Assembly (NCBI RefSeq): GCF_020085105.1
Contig: NC_058052.1
Location: 15,595,233-15,659,232 of the forward strand
DNA: 64,000 nt
Direction: 5' to 3'
Source of the DNA: Siniperca chuatsi
Lineage: Eukaryota > Chordata > Actinopteri > Centrarchiformes > Sinipercidae
In this document: positions 1 through 64,000 of the stretch, piece after piece
Layout: each line of letters begins with the position of its first letter
Numbering within the stretch: the first letter of the stretch is position 1
The notes under the pieces: model-generated
The model's input: only the letters and a program-made list of their open reading frames with translations
Database searches by the model: none
Told to the model about the DNA's origin: nothing
Made by a program: the position numbers and the translations under genes

Positions 1-113
1 GGTAATGTTGTGCATTTTTGCTTAAAAAAAACTTAAATGATTAATAGATTATCAGAATATTTGCAGATTTATTTTCTGTGGATCGACTAATCGATTAATC
101 ATTTCAGCTCTAG
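1..113. repeat. Degenerate copy of a dispersed fish repeat (family A)
   Basis: This AT-rich stretch carries the pattern TCGACTAATCGATTAATC followed by 'cagctcta'. Related degenerate copies occur near 15523-15660, 25785-26100, 31580-31655, 33090-33245, 43958-44060, 47160-47300 and 50750-51064. Longer copies also share 'gctgcaact' ends and internal words such as 'caagcaatttgaag'. It is probably a non-autonomous DNA transposon remnant; the family name is not determined. Here it lies in a tmem150a intron. Confidence 0.6.
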
Positions 114-1247
114 TATGAATACATTAGTTGAAACGAAAAGGTGCCAGGAGAACAAAGCATATGGTTGTTGTTTGTGCATGTGTGTGTTTTTCCATTACTA
201 AGTATAGTGAGTAACATATTGGCAGAACTACAGACCCCCACAGTGCCAGTTTGATGTAGTTACAGTAAATGGAGAGGCGATGCAGTAGAAGAAATAGGAT
301 TTTGTAATAGCCACTTTACTATGGAAGTGTACCAGAGTAAAATAGAATTCCCACTGTGAACAAAACACTGCTTTTTGAACAAAAACCTGTGGGAAAATGT
401 GTAAGTCCTGGCTGCGTTTTCTCTCCCTTCTTCACTGCCAGCTCTGGAGATGTCACACGTAAATCTAATAAAAGACTGATATTGCTGCGTGAGGTTTTCA
501 TATTGAATTGTCTGGAAATCTCACTTTGTTACTTCAAGGATTAGCCTACTGCACAAGAATGTTCAGTATGTACTACCCGGGTCAATGGACAAGTGGCTTA
601 TAGGCCAAAAAACTAAATAACTTCTAGGCTATTGCTCTAATGATCCCTAAGAATTATGTGGAGCAAAGGGACATTGTTATTGTTAACACAAGGCTTTAAC
701 CATTTAGCATTAGCCAATAAACGCAATTCTGTGTCATCTAGTCTAGTCCTTGGAGATGTGTTTTCTTGCTTTGGTTAAAGCTCCATTGAAACTTTTATCT
801 GTTCTGATCAGTACATCTGAGCTCTGTGTGTGTGTGTGTGGATCCTGCAGTGGGAGCTCTGGTCACATGCTCCTGAGCAGCTCTTTTGTGTATTGTTTCT
901 TAGAGTTCTTGTGACCACCAGGGAAAAGGAGGCGTTCTGTTGTGTTGCTTTCTGCTGTCGTTTACTACATGTCACCCTCTCTTTTTCACTTATTCTTCTT
1001 TGGCTCCTTACTAAAAGAAATCATAAGAGGCTTTGAACAAAGATTTACACAACAAAGAATAACCTGACCCAACAGCTTGATGTAGAAGCTGTCTGATGTT
1101 GCCCCCAGCTGATCGTTTCCACGTGGTGGTTTCTTTTTCAATAAGTGTTTCTGTCAGCTGCTAAACTGCTGATTTTGTGTATTATCTTTGTCTTTACCCA
1201 TGTTAATGTAACCCCTCTTTCTCCTCGTGTTATTATTTATATGACAG
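114..1247. other. tmem150a intron sequence, no exon recognised
   Basis: About 1.1 kb precede the first recognisable exon. I found no stretch resembling the upstream TMEM150 exons (the part before VDNAKVLHYVGAG), so those exons lie before the window. A short TG run occurs near 826-840. Short open frames here have no family resemblance. Confidence 0.6.
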
Positions 1248-2672
1248 GTGGATAATGCCAAAGTTCTCCACTATGTCGGAGCAGGCATTGCCTTCCCCAC
1301 CAGTATGCTGTTCGTGTGCCTGCAGTCAGCGCTGACTTACCGTCTGGCCAAGACCCAGGGGGAGTACAACGTGGCCCACCTCCGGCTCTGCATGACCCTG
1401 CTGGCCTTGGTAGCCTTGGTGCTCAGTATCCTCTCCAGCTACTAACAGATGGCAGCATTCGAGGCTGTCGAGTGCTTTAGAATAGAGCGTAGTACTGCCA
1501 GCTTGATTAAGGACAGAGACTTACCCTCCACATTATATCACAACAGCCATTTCTCTCCAGTATTCAATGTCAAATACAGCTATACATGAGAGTAGATTCA
1601 AAGAGTGATAGAAATATTGAGGACAGGGTAGAGGACATGCTGTCAAACAGGTCTGTTTTACATGTCACTCAGTGCCGCGAAAACTGATAGACATGGTTTA
1701 AAGGAATATTTTGACATTTTGGGAAATACGGTTATTTGTTTTCTTGCTGACAGTTAGATGAGAAGATTGACTCCACTCTCATGTCTGAATGGGAAATATG
1801 AAGCTGCAGCTGGTTACCTTAGCTTAGCATAAAGACTGGAAACAGCTAGTCTGGCTGAGTAACAAAATCAACCTACCAGCACCTCTAAAGCTCACAATTC
1901 TTTAAAATTGTACTGTACTGTGTATATATGCCTAATGCTCTTTACCAAGGCGACTAAAACTGGTAAATGCTACTTCTTTGTTTTATTGTTTTGCCTTAGA
2001 CAGTGTTGAGACTGACAGTAGCACTACTTCAAAAACACAGCCCCCCCTGAAATTCTGTAAAGTGTTTTGGCATCTTATAAGCCTTTAAACTCATGGATAT
2101 ATCGTATTGGACTTCCTGGTTCAGGTTTCTTCTTCTCACTTGTACCTTAAGCAATATGCCCACATTAACACAGCCCCATATTGACTTTTTGAAGCAGTGC
2201 TATTTTTGTTCTGAGCACCAATTGTTTCTTTTCATAATAAGAAAAGTCTCAGCTCCTTCCTCTGAGTATTGAAATAAGTGGATTGATACTTGAATTTTGC
2301 AGTCAGGCCAATGTTAGGCTGCCTACACACGAACATCTCAGAATGGTGAGCACAGGCTTTCACACTGCTTCGCTGTTGTTGTCCTTAATCATGTTTTCAG
2401 GTGGTGTGTTTTTCTGTCAGGAGAGCTTCGTCCTGCAACACGCATCAGCCATCTTTGAATGGGTGTTCTGCGTCATCATCATGCTGTTTTACGGGACATT
2501 TGCTTTTGAGTTTGCCAGCATGTCAGGAGATACTATGGCAGTGCTGGCTAGAGGAGGGGCCCTGGGACCTGCTGGGAGAGAACACAAGGTGGACGCACTG
2601 GGAGCACTGGGAGGGCCCGGTCCACACACACAGTCACATCCACACCAACCTGAAAACATGTCCATACTGTAG
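1248..2672 (+). CDS. tmem150a: TMEM150A, C-terminal half (partial)
   Basis: Two exons, 1248-1425 and 2401-2672, join in phase (CTC A|GT GGT) to give 149 residues ending at TAG. The first exon reads VDNAKVLHYVGAGIAFP and follows the acceptor atgacag; the GTG is an internal Val codon, not a start. Family resemblance is to TMEM150A of the Frag1/DRAM/Sfk1 group: human TMEM150A, from memory, has VDHARSLHYVGAGVAFP at the same place and ends PESIAMI, against PENMSIL here. Three hydrophobic segments are visible (around residues 8-30, 45-64 and 74-97). In mammals TMEM150A is a multi-pass plasma-membrane protein that helps control PI4-kinase and phosphoinositide pools. The N-terminal half lies upstream of the window. 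The intron (1426-2400) carries a common fish repeat at about 1700-1925. Confidence 0.85.
1700..1925. repeat. Dispersed teleost repeat in tmem150a intron
   Basis: Contains 'ttagcttagcataaagact' followed by 'ggaaacagctagtctggct' and 'ctaccagcacctctaaagct', a sequence I recognise as highly repeated in percomorph genomes. Class unknown. Confidence 0.5.
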
Positions 2673-3315
2673 CCTGCTGGCACATCTAGATGCCACAAAG
2701 TTGGCTTGTTTATTCCTTTCGAACGCTGGTTGTTGAATGAGTTTAATTATTCATTTCCAGCCACATTTGTCTGAAGCTTTTGAAATGAACCAGGCCAGTG
2801 CAGTCGCCGTTCACGGCAGAGTGGATTCTTCTATTTCAACCCCAGGGGTGTAGATCTTCTGCTGCAGTGGAGAGCTCAGCTTGTATTGTGCTCACATCAG
2901 AGCTCGGTGTGTCTAAAGAACTTGTTTGCATTTTGCACATTGCACAAGTGTGAAACCAATTTTTTTTCTCAGCTTAGTCCTGTCCTCAGCGACCAGCAGA
3001 GGAATATTTTGTCAATCAGATCAAGAAAATGTACTTTTCCCCCTGAGATCCTGTAACCTGTGTCAGTAAGTGGCCTTGGACTTTCATTGTACGTGAAGGA
3101 GTGAAGGCTGCTGGACGGCCTAGCTGACAGTATTACAGTAGTGAGAGAGGGAGAGAGAGAGGAAAGATGGTGTTACAAGGTCAGACCCGAGGCTTGTTTT
3201 CCCATGGTTGAATGAAATAAATGCAAAGAAAGTCTGTCAAATAAAATAGTATATAAATGTTTTCGTCAATCCTTGAGATAGAACAGGGCAGCGGTCTGCT
3301 TTTTGCAATCATTTA

Positions 3316-3736
3316 AACCTGCATTAAGCAATGTTTTTGATATTAACAAATAAAATAATTGTAACGTCAAAGAGTCCTTCATAGTACCAAATCCCCTGAG
3401 AATCAACACCATACTCTACATAGATTTTAGCTGCTTTTAGCTGACTGTTTTTGTTATTCAGCCTGCATACTGTGTCAGGCTGACTGGACACTACCTTCCA
3501 ACCAAAGTGGATGGTAAAGACAGTCGACCATTTGACAAGCTGAAGACCCAGATATTTTTTCTCAGGAGTTGGTTAACCAAGGCTAAAAGAAAAGTGAATA
3601 TTGGACTCATATTCTTCAGGTGGCCATTAGGATAATAATGTTGCTCTGTGTCTGCTGGATGTGTAAGTATGCACAGACGTTAGCCATAACAACTCAGTTT
3701 GTTTTGTGGTCATAAATCGCTTAATGCAGCTTTAAA
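3316..3736. repeat. Dispersed repeat family B, near-complete copy
   Basis: Ends are inverted relatives of each other: 'cctgcattaagcaatg' at the left and 'cgcttaatgcagc' at the right. Related copies lie at about 42085-42290 and 53325-53837; they share words such as 'gtgaatattgga' and 'ctgctggatgtgtaa' (the 42085 copy in the opposite sense). Consistent with a non-autonomous DNA transposon. Confidence 0.55.
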
Positions 3737-6334
3737 ATATGTACCATCAACAACTTTAAGTTTGATCAGCAACTCCACATTGCAAGCAAACACTATTTTT
3801 AAAATCTCCATGGGACCCACATTGTGTTTGCGTGTCTGGATGCTTTGGGTGATGTGCCATATCATTATTTTAACTGCATACACAATATACAGTAGACCTA
3901 GTGCCTTCAAACCGTTGTCACTGAGTCTGGGGGAAAAAACAAAGTTTCCCCCCTACTGTTAGTATCAGCACACTATATCGACCTTAAACCTCAAATAGTA
4001 TTCGCTTCAACTTCCTCTCTGTGGAGTAAATAATATGAAAGAGAGATGATACAGTGTCCAGAGGCCAAATGCATACCAGCTAATTCAAGCCAGAGCAGTG
4101 GGCTTATTGAGTTTAGTGATGAGGCATCACACGTGTCTTCAGGTCTTAAGGACGTAGGTCTGCATCTCATTATTCCCCAACAAGGAGGAGCATGCTCTTA
4201 TTGCTTTACCTACTTTTTCTTTAAATCTCAGAGCTCTCCGTAGTTGGAGTTTGTTCAGCTGGTGTAGCGAGACAAAGGGAAAAGGAAGGATTTGTAATGT
4301 AAGACATAACTGAGCTGCACTGTCCTGCCTCCGTGTTACTATACAGCAGAATATGCCAAATATCAGTTTGCCTGTGGTATCGGTGCTACAACACAAAAGG
4401 CCTTATCCTGTAATAAGCAGAGCAATAAGCAATAAGATGTAGGCATAGCGTCAGTCTCAGCATCATTGACTGATGATAGTGGAGGAGCATTGACAGATGG
4501 TTGCATGCAAGCCTGTGAATGCCAGGAATACCAAAGCGGGTATTTGCCATTACCACTTAATTTACATTGAAAACTGCTCCCTGCTAATACCTACACTGAC
4601 TTGATGTTTTGATATCTGTCAGTGTAGTAGCCTCATGGTTGGATATCTTTTTCTTTCAGTTGTTCCTCTGTGCAGATATTCAAATGTTGATTGTATTCTT
4701 TGACTTTCTCTGATGTTCTGTGCTGTGTTGTAATACAGAGAGTTGTGCCAGAATTGCTGTTTATATTTGTAGGAATTGTTCAACATCTCAGTGTAATATT
4801 AGCACACTCTGAGCTCTCTTGTGAACAAAACAGAGCAAGCAGAGGGTTTACAACAGTAATGGTCTTGTTAGTAGGCCTTCACACAGTAAACATAGCACCC
4901 CCACACACTGGCCACATGTTGGGCAGAGGTTTCGTTAGTGCCAGTATTTTGGGTGCAAGTGGTTTAGCTGCTCAAAAGACCATTCTTCAAACACAGTTTT
5001 ACAATCTGTTACAGAAAGACTGAAATGTAGTAATTTACTCTCAGACTGAATGTATGAGTACTCTCAACAAGGCTGAAGTGGAAAAGCTTGTGCACGCAGT
5101 ACTGCGAAACGAGCTGGAAGGTCGAAAACACCAGCCACGCCACTGATCACTTGCTTCTCTCTACTGGTCAAACTGCTTATTGCATGAGTTTGTGTTGCAA
5201 CCAGAGCTGTAATGTTGTAGCTCAGCTCACATGCGGTCTTGTTCTCTACTTGAAAAATTCAAAAAATGTTTTGTATCCACAGCCAAGAATACCCAGTCAG
5301 CTACACGTTTAGGCCAAATGCTGCTTTTGTTTTGCTTCTAAATTTACTAAGAAGGTGGAGCTACGTCATGAAGAGTGCTTGAACTCCAGCCTGTGCTTCT
5401 GGCTGTAGTTCAGCGGTGATCTTCAGATTGTTCTACCTGGCATCACCTGGAAGTAAAACTTGGCCTTGTGACCATACGCTGCTTTTACAATATGCATTCT
5501 TCTAACAAATCACAGTACAGATTTGATGCATTTTAAATGTTAAGTCAAATGATGGTGCTGCTCTAGAAAGAAACATTCTGTCATTACACATTTACTAAGA
5601 GTGTTTAATTGTACATAATGATTTATGGATGTTAGGAATTCTGCATAATGCCGCCATTTCCAGTTGAACACTACAAAAATGAGTAAAATATTTCTTTTGA
5701 GAAACTCTTTCATTCAAATTCACATTTTGCATGCCTGCTCGGCCTCCCTCTCTACTTCCTGTCTTTTTTTTTCTCATTTACTGATCAGTCTGAACTTTGC
5801 ACTCAGGAAAATGTCACGACACCAGCTGCATTGTTTAATTCAAAACAGAATGAACTCTGCTTGCTTCTGCCTTCTGTTGTCTTTGTTTTAATGGCATTCG
5901 TTTTATGTTTGAGGATTCGTCATGTTTGTTTTGTGTAGCATAGGTGCAACTGCTTTTTCACAGTTGTAGGATTGAGAGTTAGCCATAATATAATAATTAT
6001 TTTTGTTAATCATTACTCTGTAAAGCTTAAAAATAAATATTCCTATATAGTTAGCTTGTGAGAATGCTTATGCTACTTACATGGTTAAATATCTGCAAGA
6101 AAAACTATCTTACTCATGCAAGCAGTAGATCATTGGTGAGAGCATTCTGACAAACTAACTAGCGTCTATAAACCTCACAGAAATCTGTTACTCAATTCTC
6201 AAATTGCAAAATGCTCCCTATGTGCCTTATGTATTATTTTGATGATGAAAACCAAAGGTTTAGGTTTATGTTGTAAATTCTATTTTGATGAAAAGTCATG
6301 ATTGTATATACAGAATATGCCTTAATGTTCAACA

Positions 6335-6340
6335 AATAAA
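6335..6340 (+). terminator. tmem150a: tmem150a poly(A) signal AATAAA
   Basis: Canonical hexamer at the end of the tmem150a side, facing the mat1a signal on the other strand 65-70 bp away. Confidence 0.55.
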
Positions 6341-6404
6341 AACTGTTTAAAAAAAAAAGCATGTTGTGGAAAGAGCCAGACAACAGTTTATATCTTTAAT
6401 TTTC

Positions 6405-6410
6405 TTTATT
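6405..6410 (-). terminator. mat1a: mat1a poly(A) signal (AATAAA on minus)
   Basis: TTTATT on the plus strand reads AATAAA on minus. It gives mat1a a 3' UTR of about 1.6 kb (7992 down to about 6390), with no other gene in it. Confidence 0.5.
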
Positions 6411-7992
6411 GTTTAATTATTTACATTGTCCAGTTTCTCTGCCAACAAGGTTGACAGAAGATGACACAGATCAACACATTAAATAGAGGAAAAACCTCTC
6501 TTACTAAAACAATGCCGGCTCTAGATGAAAGCACGGATTGTTACGCTCACCACAAAGTCCTAAACCGCTACAGATGTGAAGTTTTTAAGGTGAGTACTGT
6601 TCACACTTCCTCAGTCCCATCAGAAGTGTTTCAGAAGGAAAGTATTAGATTAAATACTTTTAAGCGTGATTAAGCAATGGTGAAAGCTGACTTAATTACA
6701 TTTTTCTAAATGCCCCATGAGAAATTTTAATAAACACTCCCTTTTTTCCTCAAAATCCATGGAGAAGGATCTCTGCCTGCAATATAGAGCTGCAATGTAA
6801 CTAGGTAACAGATGTTTTTAGATATAGCAAACTTCTGCTAAATATCTCAAAGATAGAGAAGGAACAGACTGTATAAAACAAGAGGAGATCTGCATCTGCA
6901 GCAAGGTATTCTGTCAGATATTAATTTGGATGAGCATAGCCTTGTAACATTGTAAAAATGCAGCAATTGTAAGACATCAGTGGTCCACTAAATGCTTTAG
7001 TCTCAACAGTGTGCAGCTTGGTAATCCACTGCAAAGAGAGAAGAATCTGATTCACAATCAAGTCACAGTTCTAGTTATTTGCTACAATGAGTCACATTTA
7101 CAGACTCAGTCACAGCAGCAGGCCTGCAGGATAAAAAAACAAGGAAAACAAAGACATAAAGATACAAATCAGCCACCAGGTGAGCTGTGTGGCAATAATA
7201 GCGACTTGATATTAAAACAAAACAGGGCTCAAAGGATGACAGAGCAGAAGAGCAGTATGAAAACATAAGACTAAATGGCTATTTCACATTTGCTTGATTG
7301 TAACATATGTTTAAGAGATAAGAGTTTTAATGACCTGTCTTCTTGTACAATGGTGATCGTAACAGTGCAGTTTCCTGTCGCACACATTACAAAATAAGAC
7401 TTAGAAAAGGAATTTTACAGACATGACAAAAAGATAAAATCTTCTAAAGCCAAGCATTTGGTTGAGCAATAATTACACTTCTGACATTCATATGATAGTC
7501 ACTGAAATACTTGCCGTTGTCGATAGCTACTTCTGTAAATTAAGCACTGAGGTTGTTTCTGTACATCATACTGGTCGCATAAAGCAACATTCACAGCTTT
7601 GAGGTAAAACTGCTTCTAGTGGGGTAGAAGTATTTATCTTGAGACTAGTTGTAGTACTAGTAGTTTTTTGCTGTGGTGTTCCTTTACAGTAAGTTATCAA
7701 GAATTTTTTTTGACTAATGATTGTACGTATATTTCTAAAGCACCAATAATTGGATGTTTTGTGGGCTAGAAAAGGATTGGTTACTGAGATGTCCTCTTCT
7801 CATTGGGAGAGTGTCCCATTATATGTCCGTCGGCTACATATAATTATCTTCTTGCCTGTTTAAAGCTGACTTATGTCTAACTTTGGCTTTAGTTCTTCCT
7901 GTTAAAAAATGTCCTATCAGGCAGTTGTAGCCCATGAAGAGGTGTCTTGTTCAGCCTCCAGGTGAGTCAATCAGGGCAAGCAAGCGGAGTAT

Positions 7993-10900
7993 TTAGTAGA
8001 CAAGCTTTTTGGGCATCTCCCAAGTAAACTCTGATCGGCCAAAGTGGCCATAAGAGGCTGTCACCTGGTAGATCGGCCTCTTCAGGTTCAGTTCCCTGGG
8101 GAGGATACAGAAGAAATGCAACATCAGAGGTGAGACTGTAAGCACATCACAGGATAACACCAGTGTTGTTGTTTTAATTCTATATATGTAGTTCTGGTTG
8201 TCCCTTTTTCGTTTGTTGTATTTCTGATTGGTTTCACATCAGCAGACAAAACCATTTGCAGGCATTCATTCTTGTACAGCATGGAAAATATATTTCTACG
8301 GACTTAAAAACTGAAAATTCATCAAAATTTAAACCCTTAAATGTGATTATTGTAATTTTATTTTTTAATAGTGTTTCTTCTTGTGATTTTATATCACCTG
8401 ACGTATAAATGAGGAAATTATCTTTCGAAAAAGTTGCGCCATGAACTTTTTTGTCATCTTAGTTAGTTGGGATGATGTTTAAATCAGTAACACGGGGGGT
8501 GGCGTCTACGGGGAACCTCATTTGGACAGACAGCCTTTTCTGTTCGGGGGATCAATATGTGGAACCCACAGAAGTGAAAATGTATCATGATGACCAGGAT
8601 CATTTTAAACTTTTTAAAGAGGGATCAGTCATGTAGCCATGAAGCATCTGGTGCTTGTCATTGAGTTTGATGATCATTTTATTGTATCTTTGCTTGTGTT
8701 TTGTGCTGTTCTGTATGTATTCTATTGTTGAGTTTTGTTTATTTTAAAGGCCCATCTAGTGACGGGCATTGCAAACTGGCTTAGCTTATAAATGCTGTGG
8801 CATGTGGCATTTGGTTCATGCTAAATACTTGTCCCTATACAAATAAACATGAAATAAATAAATAAATTCAAGGTTTATCAACTGAATGTTTATCTAATCT
8901 TTCCATCTGTAATTACATACAGACTTCACTGCAAAATAGCTGAGAAATGTAAATGTAGACAAAGACTACCATCTTAAAGCCACTGAGGGGAAACTCTTTC
9001 GTTACAGCTGCATTGACGTGATAGTGAGCAGCTGTAAAGAAAGAGTTTCCCCTTGGGGATCAATAAAGTATTTCTGATTCTGATTCTGATGTGTACAAAT
9101 GTCCAATTTTGGTGCCCCCTAGTGGTAATATAAAAAAAATGCACAGCTGCAGAAGAAAGCAGCGCGCAGACTTCACCAATTTTCACCAATTAGATTGTCT
9201 AATTTTTCCAGAAACAAAAACGTATGCCATCAGGCGAATCTGAAAGACTGTCTTGCATGTGGGGGATACAGAGTTCATATATTTGCATGTTTACCTGACA
9301 ATGACTCCTGGCCGCAGATCAAAGTTCTTGTTAACAATGTGGAGCAGCTCTGACTCTGTTCTCTGGGAGGAACCGTAGGTGAACAAGGAGATGGACAGAG
9401 GTTGGGCCACTCCGATAGCATAAGACACCTGTAACACACACAGACAGGTAGATAGAAATGTTTATATCAGCGCATGTTTATGCTTCAAACGCTGGTCAAT
9501 GAATGATTGAATGAAGCTGTACACTCACCTGAACCAGAACTCTCCTGCACAGTTTGGCTTTGACCAGAGACTTTGCCACCCAGCGAGCAGCATAGGCAGC
9601 GGAGCGGTCCACCTTTGAGAAGTCTTTGCCAGAGAAAGCTCCGCCCCCATGAGCTCCCCACCCTCCATATGTGTCTACAATGATCTTCCTGCCTGTCACA
9701 CCAGCATCACCCTGTTGGACAAAAAAAGGGGGGAAGATAAGCAAAAATCAGTGGTGACTTTTTAAGTTTTTTTTTTTGCTTTCTAGATGAAATAAGCAGT
9801 TAGCGTGTGATGGTCACCTGGGGTCCTCCAATGACGAAGCGACCACTAGGCTGGAGGTGGTAGATGGTCTTGTCGTCCAAATATTTAGCAGGAACCACGC
9901 CATTGATCACCTGATAGAATCGATGCAACATTAACACCAGAAGATATGACCTAATTTCCTGAGCAATACATTAGTCAGAGCCCAGTTAGGTGTGTTTGTG
10001 AGGATCTACCTTCTCCTTGAGGACCTTCTTCTGTTCCTCCAGCGAGATGCAGTCATCATGCTGCACAGAGATCACGATGGTGTGAACTCTCTTGGGGATC
10101 ACAGCTCCGTCCTTCTGGTCATAATGTACTGTCACCTGTGGGACAGACAGTTGGTACGCAATGTTGGAATTTGTCATAATTACTCACTTAATCTACAATT
10201 CTCTGTATTTTACTCTCATTTCCCTACAGGATGAGTTTCCTGCAATTGTATCTGTTTTCTTCTGAAGACTTTGAATGAAATTTCGGCCCGATATCTTATA
10301 ACATCCCAGAAAAAAAGTGTCTGTATCTGTAATAGTCTATGATTTATGAAGCTGCAGCTGGCCCCTTTTTTTCTGGTGTTGAGACCAGGTAATTACACAC
10401 TTTGTTAATTCATGAATACTTCTTTGGTGTAGTAAAAATGTGTGCTCAGTCCAATCCGGGATTAATCTAAAACTCTGTGTTCGAATACCTGGATGTTCTA
10501 ACAAACCTACGTTTGAACCGGGACACAATGGCATTAGACACTTAATGTCACAGAGTTGCAGTCAGCGGCTAACTGCCTCTAAATCAGTCAAAAGTCTATT
10601 ATTTCTACACAGAGAGCTTTATCTTAAATACTTGCAGTAGCCACTGTTGATCCGATTTTGTCTGCTGGCACCAAAATAAATCTCTTGGAAGACATCCAGA
10701 GTGGAAACAATAAAGTAATTCACAGAAAGACTGCTGTGGTGTTATAATACACAACCTCACCTGTGTTTTAGAGTCGGGACGCAGCCAGGGGATGGTGCCG
10801 GCGCGTCTGAGTTCAGCCATCTTTGCGTTGAGTTTGTGGGCTAAAACGATGGTGAGAGGCATGCACTCCTCTGTCTCATCTGTGGCGTAGCCGAACATCA

Positions 10901-13900
10901 GACCCTGCAGAGAGAGAGAGAGAGAGCGAGAGAGTCAGAACAGAAAAAGAAAGATGCAAACTGTGCAGCATAATGACACAGATCAGCAGGAAATAGTAAT
11001 GCTGATTGAATCTGTGGGCTTTTAGATAAAGTTATGTTTTGAGAAGAGATTTATAAGAAGATCTGCAAGCTTTATTTTACATCCTTAGACATGGATTATA
11101 GATACTGCAAAATGTATGTGTTGGCTTTTTTAATTGTTGACTTTTTCATGGTTTAACACTTAAATTTACTTAACAGTAAATGTGAGCGTTGATTCATCAG
11201 TATTAACAATCTATTAATGTTATGTATAATAATCTATCAGTCACAAGAGTACTTTTACTTTTGAATGAAGTATATTTAGCTGATAATTCTACCGTACTTT
11301 TACTAAAGTAGGATTTTAAATGCAGGACATTTATTTGTAATGGAGTATTAACTTAAGTGAAAGATCTGAGTACTTCTTCCACCACTGCTGAATTTCTAGC
11401 AGCGAAAAGAAATGGAACAACGGGTGCCTCTAGCTGCTTGGTATCTGCATGATAATCACCAACATTCATTTCACCAAATGTCTTTAACACTGTAGTATCA
11501 AGTCAAACAAACTGTGATATTTGTCTTTTGTCATTATCACCCAGCCCCTCCCCACGAGCCAGCATGAGGCCAAAGGACACATTGTCCTGTTGTAACAGAC
11601 AAACCTGATCTCCCGCTCCAATGTCCTCCTCCTGTCTGTCAACGTGGACTCCCTGAGCAATGTCCGGACTCTGCTGCTCCAGAGCCACCAGCACGTTACA
11701 TGTCTTATAGTCAAAACCTACAGAAGGAAAGGGAACGAGAAAGTGAAGAGGAAACGCTGACAACACAAACCTTTATTTTTGTTGATATCCATTTTTATTT
11801 TCTCACCTTTGTCGGAGTTGTCGTAGCCGATGTGTTTGATGGTGTCCCTCACCACCTTCTGGTAGTCCACGTTGGCCCGTGATGTGATCTCTCCACAGAG
11901 CAACACCATGCCAGTCTTACACACCGTCTCTGTCAATACAATCAACACACATACGATGCTTTTAAATATCACGTTATCTTACAAACTCTTTGGACACTAC
12001 TGACTACTTTTAAACTTCAATCACTTGGAAATAGCTGATGCAACAACATGACAGGCCTGGCTGCTGTTATCAGCATGTTCACAGGGTTACACTTGTGAGT
12101 GGTCATCTTGTGTTTATTTATTGAAATACAATAAATAATCTCAACAATGCTAATGACTTAAATTCCAGGCGAGATTCAGGCCAGTGGGTCAGTTTGTTTA
12201 TACTCAGCTATGTTGCCCTTTGTCTTACTTAGGAGAATAAGTTAAGCTAATGAGATGACTCCTTTTTTTAAGCCATAACCTAAACCTCTCTCTCACCGTG
12301 TCTCCGTCTGGATTCTAGTTTACTCACCGCAGGCCACTTTGGCATCTGGGTCCTGCTTCAGGTGAGCATCCAGGACAGCATCACTGATCTGGTCACATAT
12401 CTTGTCTGTGGAGAAAAAGCGACAAACAAAAAGTTTAGATTCAGAACAGAGATGGTGCGATTTGAATTTATAATTGCACTGAGATTTCTAGGCCTGTTTA
12501 TTTGAGATATCTGAGCTTTGGAGGCAGTTAAAAAAAATTATATTGTATATATATTCTAGAATTATTATAGCAGGTTTTGCACAATATTAACAATAGAAGC
12601 TGTTAGCTTGAGAGGCCAAGTTTAAAACTATTTCTCTGAATGGTTTCACATTAATATAACAGGAAGAGTGTTGGATTTTAATTGTATCAGTTGGATTTGA
12701 GTGCAGCAGCAGGACAATGCCTCACAAACCGCTCCATTCATCTCTCTCTGTCGTCCTGCTGAAGCAATGCAGCACACAGGTTACATCAGAAACAACATCA
12801 ACATCTGGTGGTTATAACCCCACAATGTAGTTTTAACACAATTTATCAGGCATGGAGCAATAAAATCCACATTAAATGTTTTCCATCTTTACTCAAATTG
12901 ACTTTGCAGTTGGTCTACAGTCTGCAGGTGTGGGACTACATATCTTTGTGACAGGTCTGACTCTGATCCCCAAAAAAAGGCCACTATCTGTGGGAATAGC
13001 CCAGACCAAAAGGTGTGCGTCGCAGCCTTCTACCAAGGCCACACACCTCTGTGAATGTACAAACAGTGTATGGAAAGTTTTAACCCTCTGATATTTATCA
13101 TTAGTATTTGGCTTATAGCTGTTATTCGATGGTGAGCAAATACAGAATCCAATATCAAGATTTTTTTTTAAAAGAAAGGTTCTAACTAAACAGTGAGGTT
13201 GTAAGAAGATAAAAACACGATGACACATGGCTGGACTGGCAGTTTTGAAATCACATGTGGACTATAATAAACAAAAAGGAACACAAATTTTATTGTTACT
13301 GTTACTGTACTGACCATGTTTTCAGGAAAATGAAACCATCTGCTTTTCTTCACACTTCTTCAAACTTTCATCCAAAATGTAAGGCATTTCTCCAAATCAA
13401 AATCAGAGAAATTATTTTCTAACACTGTGGTTTTACATAATACTGTGGGCTCACAGCTGTCATGTTCTGTCGTTATCTGTGAAGCTGCACCATTGGTTTA
13501 CTCTGCTGCGTTTACTGATTATTGATTTAGCACAGGGAACTTTGTAAGGTTACATATTTGTGGAAGGATTACAACACATTGACGGAGGGGCAGTGTAGAG
13601 GGTAGAGTGCATTTTAACTTTTATCATTAGGTTTTAAGTTAGGTGTGTACAGAACTTCAGGGTATCACTTTACTTTAACCCCCCAAATTTAGCATTTATT
13701 ATAATACAGTATATAATCATTTAATAGATGTTTTATAACACACTGTAAGACATTTTTAAGTTATTTTTAATATACAGTCAGCGATTATAACTTCTCCTAT
13801 GAATACATATTTTAGATTATCACAACTGTGTTTTACTATATTGTCATTCATTATCTGTTTTTACGCCAGCCTCCATTAATGAGCGCTCACTGGAGGAGTT

Positions 13901-14768
13901 ATAGTTGTTACGTTAATACATTAATAAACACTTATATCAGCTTACAACTACAATATAATGTGTTATAAACCATTTATTAAATGTTTATACATTGCTTATA
14001 AATGCTAAATAGGGGGACTTAAAGTGTTACCAACATGGGATTGTTCATTTTTGGACTTGAATGACAAGAGTTAACAGCCATCACTTTAGGTCACTTTAAT
14101 TAAGACAAGTTGTTCTGTAGCAGCAATTTGCATGCTTTGGATTGACATGTATGGGATTATGCCCTTTTTCCACGCTAATGTGCCAGTTGTACCCCAGAAC
14201 CAGTGTGGAGTTCACATGTCACTCTGCACTCTCCTTTGCTGGTCACTTTTTCTTCAGCGTACAACCATACACCAATCTGTCACACACACACACACACACA
14301 CACATTCATGTCCTGCTGCCCATAAGTGAGAGTGAGGGGCAGTAAACACATGTTGCTGTGAATGGAATACCAACCATGCCTGTAAGAGTAAATATGCAGC
14401 AATGTGGAGTTATTTTGGACAGTCCAACTTGCATAGAGTTTAGTCATATGCATGTCTATGTTTCTGCAAAATAACTTTTTAAAATAAAGTTTTAGTAGAA
14501 ATGTTACATCTCTTCCTCTGTGTATAAATAAGAAAAGAGGTAAAGTTTTTGAAATTGTATGTTTTGGATGTTTTTACAACAAAGTGTTAAGTGATTTGAC
14601 AAGTTGTGAAATATAGTAAACACTTTAAAACATTTAATTTTTAGTGTGACCTTTAAGTCCTAGTTTCACACACAGGAAGCTAAAGTTGATTGAAGACTCA
14701 CCTGGATGTCCCTCTCCTACGGACTCCGACGTGAACATGAAAGAGCCGTCGTCTAGCAGATCACTCAT
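7993..14768 (-). CDS. mat1a: S-adenosylmethionine synthetase, MAT1A type
   Basis: Complete gene of ten coding exons on minus: 14768-14702, 12405-12328, 11929-11807, 11717-11605, 10904-10761, 10135-10010, 9910-9818, 9711-9529, 9428-9295 and 8095-7993. They sum to 1164 nt (387 residues); mammalian MAT1A is 395, the difference being a short N-terminus ([20 protein letters not shown]). The enzyme makes SAM from methionine and ATP in the cytosol. Family motifs present: [38 protein letters not shown], the glycine-rich GGGAFSGKD and [12 protein letters not shown]1A rather than MAT2A is indicated by [14 protein letters not shown] (Cys at both places where MAT2A has Ala), [16 protein letters not shown] and FTYG. 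The site equal to mammalian Cys121 is Gly ([10 protein letters not shown]). Intron 1 (2.3 kb) holds a MITE and a CA tract. Tail-to-tail with tmem150a. Confidence 0.93.
8800..8885. repeat. AT-rich simple sequence with AATAAA runs
   Basis: The run 'gaaataaataaataaattc' lies inside the last mat1a intron (8096-9294). It has no coding content. Confidence 0.4.
8986..9085. repeat. 26-bp inverted repeat joined to a LINE-like 3' tail
   Basis: Arms 8986-9011 and 9028-9053 match at 25 of 26 positions around a 16-nt spacer. The right arm runs straight into 'ccttggggatcaataaagta' and a (TTCTGA)n-like end, a tail I recognise from fish non-LTR retrotransposons; the family is not determined. It sits in the last mat1a intron. 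Confidence 0.6.
10909..10934. repeat. GA microsatellite beside mat1a exon 5
   Basis: An (AG)n run starts within 5 nt of the acceptor of exon 10904-10761. On the transcribed (minus) strand it reads (CT)n and so supplies the polypyrimidine tract of that acceptor. Confidence 0.7.
11247..11388. mobile_element. Fragment of 'AGTACTTTTACTT' MITE in mat1a intron
   Basis: Contains 'gagtacttttactttt', 'gtaatggagtatt' and ends 'gagtacttcttccaccact'. It matches the right half of the MITE at 15680-16450, the longest copy in the window. Confidence 0.6.
13661..14031. mobile_element. MITE-like element, 371 bp, in mat1a intron 1
   Basis: Terminal inverted repeats: left 'ggtatcactttactttaacc' at 13661; right end, reverse complemented, 'ggtaacactttaagtccccc'. 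Just inside both, 'tttagcattta' is also mirrored. There is no coding capacity. The GGTAACACTTTA type end resembles the inner element at 15932-16171. Confidence 0.65.
14281..14304. repeat. CA microsatellite, mat1a intron 1
   Basis: About 12 CA units. Confidence 0.85.
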
Positions 14769-14870
14769 TTTTATCTACAGGGCCAGGTACTCGGCAAGAC
14801 TCAGTACTCTCAGGGAGAAAAGGTTCCTCAGTTCCCACCAACAAGCAGTCCAGAGAGATCTGGAGGCTGC

Positions 14871-14876
14871 TTTATA
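14871..14876 (-). promoter_or_regulatory. mat1a: mat1a TATA box
   Basis: Minus strand reads GGAATATAAAGCAGCC, with TATAAA at 14876-14871, about 105 nt upstream of the ATG at 14768. A start near 14840 would leave a 5' UTR of roughly 75 nt with no intron. The sequence between is free of upstream ATGs on minus as far as I read it. The TSS is inferred. Confidence 0.55.
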
Positions 14877-15003
14877 TTCCTGCTGGTTCTCTGTAAGAGA
14901 GAAATGAAGAAAGGGAGGCCAACAGCCCTGCAGCCAATACAAAGTCTATCCTACGAAACTCCACGCCTGTGTCCACATGGCCCAATATATATGGGCTAAG
15001 AGA

Positions 15004-15005
<2 letters not shown>

Positions 15006-15080
<75 letters not shown>
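15006..15080. repeat. Long CA/TG microsatellite upstream of mat1a
   Basis: About 37 uninterrupted CA units, 130-205 bp upstream of the mat1a TATA box. Alternating CA/TG DNA can adopt Z-form. It is likely polymorphic. Confidence 0.9.
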
Positions 15081-15085
<5 letters not shown>

Positions 15086-15522
15086 ACATATGTCATGTGA
15101 ATCCATGGGACAGTCCATTCCAGGGGGGAGTGGATGATGGGAGGGTATTTCAACTCATGGAAACTGCATGTTAACCCCTTGTGTACAGTATGATGCTTGA
15201 GTGGGTGTTTATGGTCAGCACCTCTGCTTTGACAGCTCTGCTTTAGGATGCAATGCCTCTTGCGCGGGAGCAGGAACATCTTAAATCGGCGGTCCCCGCC
15301 CCCCGTCACACCGATGGGACAGCTCTGTCTGCTGGGACTCGGCCAGGTTGGGGAAACCTATGGACAGAGGGAGAGAGAGGTAGTTGTTGTCAGCTGTGAA
15401 AATGATGCAATTACTCCTGTTTACATCATGTTCTGAACAAAGTTAGTTTGTTCAATAGTGGTGAAAGAACAGTAATTAGGAGGAGAAGGAACCAAAACAA
15501 TGACATACGAATGTAAACAAAG

Positions 15523-15660
15523 TAGAGCTGCAACAATTAGTCGATTAATCAATTAGTGAATTGAAAAAAAATTAATCGTTTAAATAATTTTTCAAGCAAA
15601 AATGCCAAACATTTGATGGTTCCAGGTTCTCAAATGTGAGAGTTTGCTGCTTTTCTTGGT
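15523..15660. repeat. Family A repeat fragment
   Basis: Starts 'gtagagctgcaacaattag' then 'tcgattaatcaattag' and continues with the family's 'ctcaaatgtgag' section. Confidence 0.6.
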
Positions 15661-15679
15661 CTTACATTATAATAAATTG

Positions 15680-16450
15680 CAATGGAAAGTACATTTAGTC
15701 AAGTACTGTATTTAAATTAAGTAACATTTTGAGGTACTTGTACTTCTTTATACTTCAATACATTTCAGAGGAAATTATTGTGCTTTTTACTCTGCTACAT
15801 TTATGTTTACAGCTTTAGTTACTAGTTACTTTGCAGATTAAGATTTTACATGAAAAAGAAAGTTTATAAAAATATAATGAATTGTTATTTATTAAACTAC
15901 CCATCAGTATAAAATACTAAAAAACACTTTTGGTGACACTTTACTTGGATAGTCCACCTACAGATAGGTTCTAGAGTATTTGTAACATTTCAACTGTTTC
16001 GCTGTTGTCTGTAGATGTTCAACAGATTATCAATAAAGTATATGTGACAATTCATGAACATGCCCTAACCGAGATGTTTTTTTGTGCCTAAACCTAACCA
16101 ACCCTTTACTACAGTTGAATTGTAGTCTTGTAGAATCTGTAGACGGACTATCCAAGTAAAGTGTAACCTTACAATTAGCTCCACTCTGACCAGCTACAAT
16201 TGATGCTTATACATTAATGCATCAGTAATAATAACCCAACATTATAATATATAATAATATAACATAACAGGCATAATAACATTTTGCATAATAAGTACTT
16301 TTACTTTTGATGTTTTAAGTACATTTTACTGATAATACTTAATGTACTAAGATTTTGATTGCTGGACTTCTATTTGTAATCGAGTATTTCTACATTGTGG
16401 TATTGCTACTTTTACTTAAGTAAAGGATCTGAATTCTTCTTCCACCTGGG
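15680..16450. mobile_element. MITE of the 'AGTACATTTA...CTTCTTCCACC' family, interrupted
   Basis: Left end near 15680 reads 'caatggaaagtacatttag'; the right end reads 'gaattcttcttccacc'. Inner words are palindromic relatives (acttttacttaagtaaa). A second element (15932-16171) has inserted in the middle: sequence resumes at 'caattagctccactctgacc'. I recognise the family as very common in percomorph fish, with CAGTGGTGGAA-like termini; hAT origin is suspected, not shown. Confidence 0.6.
15932..16171. mobile_element. Nested 240-bp MITE
   Basis: Left end 'ggtgacactttacttggata' then 'gtccacctacagat'. Right end, reverse complemented, runs 'ggttacactttacttggata' then 'gtccgtctacagatt'. The inverted repeats are about 35-40 bp with few mismatches. 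There is no coding capacity. It sits inside the older MITE 15680-16450. Confidence 0.75.
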
Positions 16451-16495
16451 TTGTTTACTCTTTAAAAATGCATTACATTTTATAAACTAATCAAC

Positions 16496-16796
16496 CAACT
16501 GATCAACTATAGAGGTCAAATACATGTAGAGGAGTAATTTGCCTCTGAACTGTAGTGGAGTACTTGAGTAAATGTACTTAGTTACTTTCAACCACTGTGT
16601 TTCGTATGTGAAATCTTCTACCTGCAAAGGAACCAAAAGCTGTGACTTTAAAATAAATGTAGAAGAGTAAAAAGTACAGTATTTTCCTCTGAAATGTAGC
16701 AGAGTAGAAGTTTAAAGTAGCATACAAAAGAAAATGTAAGTATTTCAAATGAGTACAGTACAGTACTATGTAATTAGTTACTTTTCATTACTGCCA
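16496..16796. mobile_element. Two partial reverse-oriented copies of the same MITE
   Basis: 16515-16600 and 16650-16796 both read the left-end half of the 15680 element in reverse ('ctctgaa.tgtag' then 'agta...ttagttactttcaaccactg' and 'ttagttacttttcattact'). They represent successive insertions or a local inverted duplication. Confidence 0.55.
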
Positions 16797-16799
16797 ATA

Positions 16800-19700
16800 A
16801 TTAAGTTTAGAGCAGACAGTCACCTGTTGTCTAAATGCTCTTTTCCATCTAAGTCCCAGCCTGAGGCTTTTGTGTCTGTACACAACTGCAGAAAATATCG
16901 AGCCATTTCCTGAGAGAAGATCAAATAATGAAGATGTGTCTCTCAGATATCTCAGATATGGCTTTTCAGGTGACTCACTGTGCCTGTTTTTGCAGAAAAT
17001 CAGGGACTGTATAGGACTGTTTGTGCAAGTGATGCAGGCAGACACACACAAACATACTGTATGTGCATGCACAAACATACACCTGGAGAAACAACGGGAC
17101 TGTCAACCGTACACAGACACAGACTGTACCTTTTCATATGGTATACAAGCTCTGCAGACAGTGAGAGATAAACCAATCTCTCTTTATTGGAGCATAAATA
17201 GTGCAGAGGGACAAACCCTTTCTCTCCATCTCTCTCTCATCTGGCTCTAATTTCAGTTGGTGTTGAGTTGGCCTCATGAAATGAGAGTAGAATTTTAACT
17301 AGCTCTCAGTAGTGAATATAATACCACTCTTCCTTACTGCTTTAAGCCTCATTTAAAGCAGATTTAACCAGAACAACAAAAAGCACAATCTACATTAACC
17401 ATAGAGCCAATGTAAGCAGTGACTGTATGACCTTTTTTCTTTCCAATTTTACACAAAATTGGCTTGAATTTTCAGATACCATGTCCTAGCTTCTTTTTGT
17501 ATTTCAGAGTATTTGTAAAACTACAGTAGGTCTGTAGGTCAATGAAATTGCGGGGCTTTTGTGGGCCTTTGGTAGATGCAGCTTGTTTTTTTCATGGCGA
17601 AAACTCAAAAAGGGGCCCCATAAAGGAGTCGATGAGCCTACTCACCCTACTTTCCTTTTCAACCATGAATTTAATTTTATTGGTTTTTTTTTAATCGCTC
17701 ACTACTGTATTCTGTAAGGCATATAATATATATTTAGAAAATCTGATTTAATATTATGCAGTGGGCTATGGTGGGCTTTTTTCCTGTATCCCTCTATTCT
17801 GGTGGCATTGTAGATTTCCTACAGTGTTTGGTACCTCTTGAAGGGGCCCCCTGAGCTTAGTTTTGCCTTTTTTTTGGTTTTGTTGGACTTGGTAATTTAG
17901 TCTTTTAAATCAATTTTTAAAAAACAAAGTGAAAAAAAGTGAAAATCTTGTACCACAAGTCCAGACAGAGATACGACAGGAATATTATAGCAATATTATA
18001 CAGGATTTAAGTGATTAACTGTGAACTAGTGTTCTGATTTCTTTATGATTCAGTAGGCATACTTTTGGCAATTTCTATACTGTGTTTATGAAGAATATTA
18101 CTGATTATATATATTATTCAGTGACTGGGGAAGAGGGCCCACAAACAAAGCTCTGTTTCCCCCCCCTCTGCTATTAGCCTATCCCTGCACATTAATCAAA
18201 TTGCCTCTTTGAACTCCCGCTGCCAGTTAAACCTCACAAATCCACATATTGATTTTTTGTTTTCATGGTTGTTCACAAAGCTGTTTTACCACCATTCACA
18301 ATTTGTTTAAGTTTTTTGCAGCTGTGAGAAGCTCCTCCATTTCCTTAGTGCATTGCATTGTGGGATAATAACAGCACACTCAAAGATCAAGGTTTTGTTA
18401 GTATGCATACTGCGTCATACTTTATTTAGTCACTTCTTCAGCAATAACAACCTGCTTAGATCTGGCATGTAGTATGGAATCGGGACACAGCTACTGTCTA
18501 CAGGTCAGAGTTCAGACAAATGTAAGAGACGTGAACTACATTAAACGAGAGACGACATGAATGTCCTGCCTGATGTCAAAGAGAGCAGAGAGCCAGTCTG
18601 ATGGCACAGTGCGCAGCCTCTGGATGATAGACCCCTGTTTATTTTGGCCTGACTACAGTCTGTGTGCCAGGATGAAAACCCTCAAAGCACCACACGTGTT
18701 ACGTGTGCACATGTGAACCATATCTGAAAAAGAGAGAGACTGACTTCCCTCTGAGTTTGTGTGGTTTGCCTCCAAACATTTGTTAATGACTGACATGGGA
18801 AAGGGATTATTTTTTCAGCACCAACAAGATTGTTCTGGTTATGTTGAAAGATAACAGCTATCAGAATTTTGACAACATGTCAGCATGAATAGCATGAATA
18901 GGATGAATGTGTGTTGGGGGCTATACTTATTTCTTAAATATAATACTGTAACCCTCAAAGTAACTGTAACTTATTGTGGGAAACCACTCATTTTCCAGCA
19001 AGTAAGCTTTTGCCTAAATCAATCTGTAATTTTTAAAAACAATGAATTTTTAAATTCAATTTCCAGGTACATATTTGTTTTGATTTATTTTTTTCATATT
19101 TAGTTTTGTACATTATGAAACACCATTTTGATCCATATCAGGTATTTTTATTGTCTATCTTGAAAGATTTAACTTCTTAAGCACTGATTTTTAAACCATT
19201 TTATATTAATAATCTTCATAGAGACCCAAACACATGGACAGATGTTGAAAAAGAAACTGGAACACAGGTTTTTAATTTACCGGCTGCAAGGACACGTGTG
19301 TTGATGTAAGCAAACAAACTGACTGAAACAAACAGTCATGGCAAGGGTTACTCTGCTCCTTTTTCGAAACAGCCCCAATCAACAACAGGTACACCTTCAC
19401 ACTACTCCATACCACAAATTTAAATCGACAAATGTTTCAATCCCAGCGGAATCTCTGTCAGGTCAATCTGTGTATTAAAATACATTTTTGGTTTGGAGTC
19501 AGTGTGCAGGTGTTACTTCTTCTTGATGTTGGTTTCCAATACACTCCAACTGATTTGCGTACAGTTAAGCAATCCCATAAAATAAGCAGGGATGCAAAAA
19601 TACTAGAGTGAGGGGCCACTTGTACTTTCTCTGTGCATCACGACTGATACTGAAGGAGACATACCTTCTCCATCAAATGAATTCTAATAAAAGAACAACC

Positions 19701-22323
19701 TGTCTGCTGTATGATCGCTGCATGAATGGATGTACATAATCCTATAGGTAAAGAGGGAAACAGCAAATGTTTTAGATATATTCTAAAATGAATGTCATTG
19801 CTGCCACTCTACAGGCCTTCTCTGTATAGTATGAGTTCAATAGGCCGGTGTGAAGAGGTAGATGAAACCTACCTAGGACATGCTCTAGATAAAGTTTAAA
19901 GTTCAAGTCCTCCTGAACCTTCATCCTCAGTGGATGAAGAGTAAAATGATAAAGGCTTGAAGGCTTGTTTCAAATCTTTCACCTAATCATTTGACAATTA
20001 GAGTGAGCTCAGTCGATGTCCACCCAACGAGTATGTCAGAGGGCATGAAAGTCCTCTTTCTTTTTACGCATCATTCATGCTGATGTGACGTAATGACGTG
20101 CAGCTGAAACAAACTAAGTGAAAAAAACAGACAGACATTGTACATTCATCATTGAAATACTATAATTCCACAGTGTCTGACAGTATCGTATTGTACATAT
20201 TTTTATATTTTATGTCAATTTTCTATTTATGCTTCTTGACTTGCAGTACTTGCTTTATATGTTCTACTATGTTTATTGTTATGCACCAATATACCAAGGC
20301 AAATTCCTTGTATGTGAAAACTTCAGCATGATAAAAAGAAAATAAAAATACTACACACAAATGCAGAACAGTCTCTTCAACTTCTGTCTGATTGGCTACA
20401 TGAAATGTGTGTCATACTGACCCCCATTGCGTTTCAATTTAAAAGCCAGGGTTAGGGTTTTGGGGTTTGAGAGTCAGTCAGACTCAAACTTGACAGAACA
20501 GGATGAGATAAATGAACCCTCGTGGACTCGGGGGCCGTTAACAACTGTTTGTCTTTCCCCAGGTTCAAGGACACGCAGTTTACCTCCAGTAGCTCGTCTC
20601 TCCGTACTCTCAGCTTGTCCGGTCACCAACCAGTTTCATCTGGACGGCAGTCAGAATGAGTTGGATCTTACCAGTCATGAACTTTTATTGCATGGCTGAG
20701 AGATTGTGGAGTGATTGGTGTGGACAACTTGTTATATAAGGAATTACATAATGAACAGTAGATAATCTGTTTACTGTATGTTTATAGATATTTCTTTTTA
20801 TCAGTGTTATTGTTCTGTGTTTTTACAGACTTTTACAGACTTAGCTGGTTTTCTGTGTTAGGGCTTATTTCTTACTGTGTTCATTTTGTTGGGCGTCTTG
20901 TTTGTATTTATCTGAAGTTTTGGCCTGAAAGCTGTTTATAGCATTATCAGGCTGACGTTCAGCATTAGAGAAATATTAATATTGCCAATTTTCTTCACAC
21001 AAAGTTTTTTAAGTTCACTCAAAACAAAGCAATGGAAGTCTGTCTGTCGGCTTGAAACAGATCCAGAAGCAGATCTCGCTTCCCAAATTAACTAGGGCAG
21101 TAATTACTATCATGCTCACTGTCCTTTTACTACTACTAACTTTGCTCTCTGATTGGCTTCACTCGAACAATAAGAATCATGACATGTCAACCAATGCCTG
21201 CGAGTGACACCACACAGGAGGTGGGGTGCAAATCTTCAGCAGTGATTTGCTGTTGGTCCTGCACACTCCCCACTAGAGCAGCACTGGTCCAAGAAGAGAC
21301 TGTTCTGTATTTGTGTGTATGCTTACGTGTGTGTGTTTACATGTGTGTGTGTGCCCAATGAGAATACCAGTGGCAAAACAGTCTTACCAACCCAAGACCT
21401 CACTTAAACCTTTGAGCATTGTGATGTGTGAAATGTTTACAGTAAATTGACTCATACATTGATTATCTGATGCGTACGCCTCACTTTGTCATATAATTGC
21501 CATATAATTTGGGAAAAAATCCATTATGTTTTTTAGCAGATGACCTGAAATGGTTTACAGCAACAAAAACAAGAATCCAGGCTGACTCTATCACACACAG
21601 TCCAGCTTATGGCCGAGCAGAACAGCCAGAGGGAGTGTAGCAGCTGGGCTCATGGAGTGTCGTCCTATCCCAGCCCATTTTGGACCCTCAGCACATTCCT
21701 CTGTGAAGCTGCCACCAATGAGTGAAATATAACCATATATATACCATTCTAGCAATGCACTTTCATCACACATATTACGCATGAGCATGACAATGTTTTC
21801 ACTTCACTTGTCTACCAGTAATACCTTGTAGAAAAGTGTAATGAAAAAGCAATAATACTCTGACACGGAGTCAGAGAGGTAATGTAAATTCACCCCCTTC
21901 TGTTTTTATCAATGGTTCCTCTTATATAGCTTCTGTCTCCACTGGTGGTGGTTCTTAAAAGGGTCATAAAATAGAGACAGGATGTTTTTGAAGATGGACA
22001 CGATCTATGCAAAGCATTGTAATCCTGAAAAAAAGAATTGTCTCTTATATTGTTACAATCTATCTTCTTTGATTATGGAGGGAGTGCTCTCCTCGAGCTT
22101 TTAGAAAGACTGTAATACAAACTTTTCTAATATTCTTCTCTCCTTATGTCTGTAAATGAATGTGAACAAACCATTAGAAACAGCTCTCAATATCAGGGAA
22201 AAAGCATCCACTAATTAACTACATGTGGCCTCAAGACCATAGAGTTGAATCAACTTCTGCTTGACAAGTAAAACTGCTCATTTCAAGCTTCATAAAAAAG
22301 GAGTTTTTTTTTTAGGGCTGATG
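16800..22323. other. Gene-poor intergenic stretch
   Basis: No exon with recognisable homology was found. Notable items: unclassified sequence with 'ggggccccataaagga' and 'gaaggggccccctgag' at 17570-17860; a LINE-tail-like piece near 20190-20345; and a serine-rich open stretch behind a good acceptor at about 20562-20640 (see findings). The rest is AT-rich and featureless to me. Confidence 0.5.
20190..20345 (+). repeat. Non-LTR retrotransposon 3' tail remnant
   Basis: Contains 'tatgcaccaatataccaagg' followed by 'caaattccttgtatgtg' and an A-rich end, the kind of 3' tail seen on many fish L2/CR1-type elements. Family assignment is from memory only. Confidence 0.4.
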
Positions 22324-22332
22324 TATTGAATT
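22324..22332. repeat. Target-site duplication, left copy (TATTGAATT)
   Basis: Nine bases identical to 25660-25668, immediately flanking the LINE. Confidence 0.75.
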
Positions 22333-22498
22333 CCCCTCCTTGAACCGCCACCTTAACGTGGTGGAGGGGTTTGAGTACCCGAATGACCCTGGGAGCTATG
22401 TTGCCTGGGGCTGTATGCCCCTGGTAGGGTCACCCATGGCAAACAGGTCCAGGGTGACGGGTCAGACCAAGAGCGGTTCAGAAGACCCTTATGGATTA

Positions 22499-23740
22499 TT
22501 TAAAATCAAGGCCAGTTACGTCGCCCGGATTGGCGCTACCGGGGCCCCACCCTGGAGCCAGGCCTGGGGTGGGTGTCCGACGGCGAGCGCCTGGTGGCCG
22601 GTGACCCGGCCGGGCACAGCCCGAAGGAGCGACGTGGGGCCGTCCTCCCGTGGACCCACCACCCGCAGGAGGATCCGTAAGGGGCCGGTGCAGAGAGATC
22701 TGGGCGGCAGTCGAAGGCAGGGGCTTCGGCGACCAGATCTCCGGACACAGAAACTGGCTCTAGGGACATGGAATGTCACTTCGCTGGGGGGGAAGGAGCC
22801 TGAGCTTGTGCGGGAGGTTGAGCGTTACCGGCTAGATATAGTCGGCCTCGCCTCCACGCACAGCCTGGGCTCTGGAACCCGTCTCCTCGAGAGGGGCTGG
22901 ACGCTCCATTTCTCTGGCGTTGCCGGCGGGGAGAGGCGGCGGGCTGGTGTGGGCCTGCTCATAGCCCCACAGCTCAGCCGTCACGTGTTGGAGTTTACCC
23001 CAGCGAACGAGAGGGTCGCGTCCCTCCGCCTCCGGGTGGGGGACAGGTCTCTCACTGTTGTGGCGGCCTACGGGCCAAACAGCAGTGCAGAGTACCAGGC
23101 CTTCTTGGAGTCCCTGGGAGGGGTACTAGACAGTGCACCACCCGGGACTCCGTTGTTCTACTGGGGACTTCAACGCCCACGTGGGCAACGACAGTGACAC
23201 CTGGAGAGGGGTAATCGGAAGGAACGGCCCCTGATCTGAACCCGAGCGGTGTTCAGTTGTTGGACTTCTGTGCTAGTTACAGTTTGTCCATAACTAACAC
23301 CATGTTCAAGCACAAGGGTGTCCATCAGTGCACGTGGCACCAGGACACCCTAGGCCGGAGGTCGATGATCGACTTTGTTGTCGTATCATCTGACCTCCGC
23401 CGCGTGTCTTGGACACTCGGGTGAAGAGAGGGGCGGAGCTGTCAACCGATCACCACCTGGTGGTGAGTTGGATCCGCTGGCGGGGAGGAAGCCGGACAGA
23501 CTTGGCAGGCCCAAGCGTATCGTGAGGGTCTGCTGGGAACGCCTGGCGGGGCCTCTGTCAGCAGGGTGTACAACTCACACCTCCGGGAGAGCTTCTCCCA
23601 GATCCCGGGAGGTTGGGGACATTGAGTCCGAGTGGACCATGTTTTCCACCTCCATTGTCGATGCGGCGGCTCGTAGCTGTGGTCGCAAGGTTTCTGGTGC
23701 CTGTCGCGCGGCAATCCCCGAACACGGTGGTGGACGCCGG
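22499..23740 (+). pseudogene. LINE endonuclease domain, frameshifted
   Basis: A long open frame to 23197 contains LALGTWNVTSLGGKEPELVR (start of an exonuclease-endonuclease-phosphatase fold) and LTVVAAYGPNS. At about 23160-23166 one base is missing, so the expected YWGDFNAHVG motif is split between two frames. Further on IDFVVVSSDLR and STDHHLVVSW, the C-terminal endonuclease motifs with the last catalytic His, occur in other frames. The original start codon is unclear; initiation near the element's 5' end is likely. Confidence 0.75.
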
Positions 23741-23784
23741 AAGTAAGGGATGCCGTCAGGCTGAAGAAGGAGTCCTATCGGGCC

Positions 23785-25633
23785 TTGTTGGCTCGTGGGA
23801 CTCCCGAGGCAGCTGACAGGTACCGGCAGGCTAAGCGTGCTGCAGCCCGTGCGGTCACAGAGGCAAAAACTCAGGACTGGGAGAGGTTCGGAGAGGCCAT
23901 GGAGGAGGACTATCGGTCGGCCTCAAAGAAATTCTGGCAAACCGTCCGACGGCTCAGGAGGGGGAAGCAGTGCTTCACCAACACCTTGTACGGTGCGGGT
24001 GGAGAGCTGTTGACCTCGACTGGGGATGTTGTCGGACGGTGGAAGGAATACTTTGAGGATCTCCTCAATCCCGCTGTCACGCCTTCCGAAGAGGAAGCGG
24101 AGGCTGGGGACCGGAGGCGGACTCATCCATCACCCTGGCCGAAGTCACTGAGGTTGTTGGCAAGCTCCTTGGTGGCAAGGCTTCGGGGTGGATGAGATCC
24201 GTCCTGAGTATCTTAAGTCTCTGGATGTTGTGGGACTGTCTTGGCTGACACGTCTCTGCAACATCGCGTGGCGGTCTGGGACAGTGCCTCTGGACTGGCA
24301 GACCGGGTGGTGGTCCTCTGTATAAGAAGGGGGACCGGAGGGTGTGTTCCAATCACAGAGGGATCACACTTCTCAGCCTCCCGGTAAGGTCTATTCCAGG
24401 GTACTGGAGAGGAGAATTCGTCCGATAGTCGAACCTCGGATTCAGGAGGAGCAGAGTGGTTTTCGTCCCGGTCGTGGAACACTGGACCAGCTCTATACTC
24501 TCCATCGGGTGCTCGAGGGTTCATGGGAGTTTGCCCAACCAGTCCACATGTGCTTTGTGGATCTGGAGAAGGCATTCGACCGTGTGCCCGGGGCGCTTTG
24601 TGGGGAGTGCTCTGGGAGTATGGGGTCCGGGGCCCTTTGCTAAGGGCTGTCCGGTCCCTGTATAACCGAGCAGGAGCTGTGTTCGCATTGCCGGCAGTAA
24701 GTCAGACCTGTTCCCGGTGCATGTTGGACTCCGCCAGGGCTGCCCTTTGTCACCGGTTCTGTTCATAATTTATATGGACAGAATTTCTAGGCGCAGTCAG
24801 GGGCCGGAGGGTGTCCGGTTTGGGAACCACAGGATCTCATCTCTGCTGTTTGCAGATGATGTCGTTCTGATGGCTTCTTCAAACCAGGACCTGCAGCATG
24901 CACTGGGACGGTTTGCAGCCGAGTGTGAAGCAGCTGGGATGAGAATCAGCTCTTCCAAATCTGAGGCCATGGTTCTTGACCGGAAAAAGGTGGTTTGCTC
25001 TCTTCGCGTGGGTGGGGAGTCCTTGCCCCAAGTGGAGGAGTTTAAGTATCTCGGGTCTTGTTCACGAGTGAGGGACGGATGGAGCGTGAGATTGACAGGC
25101 GGATCGGTGCAGCGCCTGCAGTGATGCGGGCGCTGTATCGGACCGTTGTGGTAAAGAAGGAGCTGAGTCGAAAGACAAAGCTCTCGATTTACCGGTCAAT
25201 CTACGCCCCTGCCCTCACCTATGGTCATGAGCTTTGGGTAGTGACCGAAAGGACAAGATCGCGGATACAAGCGGCCGAAATGGGCTTCCTCCGCCGAGTG
25301 GCTGGGCGCTCCCTTAGAGATAGGGTGAGGAGCTCAGTCACACGGGGAGCTCGAGTAGAGCCGCTGCTCCTCCACGCCGAGAGGAGCCAGCTGAGGTGGC
25401 TAGGGCATCTGATCCGGATGCCTCCTGGACGCCCCCCTCGGGAGGTGTTCTGGGCATGTCCCACCGGGAGGCGGCCCCGGGGAAGACCCAGGACACGCTG
25501 GAGGGACTATGTCTCTCGGCTGGCCTGGGAACGCCTCGGGATCCCCCCGGAGGAGCTGGAGGAAGTGTCTGGGGCGAAGGAAGTCTGGGAGTCCCTGCTT
25601 AGACTGCTGCCCCCGCGACCCGGCCCCGGATAA
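23785..25633 (+). pseudogene. LINE reverse transcriptase, frameshifted
   Basis: Successive frames give SKKFWQTVRRLRRGKQ, then EEQSGFRPGRGTLDQLYTLH (RT motif 1/2 region), VDLEKAFDRVP (motif A with the first Asp), LRQGCPLSPVLFIIYMDRIS (motif B), and LLFADDVVLMASS at about 24846 (motif C, FADD intact), then VEEFKYLG. A missing base near 25054 shifts EFKYLG out of frame with the downstream FTSEGRMEREIDRRIG. The C-terminal part to 25633 is intact. At least three frameshifts separate the catalytic motifs, so no complete enzyme can be made. Confidence 0.85.
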
Positions 25634-25659
25634 GCGGAAGAAGATGGATGGATGGATGG

Positions 25660-25668
25660 TATTGAATT
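25660..25668. repeat. Target-site duplication, right copy (TATTGAATT)
   Basis: Matches 22324-22332 exactly and follows the (GATG)n tail. Confidence 0.75.
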
Positions 25669-25784
25669 GCATTATTAAGTAAGAACTTCATAAACTGGAA
25701 ACTCACTGTACAGTACAAGTACTTGGGCAGATGTAAATGGAAACACTGTCTTATTGACAACAACAACAAAAAACTATTGGTATA

Positions 25785-26100
25785 ATGAAGATGATAATAA
25801 ATTAATCATTTCATAAATTGTTCAAGTAAAAATACAAATAAATGCAGCACCGGCCTCTCAAATGTGAGGATTTGATGCTGATCTTTGTCATGTTTGATAG
25901 TAAACTGAATGTTTTGGGGTTTTGGCCTGCTGGTTGGATAAAACAAGCAATTTGAAGACGGTCATGGTCCCTTGGGTCATGGGAAATTTCAGTGGGAATT
26001 TTTTCACTATTTTCTGACACTTTATAGACAAAACAATGAATCGATTAATTGGGAAAAGAACTGTCAGATTAATCGATAACGAATTGTTGGGTAGCCCTGA
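25785..26100. repeat. Family A repeat, near full length
   Basis: Includes 'taattgggaaaagaactgtc' and 'tcgataacgaattgttgg' at the right, and 'tgtttgatagtaaactgaat' plus 'caagcaatttgaag' inside. It separates the LINE from the first selenoprotein gene. From 26100 to about 26640 I see nothing else. Confidence 0.55.
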
Positions 26101-26639
26101 ATTCAGCCACGGAGCAGGCTTGGTGTGTCTGCTCTGTAATGTCACTAACCTCCTGCAGGGGGCGGTCCTGCTCTGAGCCACGGCAGCTGGCAGAGTGATG
26201 TCAGGGCCTCTGCAGCTACTTTGGGACTGACCTGAAGAGACATTGAAAAGACAATGAAAATCTTACAAATACATTTTTATGCTCTCCACTGACTGTATAT
26301 ATTAGTATATTTCAGTAAATAAGAAATTCAGATGGTGGTCATTAACTTAATTAAAAAGATCAGGAGGGTTGTGGATGTTGGTATTGTTCTCAAATACTTA
26401 ATTACAGATGCGATTTATTATATTTTCATGGATGTTAACAGCTTGAACATAATCAAGGCAGTATAACTGATGAAATAAATATTCAAAAATGCAGTTACAT
26501 TGCTCTGATGAGAGCTCCACTCTGCACCATGCTGAACCTGGCACTGAGGATTCAGCTCAACGTGAGCCTTGTTTCACACCAGTCTTTGAGGAATTCCTCT
26601 GGTGTTACGTTCACATAAGGAAGGCTTTCACTGTGATTG

Positions 26640-26714
26640 GACTGATCCGAGTTTAAGGGGCTTAAGGGGTTGTAAACATCAGATTCCTCCACATTAGCAG
26701 CGAGGCACAGTCTG
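26640..26714 (+). other. prxl2a: Probable 5' non-coding exon of the first selenoprotein U gene
   Basis: Ends CACAGTCTG|gtgagtatc, a strong donor, 0.5 kb upstream of the first coding exon, whose acceptor is ctctgtag at 27189. The second gene has a matching exon end (ATTCTG|gtgagtgtg at 29129), which supports both. The 5' limit is not known. Confidence 0.5.
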
Positions 26715-27215
26715 GTGAGTATCACCTTTTTACATTTTTTGTTGACATATTGTACATTAGCAAATGGTAAATTAACTGTTTAGCCATTAAAAACTTGACT
26801 ATTTCATCTTATTGGTATTTTTCTTTTGTTAATATGTGGAATTTGTGCACGTTGTTAATCCAATCAATCCATTCTGAATGAGTGTTGAGCGGTCACACAG
26901 AACAGCGCATTCCTGCTTTCTGAACAATAACGTGACATTTGTATAAAATCCTTGTGTTTGGGGTGCTTAAGAAGCGTAAGACAAGTGTGATGATCATCTA
27001 TTACAACGATTAGATAAAGAAATTAACAAAGCATGCATGACTGCGCCTGTTTCTGATGCACAAAGCTAAATAAAGACACAGATAATAGCCATGTTAAATT
27101 GAGCTGACCGATAAGGTAAAAACATCTTAATCTAAAAGTTGAAGCAGAACATATTTGAAAGTTAATCTTTTTGCACGTTTTCTCTGTAGGTGGCCTGTGG
27201 AGCGAGTTTAGGGTC

Positions 27216-28436
27216 ATGGTGACTGTGACTATGCTCCTGAAGGCGGTGAGCCTGTTTGTTGCAGAGTTCATCAGCTCCATCACAGACTGGTTCCAGACCA
27301 AACCAGCATGGGCCAACCTAGAAGTGCTGGAGGACACAGAACTGAAGACCACCGGAGGCGGTGAGTCAGAAAACAGAAACAAGCTGACATGCTGCACTTG
27401 GGCACTGCGAAGTTACATTCTTTTTAGTATTAAATTCCCTGTCTTTACAAATAACACCAATACATAAAGTTTTCGTGTCTGTATGACAAACTCTTAACTG
27501 GCTAAAACAGCGAGTGCATCATTCATAAGTGCCAAGATATTTAAAGGACTCCTTCATCTGAAGAATATGAGTCATACCTTATGAAGGAGAGTCAGTGACA
27601 TTTAGATTCAATAACGCTCCTCTGTCTCTTTCAGTCCATGAGCGACACAAGGCCAAATCTCTGTGGGAGAAGACTGGAGCTGTGGTCATGGTTGTACGGC
27701 GACCTGGATGATTATTGTGCAGAGAGGTATGAAATGACATGCCTGTACGTGTATCAGTAATGACAACTCTGCAGTCACCTAACTAGTAAATCTTCATTCA
27801 TGCTAACTGTTTCTCTCTGCCCTTCCCTCTCTAGGAGGCTGCCGAGCTGTCCTCTCTCAAGTCCCAGCTGCAGGACCTTGAAGTCCCTCTGTTTGCCGTG
27901 GTCAAAGAAAACCTTGGCAAGGAGCTGGACTGCTTCAAGAAGTACTTCTCTGGGAAGGTCTACGTGGATCAGAAGGTCTACTTTTGCAAAACCCTCCCCT
28001 ACACATGGCTTTAAGATATTAAGTGAAACATGGAGGGTTACAGAATTCAAGATAATAAGCTGCTTTTATATTATTCTCATAGAGAAATTTCTACGGCCCT
28101 CAATTGAGGTGGATGTTTCTCTCCATGTTTCTGCGTATTGGCGTGTGGAGGAACCTCTGGCGGGCCTACCGGAAGGGCTTCGGGGGAAACCTAAGAGGTG
28201 AAGGACTTGTCCTGGGTGGAGTCTTCGTCATTGGGCCTGGAGATCAGGTAGGCTGCAACTGACAGAATAAAAAAATTCTGACAAGCTTATCTGGACGTTT
28301 ACATGGGTTTTGAATGTGTTATTTTTCCCCCCAGGGTATTCTACTGGAGCACCGCGAGAAGGAGTTTGGGGATAAAGTGAATACGCTGGCAGTACTCAGA
28401 ACAGCCCGCAAAATGCGAGATGACATAGCAAGATAG
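27216..28436 (+). CDS. prxl2a: Selenoprotein U1 / PRXL2A, first tandem copy
   Basis: Five coding exons: 27216-27360, 27635-27726, 27835-27975, 28083-28247 and 28335-28436, total 645 nt (214 residues). The TGA at 27709-27711 is read as selenocysteine: VVRRPG-Sec-LLCREEAAEL, a U-x-x-C redox motif where mammalian PRXL2A (FAM213A, PAMM), from memory, has RRPGCFLCREEA. It belongs to the peroxiredoxin-like 2 family, thioredoxin fold. The C-terminus is strongly conserved: LGGVFVIGPGDQGILLEHRE. Residues 1-25 form a hydrophobic N-terminal segment (MLLKAVSLFVAEFISSITDW), a likely membrane anchor or signal. All introns are GT-AG and exon sizes 92, 141 and 165 are identical in the second copy. The SECIS lies at 28733-28801. 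A cytoplasmic or mitochondrial antioxidant role is inferred from the mammalian protein. Confidence 0.92.
27709..27711 (+). other. prxl2a: Selenocysteine codon (TGA), first copy
   Basis: In-frame TGA between CCT GGA and TTA TTG TGC. Flanking exons stay open, and the homologous site in the second copy is also TGA. Confidence 0.9.
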
Positions 28437-28732
28437 ACCTCAAAATGAATGGACTGTTAGTGTGGCATTATGTAATAATGGCTGTAGCATGTTTCCATTT
28501 GCACGGTCTGCATTCTTTAAACCTAAGCCAGGAGCTTTCTCTACCCAACAACATCTAACACTGTACTCTACTCATATTGCATTTGTTCCATTTGTAAATC
28601 TAATGTCATTCTGGATGCATTCAGTGTTTGCTGATATGTTATGCAATGTCACAACTCTGTGGTTAAAATGTGGCACTTTAACAGTTTATTGACCAACTGT
28701 CTGCATTTCTGGTCTTGGTTGTGTGATGGTCT

Positions 28733-28801
28733 TTTGTGTGTTTTAATGAAGATTTGTTTCTAAACTCTGCTGAGAGGACAGCTCTGATGCCAGCACGCAA
28801 A
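28733..28801 (+). promoter_or_regulatory. prxl2a: SECIS element, first copy (type 2)
   Basis: Helix I pairs tttgtgtg (28733-28740) with cacgcaaa (28794-28801), 8 bp including one G-T pair. The non-Watson-Crick core is ATGA at 28746-28749 and TGAT at 28785-28788. Helix II is 12 positions, then AAA at 28762-28764, then a mini-stem CTC/GAG around 'tgct', the layout of a type 2 SECIS. It lies 310 nt after the stop codon. The second gene carries a homologous element, which is strong support. Confidence 0.9.
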
Positions 28802-28897
28802 TCCAACACTTTAAACAAGACAGTCTTGGCCTGACATGAGGGAGATTGAACTGTTGGGAGTGATTAAACGCATTTTGTGTTTGTCATCTGATAAACC

Positions 28898-28903
28898 AAT
28901 AAA
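28898..28903 (+). terminator. prxl2a: Poly(A) signal, first selenoprotein U copy
   Basis: AATAAA about 100 nt after the SECIS, giving a compact 3' UTR of roughly 0.5 kb. Confidence 0.65.
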
Positions 28904-29058
28904 CCAGTCATGCTTACAGAAAGAGTATCTGCCTATTTACCTGCTCATGTGTCTTGTTTTGGCTTGTCTTGCGACTTACAAACATTCTTGTCAAAGTTAA
29001 AATCTTTCTTTGCCAGCCATCTTGCTCGATTAGTTTCCCTGCTCAGTGGAATGTTTAG

Positions 29059-29129
29059 TGCGCCTGCGCCGAGATCTGTTTACAAAACGCTTGGTGAGAG
29101 CGACGCTGTGTGTTGCTTCATTGATTCTG
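29059..29129 (+). promoter_or_regulatory. prxl2a: NRF1-like site and 5' exon of the second selenoprotein U gene
   Basis: TGCGCCTGCGCC at 29059-29070 differs by one base from the NRF1 palindrome (YGCGCAYGCGCR), in an otherwise AT-rich gap only about 150 bp after the first gene's poly(A) signal. It is followed by an exon ending ATTCTG|gtgagtg at 29129. It suggests a compact, probably housekeeping-type promoter for the second copy. The start site is inferred. Confidence 0.5.
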
Positions 29130-29587
29130 GTGAGTGTGCCTTTTTTAAAAACGTCTCCTTTAACTTTATATAACAGTGGCAGCATCTAAACAACAGGTGC
29201 ACCTGCTAGCTCTAGGCCCAGACTCAATAAACTAAAGACTAAACCTTTAGCCGAGCTAACAGATAATTTATCGACCGTTGCTACGACACTGTCGTCACTG
29301 TCTCTGTGCCGTCTGTGACTAGCAACAGTAACTTTGTAGGACACTGAAAGTATGTATTTATTATGTAATCATCACTCTAATATCTCAAAAATGCTAAAAT
29401 ATCCTAGTCCTACTCGGTTACAGTTTTAAGTGTAGCCTGTAGAGCCATTAGGTAATGTCATTGATTAGACATTGACAGTAACAACAAGGTCATTATCTGT
29501 ATAATTTGCTGTCTTCCTGCGGGCGGACAGGGCGGTTACTGGTTAAGATATTTCTGCCACCTCATCTTTACATGTAGGTTAAGTGTC

Positions 29588-30157
29588 AGCAGTGGAAGAA
29601 GTATTCAGAGCCTTTACTTAAGAAAAAAGTAGCAATGTCACAGGGTAAAAAAAAAATGAATGTGTTATTTTTTTTAAATGTAGGCTATTTATTCATTTTA
29701 TAATACAAAATATTAAACCAGAACAAACAGGAAATAATATATCACACAACTACACACAGTTGCCAGACTAATAATAAACAATAATAAAAATAACAGCACA
29801 TTAATGACAGGTACAAATCAAGTTAGGTAATATATTTACCTTTTTTCAGCTATTGATAAACAGCGAGTAAAGCAAGAAATGGATCAGTACTGATGCTGTG
29901 TTGAATTGTTGCAGAAAGAGTATTACAAATTGGGGTTTTAACATCTGATAAAAAACATTTACTTTGGAAAGATGGAGAAGCTTAATTATCAAAAGTTAAA
30001 GTAAAGTTCAGTATGCAGAAGGTCATGGAGTAAAAAGTACAATATTTCCCCTTGAAGTGTAGTGGAGAAGAAGTATAAAGTAGCATAAAACGGAGTAAAA
30101 TTAAGTAAAAGTTACTTTACACCACTAGACATAGTGTCTAGTGGTGTAAAGTAACTT
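29588..30157. mobile_element. Degenerate MITE with a hairpin terminus
   Basis: Left end 'cagtggaagaagtattcaga' and right end '..aagttactttacaccacta' are the termini of the MITE family seen at 15680. At the right end the terminal 23 bp are repeated as a perfect inverted copy (30109-30131 and 30135-30157, 3-nt spacer). It lies in the first intron of the second selenoprotein gene. Confidence 0.65.
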
Positions 30158-31009
30158 GTCCTAGCATCATCCAGGCATCTCATGAATATAATACAACTCT
30201 TGATTTATTAGATGTGTTCATCATTAACAAAGTATTGGGCAACACCACGTCATGTTTGCAGTACCAGTGTTGACAGCTCCTTTCACTCCTCGCTCTGCAG
30301 ACACATTCAAGGAACCTAGACTCTTCCTTGTGTTGCAGGCGTAGGCGTCTGTCCCTATTGGCTGCTGCTGTTATTTTTTTTCAGCCCTTTGTCCTCCCCA
30401 GTGATAAAGTGTCAGAACACAAATGCATTTGGCTGATTTAGTGTTTGACACTGGATGAGCTAAGTCCCGGGAGAAAAGATATTTCTTCGCATTTTGGAAA
30501 CAAGTTAGTATATAAAACAATTTTAGTTTTCAATTGGTTATAGACATAAGATAGATTTGATCCTTCTTAAACTTGAATTTCTCTGTGTAGCATATTGTAA
30601 ACTGATTTATATGTTTGTGTTTTCAGTGTAATTTATGTGTTGATGTGTTTAAACCACAAACAAGAGAGCTTAGGGTGCAAGAAAAGGAAGTTTCTTTGTA
30701 AATGGAGAACTGTTACACTCCAGTAAGATGATTAAAATCAAAACCACGCTTTGATCGTGCTTTACTTTCGGTATAACACAGTCTACAGGGTGGGTAATAA
30801 TTCTTAATAAGCAAATGTAACACCTGGCTAACAAGGTATAACATTTTGTCTGGGTAGTCTAAACATGAAGAATGATGCCTAGGTGTTTTTCTCTTAAATC
30901 TGTGAAGTCAATTGCAGGCTCCTTGAAAGTAGGGCTTGCAGTAGAGGTGGATTATACTGTCTTTGAAATGGTCTGTGGCATAGAAAGGACTTGTGTTTCT
31001 TTCTTTCAG

Positions 31010-31258
31010 TGATATCTTGAGGGTGTTTGTAGTCAGAGGGTCAGACTTTTGCCACGGTCCCGATGCTGGCTCTGTCCAGGTGTCCGACAGCTTTGAGGTG
31101 GAGACTATCCCTGCGTTGCTCTGCCCTCTCTTTGGGGAGCACTACCATGAGCAGCCAGCCCTCCACCGCAGCCAAGCCCCAGTTTCTAAGAACCCAGACT
31201 GCTCTGTTTCACCAAAGTAAAGCCAAAGCCAGCCCTGACCCAAACAAGCCCGCTTCAG
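31010..31258 (+). other. prxl2a: Upstream exon of second copy, possible N-terminal extension
   Basis: Acceptor tttctttcag at 31009; the exon has an ATG at 31063 opening a frame MLALSRCPTALRWRLSLRCS and so on to CCC GCT TCA G. The following bases are gcaagg, an excellent GC donor (CAG|GCAAGG). Joined to the acceptor at 31998 it stays in frame (G|TG TTG TCC TCT) with the conserved MGMWSLG exon. It would add 75 residues: many Arg/Lys, Ser and Leu and almost no acidic residues in the first 50, like a mitochondrial presequence. If not spliced this way the exon is 5' UTR or a separate small gene. Confidence 0.5.
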
Positions 31259-33914
31259 GCAAGGACATATCTGACTGCATACAGTTAGCTGTTCTACCCA
31301 AACTTCAAATGTGTTGTAGAAAATGTTACAGTTCTGACCTGTGCACAGTGTTTCCCTGCTTTCTGCCCACTTTGTGCTGGAATGACTCTAGACCTTCATG
31401 ACACTGAAGAGTGACAAAATAAATGAGTCATTTAATAATAATGATTTTATCATTTTTAAAATGTTTTGATAAGAGTCATGATTAAAGTTTGTAGTTTTAA
31501 CATTAACTCAGGACTGGAGTGTCATCTACTGCTGCTTGTTTGTCACCTTGGGCTTTTTTCCCCCACATTTTTCAGTATCTTCTGACCAAACAATTAATCA
31601 AGAAGATTAAGGCAGATTATTTGATAATGAAAATAACTGTTAGTTGCAGCCCTACATTACACTGCAAGATTTCCTAAAGAAAAAAAACTATTAAAATAAA
31701 TTAAAAAATTAATGAGGTTTAGATTAGAGTAAGGTGAGAAGAGGCTATGCTGGTAAGAAAAAAAAAGCACCACACTGACATGTTGATACAGCACTACGCT
31801 CAAACACAAGACAGAATCTGCAAGCTGGGTCTTGTTGGTCTCTTGGCCTCAGGGAGATCTGAGGTCTTTGTAAGAGAGAAAGTGTGTGTGTTTAGTCTGC
31901 AGTGCACAAGTAGCGAAAGAAATGTTCCTTTTGTATTATGACCATGTCAGACTTGTGACACATTTCTCTTCTCATGTTGCTGCCTTTTTGTGCTGCAGTG
32001 TTGTCCTCTGGGTCCGAGCTTGAGGGGATGGGGATGTGGTCGTTGGGTCTGGGCGCTGTCGGAGCTGCGCTAGCCGGGATCTTCCTGGCCAACACTGATC
32101 TGTGTCTGCCTAAAGTTGCCCAGGCATCGCTCGAGCACCTTGAAGATGCCGACCTGCGCTCCACCATAGACGGTAGGCAGGCTCTCTGATTGGCTGTTTA
32201 ATAATGTCACCGACCAATAAGCCTGTCTTAACACCAGCTGTTGTTAAACCCATTAGGAGGAGAATTTGCATTACATCAGCACAAGAATCAGCCATTTTCT
32301 TTACTGCTGCATGTTTGTATGCATTGTACATGCAGTGAATGAGGTTCTGTGTGGTATTTAAGGCAAAGCTGCTTTCTTAAATCTGCTGGTATTACAGATT
32401 AGATCATTGTAAAGGTCTTTGCCGAAGCTGAAGGTCAAGTTACTGGGTTACTGTTAAGCATATTCAACATATAGATGTTCCATGTGACTATGGACATCTA
32501 GCTTTTTCTCCATTTGAAGGCTGCATCTTTTATCTTCCACACTATGGCTTTATTGAATACTTAAAGCAGTAAAACACATTAAATCCATGTGACTTTCTTT
32601 GATCGGGAACATGTCAGATTGGAGCTTTGTTTTAGAAACAGTTTCTTCTTGTTTTGTCTGCAGATGGCAAGGTCATCAAAGCAAAGAGCCTGTGGGACAC
32701 GAACGGGGCTGTGGTCATGGCCGTACGACGACCCGGATGATTTTTGTGCAGAGAGGTGATGGAGAGGGTGTTACACATAACTCAGCATATGAAATAGTGT
32801 ATGTGGGTAATATTTTCCATGATGATGATATCTCTCTCCCTCTGTGCAGGAGGCCTCTGAGCTGTCCTCTCTGAAGCCCCAGCTGGACGAGCTCGGGGTC
32901 CCTCTGGTTGCTGTGGTGAAGGAGAACGTCGGCTCAGAGATCCAGGACTTCAGACCGCACTTTGCTGGGGAGATCTACATAGATGAACAGGTTAGCAGTG
33001 GTAGATAATATCAGATCTTCCAGATCTCATCCTCATGTATCTCAGCATCACACACTGATAATGACAACATGTCCCAAAACCTGGCAACTAACGAATACTT
33101 TCATTATCAATTAATCTGCATTATTGTATTGTATTTTCTTAGGCTTCTATGATAGAAAACATTCAGACAAATAGAAATTATTCACATTTGGGAAGCTCAA
33201 GCTATTAAACAATTAATTATTAAAATGGCCAGTAAATTGTCAATTGATTAACTTTCTGTCTATTAACATAAATTTTTAATGGTCCTTTTATGGGGAATAG
33301 GCTATTAAGTAGTTATTGCTGTAAAATAAAAATAAGTCAAATATCTTGAGAACTAGATTTTAAGCGATCCTTCTGCATTACTGTATTCATCTGCCAAGGG
33401 GCAATTTGGCAAATGAGGTGATAAAGCAATTTTGGCCGTTCAAACATTAGTAAAATAAATCCATCGCATTACAGAAAATCATTACATGGAATGAAAAACG
33501 ACATCCAGCTAATCCTTTCCTACATGATACATTTCTCTTGATTGGGCTGACTAAAACCAAACTAATGTGATTGTAGAAACACTTCTACGGCCCACTGCAG
33601 AGGAAGATGGGGGGTCTGGGGTTCATTCGCCTCGGAGTGTGGCAGAACTTCATGCGGGCCTGGAGGTCCGGTTACCAGGGCAACATGAACGGCGAGGGCT
33701 TCATCCTTGGCGGAGTGTTCGTCATCGGAGCGGGAGACCAGGTAGCGTAGCAAACATCTGGACTTAATGAAAGCTTTATAAAACATGTCTGTATTTTAAT
33801 TGTGTGTTGTGTTTGCAGGGGATTCTCCTGGAACACCGTGAGAAGGAGTTTGGCAATAAGGTGGAGATCGCAGATGTTTTAGAGGCTGTTAAGAAAATTG
33901 TACCAGTGAAATAA
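31063..33914 (+). CDS. prxl2a: Selenoprotein U1 / PRXL2A, second tandem copy
   Basis: Coding exons 31063-31258 (optional), 31999-32172, 32664-32755, 32850-32990, 33577-33741 and 33819-33914. Using the ATG at 32028 the product is 212 residues (MGMWSLGLGAVGAALAGIFL), the usual family length; with the upstream exon it is 287. The TGA at 32738-32740 is selenocysteine in AVRRPG-Sec-FLCREEASEL. It then continues KHFYGPLQRKMGG, FIRLGVWQNFMRAWRSG and GGVFVIGAGDQGILLEHRE, closer to mammalian PRXL2A than the first copy is. The N-terminal MGMWSLGLGAVGAALAGIFLA forms a hydrophobic helix. Exon sizes and phases equal those of the first copy, so the two arose by tandem duplication. The SECIS lies 1.95 kb after the stop. 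The role is predicted to be thiol redox control, as in the family. Confidence 0.92.
32738..32740 (+). other. prxl2a: Selenocysteine codon (TGA), second copy
   Basis: In-frame TGA between CCC GGA and TTT TTG TGC, at the same codon of the same 92-nt exon as in the first copy. Confidence 0.92.
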
Positions 33915-35863
33915 GTTTTTTTTTTTCCATAAAACAAATGCCATTAGACAAAGTTACAGTGTATTTAGATCAAAACTAGAATTGAAGAAATAATTAGCAT
34001 TTTTAACTTGACACATATTGAGTTGTAGTCAGAGTCTGTCCGTCACTGTTTGTGTTGTTTAATATCACTATATTGTCTGTCTTTTGCACATTAATTTACT
34101 GTTGGTTACAAAAATTTAGCTGTGAAATTCAGGACAGAGCCAATATTATTTCAGGATTTGTCACTGATTATTCCTCTTTACCTCTGCAGACACCTCAAAG
34201 CTAATTTATTTTGAGACGGGTATTAAAAACAGGTACTAAGGGACTTAAAGGCAGCACTTTCATTCAGGTACATCAACCATTACATTTAAGATCATTTGAA
34301 ATCTTCTGTTTAGAGAACCACATAACGCCATCTTGGAATTATAAGGTTCCATCTGCATGCTGAGCAGTTTTGAGATATTGAGCTTCAAAGTTTTTGCATT
34401 CCAAATAGCAAAAATTATATGTAGAATAAGTCTCTTTCACAAGTGAAAATGACAGACAACCTAAATGTATTCTAAATGCACAATATCACAAATCCTGTCA
34501 AATTTGTAAATGGGTTTTTTGGAACAGGTCAAATGTAGATAGAACCTTGTAATCCTAAGAACTCACGTTCTGCTTGGAATTAAAAGGTTCCATCTAGAAA
34601 ACATGAAAAGAAGCAATGATGAGGAACACAAACAGTTTGCTCATAATTAACAGTGTCTAAATGTATGAGAAAATTAATTTAATGCTTTCTGACATTTTTA
34701 TGACATTTATTTCTTCTTTTAGGACAAATTGTATTTTTCTTATTCAAAAAAAGCATTGCAGGTAACGTATAAAGGTCAGTGCTAAATATTTTGTCCAGTG
34801 TAAAGGTCAATTTTAGGTAGGAATATGGTTGGTTATTAAACACATTATTCTAGGAACCATTAGTTTAAGTTTCCTTTGGGTTAGAAAGCAAGCAGCTACT
34901 GTAATAAATCTAACCAGGACTTTATTCCACAGAAAGTGGTAAGGGAAAGTATAAGGATTTTCTTGATATTCTCTCTACAGATCAGTATAGCAGGTAAATA
35001 AAATGTTGCATTCATCTACTATAGGAATTGTCCCAGCAATTAAGTGTAACGGCAGTGTTAGGTTTTGTTTTATATCAGAAATGTTGACTCTGATGCACCA
35101 AAATGTTTTATTTTGGGGGGAAAGTAAAGGGAAAAAAATAGATGGATGAATAAAATGAGTGTTTATGTTGTAATTAAGACCCCATCAATTAAATGTAGAC
35201 TATTTAATGACCTTTAAGGCTTAATGTTTATCAAATTTAAGACATTTTAAGACTTTTTAAAGAACTGCAATACATGTGTTCATGTTTCACAAAGTTTTAT
35301 AAACTTAATACATTTTTTTTGAAGGACAGCAGTACAAATACCAGGCCAGTTCAGTCTTGCTGAGGAGATTATTTAGATTGTTAGCTAACATGCTAGCCAG
35401 CTAACGCTACCTACTAATGTTAGCATGAATGTTAGTCTGGCAGCTAATGCTAACATTAAGACGTAAGCACTAAAAGGATAGATTCATGTTATTTGAAGTC
35501 TATACCCTTTATTCCAGTCATGGGCAAAACCCCAAACCTATCCTTTAGCTATTAATGTTAGCATTATTTGCCAGACTAACATTAGGAAGCTAGCGTTAGC
35601 TAGCTAGCATGGTAGCTAACAATGAAAATAGTCACTGAGCAGTGCGGCAACATGACAAAGAAGCAGAACCTGATTGGTCCTCATTTTGGACAAAAATGTC
35701 AGATAGAAGCTTATAATTCCAAGGTGATGCATAAATCAAAGGCTGGATTACACATTTGATTAATTATTCTATTAACTCTTTCTGTGTTCTGTGTTATCTC
35801 TGTTTCCTTCTCCTGGCCAGGCACTTAAATGGGCCTCCAACATGGCAGACGAGTGTGTGTGTG
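33915..35863 (+). other. prxl2a: 3' UTR of second copy before the SECIS
   Basis: About 1.95 kb of AT-rich sequence without exons separates the stop codon from the SECIS. It contains two near-repeats of 'tggaatta.aaggttccatct' (34334 and 34576) and a large inverted repeat at 35377-35623. That it is continuous 3' UTR, rather than containing an intron, is inferred from the SECIS and poly(A) signals beyond it. Confidence 0.55.
35377..35623. repeat. Large imperfect inverted repeat (about 100-bp stem)
   Basis: Left arm 35377-35480 and right arm 35539-35623 are complementary over most of their length with two gaps of about 10 nt. Both are built of GCTAGC/GTTAGC words, and the loop is 58 nt. Matching ends are 'attgttagcta' and 'aaaggata' with their complements. 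It could be a MITE inserted in the UTR. Confidence 0.75.
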
Positions 35864-35872
35864 TGTGTGTGT
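35853..35872. repeat. GT microsatellite adjoining the SECIS
   Basis: About ten GT units; its 3' end forms the 5' strand of SECIS helix I. Confidence 0.85.
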
Positions 35873-35937
35873 TATAATGACAACTTGACTCTAAACTCAA
35901 CACTGAGAGGAGCAGGTTTGATGCTCAAACAGACATG
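35864..35937 (+). promoter_or_regulatory. prxl2a: SECIS element, second copy (type 2)
   Basis: Core ATGA at 35877-35880 and TGAT at 35919-35922. Helix II strand caacttgactct, unpaired AAA at 35893-35895, then mini-stem CTCA/TGAG around 'acac'. It aligns with the first copy's element over the whole core (shared TCTAAACTC, CTGAGAGGA, TGATGC). Helix I pairs 35864-35873 (GT repeat plus TT) with 35928-35937 with one G-G mismatch. Confidence 0.88.
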
Positions 35938-35980
35938 TTCTGCAACTGACGCCATGTTGAGGAGTGTTTGTGGTGCCTGT

Positions 35981-35982
<2 letters not shown>

Positions 35983-36028
<46 letters not shown>
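35983..36028. repeat. GT microsatellite in 3' UTR
   Basis: About 23 GT units between the SECIS and the poly(A) signals. Confidence 0.9.
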
Positions 36029-36035
<7 letters not shown>

Positions 36036-36072
36036 TTGTGTGTACCTGTACATGTGAATAATAGCTGCAGGA

Positions 36073-36091
36073 AATAAAAGCAATGAATAAA
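36073..36091 (+). terminator. prxl2a: Poly(A) signals of second selenoprotein U copy
   Basis: AATAAA at 36073-36078 and again at 36086-36091, about 150 nt after the SECIS. Confidence 0.65.
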
Positions 36092-36094
36092 GAA

Positions 36095-36765
36095 GACCTC
36101 ATCACCATAGCTTCATTGTGCTCCTGTGTGTTTAATTTCCTCTGTATGTTGGGGCAACACTTGACCATAACACAATTTACACGTGTTGGTGGTAGATTCT
36201 CAGCAGGAGCAAAATAACCAACTCTTGTGAATGTCTTTGTATTTCTAGCACAAAAAAACAAACCTAAAATATAAAACTGCAGTACTCTGTGTTCCTTTAT
36301 ACCACGGCCACAGAAAATTCTCAATTCTGATTGGCAGGCAGGTGTGGATTAATTTTTAGTAGCTGGACTGTATAACCACCTATGATGTGGATATTTGTTT
36401 GCTGTTTCAAATTAGTATGTAGGTTCTTTGCCTCCGCATCCTTCATTACAGTCATGGAACATACAACTTGTCTGGTATTATCCTTTATATATTTCATGCA
36501 TTTATATCAGATGGTAAACATTTGCACTCCAAATGATTAGGATGGACTACAGAACAAAGATGATTCTGCTTTAAAATGTTTAAAAAATAATAGACTTTTT
36601 CTTCTTATTTGTACAAGACAGCAGTCTGCCTTGGTCCAGTTTGTGTCAGATTAATGGAGGGTAGGTATACTTGTTGATGTGAAAAAACTTGTTCTTCTGG
36701 TCAATCTTCACTTTGATGAACAGAACAATAAACTCGATGAGCCTCAGTTGTCCTTACTTGAATAT
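36095..36765. other. Gap between convergent selenoprotein U and sfxn3 genes
   Basis: AT-rich; no exon or recognisable repeat seen. Confidence 0.5.
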
Positions 36766-38028
36766 ATAAGTTTATTACAACACAAATCTGTCATCAGAGA
36801 ATAACTTGGTACATCTTGTATACATGGACACAGTCAAATACCCAAACACTTAAAGTAACATTATAGTCACTCAGCTTTATACAGTATGCCCCACGTCACA
36901 TAGAATCACGTATAATTACGCCACTGGGGAGGAGGCAGACAATGTGGGTTACCCTCGGTTGGTGCCATTCCTCATCCTTGACTAGCAGAGGAGTCTAACA
37001 AGGTCCCATCTTATCAGTATCTACAAGCACCCAGAGGACTGTGTGAGGCCTCCAAGATGAACCACTATGCCCCTCCAAAAATTTAACATTCCCTCATATC
37101 TACACATTTCTATCACACTTACAGTTTAAATTATATACCCACTCTCTTTTCCCTTTAGTCCAATGGCTTTTTCATCAAATCCTGTGTACTTTCCAGTAGC
37201 ACTAAATATACAGGAAAACAACTAAAATGAGCAAATCACCTTATATTAAATTTATAGCTACAGAAACAGAATATCCACATACTATGACTGAAAACTGAAG
37301 GCAAAGTTCTCATTTTCTGCTGAAAGCCAGAGATGGGTCCAAACATGTCAGTAAAAATTCACCGGTTACCACGTTTAAATCACTAATCCTGTGAATTATT
37401 TTATCCTCATACATCTAAACACAAGACATCCACTACTGGTACACTTACATGTATAACGCACGTTAATGTTTGTATGTCCAAGCTAGGTTGTTCACTTTGT
37501 GTGTGTGGCCAAAACATACTATTTAACAATTCAGATAACATCCTTAGTTTAATCTTTGTTTTATCTGATTCCTTCATACCTTCCTGGTTGTTAAACAAAC
37601 AAGCCTAATCAGATCTGTACTGGGTAATATTCACCTTCATTTTCAAGTTAATTTTCTGGCCTTTCCTCAAGAGCCAGATGACGATATTATATTTAAAAAA
37701 TATTTATAATACACAACATTTCATAATATCAAATTAAGCAGAAAGGTTTGGACATTAATGTTCCATATTTTATTCTATTGCTCTGAGTAAAACACAATTC
37801 ACATCAAGGAAATATATTTCAACACAATACAAAATAGAGGGAGAAAACACTGTGCACCTATACTGACAGGTATAGGTATAGCTTGTATTTAAGTTGTATG
37901 TACGTATATGACATAATCAAAACATTCATGGAGTGTAACAATAACAGAGATTGTCTTTACATTTGTGCCTTCAGTATGCAAAGATTTGACTTTTTTTTTC
38001 ATGGCATGCACAACCAAAGTTAGAAATT

Positions 38029-38276
38029 AGTGGGTTCTCAACCAGTGTGCCAAAATTCACTAGTGCTATGTGGAGAAAAGTCAACTTTATTATGAGATTT
38101 TACTGTAATGTCAATAAAATTGCTAACAATAATATGACCTTTAGCTTAACTAAAATGTATGTTGGGATTTATTTATGTATTCAGTATGTTAACTGTGTGT
38201 TAATAGCATAATGATGTTCTTGAAAAATTTGGTGTGCTGTTGAGTGTTGCACTGACACTGAAGGTTGAGGACCACT
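38029..38276. mobile_element. Short hAT-like MITE
   Basis: Ends 'agtgggttctcaacc' and, reverse complemented, 'agtggtcctcaacc' form 14-bp terminal inverted repeats of the CAGTGGTTCTCAA type known from hAT elements. Internal pieces 'ccagtgtgccaaaattcac' and 'aaatttggtgtgctg' are also mirrored. About 250 bp, non-coding. Confidence 0.6.
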
Positions 38277-41063
38277 TGTAAAAAGTGTAAAACTGTAAAA
38301 AACTAAAACCTGGTTTTTCATGAGAAAAACCTGGCAAAAGGTCCATACGATAAAGCTGAAACACACTTCTTCTCCTCAATCCTGTACAATTCATACCCGT
38401 CTCATCTTTGGCTAGATCTATGGGTGCGACATGTTATGGTGGTACAGTACAGTCACAAGCTGAGATACATGTTTACAAATGTGTTTAAATACCGACTAAA
38501 ACCCTCCAGTTTTGTTCTTGACACTTTTGCGCCATAATTCAAAAAGCAGAAAAACACAAAGGAAAAAAGCAACTAATCTACTTGGTTATGGGCAATGAAA
38601 GCTGCCAGATAATGAATGAATTACAAATTAGCAGTAACATGACATTAGTTCATTCAACATTATCCAGCATTATAAACAAATACACTCTGCAATATATACT
38701 TTAAAAAGCTCTTTTTAAATAGCAACACAAATCCAACTAGCTCCTATAGCAGCACAGCAAAGGTCATATAGTGCAGTTTCACCCTCAGAAGGAAAACACC
38801 CCAAACACAATGCACAATAACTACCATCAGCACTGATAACGGGAAAAAAATGTCTTGACTGAGAAATAGTTTTGCTCATGGGGTTAAATGTTTATATGAA
38901 AATATGAATGACGACAGAGAGTAAAAGAGCAAAAGGAGAGCTTCTTTCCAAAATGAGATTTCCATCATTTAAAAATAATACAAAGACATCCACATTCTCA
39001 TATAGAAGTGAGAAGTCATATCAAGACGCTCTCTTTCAGGAGAGGGTCGTGTATGTATATAAAATGTGGCAAATTCAGGTGGCAACATTTTTCAAAAATG
39101 ATCTGGAGAGCACTTTGGAAAGAAACCCTTCAATTTTAGGATCACATATAAACACAATCATTGTGTATTTCTGTCTGCACAGAAGTTGATTCATAAAATT
39201 ACAATAGTTGTGCAGTTGCTACAGTCGCTTAACACCCACCATCAGTTTACTTTAAATGAATGATTGAACTTCAAATTTCAGAAACAAACCCAAGTGACTG
39301 ACATTGTTGTCCAATGCATATGTGGGGCCGGTGGATTCACCAACAGAGGCACACCTTTCAGTTAAAATTTCTCTTGCATACTCACTCTTTAAAATTCCTC
39401 ATGCATATATATCTCCAAGAAAATTAGACTTATTCTTGCATAATCCAGACAGACGACACTGGGATACAGCTGATATTTCCTCACGTACACCATCATCACT
39501 AACTAACTAACCACACTGGACAGTCGTGTTTGGAGAGTTTGGTTGACAATGTGAATGAATTTGATCAGAGAAGCTCAAACTCAGCCAAACTGTCCACTTT
39601 AACAATGCAACAACAAAGACTGTGCACACAGTTACCCATTGCCCTGACCTACAAATAAGCATTTAGTATTATGATTTTGTCACGCCACATTAGCTACTTT
39701 CATTTGGTACAATGGGACATCTATGGCTCAAGTGCAAACAACAGTTTTGCAGATGGCTAGCTAGCTGTTGCACATGAAAACCCTGTATCTCCAATTTTAA
39801 GGAACTGAAATTAGACAGCTTCTACATATAAACTTCTCATGCAATCCTCCAGTTCAAGTGTGGATATTAAAACCAGCAAAATCTGAGTTACAAAGCAACA
39901 GCAATACATTGTTGTCCATCCTCTGCATGTCGCTATATTTAAATTTAGCAACATGTAGACAGTATATTCATCCACCTGACAACCACTGAAACAAACACCA
40001 CCAGCTACAACAATCAAATAATTCATTCATATGCCACTAAAAATAGCGACTGCACTAGTTCATAAAGTGATCTCAGTTGAATAAAAGGCCTTGAAAAACA
40101 GGCTGCCGCTGCCATGGCAACAATACATATTTATGCTGATAGAAACCACACTCAGTGTTTACTGATGTACTCTATGGCTGTGCTTCATGAGCTTTTGCAG
40201 TATAATTTCTACATATTTTCTTTGCCACGTGTATCTAGCACCTCATTGCCTGGTCTATATTGCCTGGAATATGAAGGAGCATAAGTACACTTAAAGGAGA
40301 GTTGAAGAGAGTAAGAAGCTGCACCAGATAACGAGGAGTACAACACACAAGGAAGTTATTCATCAAGGGTTGGACTATTATTTAGAGCTAATTAACACAC
40401 TGGTTTTTCCAGTATAACTACCTGGTGGATCTACAAGGTGGAAATTAATTAGTGGCAAGAATCTTAACATACTAGTCACACTAGTCAGTGTGTAATAGCT
40501 TAAAATAATACTTTTCAAAACAGAATAATGCAACGATGACTAGCAAGAATTGGAAAGAGGAAATCTAAGTGAGTATGGGACACAAGGCAAAAAAGATTGT
40601 TACATTCAGAAGCAATTACATATACGATTTACAAGCACAAGCCTCCATTTTAAACTGGAGTTACAAATAATTTATCTGAGGGTTTAAAACTTCGATGAAC
40701 CTGAATACAACATGAATTATTGGTGAACACAAATCAGTAACTTCATGAACTGCGACCAAAGGAAGACACACCACAACACAATAATAGGAGTTTTCTTTTC
40801 TAAGTAGTGCCATCTATGTGCAGAGAGAACTGTAAGTGATCTTCCTTCTCAAAGTGAATTGTTTTCCCTTCAGTGAATTCTCTTTTTCAAATGGTCAAAC
40901 AATCAACGCCCTCCACTGTTAAACTCGGAGCAGCTCCATGCTGTCAAATTCAAAAAAACAACTGCAGCAGTACACATAACAAAAATGCATAAATAAATGT
41001 TATTTTACCCTTCCACTTGTGCCCACAGGACAATAGATATATATGTGTGAGTGTCTGTATGTC

Positions 41064-41090
<27 letters not shown>
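41064..41090. repeat. GT microsatellite just after the sfxn3 stop
   Basis: About 12 GT units followed by GCGCG, 20 nt below the stop codon; the minus-strand transcript carries it as (CA)n. Confidence 0.85.
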
Positions 41091-41094
<4 letters not shown>

Positions 41095-41112
41095 GAGGTG
41101 TGTAGGCTATTC

Positions 41113-44100
41113 CTACAGGCCCTTGTTGAAGTAGACGGTGGTGGTGTGGGGACTGGCCTGTCGTATCCTCTCCTGCAGATCTGCTTCCAGCCCGCTCACA
41201 CTCATAGAGCTACAAAGAGATGGTTGAACATGATTAGAAATGCTGCTACAGGTTAGATAACACTTAATGTACAAGTATAACATCCCCTCTGTAAGGAGAG
41301 TGATGTGGTTGTTGGTTACCTTTTCTGTGGGAAGAGGGCGCAGCACAGAGGAGTTGCAAACACCAGGCTAAAAGCAAGACACAGAAAGGGATGTTTTAGA
41401 CGGTGTCACTCGTTCCATTTTAAGTACAGATACTTGCAAGTCCACAAAAAAAAAATCACCATAGATACTGTTATGTGTAATTTACTTACCACAAACCTAC
41501 GAGCCCCACCTGGACCGGAGCGTTTAGAATTGGGAACCGCTACAGGGAGAAAAAAAAAAAAAAAATCATAGAAGGCAGAACTGCAGTGAATCAGGGAGAC
41601 AAATTGGAAATTTGACAAGTTTGTCTGCAGGGACCGTCCACGGGCATAAGCATTCAATGTATGTGTAACATGTGGAATGTGACAGGACTCCTTTCAGCCT
41701 CACTAAATACCTGCACACCCAGTAAATCCACTGACTTAACATAAGAACAATATGAAAGTCATGCATGCAGTATGCTTACCTTCATGAAAGCTCTCTTCTC
41801 CAGGACGTTCATTATAACCGGAGGAATAGCTGTAAAAAATAAAAATAAGTCAGATGAAGAGTTCTGTTTCATGAAGAACAATTGAAAAGAAAATTTCACA
41901 CTTTAGTATGCATCTAACGCTGATGATCAGTTTTCCATATAATAATGATTGGGTGATGATGGGACGACAACGGCTGGATGTGCAAGAGGTTTATGTTATG
42001 CCGTCACTAATGTACATTATTTTATGTGAGCTCCCCCTTGGGGACAATAAAGTTAAAGTTGAGTTTAAAAAATTCTGTATGTAAGTCCAATATTCACTCT
42101 TCTTTAAGTCTCCACCGACTCCTGAGAGAAATATCTGGCTCTTTAGCTGCTTAATGCTCCATTATGTTCACCAAGTAAAAAACAGTTGCTAACTGTGTCT
42201 GTCTGCTGTTTGGTGCTGAGCAGGTAGTGTACAGTGGGTTTTTAAGAGCTTTTTCAGTGAAAACAGCTGCGGCCGAACATAATGCTATGAGAGCGGTGAG
42301 AGTGAACCAAAACAGTAAAGTTGCAGGCTGGACAGATAAACAATGAGCTGAAACTCACTATAAAGCTCTGTAAAGACGAGGCGAGCTGCAGATTCAGGTG
42401 ATAATTCTCTGTAAGTTCAACAATACCAGAGACTCCTTTCACAGTCACATTGTCATTTGATACATTGTTATTGTATATATAAAAATATCGATTATAGCCC
42501 CTTTAACAAACCAGCAGATATAATGTTGACATTACCCATTGCTGGCACTGCCATGCCTATCCTTGACACCACCACCTGCACGATGGCCTGTTTGGCAGCA
42601 TTGGGAGACTCTCCTAACCTGTTTCCATTCTCATCCGTCACAGGGATACCGTACTTCAACTCCCTGGAAGAAGGGGAAAGAAAAGTGATGTAGAGCAGTT
42701 GTAGCAGTTCTAAAAGGTCCTGCGTGAACAAAGCAGAAGTCATTGGCTTTTACTTTAGAGATCTCACCTCTGTCTCATGAAGGGAATGTTAATACAGTTA
42801 GCAGCAGCAACAGCAGCAAAGGGGACAAACCGGCTGACGATTGGAGGGAGACGCTGCAAAGGTGGGGCAGAATCAGAGACAAATTCAGACAACCAGCATC
42901 AAATCTCTGCACATATACACAAATACATATGCAGATCAGCGTGTCTGTATATGAGTTACTTTGTTTGACTTCATCTGCTTATTCACATGAACCACAGGCA
43001 TTACCGTAGCTAGAGACTTGAGTCCCAGGGCAGTGACTACAGCTCCAGTAGTAGCACTGACATAGGCTGCACCAAGCTGACTGCAAAGAGACAGATGAAT
43101 TAGACGCATTTCACACATTATAAATAGGATGAAGACTGCGGCTAAGAATCTTATCAGGTACACCAAAGTGATATATTTCAAATAGTTGCCTCAGTAAGAG
43201 TGCAAATTCATGCTATGTATGAATATGCAAAGGTAAAAAACAAGAACATCCTCACAAATAATGATAAGGCAGAGGAAGACACTGTAACATTCATCCTCAA
43301 TGACATGCTTAATCCATGAAAATGCATTTGCATGTTCTGAAGGCAACCCTCTTCTTATTCATTAACGCATGCATTTGATGCTTTTCTGCAGCATCTAAAA
43401 GGTGCTTTTTGTGGCACAAATGAAAAGAGTATGCAAATGCACATTGACCTGACATCAACCGGGAGCATATAACCTATGTCAGCATGAGTGCATGGTGACA
43501 TGGGGCTGAACATACTTAACAGTGGAACGTAATACCGCTGTGAGGGAAGGGGAGAGGACAGCAGCTCCCACAGCCTCCTTACAGACACTAGTTTAGAGGG
43601 AGGACAGGAATGATCTACAGTGGAAGTGAAGTGAGAAGTCCTCCCTACTTCACGGTCATGGGGGCATCTCCACTACGGTTGGTGTAGTTGACGACAGCGT
43701 TGAAGGACTGGTTAACCCACTGCCAGAACACCACTGCCGGCGTAGTCCTGTAAACATGAGGGAACAACAACAGTGTGTTTGAGTGTACAGAACAAACTAC
43801 AATGTTTGGCACTGCAGCGAAAGAGTTTGGTGACAATCTAAAAACTGTCACAGTAGAGCATACAAGTCCCCACAGGTGTGTTAAATCATAACTGTCTACA
43901 GATGAGATGTTTATGTGTGCTGTTCGCCAGTCCCCACAGCAGAACTTACTTATTTCACGCTGCAACTACTAATTATTTACATTATCAGTCAACCCAGAAG
44001 CTTTGAATGAAGCTAGTATGCATAAGTGAAAGATCAAGACATCAGAAATCACAGGTTTGTCTCAGAGGGCTTTGCACTCTGTACAACAAATAACACCCTT

Positions 44101-46080
44101 TACCCTAGTGGTTCTCTTAAACAGACTGAATTCTTATCAATCATTAACAATACTGGGGGAGCAACAAATAAAAAAGGAGCCAAGCTGAATTCGACTTAAA
44201 TAAAATAAATGATTCAGGTCAGAATGATAGCATCTGCAAACTCTTTTTTTTTAAATTTAAAAAACAGAAATCATATTCATTCAACTTAGTTCCGCTCCAT
44301 AACAGTGCCTCTATGCCCACCCCACAGTTTGAGAAGCAATACTTTACCCTTAGACGCTCGATCCATGTTGCTGTTACCCAGTGAAACATACTGGATTTAT
44401 ATCGTTGTCCCTTATGAACTAAATTGTGTTTTGAAGTAAAACCTTCTCTCTGATTTGGTCTTTTCAATCATTCAGTGCAGATGAACCTACAAGGGTTTTG
44501 CATATTCTTTCCTTTGATGTCTTAACTTCGCTTTTTTTGTTGTGCTTATGTTTACTATTTAAAGCCACTTTGTGTAGAATTTGAGATTACAGACATTGGT
44601 GCCCTCCAGTGGTAGTATGCAAACATGACTGTGGTAGACCACTGATCACTAGAGTCTGATCACCAGACAAAATTAATAAAATTCTAATGATATAAAATAT
44701 GGAGATCCAAAGAGTTTATAAGGCATTATGAAATAATAAATAAATACAGACAAAATATATATGATAACCATGAAATACATTTGTATAACTCGACTCAATA
44801 TTTTGAGATGTTATTTCTTCCTGCTTATTTTTGTAATAACAGGGTTTATTGTAGATAATTTTATTTCTTACGTACATCGCCATTTTTTCCAAGGGCTGTT
44901 TTATTTCATAATTCCACTTTTCATCAACTCTTTATCTGTCAAGACAAACGGCAAAGCATTATGTTGATTATGATTATGTATTAGACTGAATAATTTCTTA
45001 TTTAAATACTTGTTACCAGATCATTTTCACTCATTAAATATCTCAAACTATTACACTGGTTATCAAAATTGTAATTGTTAATCAATTTGTCGTTTCAACA
45101 CAACATTATCACATGACTTCACTGTCCTCTCAGCTGCCCAATGATTTATCAGTATTCAATAGTGAGAGTGATATTTTTTATTCTTTAAGAGGATTTTTAC
45201 TCAGTTCAGGGATTAAATCTCTATTTTTATGCCGTGCTGTATGCTGTATCAAGGTTCCATTTAAATCACATGGAAACTATCATATTTATTCGGCATATTG
45301 TCAGATTACGTATTTTCATTTTTCTACTTCTTCTATTTTCTCTATTTTATTTTGATGAAGCCATTTTCAGTTTAGTGTTTACAATACATTGAATCATGTA
45401 CTGAAAATGCTGTACCTGTAGAAGGTGAGCATGCAGCCTGTGATGGACATGTTCATTGGCACCTGAGCAGACATCCGGCCAATCACAAACATCTTCTCCC
45501 CTGTGTCGGGGTGGAAAGCGGAGTCGTAGATGTACTTGGCTCTCCAGAGCTCATCCTCCGTCAGGCCTGGCTTCACACTCCCGGCTCTGAAAAAGTCACA
45601 ACAGTGGAGTGATGTAGTGTTTTTCACATAATTCAAAGCAGCAGCAGTCACACAAACGCAGCATTTTTTGTTTTTTGCATTAGAACACAAATTTGCAACA
45701 TAAAATTAACAGAAAAGCAATAACCTCATCCCAGATATTCCTTCTTACTTGAAACTAATTTATCTATCATCTCCATTTCAGTGTAAACGGTACAACTAGC
45801 CACATCATTACCTCGTCACATCAGTTCTCATTTCTATTCATGCCTCACACCACCACAACCTCCCTAACATGATCATTTATACTCCTCCTCCATCCTCTTA
45901 TCTCCTGACCCTCTACCTGTAGTTCTCCACGATCACTCGTGCCTCCTCCAGAGTCTCAGAGGACAGCAGGACGTTCCTGGGATCTGTGACCATGAAGAAG
46001 TGCTTGGCTCGCCCCATAAACGTGCCTTGGTCCCATCTTGCTTCCTTGATGTTTATGTTGAGGGACAGCTCGCCAGACAT
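41113..46080 (-). CDS. sfxn3: Sideroflexin-3
   Basis: Complete coding region in ten minus-strand exons: 46080-45917, 45586-45416, 43747-43649, 43080-43005, 42853-42768, 42663-42536, 41829-41780, 41539-41490, 41367-41320 and 41209-41113; 969 nt, 322 residues, the usual family length. Sideroflexins are inner mitochondrial membrane carriers; SFXN1 and SFXN3 import serine for one-carbon metabolism. Family signatures: [20 protein letters not shown] at the start, [98 protein letters not shown] and the C-terminal VYFNKGL. SFXN3 rather than SFXN1 is favoured by [15 protein letters not shown] and by pdzd7 lying next to it head to head. All junctions are GT-AG and in phase. Confidence 0.92.
42085..42290. 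repeat. Family B repeat fragment in sfxn3 intron
   Basis: Shares 'gtctgctgtttggtgctgag' and 'caggtagtgtacagtgggtt' with 53480-53600 in the opposite orientation. Confidence 0.6.
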
Positions 46081-46421
46081 CCTTGCTTTCTTTGATTAAT
46101 TGCAGACATGTTAATTAGTATTCACACTATGCTATAAATCTATACTGGATTTACATATACAAGAGCACCATTTTGAGAGAATTTCAGAAGAACAATTGAT
46201 CAGATGCAGAATTAATTGTGGGATAAATGTCATAACAGATGGATTAACAAAGAAGACAGTCTGGACCTTGTTTGAAATGTTTCTATACTAATGTTATAAT
46301 GACACCAGCATTTCGCTACAAGTACCAAACCATACTGTTTCGCTACTTTATTTTGAGAAACATATACTGTACAACTTTTCAACAAAACTTTCACTTTTCA
46401 AGTCACAGTTCTCAAATGTTG

Positions 46422-46720
46422 AGAGGCAACGGTGGCTTGGTGGTAGAGCGGGTCGTCCACCAATCGGAAGGTCAGCAGTTCGATCCCAGCTTCCCCCAGC
46501 CCAAATCTCAAAGTGTCCTTGGGCAAGACACTGAACCCCAAATTGCCCACGAGGGCTGTGTGTGAATGATTTACTTTCTTTAAGCATATTTACTATCTTT
46601 GAACTGATGGCACCTGCTATCAGTGTATGAATGGGGTGAATGTGATAAGTAGTTGAAGTGCTTTAAGTAGTCGGAAAAGACTAGAAAGGCGCTATATAAG
46701 TACAGTCCATTTACCATTTG
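46422..46720 (+). mobile_element. tRNA-derived SINE with L2-type tail
   Basis: The head has tRNA-like A and B boxes (ggcttggtggtagagcg; agttcgatccc at about 46477-46487). The middle has 'aagtgtccttgggcaagaca' and the end reads 'aaggcgctatataagtacag' then 'tccatttacca', a tail shared with fish L2-type LINEs. Flanked by AATGTTG at 46415-46421 and 46721-46727. It lies in the 5' UTR intron of sfxn3. Confidence 0.8.
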
Positions 46721-47912
46721 AATGTTGTCTAAACATTTCAAAATTATTATTTCAATTGGGAACCGTCTGATCAAAGAACAGTGAAACAACACTACAAATC
46801 TCACCAGACATTCGCTGGGAATGTTTTCAATACTGTGTGCTATTTACACACTTTGGAGGATACATATTACTGATACCCAGCCGTACAGGTGAAATGTTTA
46901 TAATTTTAAAAACCTTGGTTTCACAGTTAAGCCTCCACCTCTGCTCCATTAATGGCTCTGCTGCAGTACCGAGCTGCACTGAGGTGAAGCACCCTTCCCC
47001 ATCACAGAAGAAGCATACAACCCACTACAGCTACACACAGTTAGGCGATCTAGTCAACCAGTTTTACTTTCAATAGCATGTTTTTGAACTTCTTGTACCA
47101 GTTGTGGCTGTGAGTACAAGATAAAAGGAAGTATGCTGAAAAACAGGCTCTGCTTGAAATGGGGCTGCAACTAGGGATGATTTCCATTATCAGTTGTTCT
47201 GCTGATTAATCGATTTGCCAATAAAATGTCAGAAAATGCCCATCACGACTTCCTAAAGCCCACAGTGACTACTTGAAATTGCTTTTTGTCTGACTAACAG
47301 TCAGACAACCGTGAAACGTTAGAAAACGCCTGTGTGTCCTAACACACACACAAACATGCTCTTATTGCTGTTTTGCTCCTTTCAAATACACTTTAACCTG
47401 AAAGTTAAAACGTCTAACTAACGCAGTGAGACAGCTAAACAGACTCAACGTGTCACTTCGTGTCACATTGTATGTAGCTGATCAAAGAAATAGCGTGACA
47501 CTTGGGATTGGGACAGTCACGACACGCTGCCGGTTCCTGTCAGCAAGCCGGCTAACGAATGCAGCTAACAAGCTATTAAGGTAGCTGATAATACCATTGA
47601 AACTCACACATTGGAGTACATAAATACTCATGCAGGACATTAAAACCAAATTAACTCCCCACAACATCAAATGTTAAGCTAGACAGGACTATAAACAGCT
47701 TCACAAAAAGCCATCAAAACAAACCACTTCAGTGCTCTCTTGGTAAACTAACATCAACCAGCTAGCTAGCCAGGTAGTTTACAAGCTAACTAACATGCTA
47801 GCACTTTAGTTAGCGTTGCAAGGGCACATATCGAGACGGAGTAAACGTTAATTTAGCCGGATTATAGTTTAAATTCATTAAAGATGTAAATTCAGTCAGC
47901 GCTGAAACGTAC

Positions 47913-47980
47913 CTGGTTTCCTTTCCTTTTCGAAAATGTATGACCTCTCAATATCACAGCGCCACCGGGAGGACCTGTGC
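47913..47980 (-). promoter_or_regulatory. sfxn3: sfxn3 5' non-coding exon and promoter
   Basis: On minus, GGAAACCAG|gtacgtttc is a strong donor at 47913/47912, 1.8 kb upstream of the ATG-containing exon. The acceptor before the ATG is not obvious. The start site is inferred to lie around 47980. An ETS-like CCGGAAAT is at 48177-48184 between the two divergent genes. Confidence 0.5.
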
Positions 47981-49264
47981 TCACTTCTGGTACTCTTACA
48001 AGTATTGTAAAATATAGCTTCACGGCAAATTACGGAGAGGTAAATAAAAAAAGTATACATTATTTCTGTTATACTCTATTCATTTAAAATCGAATCTAAT
48101 AATGTTGATTATTGCTGTTGTAAATGTCTCAAAAATCGATCAAATACGGTCAAATCAGTCGCATCGAAGTTGAATTCCGGAAATCAGAGCTTCATAGAGG
48201 CCATTGCACGCAGCACCGTGCAGCGAAACAATGGGGGCGGTGTTTGTCGTGGAGGACAGGAGTTACTGGAAGCCACTGGGCGTTGGAGGTAGACAACACA
48301 TGATTGGTTAAAAAGCAGCTGACTAGCTCTAAGATGTTTCATACTTAAAATAATTTCTAAAAGTTGTCAGAAAAAGTTAAATGTCGTAAATACGACTAAA
48401 TCCGTAAATACGACTACGTTTTGGAAAGATTTAGAGCAATATTTGTAATTTAGGTCACAGCATGCAGCTAAGTAAGGCACTGCTTAGGCTACTTTGATTG
48501 CTATCCTCCCATTCTAATAGACATTATTAATTTAATTAGATTGTATGTATGTAGTCTGCATTATAAATGTGCTATGAAATAAGCGTTTTTGTTTTATTAC
48601 AGATTTTTTTTTGCATGATAAGGAGTCTTGGAGTCTTTTTCATTAATTATTCTTTTTCTCATGTTTATTTGGGTCGTATTTTTGGTACGTATTTTGAAAG
48701 TGATTATGATATGTAATTCCTTTCTCCTTTTGTTCAAGCTGTGATATCTTATTGATGTAGGCCTACATTGGTTTTGTTAATTAAAAAAAATGCTTATGTA
48801 AAACGAAAACAACCTTTATGATTCCTGGGTGATGACTTTAATCATTTTGGAGAAACAAGGTTCCCTGTTCCTGTTCAGCTAAAGTTAATTGACTGTTATT
48901 AATATAACCGATCAATTCCTTGGAGATTCAGTGAGGTCTGCAGAAATTTGGGACCTGCATAGATGTTGAACACCGCAGGCCACTGGGTGGGGTTGTTTAC
49001 CCATCTCAAAGGCATGCTGAAGGCAGCCAGGAAGTTTTTCCACATGCACTTCCCTGCGGTTTCACTGACATATATGGTCTTAATTAACACATTAATATCA
49101 AGGTTTACCTGAGGGCAAACAGAAATTGACTTGAGAGAAGACTTGAGTCAGTGTTACTGTAATGTTAGTGTTAATGTTAGTGTACTTAATCATCACTAGT
49201 CCAGCGCTAATGGCTGCACAGCTGCAGGGGCTTATGTAAAAGGCTTACACCTCCTAAGACAATA
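47980..49264. other. sfxn3-pdzd7 divergent intergenic region
   Basis: About 1.3 kb. Holds a TTCCGGAAAT ETS-like site, a short open stretch with a good Kozak ATG at 48231-48288 followed by GAG|gtagac, and no recognised repeat. It probably acts as promoter sequence for both genes. Confidence 0.45.
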
Positions 49265-49980
49265 ATGGTCACCTGGAGAACAAATGAGGTGGCACTAATA
49301 CTCCGGATGTCAGCGAGGCGGACCAGCGAGCGTGTGTCCGAGCTCATCCGGCACAACATGGACACAGCAGGTAACGCTGTCACACTTTAAACGCAATGTC
49401 ATGATGTTACACTTGTTTCACAGGCGTTTTGTAACGTTTCACGGTTCAAAGTATCCACAGGGACAAGTTTAGACTGACGCAAGACGCGTTAAAGTTTACC
49501 GATACCTCTCGGAACAATGTCAATAAGTAGTCCAGAAGTTTAGTTAATGTAAATGAATAGATGATACTTAACTGTCAGAACCAGGCCACTTGTTTATCTA
49601 TACTGTCTCTTAGTCGCTGTCCATGGTGCTGATTGGTAGTAAAACTCTGGTGAGGTTCAATGAGAGGACAACGTTACTTATAGTGTATTTTATTTTATTC
49701 TGTTCAAGATCTCAGGTCATAACTGTATTAAAAATGGGGGAGTTTCTATTTTCCCATCTGGAACTTCTGAGCCCGCATTACTCATCACAGCATTTTCTTC
49801 TCACAACAGATATCCATTTAATTAAACATGACCTGAGGGGAATCACCATGCACCGCTGATTTCTGTGTAGACAGGCCTGCAGCCTCTCAGCTGAAGCAAG
49901 GGGACACAGGCACCATGGGCTCTATGGAGATGGATTCAGAGGTTGCGAAGGAAACTAGTGGATTATACCAACTTCTGTAA
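49265..49980 (+). other. Candidate 71-residue split ORF or pdzd7 5' exons
   Basis: An ATG at 49265 opens MVTWRTNEVALILRMSARRT and continues to GCA G|gtaacg at 49370. The next good acceptor (ttctgtgtag, 49870) continues in frame through DRPAASQLKQGDTG to TAA at 49980, 71 residues in total. No family is recognised. The same exon end is also in phase with the pdzd7 exon at 51396. It may be a uORF in the pdzd7 leader, an alternative pdzd7 N-terminus, or chance. Confidence 0.35.
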
Positions 49981-50385
49981 CCTACAAAGAAAATGAGGAT
50001 TCCACAGTTCAATCATGGAGCACTGCTGCCATCCTTTTAAAATATAGTTTGTGTTAACTTGGGGTTTTTCTATGTCACAATTTCTCCTTTGGATCTTGGA
50101 TTCTTTTATTAAGCTTTACTTTTAGTCTGAAACAATTTTCAATGAAGATCCGGGATGTTACCTACAGCTTTGTAAGTTGCCTGCTCCAGTGGGGACCAAC
50201 TCCAGCATTTTATCATCCACTTTGGACCAGCAGGGGCAAGCCTGGTAAAAAACGTCCAGTTCCCCACCACACTTGTCCCCCACCTCCTTTCCCCAAATCC
50301 CAGGCTGCACCTCTTCCATCCTGACAGCAGAGCCCAGATGTCCTCCTGTCTGGATGACTAAGGGAAGAAGTGCCAGACACATAGC

Positions 50386-52268
50386 ATGGCTCGCTCCTCT
50401 CACCCCTCTGGCTGGAGGGAGATGACGAATGGAGGGGGGCACCCCCACTTCAACAATGGAGGCCAGACTGGGGGTTCCCACAGCACCACACGCTACATGC
50501 TAAAGAAACAGCACCGCCACAGAAACAGGTCCTCCTCACCAATGGGGAGGGTCATTCTCATCAACGCACCTGTTGATGGTGAGTCCGGGACATTATAACA
50601 GTCTTCTGTTACGATGGTAACACACACAGTGCCACTGGCAGCAGAGGCACACTCAGGATATTCGGTCAGTCAAAAAGCCAAGTTTAGAGTGTAGAGCAAG
50701 GTGATATATTATTAATGATCCGATATACTGTACTGTAGATACTAGAGCAAATGATTAGTTGATGAATTGTTTAATCAATAGACACAACATTAATCAGCAA
50801 CAATTTTGATAGTCGATTACTCATCTAATTTAAAAAAAAAAAAAAATCAAAAAATGCAGTGGTTCTGGTTCCTAAAATGTAAATATTTGCTGTTTTTTTG
50901 CTGAATATCTTTGGGTTTTACACTGTTGATCAGACCAAACAAGCAATTTGAAGACATCACTTTTGGCTTTGGTAACTTTTACAAACTAAACAATTAATCA
51001 ATTATTCAAGAACATAATTGGCAGATTAATTGATAATGTAAATAATTGTTAGTTGCAGACCTAGTAGATACCACACAGGTATACATGAATATCTTAGTGA
51101 CTCATTGTCGAAAAACTTTGAAAACCAAGAAAAATGAAATAATATTTCTAGTTTTGAGGATTTGGCATGAAATATTGATGTTTCAGTACTTTTTACCCAA
51201 CAGTAATTGAGAAAATGGATTTGAAGAAAACAATTTATATTGTTTATCAATAATTTCCACAAATAATTTGGTTTTCATTCAGTTTTGAATTTTCAAACCT
51301 TATTTTCTCGTGACACAATCCTTGTCAATGGTGGACTGTGCAGACCTTTGTGGCGGGTACATGTCAGTGTGCTTTGTGGTTTTGTGTGTCTGCAGGAGGG
51401 GATGACAGTGAAGACATTCATACAGTGACAGTAGATAAGAGTCCAGATGGGCGTCTGGGTTTCAGTGTCCGCGGGGGCTCTGAACACGGACTCGGCATAT
51501 TTGTCAGCAAGGTGGAGGACGACAGCTCTGCAGGTTAGGAGGAAGTGTGTGTGTGTCTTTGTGAATGTGTTTCTTGAGCTTATTTTTCAGCGTGCTTACA
51601 TCTGGGCATGTGCTCTTTTGTTTCCGTGTGACATTTACTCTTGTGCATCATGCTGAGTTCCACCTCTGTCTGCAGCACAGGCTGGGCTGACTGTGGGCGA
51701 TAAGCTGGTGGAGGTGAACGGGGTCAGCCTGGAGACCATCACCATGAGCAGCGCTGTGAAGGTCCTGACGGGCAACAACAGGCTGAGGATGGTGGTGAGA
51801 CGGGTGGGCAAGATCCCCGGCATCCGCTACTCCAAGGAGAAGACCACATGGTGAGGCCAAACAACTCAGAGGTGCTTCTTAATACAGGTTGTGTCAATGT
51901 GAATAAGGCTGCCAAAAATGATATCCTACATCTAATCTACAATTAAATATTGACACAACATAGTTAATTTAACAACTTTACCAAACAGTAACTGTATATT
52001 ATCACTGTATATACACACCTTGTTTTTACCACCGCTGACCTTTGCATGGTTCTTGTTTTGTGAAGTCTTGTCACTTGACTGTAGCTCACACTGGTTATCT
52101 TTCTTTTGGGATATATTGTATCTTGGTTTCATGTGGCAGCAGTGGATGGATTACAGCTGTGACCTTTATGGCTATTTGATTAACCGATACTGACAGACCT
52201 GAGCTCAGTGGAGAAAGAAAAAGCAGTGTATGCAAATGTTTTCATGTGTGCATATATGTCCTCTTTTG

Positions 52269-52310
<42 letters not shown>

Positions 52311-55300
52311 GGTGGATCTGATTCACCGGCGGATGGTGGTGGAGGAGAGCGGTCACACACCGTCAGATGCCAGTTCAGACAGCGCTCTGCGCAGGATCGT
52401 ACATCTCTTCACCACGTCAGATGACTACTGTCTGGGCTTCAACATCAGAGGAGGCAAAGAGTTTGGACTGGGAATTTATGTTTCTAAGTATGAACCAAGT
52501 GTGGTTTGAAACACGTTCCGCTAATGCTTGTTTTACACCTGAGGAGGCCCTCATCATCAGATAAACAACAATTATTCAGGGTGGTGCAGTGTGTGCCTGC
52601 AGTAGAACCCAGGTTCAACCCACCCTGTCGAAGTGTCCTTGAGCAAGAACGAGGAGGGGGGGGGGATGAGACAGAATTTTCCTACAGGAATTAAATATCA
52701 CATCATAATCTCATTTGCAGTTTTTTCTTCTGTTTTTGCATTAGATCAAAGCAAACAGGCTTCAATTAGAAGGTTGTGGCAGGTGAATTGTGTTGACTTC
52801 ATTGCCATTAACAAAAGTTTTTGAGAAACTGCTTTGATGAGCTTGTAGTGTGAATAAGACAAACAGGATAACATTTAACACCACACACACAACTAATGCT
52901 GAGTGAGACAAAAAAATACAAATGATTAATGTGAAATAAAGATATCATAATTAAATGCAGAGTAGAAAATGAAATAAAAGTGTTACTTGATATAAGGTAT
53001 GACCTTATACTGTAAGTGCCCACAGTTTATTCAGGAAATGTACTTCTTTTGAACTGCTCAGGTTTAATAGACATCTATATCTCCTGTGTCTATGTGTATT
53101 TGTATGTTTATGCATACATCTTTATACATTTTCTCTTCAGGTTGGACCCAGGTGGGCTTGCAGAACAGCATGGCATCAAAATGGGCGATCAAATCCTTGC
53201 AGCCAACGGGGTCAGCTTTGATTACATCACCCATAGCAATGCAGTCGAGGTCCTGAAGAGCCACACCCATGTCATGCTGACCATCAGGGTGAGAGACAAT
53301 TTTACAGATAAACTTCAAATTCAAAGCTGCACTAATCAGTAGTTTTTATATTAATAATGGATCAAATTAGTGTGTGTAGTGTGAAAGGGTTTGCTTGTAA
53401 TGACGAATGAGCTCCAAATTCTGCAGTTCACCTCAGCTCTACGGCACATTTTAGCCTCTTTAAGCTCATATTAGTTTTTTTGGCCCGCAACTTCAGTGTT
53501 TTGGTAAACTCTCATCCCTGTTTTCAGCTAAAAAGCTCTAAAAACCCACTGTACACTACCTGCTCAGCACCAAACAGCAGACAGACACGGTTAGTGTCTA
53601 TCTGGTGAATATAGTGAAGCATTTAGCAGCTGAAGAGCCAGATATTTCCCTCAGGACTTGGTGGAGAACAAAACAGAGCTAAAAGGAGAGTGAATATTGG
53701 ACATTCATCTGGTGAACAGAAACAAGGCCCCAAATGAATGCTGATGTTGCTCCATTTACACGTCTGCTGGATGTGTAAATAAGCAACACCTTAACCACAT
53801 CAACAATCCAAAAAATCTGTTAATGCAGGCTTAAGTCTGATTTCAGAAATGTGTCCCCTTGGTCCTTTACACATCTGTGGTGCAGTGTTGTGTGGCAGTG
53901 TTAATCATTTGCTCAGGTTTAAACTTCACAATTGACTTGGAGCTTTAAGTGCTGTGACACAATGATAAATGTTACAGTGTGTTAAACAACACCAGCTCCT
54001 CTCAGGAGGGGAGCACAGCAGAGCAGACAGCTGGCTTACAGCCCTTGAATTCCTGTGTACGTATGCATGTGTGCAAGGCTGTGCCACTTAACCTGTGTCA
54101 TTTTTAGATAAAGGAATAGTGTGTATGAATGGGCATTTGTGTTGTGCAGTGTGTTTGACTGTGTGTATGTGTGCTCTCTTAGCTCTCTTAACATTGCTGC
54201 ATGCTCATTTTACTCCTCTGATCTCAGGTTCCACGTGTGAAAAACAGCCAGGGACAACGTTCATTATTCAAAGGCAGTCAGGGATCAGGTTATAATCAAC
54301 AGAACGTCTAATTTTATGTCTTCCTTCTGTCTTGTATTAGACCCATTTGTGGTTCAGAGTCACGCATAGTGGAACCAGGGTTAATTTTAGCAATTTAACT
54401 CTTACACCTGGGCATCCAAGGCTTTTGTGGAACATTGTAGATGTAACCTTGAGTGTCTTCTCTTTGACATATCGGATATCGGACACTAATTCCTGGAAAT
54501 GGCTCCTTCCTTTAAAGAACATTGCCTAGAGCAGTGGTTGCCACACCTTTGTAAATCACGGCACCTCTTCATAGTTTTTTTTCATGGCACCCCCTCATGC
54601 CGACTCCCACCCACAACACATGCACATGCACCGTGCTCAGCTAAAATGAGATCGTGGATATCTGTTGTAAGGATTCTTTTAACAAACTAACAAAGCAATT
54701 AACATTGATGTAACATATGTGACATACAGTATATGGACTAATAAAAATGAAATAATAGAGGCCTAAAAGAAGTCAACAGCTTTAGGCTATGTTTCTGTGC
54801 AGAATTGAAGATATCTAAGAAAGTGCAACCTGGAAATGTCAGTCGGTCCACCACTTTGGTCATCACTGAAATATCATGGGTCCTAGAGGATGAATCCTAA
54901 TGACTTTGGTGATCCCCTGACTTTTCCTCTAGCACCACCATGAGATTCATATTTGTGGTTTTGAGTTAAATGCCTTAACAATTAGTGGATGGATTGGCAT
55001 GAAATTTGATACATACATTCAGGTTTCCCTCAGGATGAATTGTAATAACTTTGGTGATCCCTTAACTTTTCTCATCTAGCACCAACATTGTAACACCTGC
55101 AAAACTAATGGCATTCCCATCAGCCTTAGCTGTACTTTGTGTTTTGTGCTATTAGCATGGTAACATGTTAAACTATTATGGTGAACATGGTAAACATAAC
55201 ACACATTGTCATTGTGAGCATGTTAGCATGCTGACATTAGCATTTAGTTCAAAGCACCAATGTGCCCAAGTATAGTTTCACAGAGCTGCCAGTGTGGCTG

Positions 55301-58300
55301 TAGATGCTTGTTCATTTATTCCAGTGAACAGAAAACAAGCTCACACAAATATGATGTTGGGAACTGCAATGCAACTGTGAATTTGGACAATGTATATATC
55401 TGTGTCCAACAAGTAGCCAAAACCTACAATATTAAAAATGTACCGTAAAAATAAATGTAAATCAACAAATTTTAGCTTAAAACTTGACAGCTGATATTCA
55501 AGGAAACATAGAGATTCAACTTCATAAGCATCAAGTGTAGTGTGTGCAATTTGTAGTTTGTTGACTGTTTATGTTCTTTTTCAATATTTCGTGTTTCTGC
55601 ACTTCAACAGGAAGCTGGGAGATATCCTGCATACAAGGAGATGGTGGCAGAATATGGCTGGCTCGACAAACGTATGTTGACTATTCCAAAAGTCTGTTTA
55701 TCACAAAATATGATTTTACAAGATTGAGACAGTGTTTAAGATGAGTTTTTAAAGAGATGATGTCTTCAACAGTAGTGTGAAAAGAATTACCTGCACCTAA
55801 CGAAATATTGTAGTACAAAATAATGAAGATGTGACCTGGTGATTTGGAGTTTTTCACAGTAATTTCCGTTTGCAAAGCCACATGCTGGATTCTACTTGGA
55901 AATCCTATATAAAAAAGTGGAACACTGGCCACATGTAGCCTACTTATACTAAAACCCTGTCATTCAATTTCTTCACAGGATTCAAATTCCTTGTTTTTCA
56001 GTTTGAAATGAGTAATTCTGAACAGGGATTAATTCAGTGTACTCAAAGGCAGCTCAGTCGTCTGGAACAGAGCATGACCTGACATCTGAGTCAAGACGCA
56101 GAGTCAAAACAAGACAGAAGAATTCCTGGTTCATTGTTCTGTCTCTCAAAAGTTTAGAGGATTAACAGGACATGAGGGCAGACAGTTTTTGATCCAAACA
56201 AAGCAGAAGCTTCCTGTGCAAATCTTATTCACTGTGTACAGCAGCTTGTGTGTGTGTCTTGTGCTCAAGTATAGCTCTTGGTTTCATAAGGTATTGCACT
56301 TGCACAATCATATTTTAAACACACTCTAATCCCCATACTTCATTCTAATTATGGATTGTCTTCTACAGTGGCTAATGGGGGCCCTGCACCATCCTCCCAG
56401 GGTTCAGACTCCAACTCCTCTGCCTCCTCGCTGTCCTCCAGCACCCCTCTCAGCTCCCTCAGTGGTCTCTCCCAGGTCCTTTTCCCTCCTGTCTTTGGCT
56501 CCGAGATGGTAGACGTCGCCATCTCCACAGAGGACCGCTCCCGACGTCCAAGCACCGCCGAGCGAACTGCTGACACCGCCATACAGACTGACCCTGACCC
56601 TCCAAACTACCTGGACCACCCCTCGCCTAATGGGTCGTACCCCGACAGGCTGGTCACCACAGAAACCAGCAGGACTGTAGGTGCCACATTGCTGCTGAAG
56701 GACACAGTCATACGTGGGAAAGGGGAAGGTCCAAGGGAGATGGCAGGAGCTAGGGAAGGAGGGCGGGGACATACGAGGACGCTGTCTTCTGGGGACCAGG
56801 AAGTAGTGAAACACTCACCTAAGACGGCAGCGCTGATGGCCCTGAGCAGACCACGCAAGCCAATCAGACGTTCCCAGAGCCACATCACTGTGTCAGGTGA
56901 GACCTGCAGGCACTGGGATTGTAAGGAGAGTGAAACTGTGGATGTAACCTTGCTTTATAGACTTAGGTATAATATTAATTAAAGAAACATATGTTTTTTT
57001 TATTCAAGGTAGATATGTTGGCTGATACAGACCTGAAACAGTGTTTCCATTACATAGTTTTTCCAACAGAGAACACTGACAAGTTTATTTTTTAACTGCA
57101 AAATGTCCAGGAGATTTCTTGGTCACATTTCTTTAGAAATCACTAATTTAATTTAACACTAATTTAACACTAATTTATCAAAAATATTTCTTTGTGTTAT
57201 GTGTTTATGTACAAACAAAACTAAAACAAGAGTACAGCCAAGCTAGCGGCTCTGTGAGGCTATAATGCTAATTGTAAAGAAAACCAAACTGTTAGATGGA
57301 TAAAAGTTGAGGTACAAAATTTGTTTTTGATCTATAGCAGCTGTGGTTAATTAAATATAATAAATGGCCAGAAGGTGGCATTGAAAATGAGCATTTAAGT
57401 GTTCAGAGATGTGCGTGGCAATATTGCATAGTTTATTTGTGTGAGGATGGTGTAAGCAGAAAGGTCAATTTCAGGTCACTTGATGTGAAAAATTAGCTAT
57501 AGAGATGTAAGACAGTCTTTCTTTCTTTCATCTTTTCTCTATGTATGGTACTGGTTGTCATTTCTGTATAGTTTAAAAATCATAAACATGTTTTCATCAG
57601 TGCAAAGCAGTACTTAACACGAAGTACAAGATGAGGCTGATGAGAATGTCATTCATTGTTATGGCATTTGGTCATAAATCAAAGTATTGGACACATTTTT
57701 ACCTGGTGATGGTGCTAGGATCATCAAAGTTCACAACGACCATGACTGTACAAGTTTGTACCAGTTGTGTTTGAGATATTTTAGTTTGGAAAGTGGTGGA
57801 CTGATTGATTGACATTACCATCTCCAGAGCCACTCTGTATTGTGGTTGTTGATTATATAGTGGCAGTATCATCCATCTCAGTTGAGAAATCAACCTCTTC
57901 AGAATCAGGGCCCGGTGAGTATTGCAGCCACAATCAGGTTCAGTTCTTTAGCTGATCTTTGTGACAGTACCTGCATTCACTGTGTAATGAGATCCACTCT
58001 TAAACCCTCCAGAGATCTTTCTGCAGGGCATCAGTCAATTTAATGACCCCTCATCCTTCTATCACTCCAGTGAACAAGAACTTCCAGACTCCACATGGCT
58101 GAATTTGTCCAAGAGCACAAAGTTAACACAGACTCAAGATTAATCACTGCCCTTTACTCTCACTTGTTGTACCTCAGTGAGAAATGAATAAGAACAAGCA
58201 TATGGAGAAATATCCATCCAAGCCTTGGCGGGGCTGTTGAGTTATTAGCCTTTCCTTTTCAATTTATCCAGCTCATTCATACCTCCAGGACCTGGCGGGG

Positions 58301-61300
58301 GGCTTGGGGCGAAGCCCAGGGCTAATTGGACATTTGTTATGTAAGCTGGAGCACTTCGCTGTAGTGTTCTCAATAGATGGGGTTGTGTTGAGGTTGATGT
58401 AGCTGCAATTCATCAGTATTACTGTGTTACTTTCCACGGTGGCAGATTTACTGCAGTGAACAGAGGAGCTGACTGGAAGAGATATGAACTGTCTGTACTC
58501 ATAGTAGAGAGTGTGTATCACCCACTGTTATTGGCCAACAGTTAAGCATGGAGCAGTGCAAAGCCTAATGAATTACATTTTCAACACTATACACAGAGAT
58601 GCAGAATGTCCTATTCTTGCTGTGGTTCAATGCCACTTATGGAAGATTTTTGTATAAACAAGATAGAACTGCAGCAAAGATGACATGTAACTGCCTGCTC
58701 TTGATTAGTTAGACTTAGTTAAGTTTGTTTAGTTGAATTACTAATTACTAATCAGTCGTATTTCACAGCATTTGGTTGTAAAAATGTATCTGCATTGACT
58801 ACATATGTTGATGTAGAGGATACTTAGCAATGAATACCATTTTGTCTTCTTTTTTTCCACCTTTAGAGGACAGACAAAAGAAGAAGAGGCAACAGAAGCA
58901 GAGGAGCTCGGTAGAGGGTAAAACCAGCCTGCAGCGATCTAAAACCTTTGTCAACCTGTTATTTAAGAGAGACCGTAAAGACAAGAGTCGCTCCAAGTCA
59001 CCGTCTCACCATGCTGACAAAGGTGAGGGCACAGTCACAGGACATTTTTATCTTTCCTGGCATATATTCTGCATCCCACAGAGCAAAATAAATAGTTTTG
59101 ACCGAATTGCCTGAATTTCATTTCACTTAATTTATTATATTTGAATCATTGAACAAATCGGAGATATGGGCAGCGATTCAGAGATCTTTCTGATTATACT
59201 GTATTATATATTTTATTATATATATATTATACTTCTGGCATTTGGGGGTTCAAGTCCGTCACAGTGCTGTTCGCTCATTTCTGGGAGTTCATAAGTTTAC
59301 ATCAGTTTTGCATGCACATCCCTGGGTTTGTGAGGTGATTAATTCATGTTTTTATTTTTCAACAAATTCCAAAAACAGGTTCCAGTGTAATATTCATGAT
59401 GCTCAGCGAAACGTGGTCTGTTGATGTTTGGTACACACCTAAATTCCGAACATATTGTCCCATGACTACATATTTGAAGCAGAATTTAACCAAAAGTCAA
59501 ATCCCTTTGCAATCTCTTATGATTATGTGCACAGTTTCCTTATGATTATATCTATAGAAACAGTCAGATTTACTGGTCTCTGTGATGAGAAAAGACTTTT
59601 TCTTATGTGCTTTAGGTGAGACTGAAGATAAAGTTCATTTCATGTTTTATTTCTTAATTATATGTTGATTTAAGAGCTACATTTTTCAGTAAAATGTCTT
59701 TTGTCTGCAATGTAATGTTATATGTAAGGAGACATGTTCTTGTCTGACAAATGTTTCGCCACTGCAATAGTATTTGTGGTGTCTTATAAGTCCATATGGG
59801 CAGGGCACTTGCACGTGCATGGCAACCTGACAACACACACAAAACTCATGGCACTGTCATTGGCACATGCTCCAAAAATAACCATTGTAGCAAATTATTT
59901 AGCGTTGCATCCACTGAATCTCTAAATGTAATTAATTTCAAGATAGACTAATACATTTTTTAAAAATGTTTACTTGTCTGTAAGGTCATTTCATTTGATT
60001 TGAGAATGTTCTTGAAATCAGTGACCAATAGTATTAAGGTAATAATAAGGTAATGAATAATCCAAGAAAAGTCTTGAACTGTATCTGATGCCATCTGCAG
60101 CTGTTCTTGTTTGCATCGTGTTTATTTCAGTCTTCAATTTCTTAGGTAAAGAGCGGGGTCGTCCCTTCCAGCTCTTGACCTCCCCGAGGGAATCCCGTGC
60201 TGGGGTTAAAGACAGTAGCCCGCTGCCCCGACCCGAGACCCTGCAGCACGTGGAGGATATGGCAAAGAAACTGCTCATCCAGGATGAGGTGGCTGCTGTG
60301 ATGAGACACTGTCGGCGGGTGAGTTCCCGATCTGAAATTACCATCTCTAACACCACAGCGGCACTCTCCTGTGTGTGTTTTATCCTCTCACAGAATGAAA
60401 ATCAGCCGGACTACTTACTAAGTTTGCACTACTGTTCCCTGTGTCTCTGAGTGTCCTTTAGTGATAGATGTGTCTGACAGCGGCTGTGACAAAGGACTGA
60501 TTTGGCCTGTCATTTATGATTAGGATTAAATATCAGCCATCATTTGATCCCCTTGTCTCTCTCGGCCCATCTCACACTCATCAGCCAGTTTCAGGGGATC
60601 AGCTCCTTGGCCGGCCCTTTGCCACCACTGCAGAAGATATCGAGTCTACTTGCCTGTTAATACAGTAATTAAATACCAAAGACTGAAAACGGCAGAGTGT
60701 AGTGGTGTTCTTGGAAAAGTAAATATTTAATGTACACAGCATATCACCTCCCAATCATGAAAATTGACTGTCATGTCTTGAGGCAACTGTTTTCACTGGT
60801 TGAGTAGTACTCCTTGTGACAAATAAAATTAACTTCAAGTGTAAAATCTGTGGAGTGCTGCTTTAAAAGTCAGAAAACAACCTGATGGAGACCTTTTCAT
60901 ATAGACACAACAACACTAGGTTCTTCTTATTACTCTCCTCTAATTTGTGTACAAATCTAATCCTTCTCTTAGTTTTTGTCAGACAGCGTGATTGAGGATT
61001 TAGTACGTCCCCTTTTGGCAATCTTGGACAAGCCAGAGAAACTACTACTTCTCAGAGAAATAAGGTGAGATACATAGAGTACATGTAGAGTATAATACTG
61101 ATTTTATATGTATACATGCTGTATAAGTATGTGTAAGTATGTTTGTGAGTAAATCTAACCGACTCTGATCATATCCTCTGCAGAATGCTGATACCTACGA
61201 CTGAGGTGAGTCGGTTTGACAGCATGGTCACGCCCTTTGAGCTGGAGGCGTACGATATTCTCAAGAGTCGCTCTGGTAAGCAGAGGAATGTACTTAACAT

Positions 61301-64000
61301 CACATTTTCAGATTTTTTTATTCATACAGCTTGATGTAAATACACAATTGCCTGTTTGCATGAAAGAAACAAAAGAGTAAGAAATATAGAAGTTAGAAAA
61401 AGAAGGTAAGATAACACTAACAAAGAAATGTATGTAAAATCAGTGATATATCTTTATTTATTTCTTCTTAGTGCGTTCTCCAGCTCTGCATTCCCCTCGC
61501 AGTGGAACCCCTCGACGTCACCTCATCACCCCAATCCCAGGTACATGGGCTGTGTCTCTTCCTCCCTCTTCCTCTCGTCCTTTCTCTTTGTATACCTCAC
61601 CTCTTTCTTCTGACTCCCTCTCCTGTCTGGTATCTGGCCTTTCACTAATCCCAGAGGAATATGAGATACATGAGGGGGCTTAAACCTCTCACCTTTTGTC
61701 TCCTTCCCCTCCCTCCCACTCTTACTTTTCCTCCCTCACCTCACTTCTTCCCTGCCTCATCTCATATCTGTAGTGTCATGCACAGATACCCACCTCCCAA
61801 ATATACCCACCCTCATATAAAACAAACTTACACACACACACATTACCATGCACAAAATATCTCAGGTTTCCTGTGCCTGCGCTGAAGCAGAGGCTTGTGT
61901 TACATCTCTGTGGCCAACAGAAAGGACTGAGACGAGCCTTCAAAAGTCAGTGAGACACAGTCAATACAGTCTCACTTTAGACTGACTGTAGCCATTTCAC
62001 CTTCTAAAGTCATAGGTTAGGGGTCACGGGGTCAACATTATGAATGCAGAAGGAAGCTGACAGGACATCACTGAGGTGTCAGTGTTTTGGAAGGCTGAGA
62101 CAGCTGACATTGTATCGCAAGAAATGCAGAACTGGACATTTTTTGTCTTGTTTAGGAGTTTGACGCCCTGACTTCTCAATAAACTGTTGAATTAAACCTC
62201 ATCAAATCATATATTTCGTCCTGTAGGGATAAGAAATTGTATATCATAAGAGGAAACAGGTACATTTCTGCTGCACTATATTTCAGTTTGGTGCTCTGCC
62301 TCAAAAAAAGAAGTTGGAATTGTTTTTGCAAATAAATTATAAACATAAACTGAGAGTGTCATCTGAAAGAGCTTTTATGGTCAAGAGAGTGCTTATTTTA
62401 TCCATTTTTCCCATCAGTATCTCTATTTTACAGTTGTCCTGTTGTTGTCCCTGAGAATTTAGGTTATTGTCAATTATTTCATACCAACATTTCTATGTCC
62501 AAATATTAAAATGAAATCCAATCCATATTTTGTCATCACCCACTGTTTGCTGTTCGAAGGACATCCTTGAGATCCTTGCATGAACAAGCTTGTCCTGATA
62601 TTTTCTTGGCATCAGTATTCCAAGTATGTAATCCTTATAGGTAACAATGTTTACTTTTTACAGTTAAATGCCCAGTTAAGGAACTCCTTGCACCATATAT
62701 ATGTAGATAATTGCAATTGCGATGACAATGCTACAAGGTAGCTCAGTACAATGGAGCTTGTTTTAGCCTCAATATCACAGGATTTAAAGGGGAACTCCAC
62801 CAATTTTACACATCAAAGTCTGTTAACAGCTGTTGGGGAGTACTATTGCATATGTGAAAAAAGTTGTATAAAGCCTTAAAAATGAAAACAATCTGGGGGT
62901 GTGGAGTTACAAAGAAGTGAGGTTACCAGACCTCTGTAACTTCCTCTCTGCTTGAGGCTAGCGGCTTGAGGCCACATTAGCCATACCTATAACACACCTG
63001 AATATCCAACTTGAACTGTCGGTTGTTGATGTTGCATTGTGGGTAATGTAGGCGTCAGGTTTTGAAAAGGAAGAAGAATGCGTGGGATAAAAAAGACAAT
63101 ATCTCTGGTTCTGCTGCATTTGATCCTTTTTTTTTAAACTGTCTATCGTGAGTCCGACAGTGTTACGGGAGTGCAATGCTAAATCGGTTGTGTACTTTTT
63201 TAACTCATGCTGACCGGCTGCTTTGACTTTGAATAATCTTCACATCACTGTGTTTATATCCAGAAGTTCTACAAGTTTCACAGTAGAAAGACACTTCTAC
63301 ATTTGCAGGGTTAAAGCTGAACTTACTGTTTTTATGTTTGTCCAGACTACAGGGGTGGGTTCCACCTCCAGCCGGTCCAGGACACACTGCGTGAACGTCA
63401 GTTGATTGAGGAGTTGGAGAGATTACAATTGTCTGGCCATCAGTCAGCCCATCTGCCTCCATCCCGTGCTTTCACCCCTCTGCTGGATGTACCTGTGGAC
63501 AACTACGCCTCCTCCAATGTGCGCTCCCGCTCCCTGAGCCCCTCACCCACCCACAGCTCCCTCCTCACAGAATCACCACACAGCACCCAACGTGGGCTCC
63601 AACTCCATCGCTCCCCAAACAGAAGAGAAAATGGGGCGTTGCGCTATGACGAGGTCTCCTTGTTGTCGGTGTCTGACCGAGGAGATGTGGCTCCTGAACG
63701 AGGGAGGTCTTCTGTGAGGAATGGCCGTGGGAGAGCAAGGAGGGAGGTGAGTCCTGACAGCATAGATGGCAGACTGAGCAGGCAGGAGGGCTACACAGAG
63801 GTCAGCGTACGTGTTCCTTCGCAGCAGCGAGGGAGAACCCCTCTAGCTGATGTATTTGAGCCCCAGAGAGACAAGAGTCCATCCACAGGCAGAGGGAGTA
63901 GTCAGCAGCTAAATGGACATTCACAAAATGGTCACGGTGTGAAAAGAAGAGCTACTCTGCCACCTGAGGAGTATGAAATCACCACTTTTACCATCTCCAA
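50386..64000 (+). CDS. pdzd7: PDZ domain-containing protein 7 (partial, 3' end off window)
   Basis: Thirteen coding exons: 50386-50578, 51396-51533, 51676-51850, 52311-52487, 53141-53288, 55611-55671, 56369-56896, 58867-59022, 60146-60318, 60973-61064, 61184-61275, 61472-61540 and 63346 onward; about 885 codons so far. PDZD7 scaffolds the Usher type 2 complex (ADGRV1, usherin, whirlin) at stereocilia ankle links. Start MAR.. matches the human start; [13 protein letters not shown] follows. PDZ1 is about residues 70-155 ([20 protein letters not shown]); PDZ2 about 195-277 ([20 protein letters not shown]). A Ser-rich linker holds the conserved [28 protein letters not shown] and a basic stretch. 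The harmonin homology domain is about 555-645 ([20 protein letters not shown]). [18 protein letters not shown] follows. The last exon is open to the window end, before PDZ3. In human also head to head with SFXN3. Confidence 0.93.
50750..51064. repeat. Family A repeat, near full length, pdzd7 intron 1
   Basis: Both termini are visible ('actagagcaaatgattagtt' left, 'gttagttgcagacctag' right) with inner 'caagcaatttgaagacatca'. Confidence 0.6.
52271..52308 (+). repeat. pdzd7: GT microsatellite forming the 3' splice-site tract of pdzd7 exon 4
   Basis: About 19 GT units end directly in 'tag' before exon 52311. The acceptor therefore has (UG)n in place of a normal pyrimidine tract. Confidence 0.9.
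52575..52660. mobile_element. SINE fragment in pdzd7 intron
   Basis: Reads 'acccaggttcaacccaccc' and 'gaagtgtccttgagcaaga', resembling the middle of the SINE at 46422. Truncated at both ends. Confidence 0.4.
53325..53837. repeat. Family B repeat, near-complete, pdzd7 intron 5
   Basis: Termini 'aaagctgcactaatcagtag' and 'tctgttaatgcaggcttaa'. It shares long stretches with 3316-3736 and 42085-42290. Confidence 0.6.
54530..54620. mobile_element. hAT-terminus-like fragment
   Basis: 'gagcagtggttgccacacct' with 'cacggcacc' and 'atggcaccccctc' resembles one end of a hAT-type element; no partner end was identified. Confidence 0.4.
54870..55320. repeat. Common percomorph repeat, pdzd7 intron 5
   Basis: Words such as 'ctcaggatgaattgtaataa', 'ctttggtgatcccttaactt' and 'gagcatgttagcatgctgac' belong to a repeat I recognise as very abundant in percomorph fish. 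'tttggtgatccc' occurs twice (near 54905 and 55050). A related piece is at about 57655-57730. Confidence 0.55.
56897..58866 (+). other. pdzd7: pdzd7 intron 7
   Basis: Two kilobases without an exon I can recognise; a fragment of the percomorph repeat lies around 57655-57730. Confidence 0.5.
59023..60145 (+). other. pdzd7: pdzd7 intron 8
   Basis: AT-rich, with a (TA)n-like patch near 59200-59230. No exon or classifiable repeat seen. Confidence 0.5.
61541..63345 (+). other. pdzd7: pdzd7 intron 12 with a repeat at 62785-63000
   Basis: Pyrimidine-rich at the 5' side (61555-61790), then a stretch beginning 'aaaggggaactccaccaatt' at about 62785 that I recognise as a common fish repeat. No exon seen. 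Confidence 0.5.

Follow-up and report, generated by a model that had tools for sequence, protein, structure and literature searches.

Two genes, probably of the selenoprotein U1 (SelU1)/PRXL2A family, lie head-to-tail on contig C11 of this fish-like, presumably teleost, 719-Mb genome, inside the window (the whole 64-kb stretch of DNA that was analysed). Their parts and flanking elements, in window coordinates, are:

27216..28436, plus strand: gene 1, putatively SelU1b-like (spliced translation; Pfam PF13911)
27216-27360, 27635-27726, 27835-27975, 28083-28247 and 28335-28436 (TAG), plus strand: coding exons of gene 1 (spliced translation)
27709..27711, plus strand: in-frame TGA (predicted Sec) at codon 74 of gene 1, within VVRRPG-U-LLC
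28736..28798, plus strand: SECIS of gene 1, form 2 (RF00031 34.9 bits, E 0.0034; fold)
32028..33914, plus strand: gene 2, putatively SelU1a / PRXL2A-like (spliced translation; Pfam PF13911)
32028-32172, 32664-32755, 32850-32990, 33577-33741 and 33819-33914 (TAA), plus strand: coding exons of gene 2 (spliced translation)
32738..32740, plus strand: in-frame TGA (predicted Sec) at codon 74 of gene 2, within AVRRPG-U-FLC
34326..35728, no strand assigned: repeat of about 1.4 kb with terminal inverted repeats at 34329-34355 and 35700-35726 (genome search, inverted arms, borders)
35867..35934, plus strand: SECIS of gene 2, form 2 (RF00031 33.9 bits, E 0.0063; fold)

The coding exons measure 145/92/141/165/102 nt in gene 1 and 145/92/141/165/96 nt in gene 2, the first four being identical in size. 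Spliced translation thus bears out the sharing of 92-, 141- and 165-nt exons by same-strand neighbours that had been described in a sequence-only reading of this DNA. Introns are GT-AG in both genes, and the frames are open but for one in-frame TGA each. The predicted proteins of 214 aa (gene 1) and 212 aa (gene 2) are identical at 114 of 212 aligned residues. Both exceed the curated cut-off of 27 bits for Pfam AhpC-TSA_2 (PF13911), with 67.7 bits (E 1.5e-18) for gene 1 and 85 bits (E 6.1e-24) for gene 2, and their nearest solved structure is PDB 9us9 (E 1e-14 and 8.2e-20, respectively). Against an approximate sequence of human PRXL2A, identity is 53.5% (114/213) for gene 1 and 64.5% (136/211) for gene 2; it is higher than the roughly 34% to PRXL2B, which points to the SelU1 rather than the SelU3 subfamily.

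In established selenoprotein biology, SBP2 and eEFSec, recruited by the SECIS, recode UGA as Sec. The earlier claim that TGA occupies the equivalent codon of a U-x-x-C motif in both genes was correct: it is codon 74 in each, as in an intact gene on contig C20 described below, the context in the window pair is G-U-x-L-C, and the codon aligns to the Cys of PDB 9us9, the Cys/Sec position of the family. Positions 27711 and 32740, quoted in the sequence-only reading, are the last base of each TGA.

A type 2 SECIS had also been proposed after each gene, with cores that align between the two. Both points hold, as the RF00031 matches, folds and alignments display the ATGA/TGAT core, the unpaired AAA and the extra small apical stem of form 2, by the definition of that form which we assume here, and 33 nt align at 82%. 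The scores fall 0.1 and 1.1 bits under the curated Rfam gathering score of 35 bits, and a default run at that cut-off lists no SECIS in the window. We read this as a near miss because the E values, calculated over 4227 families, are low and the context fits. Since a loose ATGA..AAA..TGAT pattern occurs at 13 places in the window (9 and 4 on the two strands), the bare motif alone is no evidence of a SECIS. It is nevertheless highly improbable that the two matches are chance hairpins, as their scores just below the gathering value might suggest: they are the only SECIS_1 matches with E<=1 on either strand of the 64 kb, each lies 3' of a TGA-bearing SelU1 gene, and both rank among at least 7 genome-wide matches with E<=10 (150 of 23198 candidates scored). 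On this window-wide uniqueness and the genome-wide scan, a chance origin was rejected.

The two SECIS differ in their distance from the stop codon, which is 299 nt in gene 1 and 1952 nt in gene 2. AATAAA poly(A) signals follow at 28898 in gene 1 and at 36073 and 36086 in gene 2, where two TG microsatellites flank the SECIS. The repeat at 34326..35728 separates the stop of gene 2 from its SECIS, within the presumed 3' UTR. It is likely a DNA transposon, with CATAA at either border and at least 103 matching stretches on many contigs, itself counted (40 of 66 candidates scored); the closest other copy among those scored is 80% identical.

This repeat carries six AATAAA/ATTAAA signals, at 34579-35188, ahead of the SECIS, which could be taken to mean that one of the two TGA codons truly terminates translation and leaves its copy truncated or dying. 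We consider this improbable, as both genes retain splice sites, final stops and SECIS, and the codons past TGA are constrained. For gene 1 versus gene 2, codons 75-209 give an omega of 0.199 (2dlnL 31.4 against omega 1), and purifying selection downstream of TGA is found in all three gene pairs, including those with the C20 gene (omega 0.153-0.199, 2dlnL 30.3-44.1). With omega near 0.20 beyond it, the in-frame TGA is probably read in both genes, that is, translated and not a stop. On these sequence grounds, we put at about 0.9 the probability that the window holds two functional SelU1 Sec genes in tandem. Each SECIS would recruit SBP2 and eEFSec for recoding of the UGA as Sec, and the predicted products would be peroxiredoxin-like 2 proteins that have a thioredoxin fold and U-x-x-C as their redox motif. 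Gene 2 then offers a natural test of the extent of SECIS displacement, and of the number of intervening poly(A)-like signals, that can be tolerated without loss of Sec.

The head-to-tail arrangement pointed out in the earlier reading is real but not unique in the genome, as contig C20 carries a second such pair, consisting of an intact upstream Sec gene and a downstream relic. The upstream gene has its own SECIS (39.3 bits, above Rfam's 35). The relic has no Sec codon, no recognisable exon 3 and no detectable SECIS, the scan of the C20 stretch giving one match and none at the relic. It is an example of true decay, in contrast to the window genes, and agrees with the expectation, voiced beforehand, that decay is a common fate of duplicates. 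A hand-picked stretch at the relic resembles all three SECIS; it was left out of the orthology decision.

Downstream of both pairs lies a PDZ-domain gene, presumably PDZD7, in the same order and strand, and 13 plus-strand frames of the window match the C20 PDZD7-like region in the same order, with a PDZ domain on both sides. Upstream lie a Dpy-30-motif gene on C20, where the SelU1 pair sits between it and the second PDZD7-like gene, and MAT on C11. A six-frame Pfam search of 11.8-16.8, 16.8-21.8 and 36.1-41.1 kb of the window returned two MAT exons only and no Dpy-30 gene. The best-scoring other copies of MAT and SFXN are on C5 and C8, which speaks against the early origin considered below, and the C20 copies are megabases away from SelU1.

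Likelihood estimates of dS are 1.91 between gene 1 and gene 2, and 1.70 and 1.92 from these to the C20 gene, values near 2 being close to saturation; the C11 and C20 PDZD7-like genes, at 1.81, resemble the window pair. Downstream of TGA, dS is 1.65 for gene 1-gene 2 and 1.49 and 1.45 to the C20 gene. The NG86 method gives a dN of 0.39 and a dS of 1.30 for the window pair, the likelihood estimates being preferred, and exon-1 dN/dS is saturated and meaningless in two of three pairs (dS 56-62). The quartet that joins gene 1 with the C20 upstream gene and gene 2 with the C20 relic was best in all four models, with AU p of 0.019-0.049 for each rival; by the stricter SH test the rivals had p of 0.037-0.062 and were rejected at 0.05 in one of the four. 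The residues that tell the three quartets apart are few, namely 4, 2 and 1 when the relic is included, and 5, 4 and 1 when the approximate human PRXL2A sequence is. A six-taxon set with the approximate human PRXL2A sequence and PRXL2B left five of eight topologies near the best (AU 0.19 or more; two models), while the two joining gene 1 with gene 2 were weaker and not rejected (AU 0.05-0.09), and one was rejected.

The teleost genome duplication took place roughly 300 million years ago. Because the dS of the window pair is similar to that of the PDZD7-like genes and the quartets pair by position, the tandem duplication may predate this event, and the comparison gives slightly better than even odds that it preceded or coincided with it. 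C11 would then have kept both copies as Sec genes. On C20 the downstream copy would have decayed and only the upstream one survived, which probably corresponds to the published SelU1c. With a similarly modest lean, SelU1b (C11 upstream) and SelU1c (C20) would be ohnologues, as would SelU1a (C11 downstream) and the C20 relic; the published percomorph-specific origin of SelU1b would be wrong, and two Sec genes would have persisted next to each other at the C11 locus ever since, one with its SECIS pushed 1.4 kb by a transposon. Since SelU1b was not found in zebrafish according to PMC3316567, an origin before the genome duplication requires its loss there. The rival reading is a lineage-specific tandem duplication of SelU1a giving gene 1, as in the published view of SelU1b, with the C20 pair having arisen separately. 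It fits the placement of SelU1b in Percomorpha in that report, and a sister relationship of gene 1 and gene 2 is not rejected by full-length quartets with the approximate human PRXL2A sequence (AU 0.20-0.24). Yet a tandem duplication on the same strand would have to have happened twice, independently, at each of two corresponding loci, the gene 1-gene 2 dS is as large as that between C11 and C20 copies, and the relic quartet rejects this reading narrowly by AU (0.020-0.049; SH 0.037-0.062). We regard this rival as a serious contender at somewhat under an even chance.

The field has yet to settle which duplicated selenoprotein genes retain Sec and which ones are lost to decay. One genome here presents both outcomes at what seems to be one ancestral locus, where three Sec genes are intact and the fourth copy is a relic. 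If events did unfold in the order favoured above, the history of SelU1 copies in fish must be redrawn.

The window pair is ordinary in kind, and the SelU1 family was already known; what may be new is the possible history of the pair, older than the published account suggests. Extra SelU1 copies in fish, mentioned in the sequence-only reading, are indeed on record: SelU1a, SelU1b and SelU1c were named in 2012 (PMC3316567) as likewise Sec proteins with UGA and SECIS, up to three in percomorphs, SelU1b being derived from a percomorph duplication and SelU1c traced to genome duplication. The passages on SelU1 in that account give neither the positions of SelU1a and SelU1b nor a relic on a second chromosome. 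Mammalian PRXL2A (C10orf58) belongs to the same family but differs in having Cys in place of Sec, platypus excepted (PMC2397514). The prostamide/prostaglandin F synthase of 9us9 (SelU3/PRXL2B) is a Cys protein of another subfamily, about 34% identical, with CxxC where SelU1 has UxxC. Clustered SelU genes are described in sponge (SelU3_b/SelU3_c; PMC3473315), where one copy is incomplete and without SECIS; in this it resembles the C20 relic and differs from both window genes. Zebrafish SelW2a and SelW2b (PMC3316567) are tandem selenoprotein genes that both have Sec, as in the window, but they belong to another family and are thought to be zebrafish-specific.

Gene 1 (27216-28436, plus strand, SelU1b-like) and gene 2 (32028-33914, plus strand, SelU1a/PRXL2A-like) form a genuine pair that, judged by sequence, looks functional; the selenoprotein family is a known one and the pair is nothing unusual in kind. 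Rebuilding from sequence gave coding exons of 145, 92, 141 and 165 nt in both, followed by 102 nt in gene 1 and 96 nt in gene 2, with all introns GT-AG, bearing out the equal exon sizes (92, 141 and 165 nt) claimed in the sequence-only reading. Its placement of TGA at the same codon of a U-x-x-C motif was also correct: on translation, each gene has a single in-frame TGA, codon 74, in an otherwise open frame (RRPG-U-(L/F)LC). The predicted proteins are 214 and 212 aa long and identical at 114 of 212 aligned positions; AhpC-TSA_2 (PF13911) matches each of them well over cut-off. A candidate upstream exon of gene 2 was noted (31010-31258 plus 31999-32027; AG acceptor before 31010, GC donor at 31259, CAG/GCAAGG). 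With 31010-31258 joined in frame to 31999, the protein would gain 75 N-terminal residues (MLALSRCPTALRWRLSLRC...) ahead of MGMWS, and this putative extension resembles a mitochondrial presequence.

Across the genome (719 Mb, 65 contigs; window at C11:15595233-15659232), which looks like that of a teleost by gene content, the PF13911 profile matched three times, on C11, C20 and C5. The C5 match (C5:23584963-23585070, 33 bits) had no convincing tblastn match from gene 1 or gene 2. Searching with gene 2 at E<=0.1 returned 15 matching stretches, nine from the window genes, five on C20 and one on C2. A Cys-type relative (RRFGCQVCR), probably PRXL2B, lies at 4875-5051 of L023, a stretch of C2. At C20:5736000-5745900 (L004) we found an intact SelU1 gene with exons of 145, 92, 141 and 165 nt, TGA as codon 74 and a SECIS of 39.3 bits 317 nt past the stop. 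About 2 kb downstream on the same strand is a relic retaining exon 2 without the Sec region, exon 4 interrupted by a stop, and exon 5; within L004, its exon 3 was not recognised and no SECIS matched at the relic.

The elements bearing on Sec decoding in the window are:

28736-28798, plus strand: SECIS of gene 1, Rfam SECIS_1, 34.9 bits, 299 nt past the stop
35867-35934, plus strand: SECIS of gene 2, Rfam SECIS_1, 33.9 bits, 1952 nt past the stop
34326-35728: repeat of about 1403 bp with terminal inverted repeats, within the 1952-nt stop-to-SECIS stretch, the putative 3' UTR of gene 2

No other SECIS matched in the window at E<=1. The scores fall 0.1 and 1.1 bits short of the curated Rfam score of 35. 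Since both carry ATGA/TGAT, an unpaired AAA and a small additional stem, they are of form 2, in agreement with the type 2 SECIS proposed after each gene. The genome-wide SECIS_1 scan gave at least seven matches with E up to 10 (150 of 23198 candidates scored), including both of these and one on C20. TG microsatellites (35850-35872 and 35983-36029) flank the gene 2 SECIS; the 5' strand of its basal helix continues from the first, and gene 1 has GTGTG at the equivalent place.

If the TGA terminated translation, the codons past it would be expected to drift. Likelihood estimates of omega over codons 75-209 were 0.199 (gene 1-gene 2), 0.192 (gene 1-C20) and 0.153 (gene 2-C20), and omega 1 fitted far worse (2dlnL 31.4, 30.3 and 44.1, respectively). 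Codon 74 is probably translated rather than read as a stop. Going by what is established for this family, Sec insertion would proceed via SBP2, eEFSec and tRNA-Sec, and the proteins would have a redox role.

The repeat occurs on many contigs (at least 103 matching stretches, query included; 40 of 66 candidates scored), and its best other copy among those scored is 80% identical. Subtracting it leaves 549 nt between the gene 2 stop and SECIS. Six of the seven AATAAA/ATTAAA signals upstream of this SECIS lie inside the repeat. Divergence of the other copies suggests that the insertion is old; as it seems old yet the SECIS is intact, the long distance seems to be tolerated.

The neighbourhood contains:

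2241-2669, plus strand: Frag1/DRAM/Sfk1-family match (PF10277), 31.1 bits vs 30.3
8980-9058, both strands: weak mir-3688 score, 33.6 of 84 bits
about 10.7-12.4 kb, minus strand: MAT exons (Pfam)
24666-25121: reverse transcriptase match (RVT_1, 67.5 bits) in a GC-rich LINE-like stretch, 22322-25630, just upstream of gene 1
within 42.5-45.7 kb, minus strand: sideroflexin exons
about 50-64 kb, plus strand: PDZ gene, which we take to be PDZD7-like

The 8980-9058 stretch is probably an inverted-repeat element, and a similar stretch lies on C20 (about 6283-6370 of L021). In human 10q, MAT1A, DYDC1/2 and PRXL2A are adjacent. The SelU1 pair on C20 has a Dpy-30-motif gene some 5 kb upstream and a PDZD7-like gene downstream, 13 plus-strand window frames matching L021 with order kept. 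MAT and sideroflexin copies on C20 (3.85 and 7.66 Mb) add no weight to the correspondence because copies on C5 and C8 score higher. Chiefly on the evidence of the SelU1 and PDZD7-like genes, the best reading of the C11 and C20 segments is that the teleost genome duplication produced them.

dS was 1.91 (gene 1-gene 2), 1.70 (gene 1-C20) and 1.92 (gene 2-C20), all near saturation, and 1.65, 1.49 and 1.45 past the TGA; the PDZD7-like genes of C11 and C20 gave 1.81 (255 codons), also near saturation. From these similar values, the tandem neighbours have diverged as much as the chromosome copies, as far as near-saturated values can tell. Over the 104 residues that can be compared with the relic, the top tree in all four models paired gene 1 with the C20 upstream gene and gene 2 with the relic; rival trees had AU p of 0.019-0.049 each and SH p of 0.037-0.062 (below 0.05 in one of four models), with only seven informative residues (4, 2, 1). 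Gene 1 and the relic are the long branches, so long-branch attraction would support a different tree. Full-length quartets with a provisional human PRXL2A sequence preferred the same pairing, the rival that joins gene 1 with gene 2 not being rejected (AU 0.20-0.24). Adding PRXL2B left the root unplaced, with trees that unite gene 1 and gene 2 at AU 0.05-0.09. We consider it slightly better than an even chance (about 0.55) that the tandem duplication predates the teleost genome duplication. By unique differences, gene 1 evolved faster than gene 2 with the provisional human sequence as outgroup (39 vs 17, chi-square 8.6) but not with the C20 gene (26 vs 21, chi-square 0.5).

In its passages on this family, PMC3316567 traces SelU1c to the genome duplication and SelU1b to a duplication of SelU1 in percomorphs, with Sec replaced by Cys in stickleback and the gene lost in medaka; extra SelU1 copies in fish, mentioned in the sequence-only reading, are known there. 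Those passages state no locations for SelU1a and SelU1b. The history of the pair is possibly older than published. Clustered SelU genes, one copy incomplete, are described for a sponge in PMC3473315. Only two solved structures related to the window proteins were found, both prostamide/prostaglandin F synthase entries; the CxxC of one, 9us9, aligns to their UxxC. The three intact genes fit the fish SelU1a/b/c set as PMC3316567 presents it, and we infer that gene 1 corresponds to SelU1b, gene 2 to SelU1a and the C20 gene to SelU1c.
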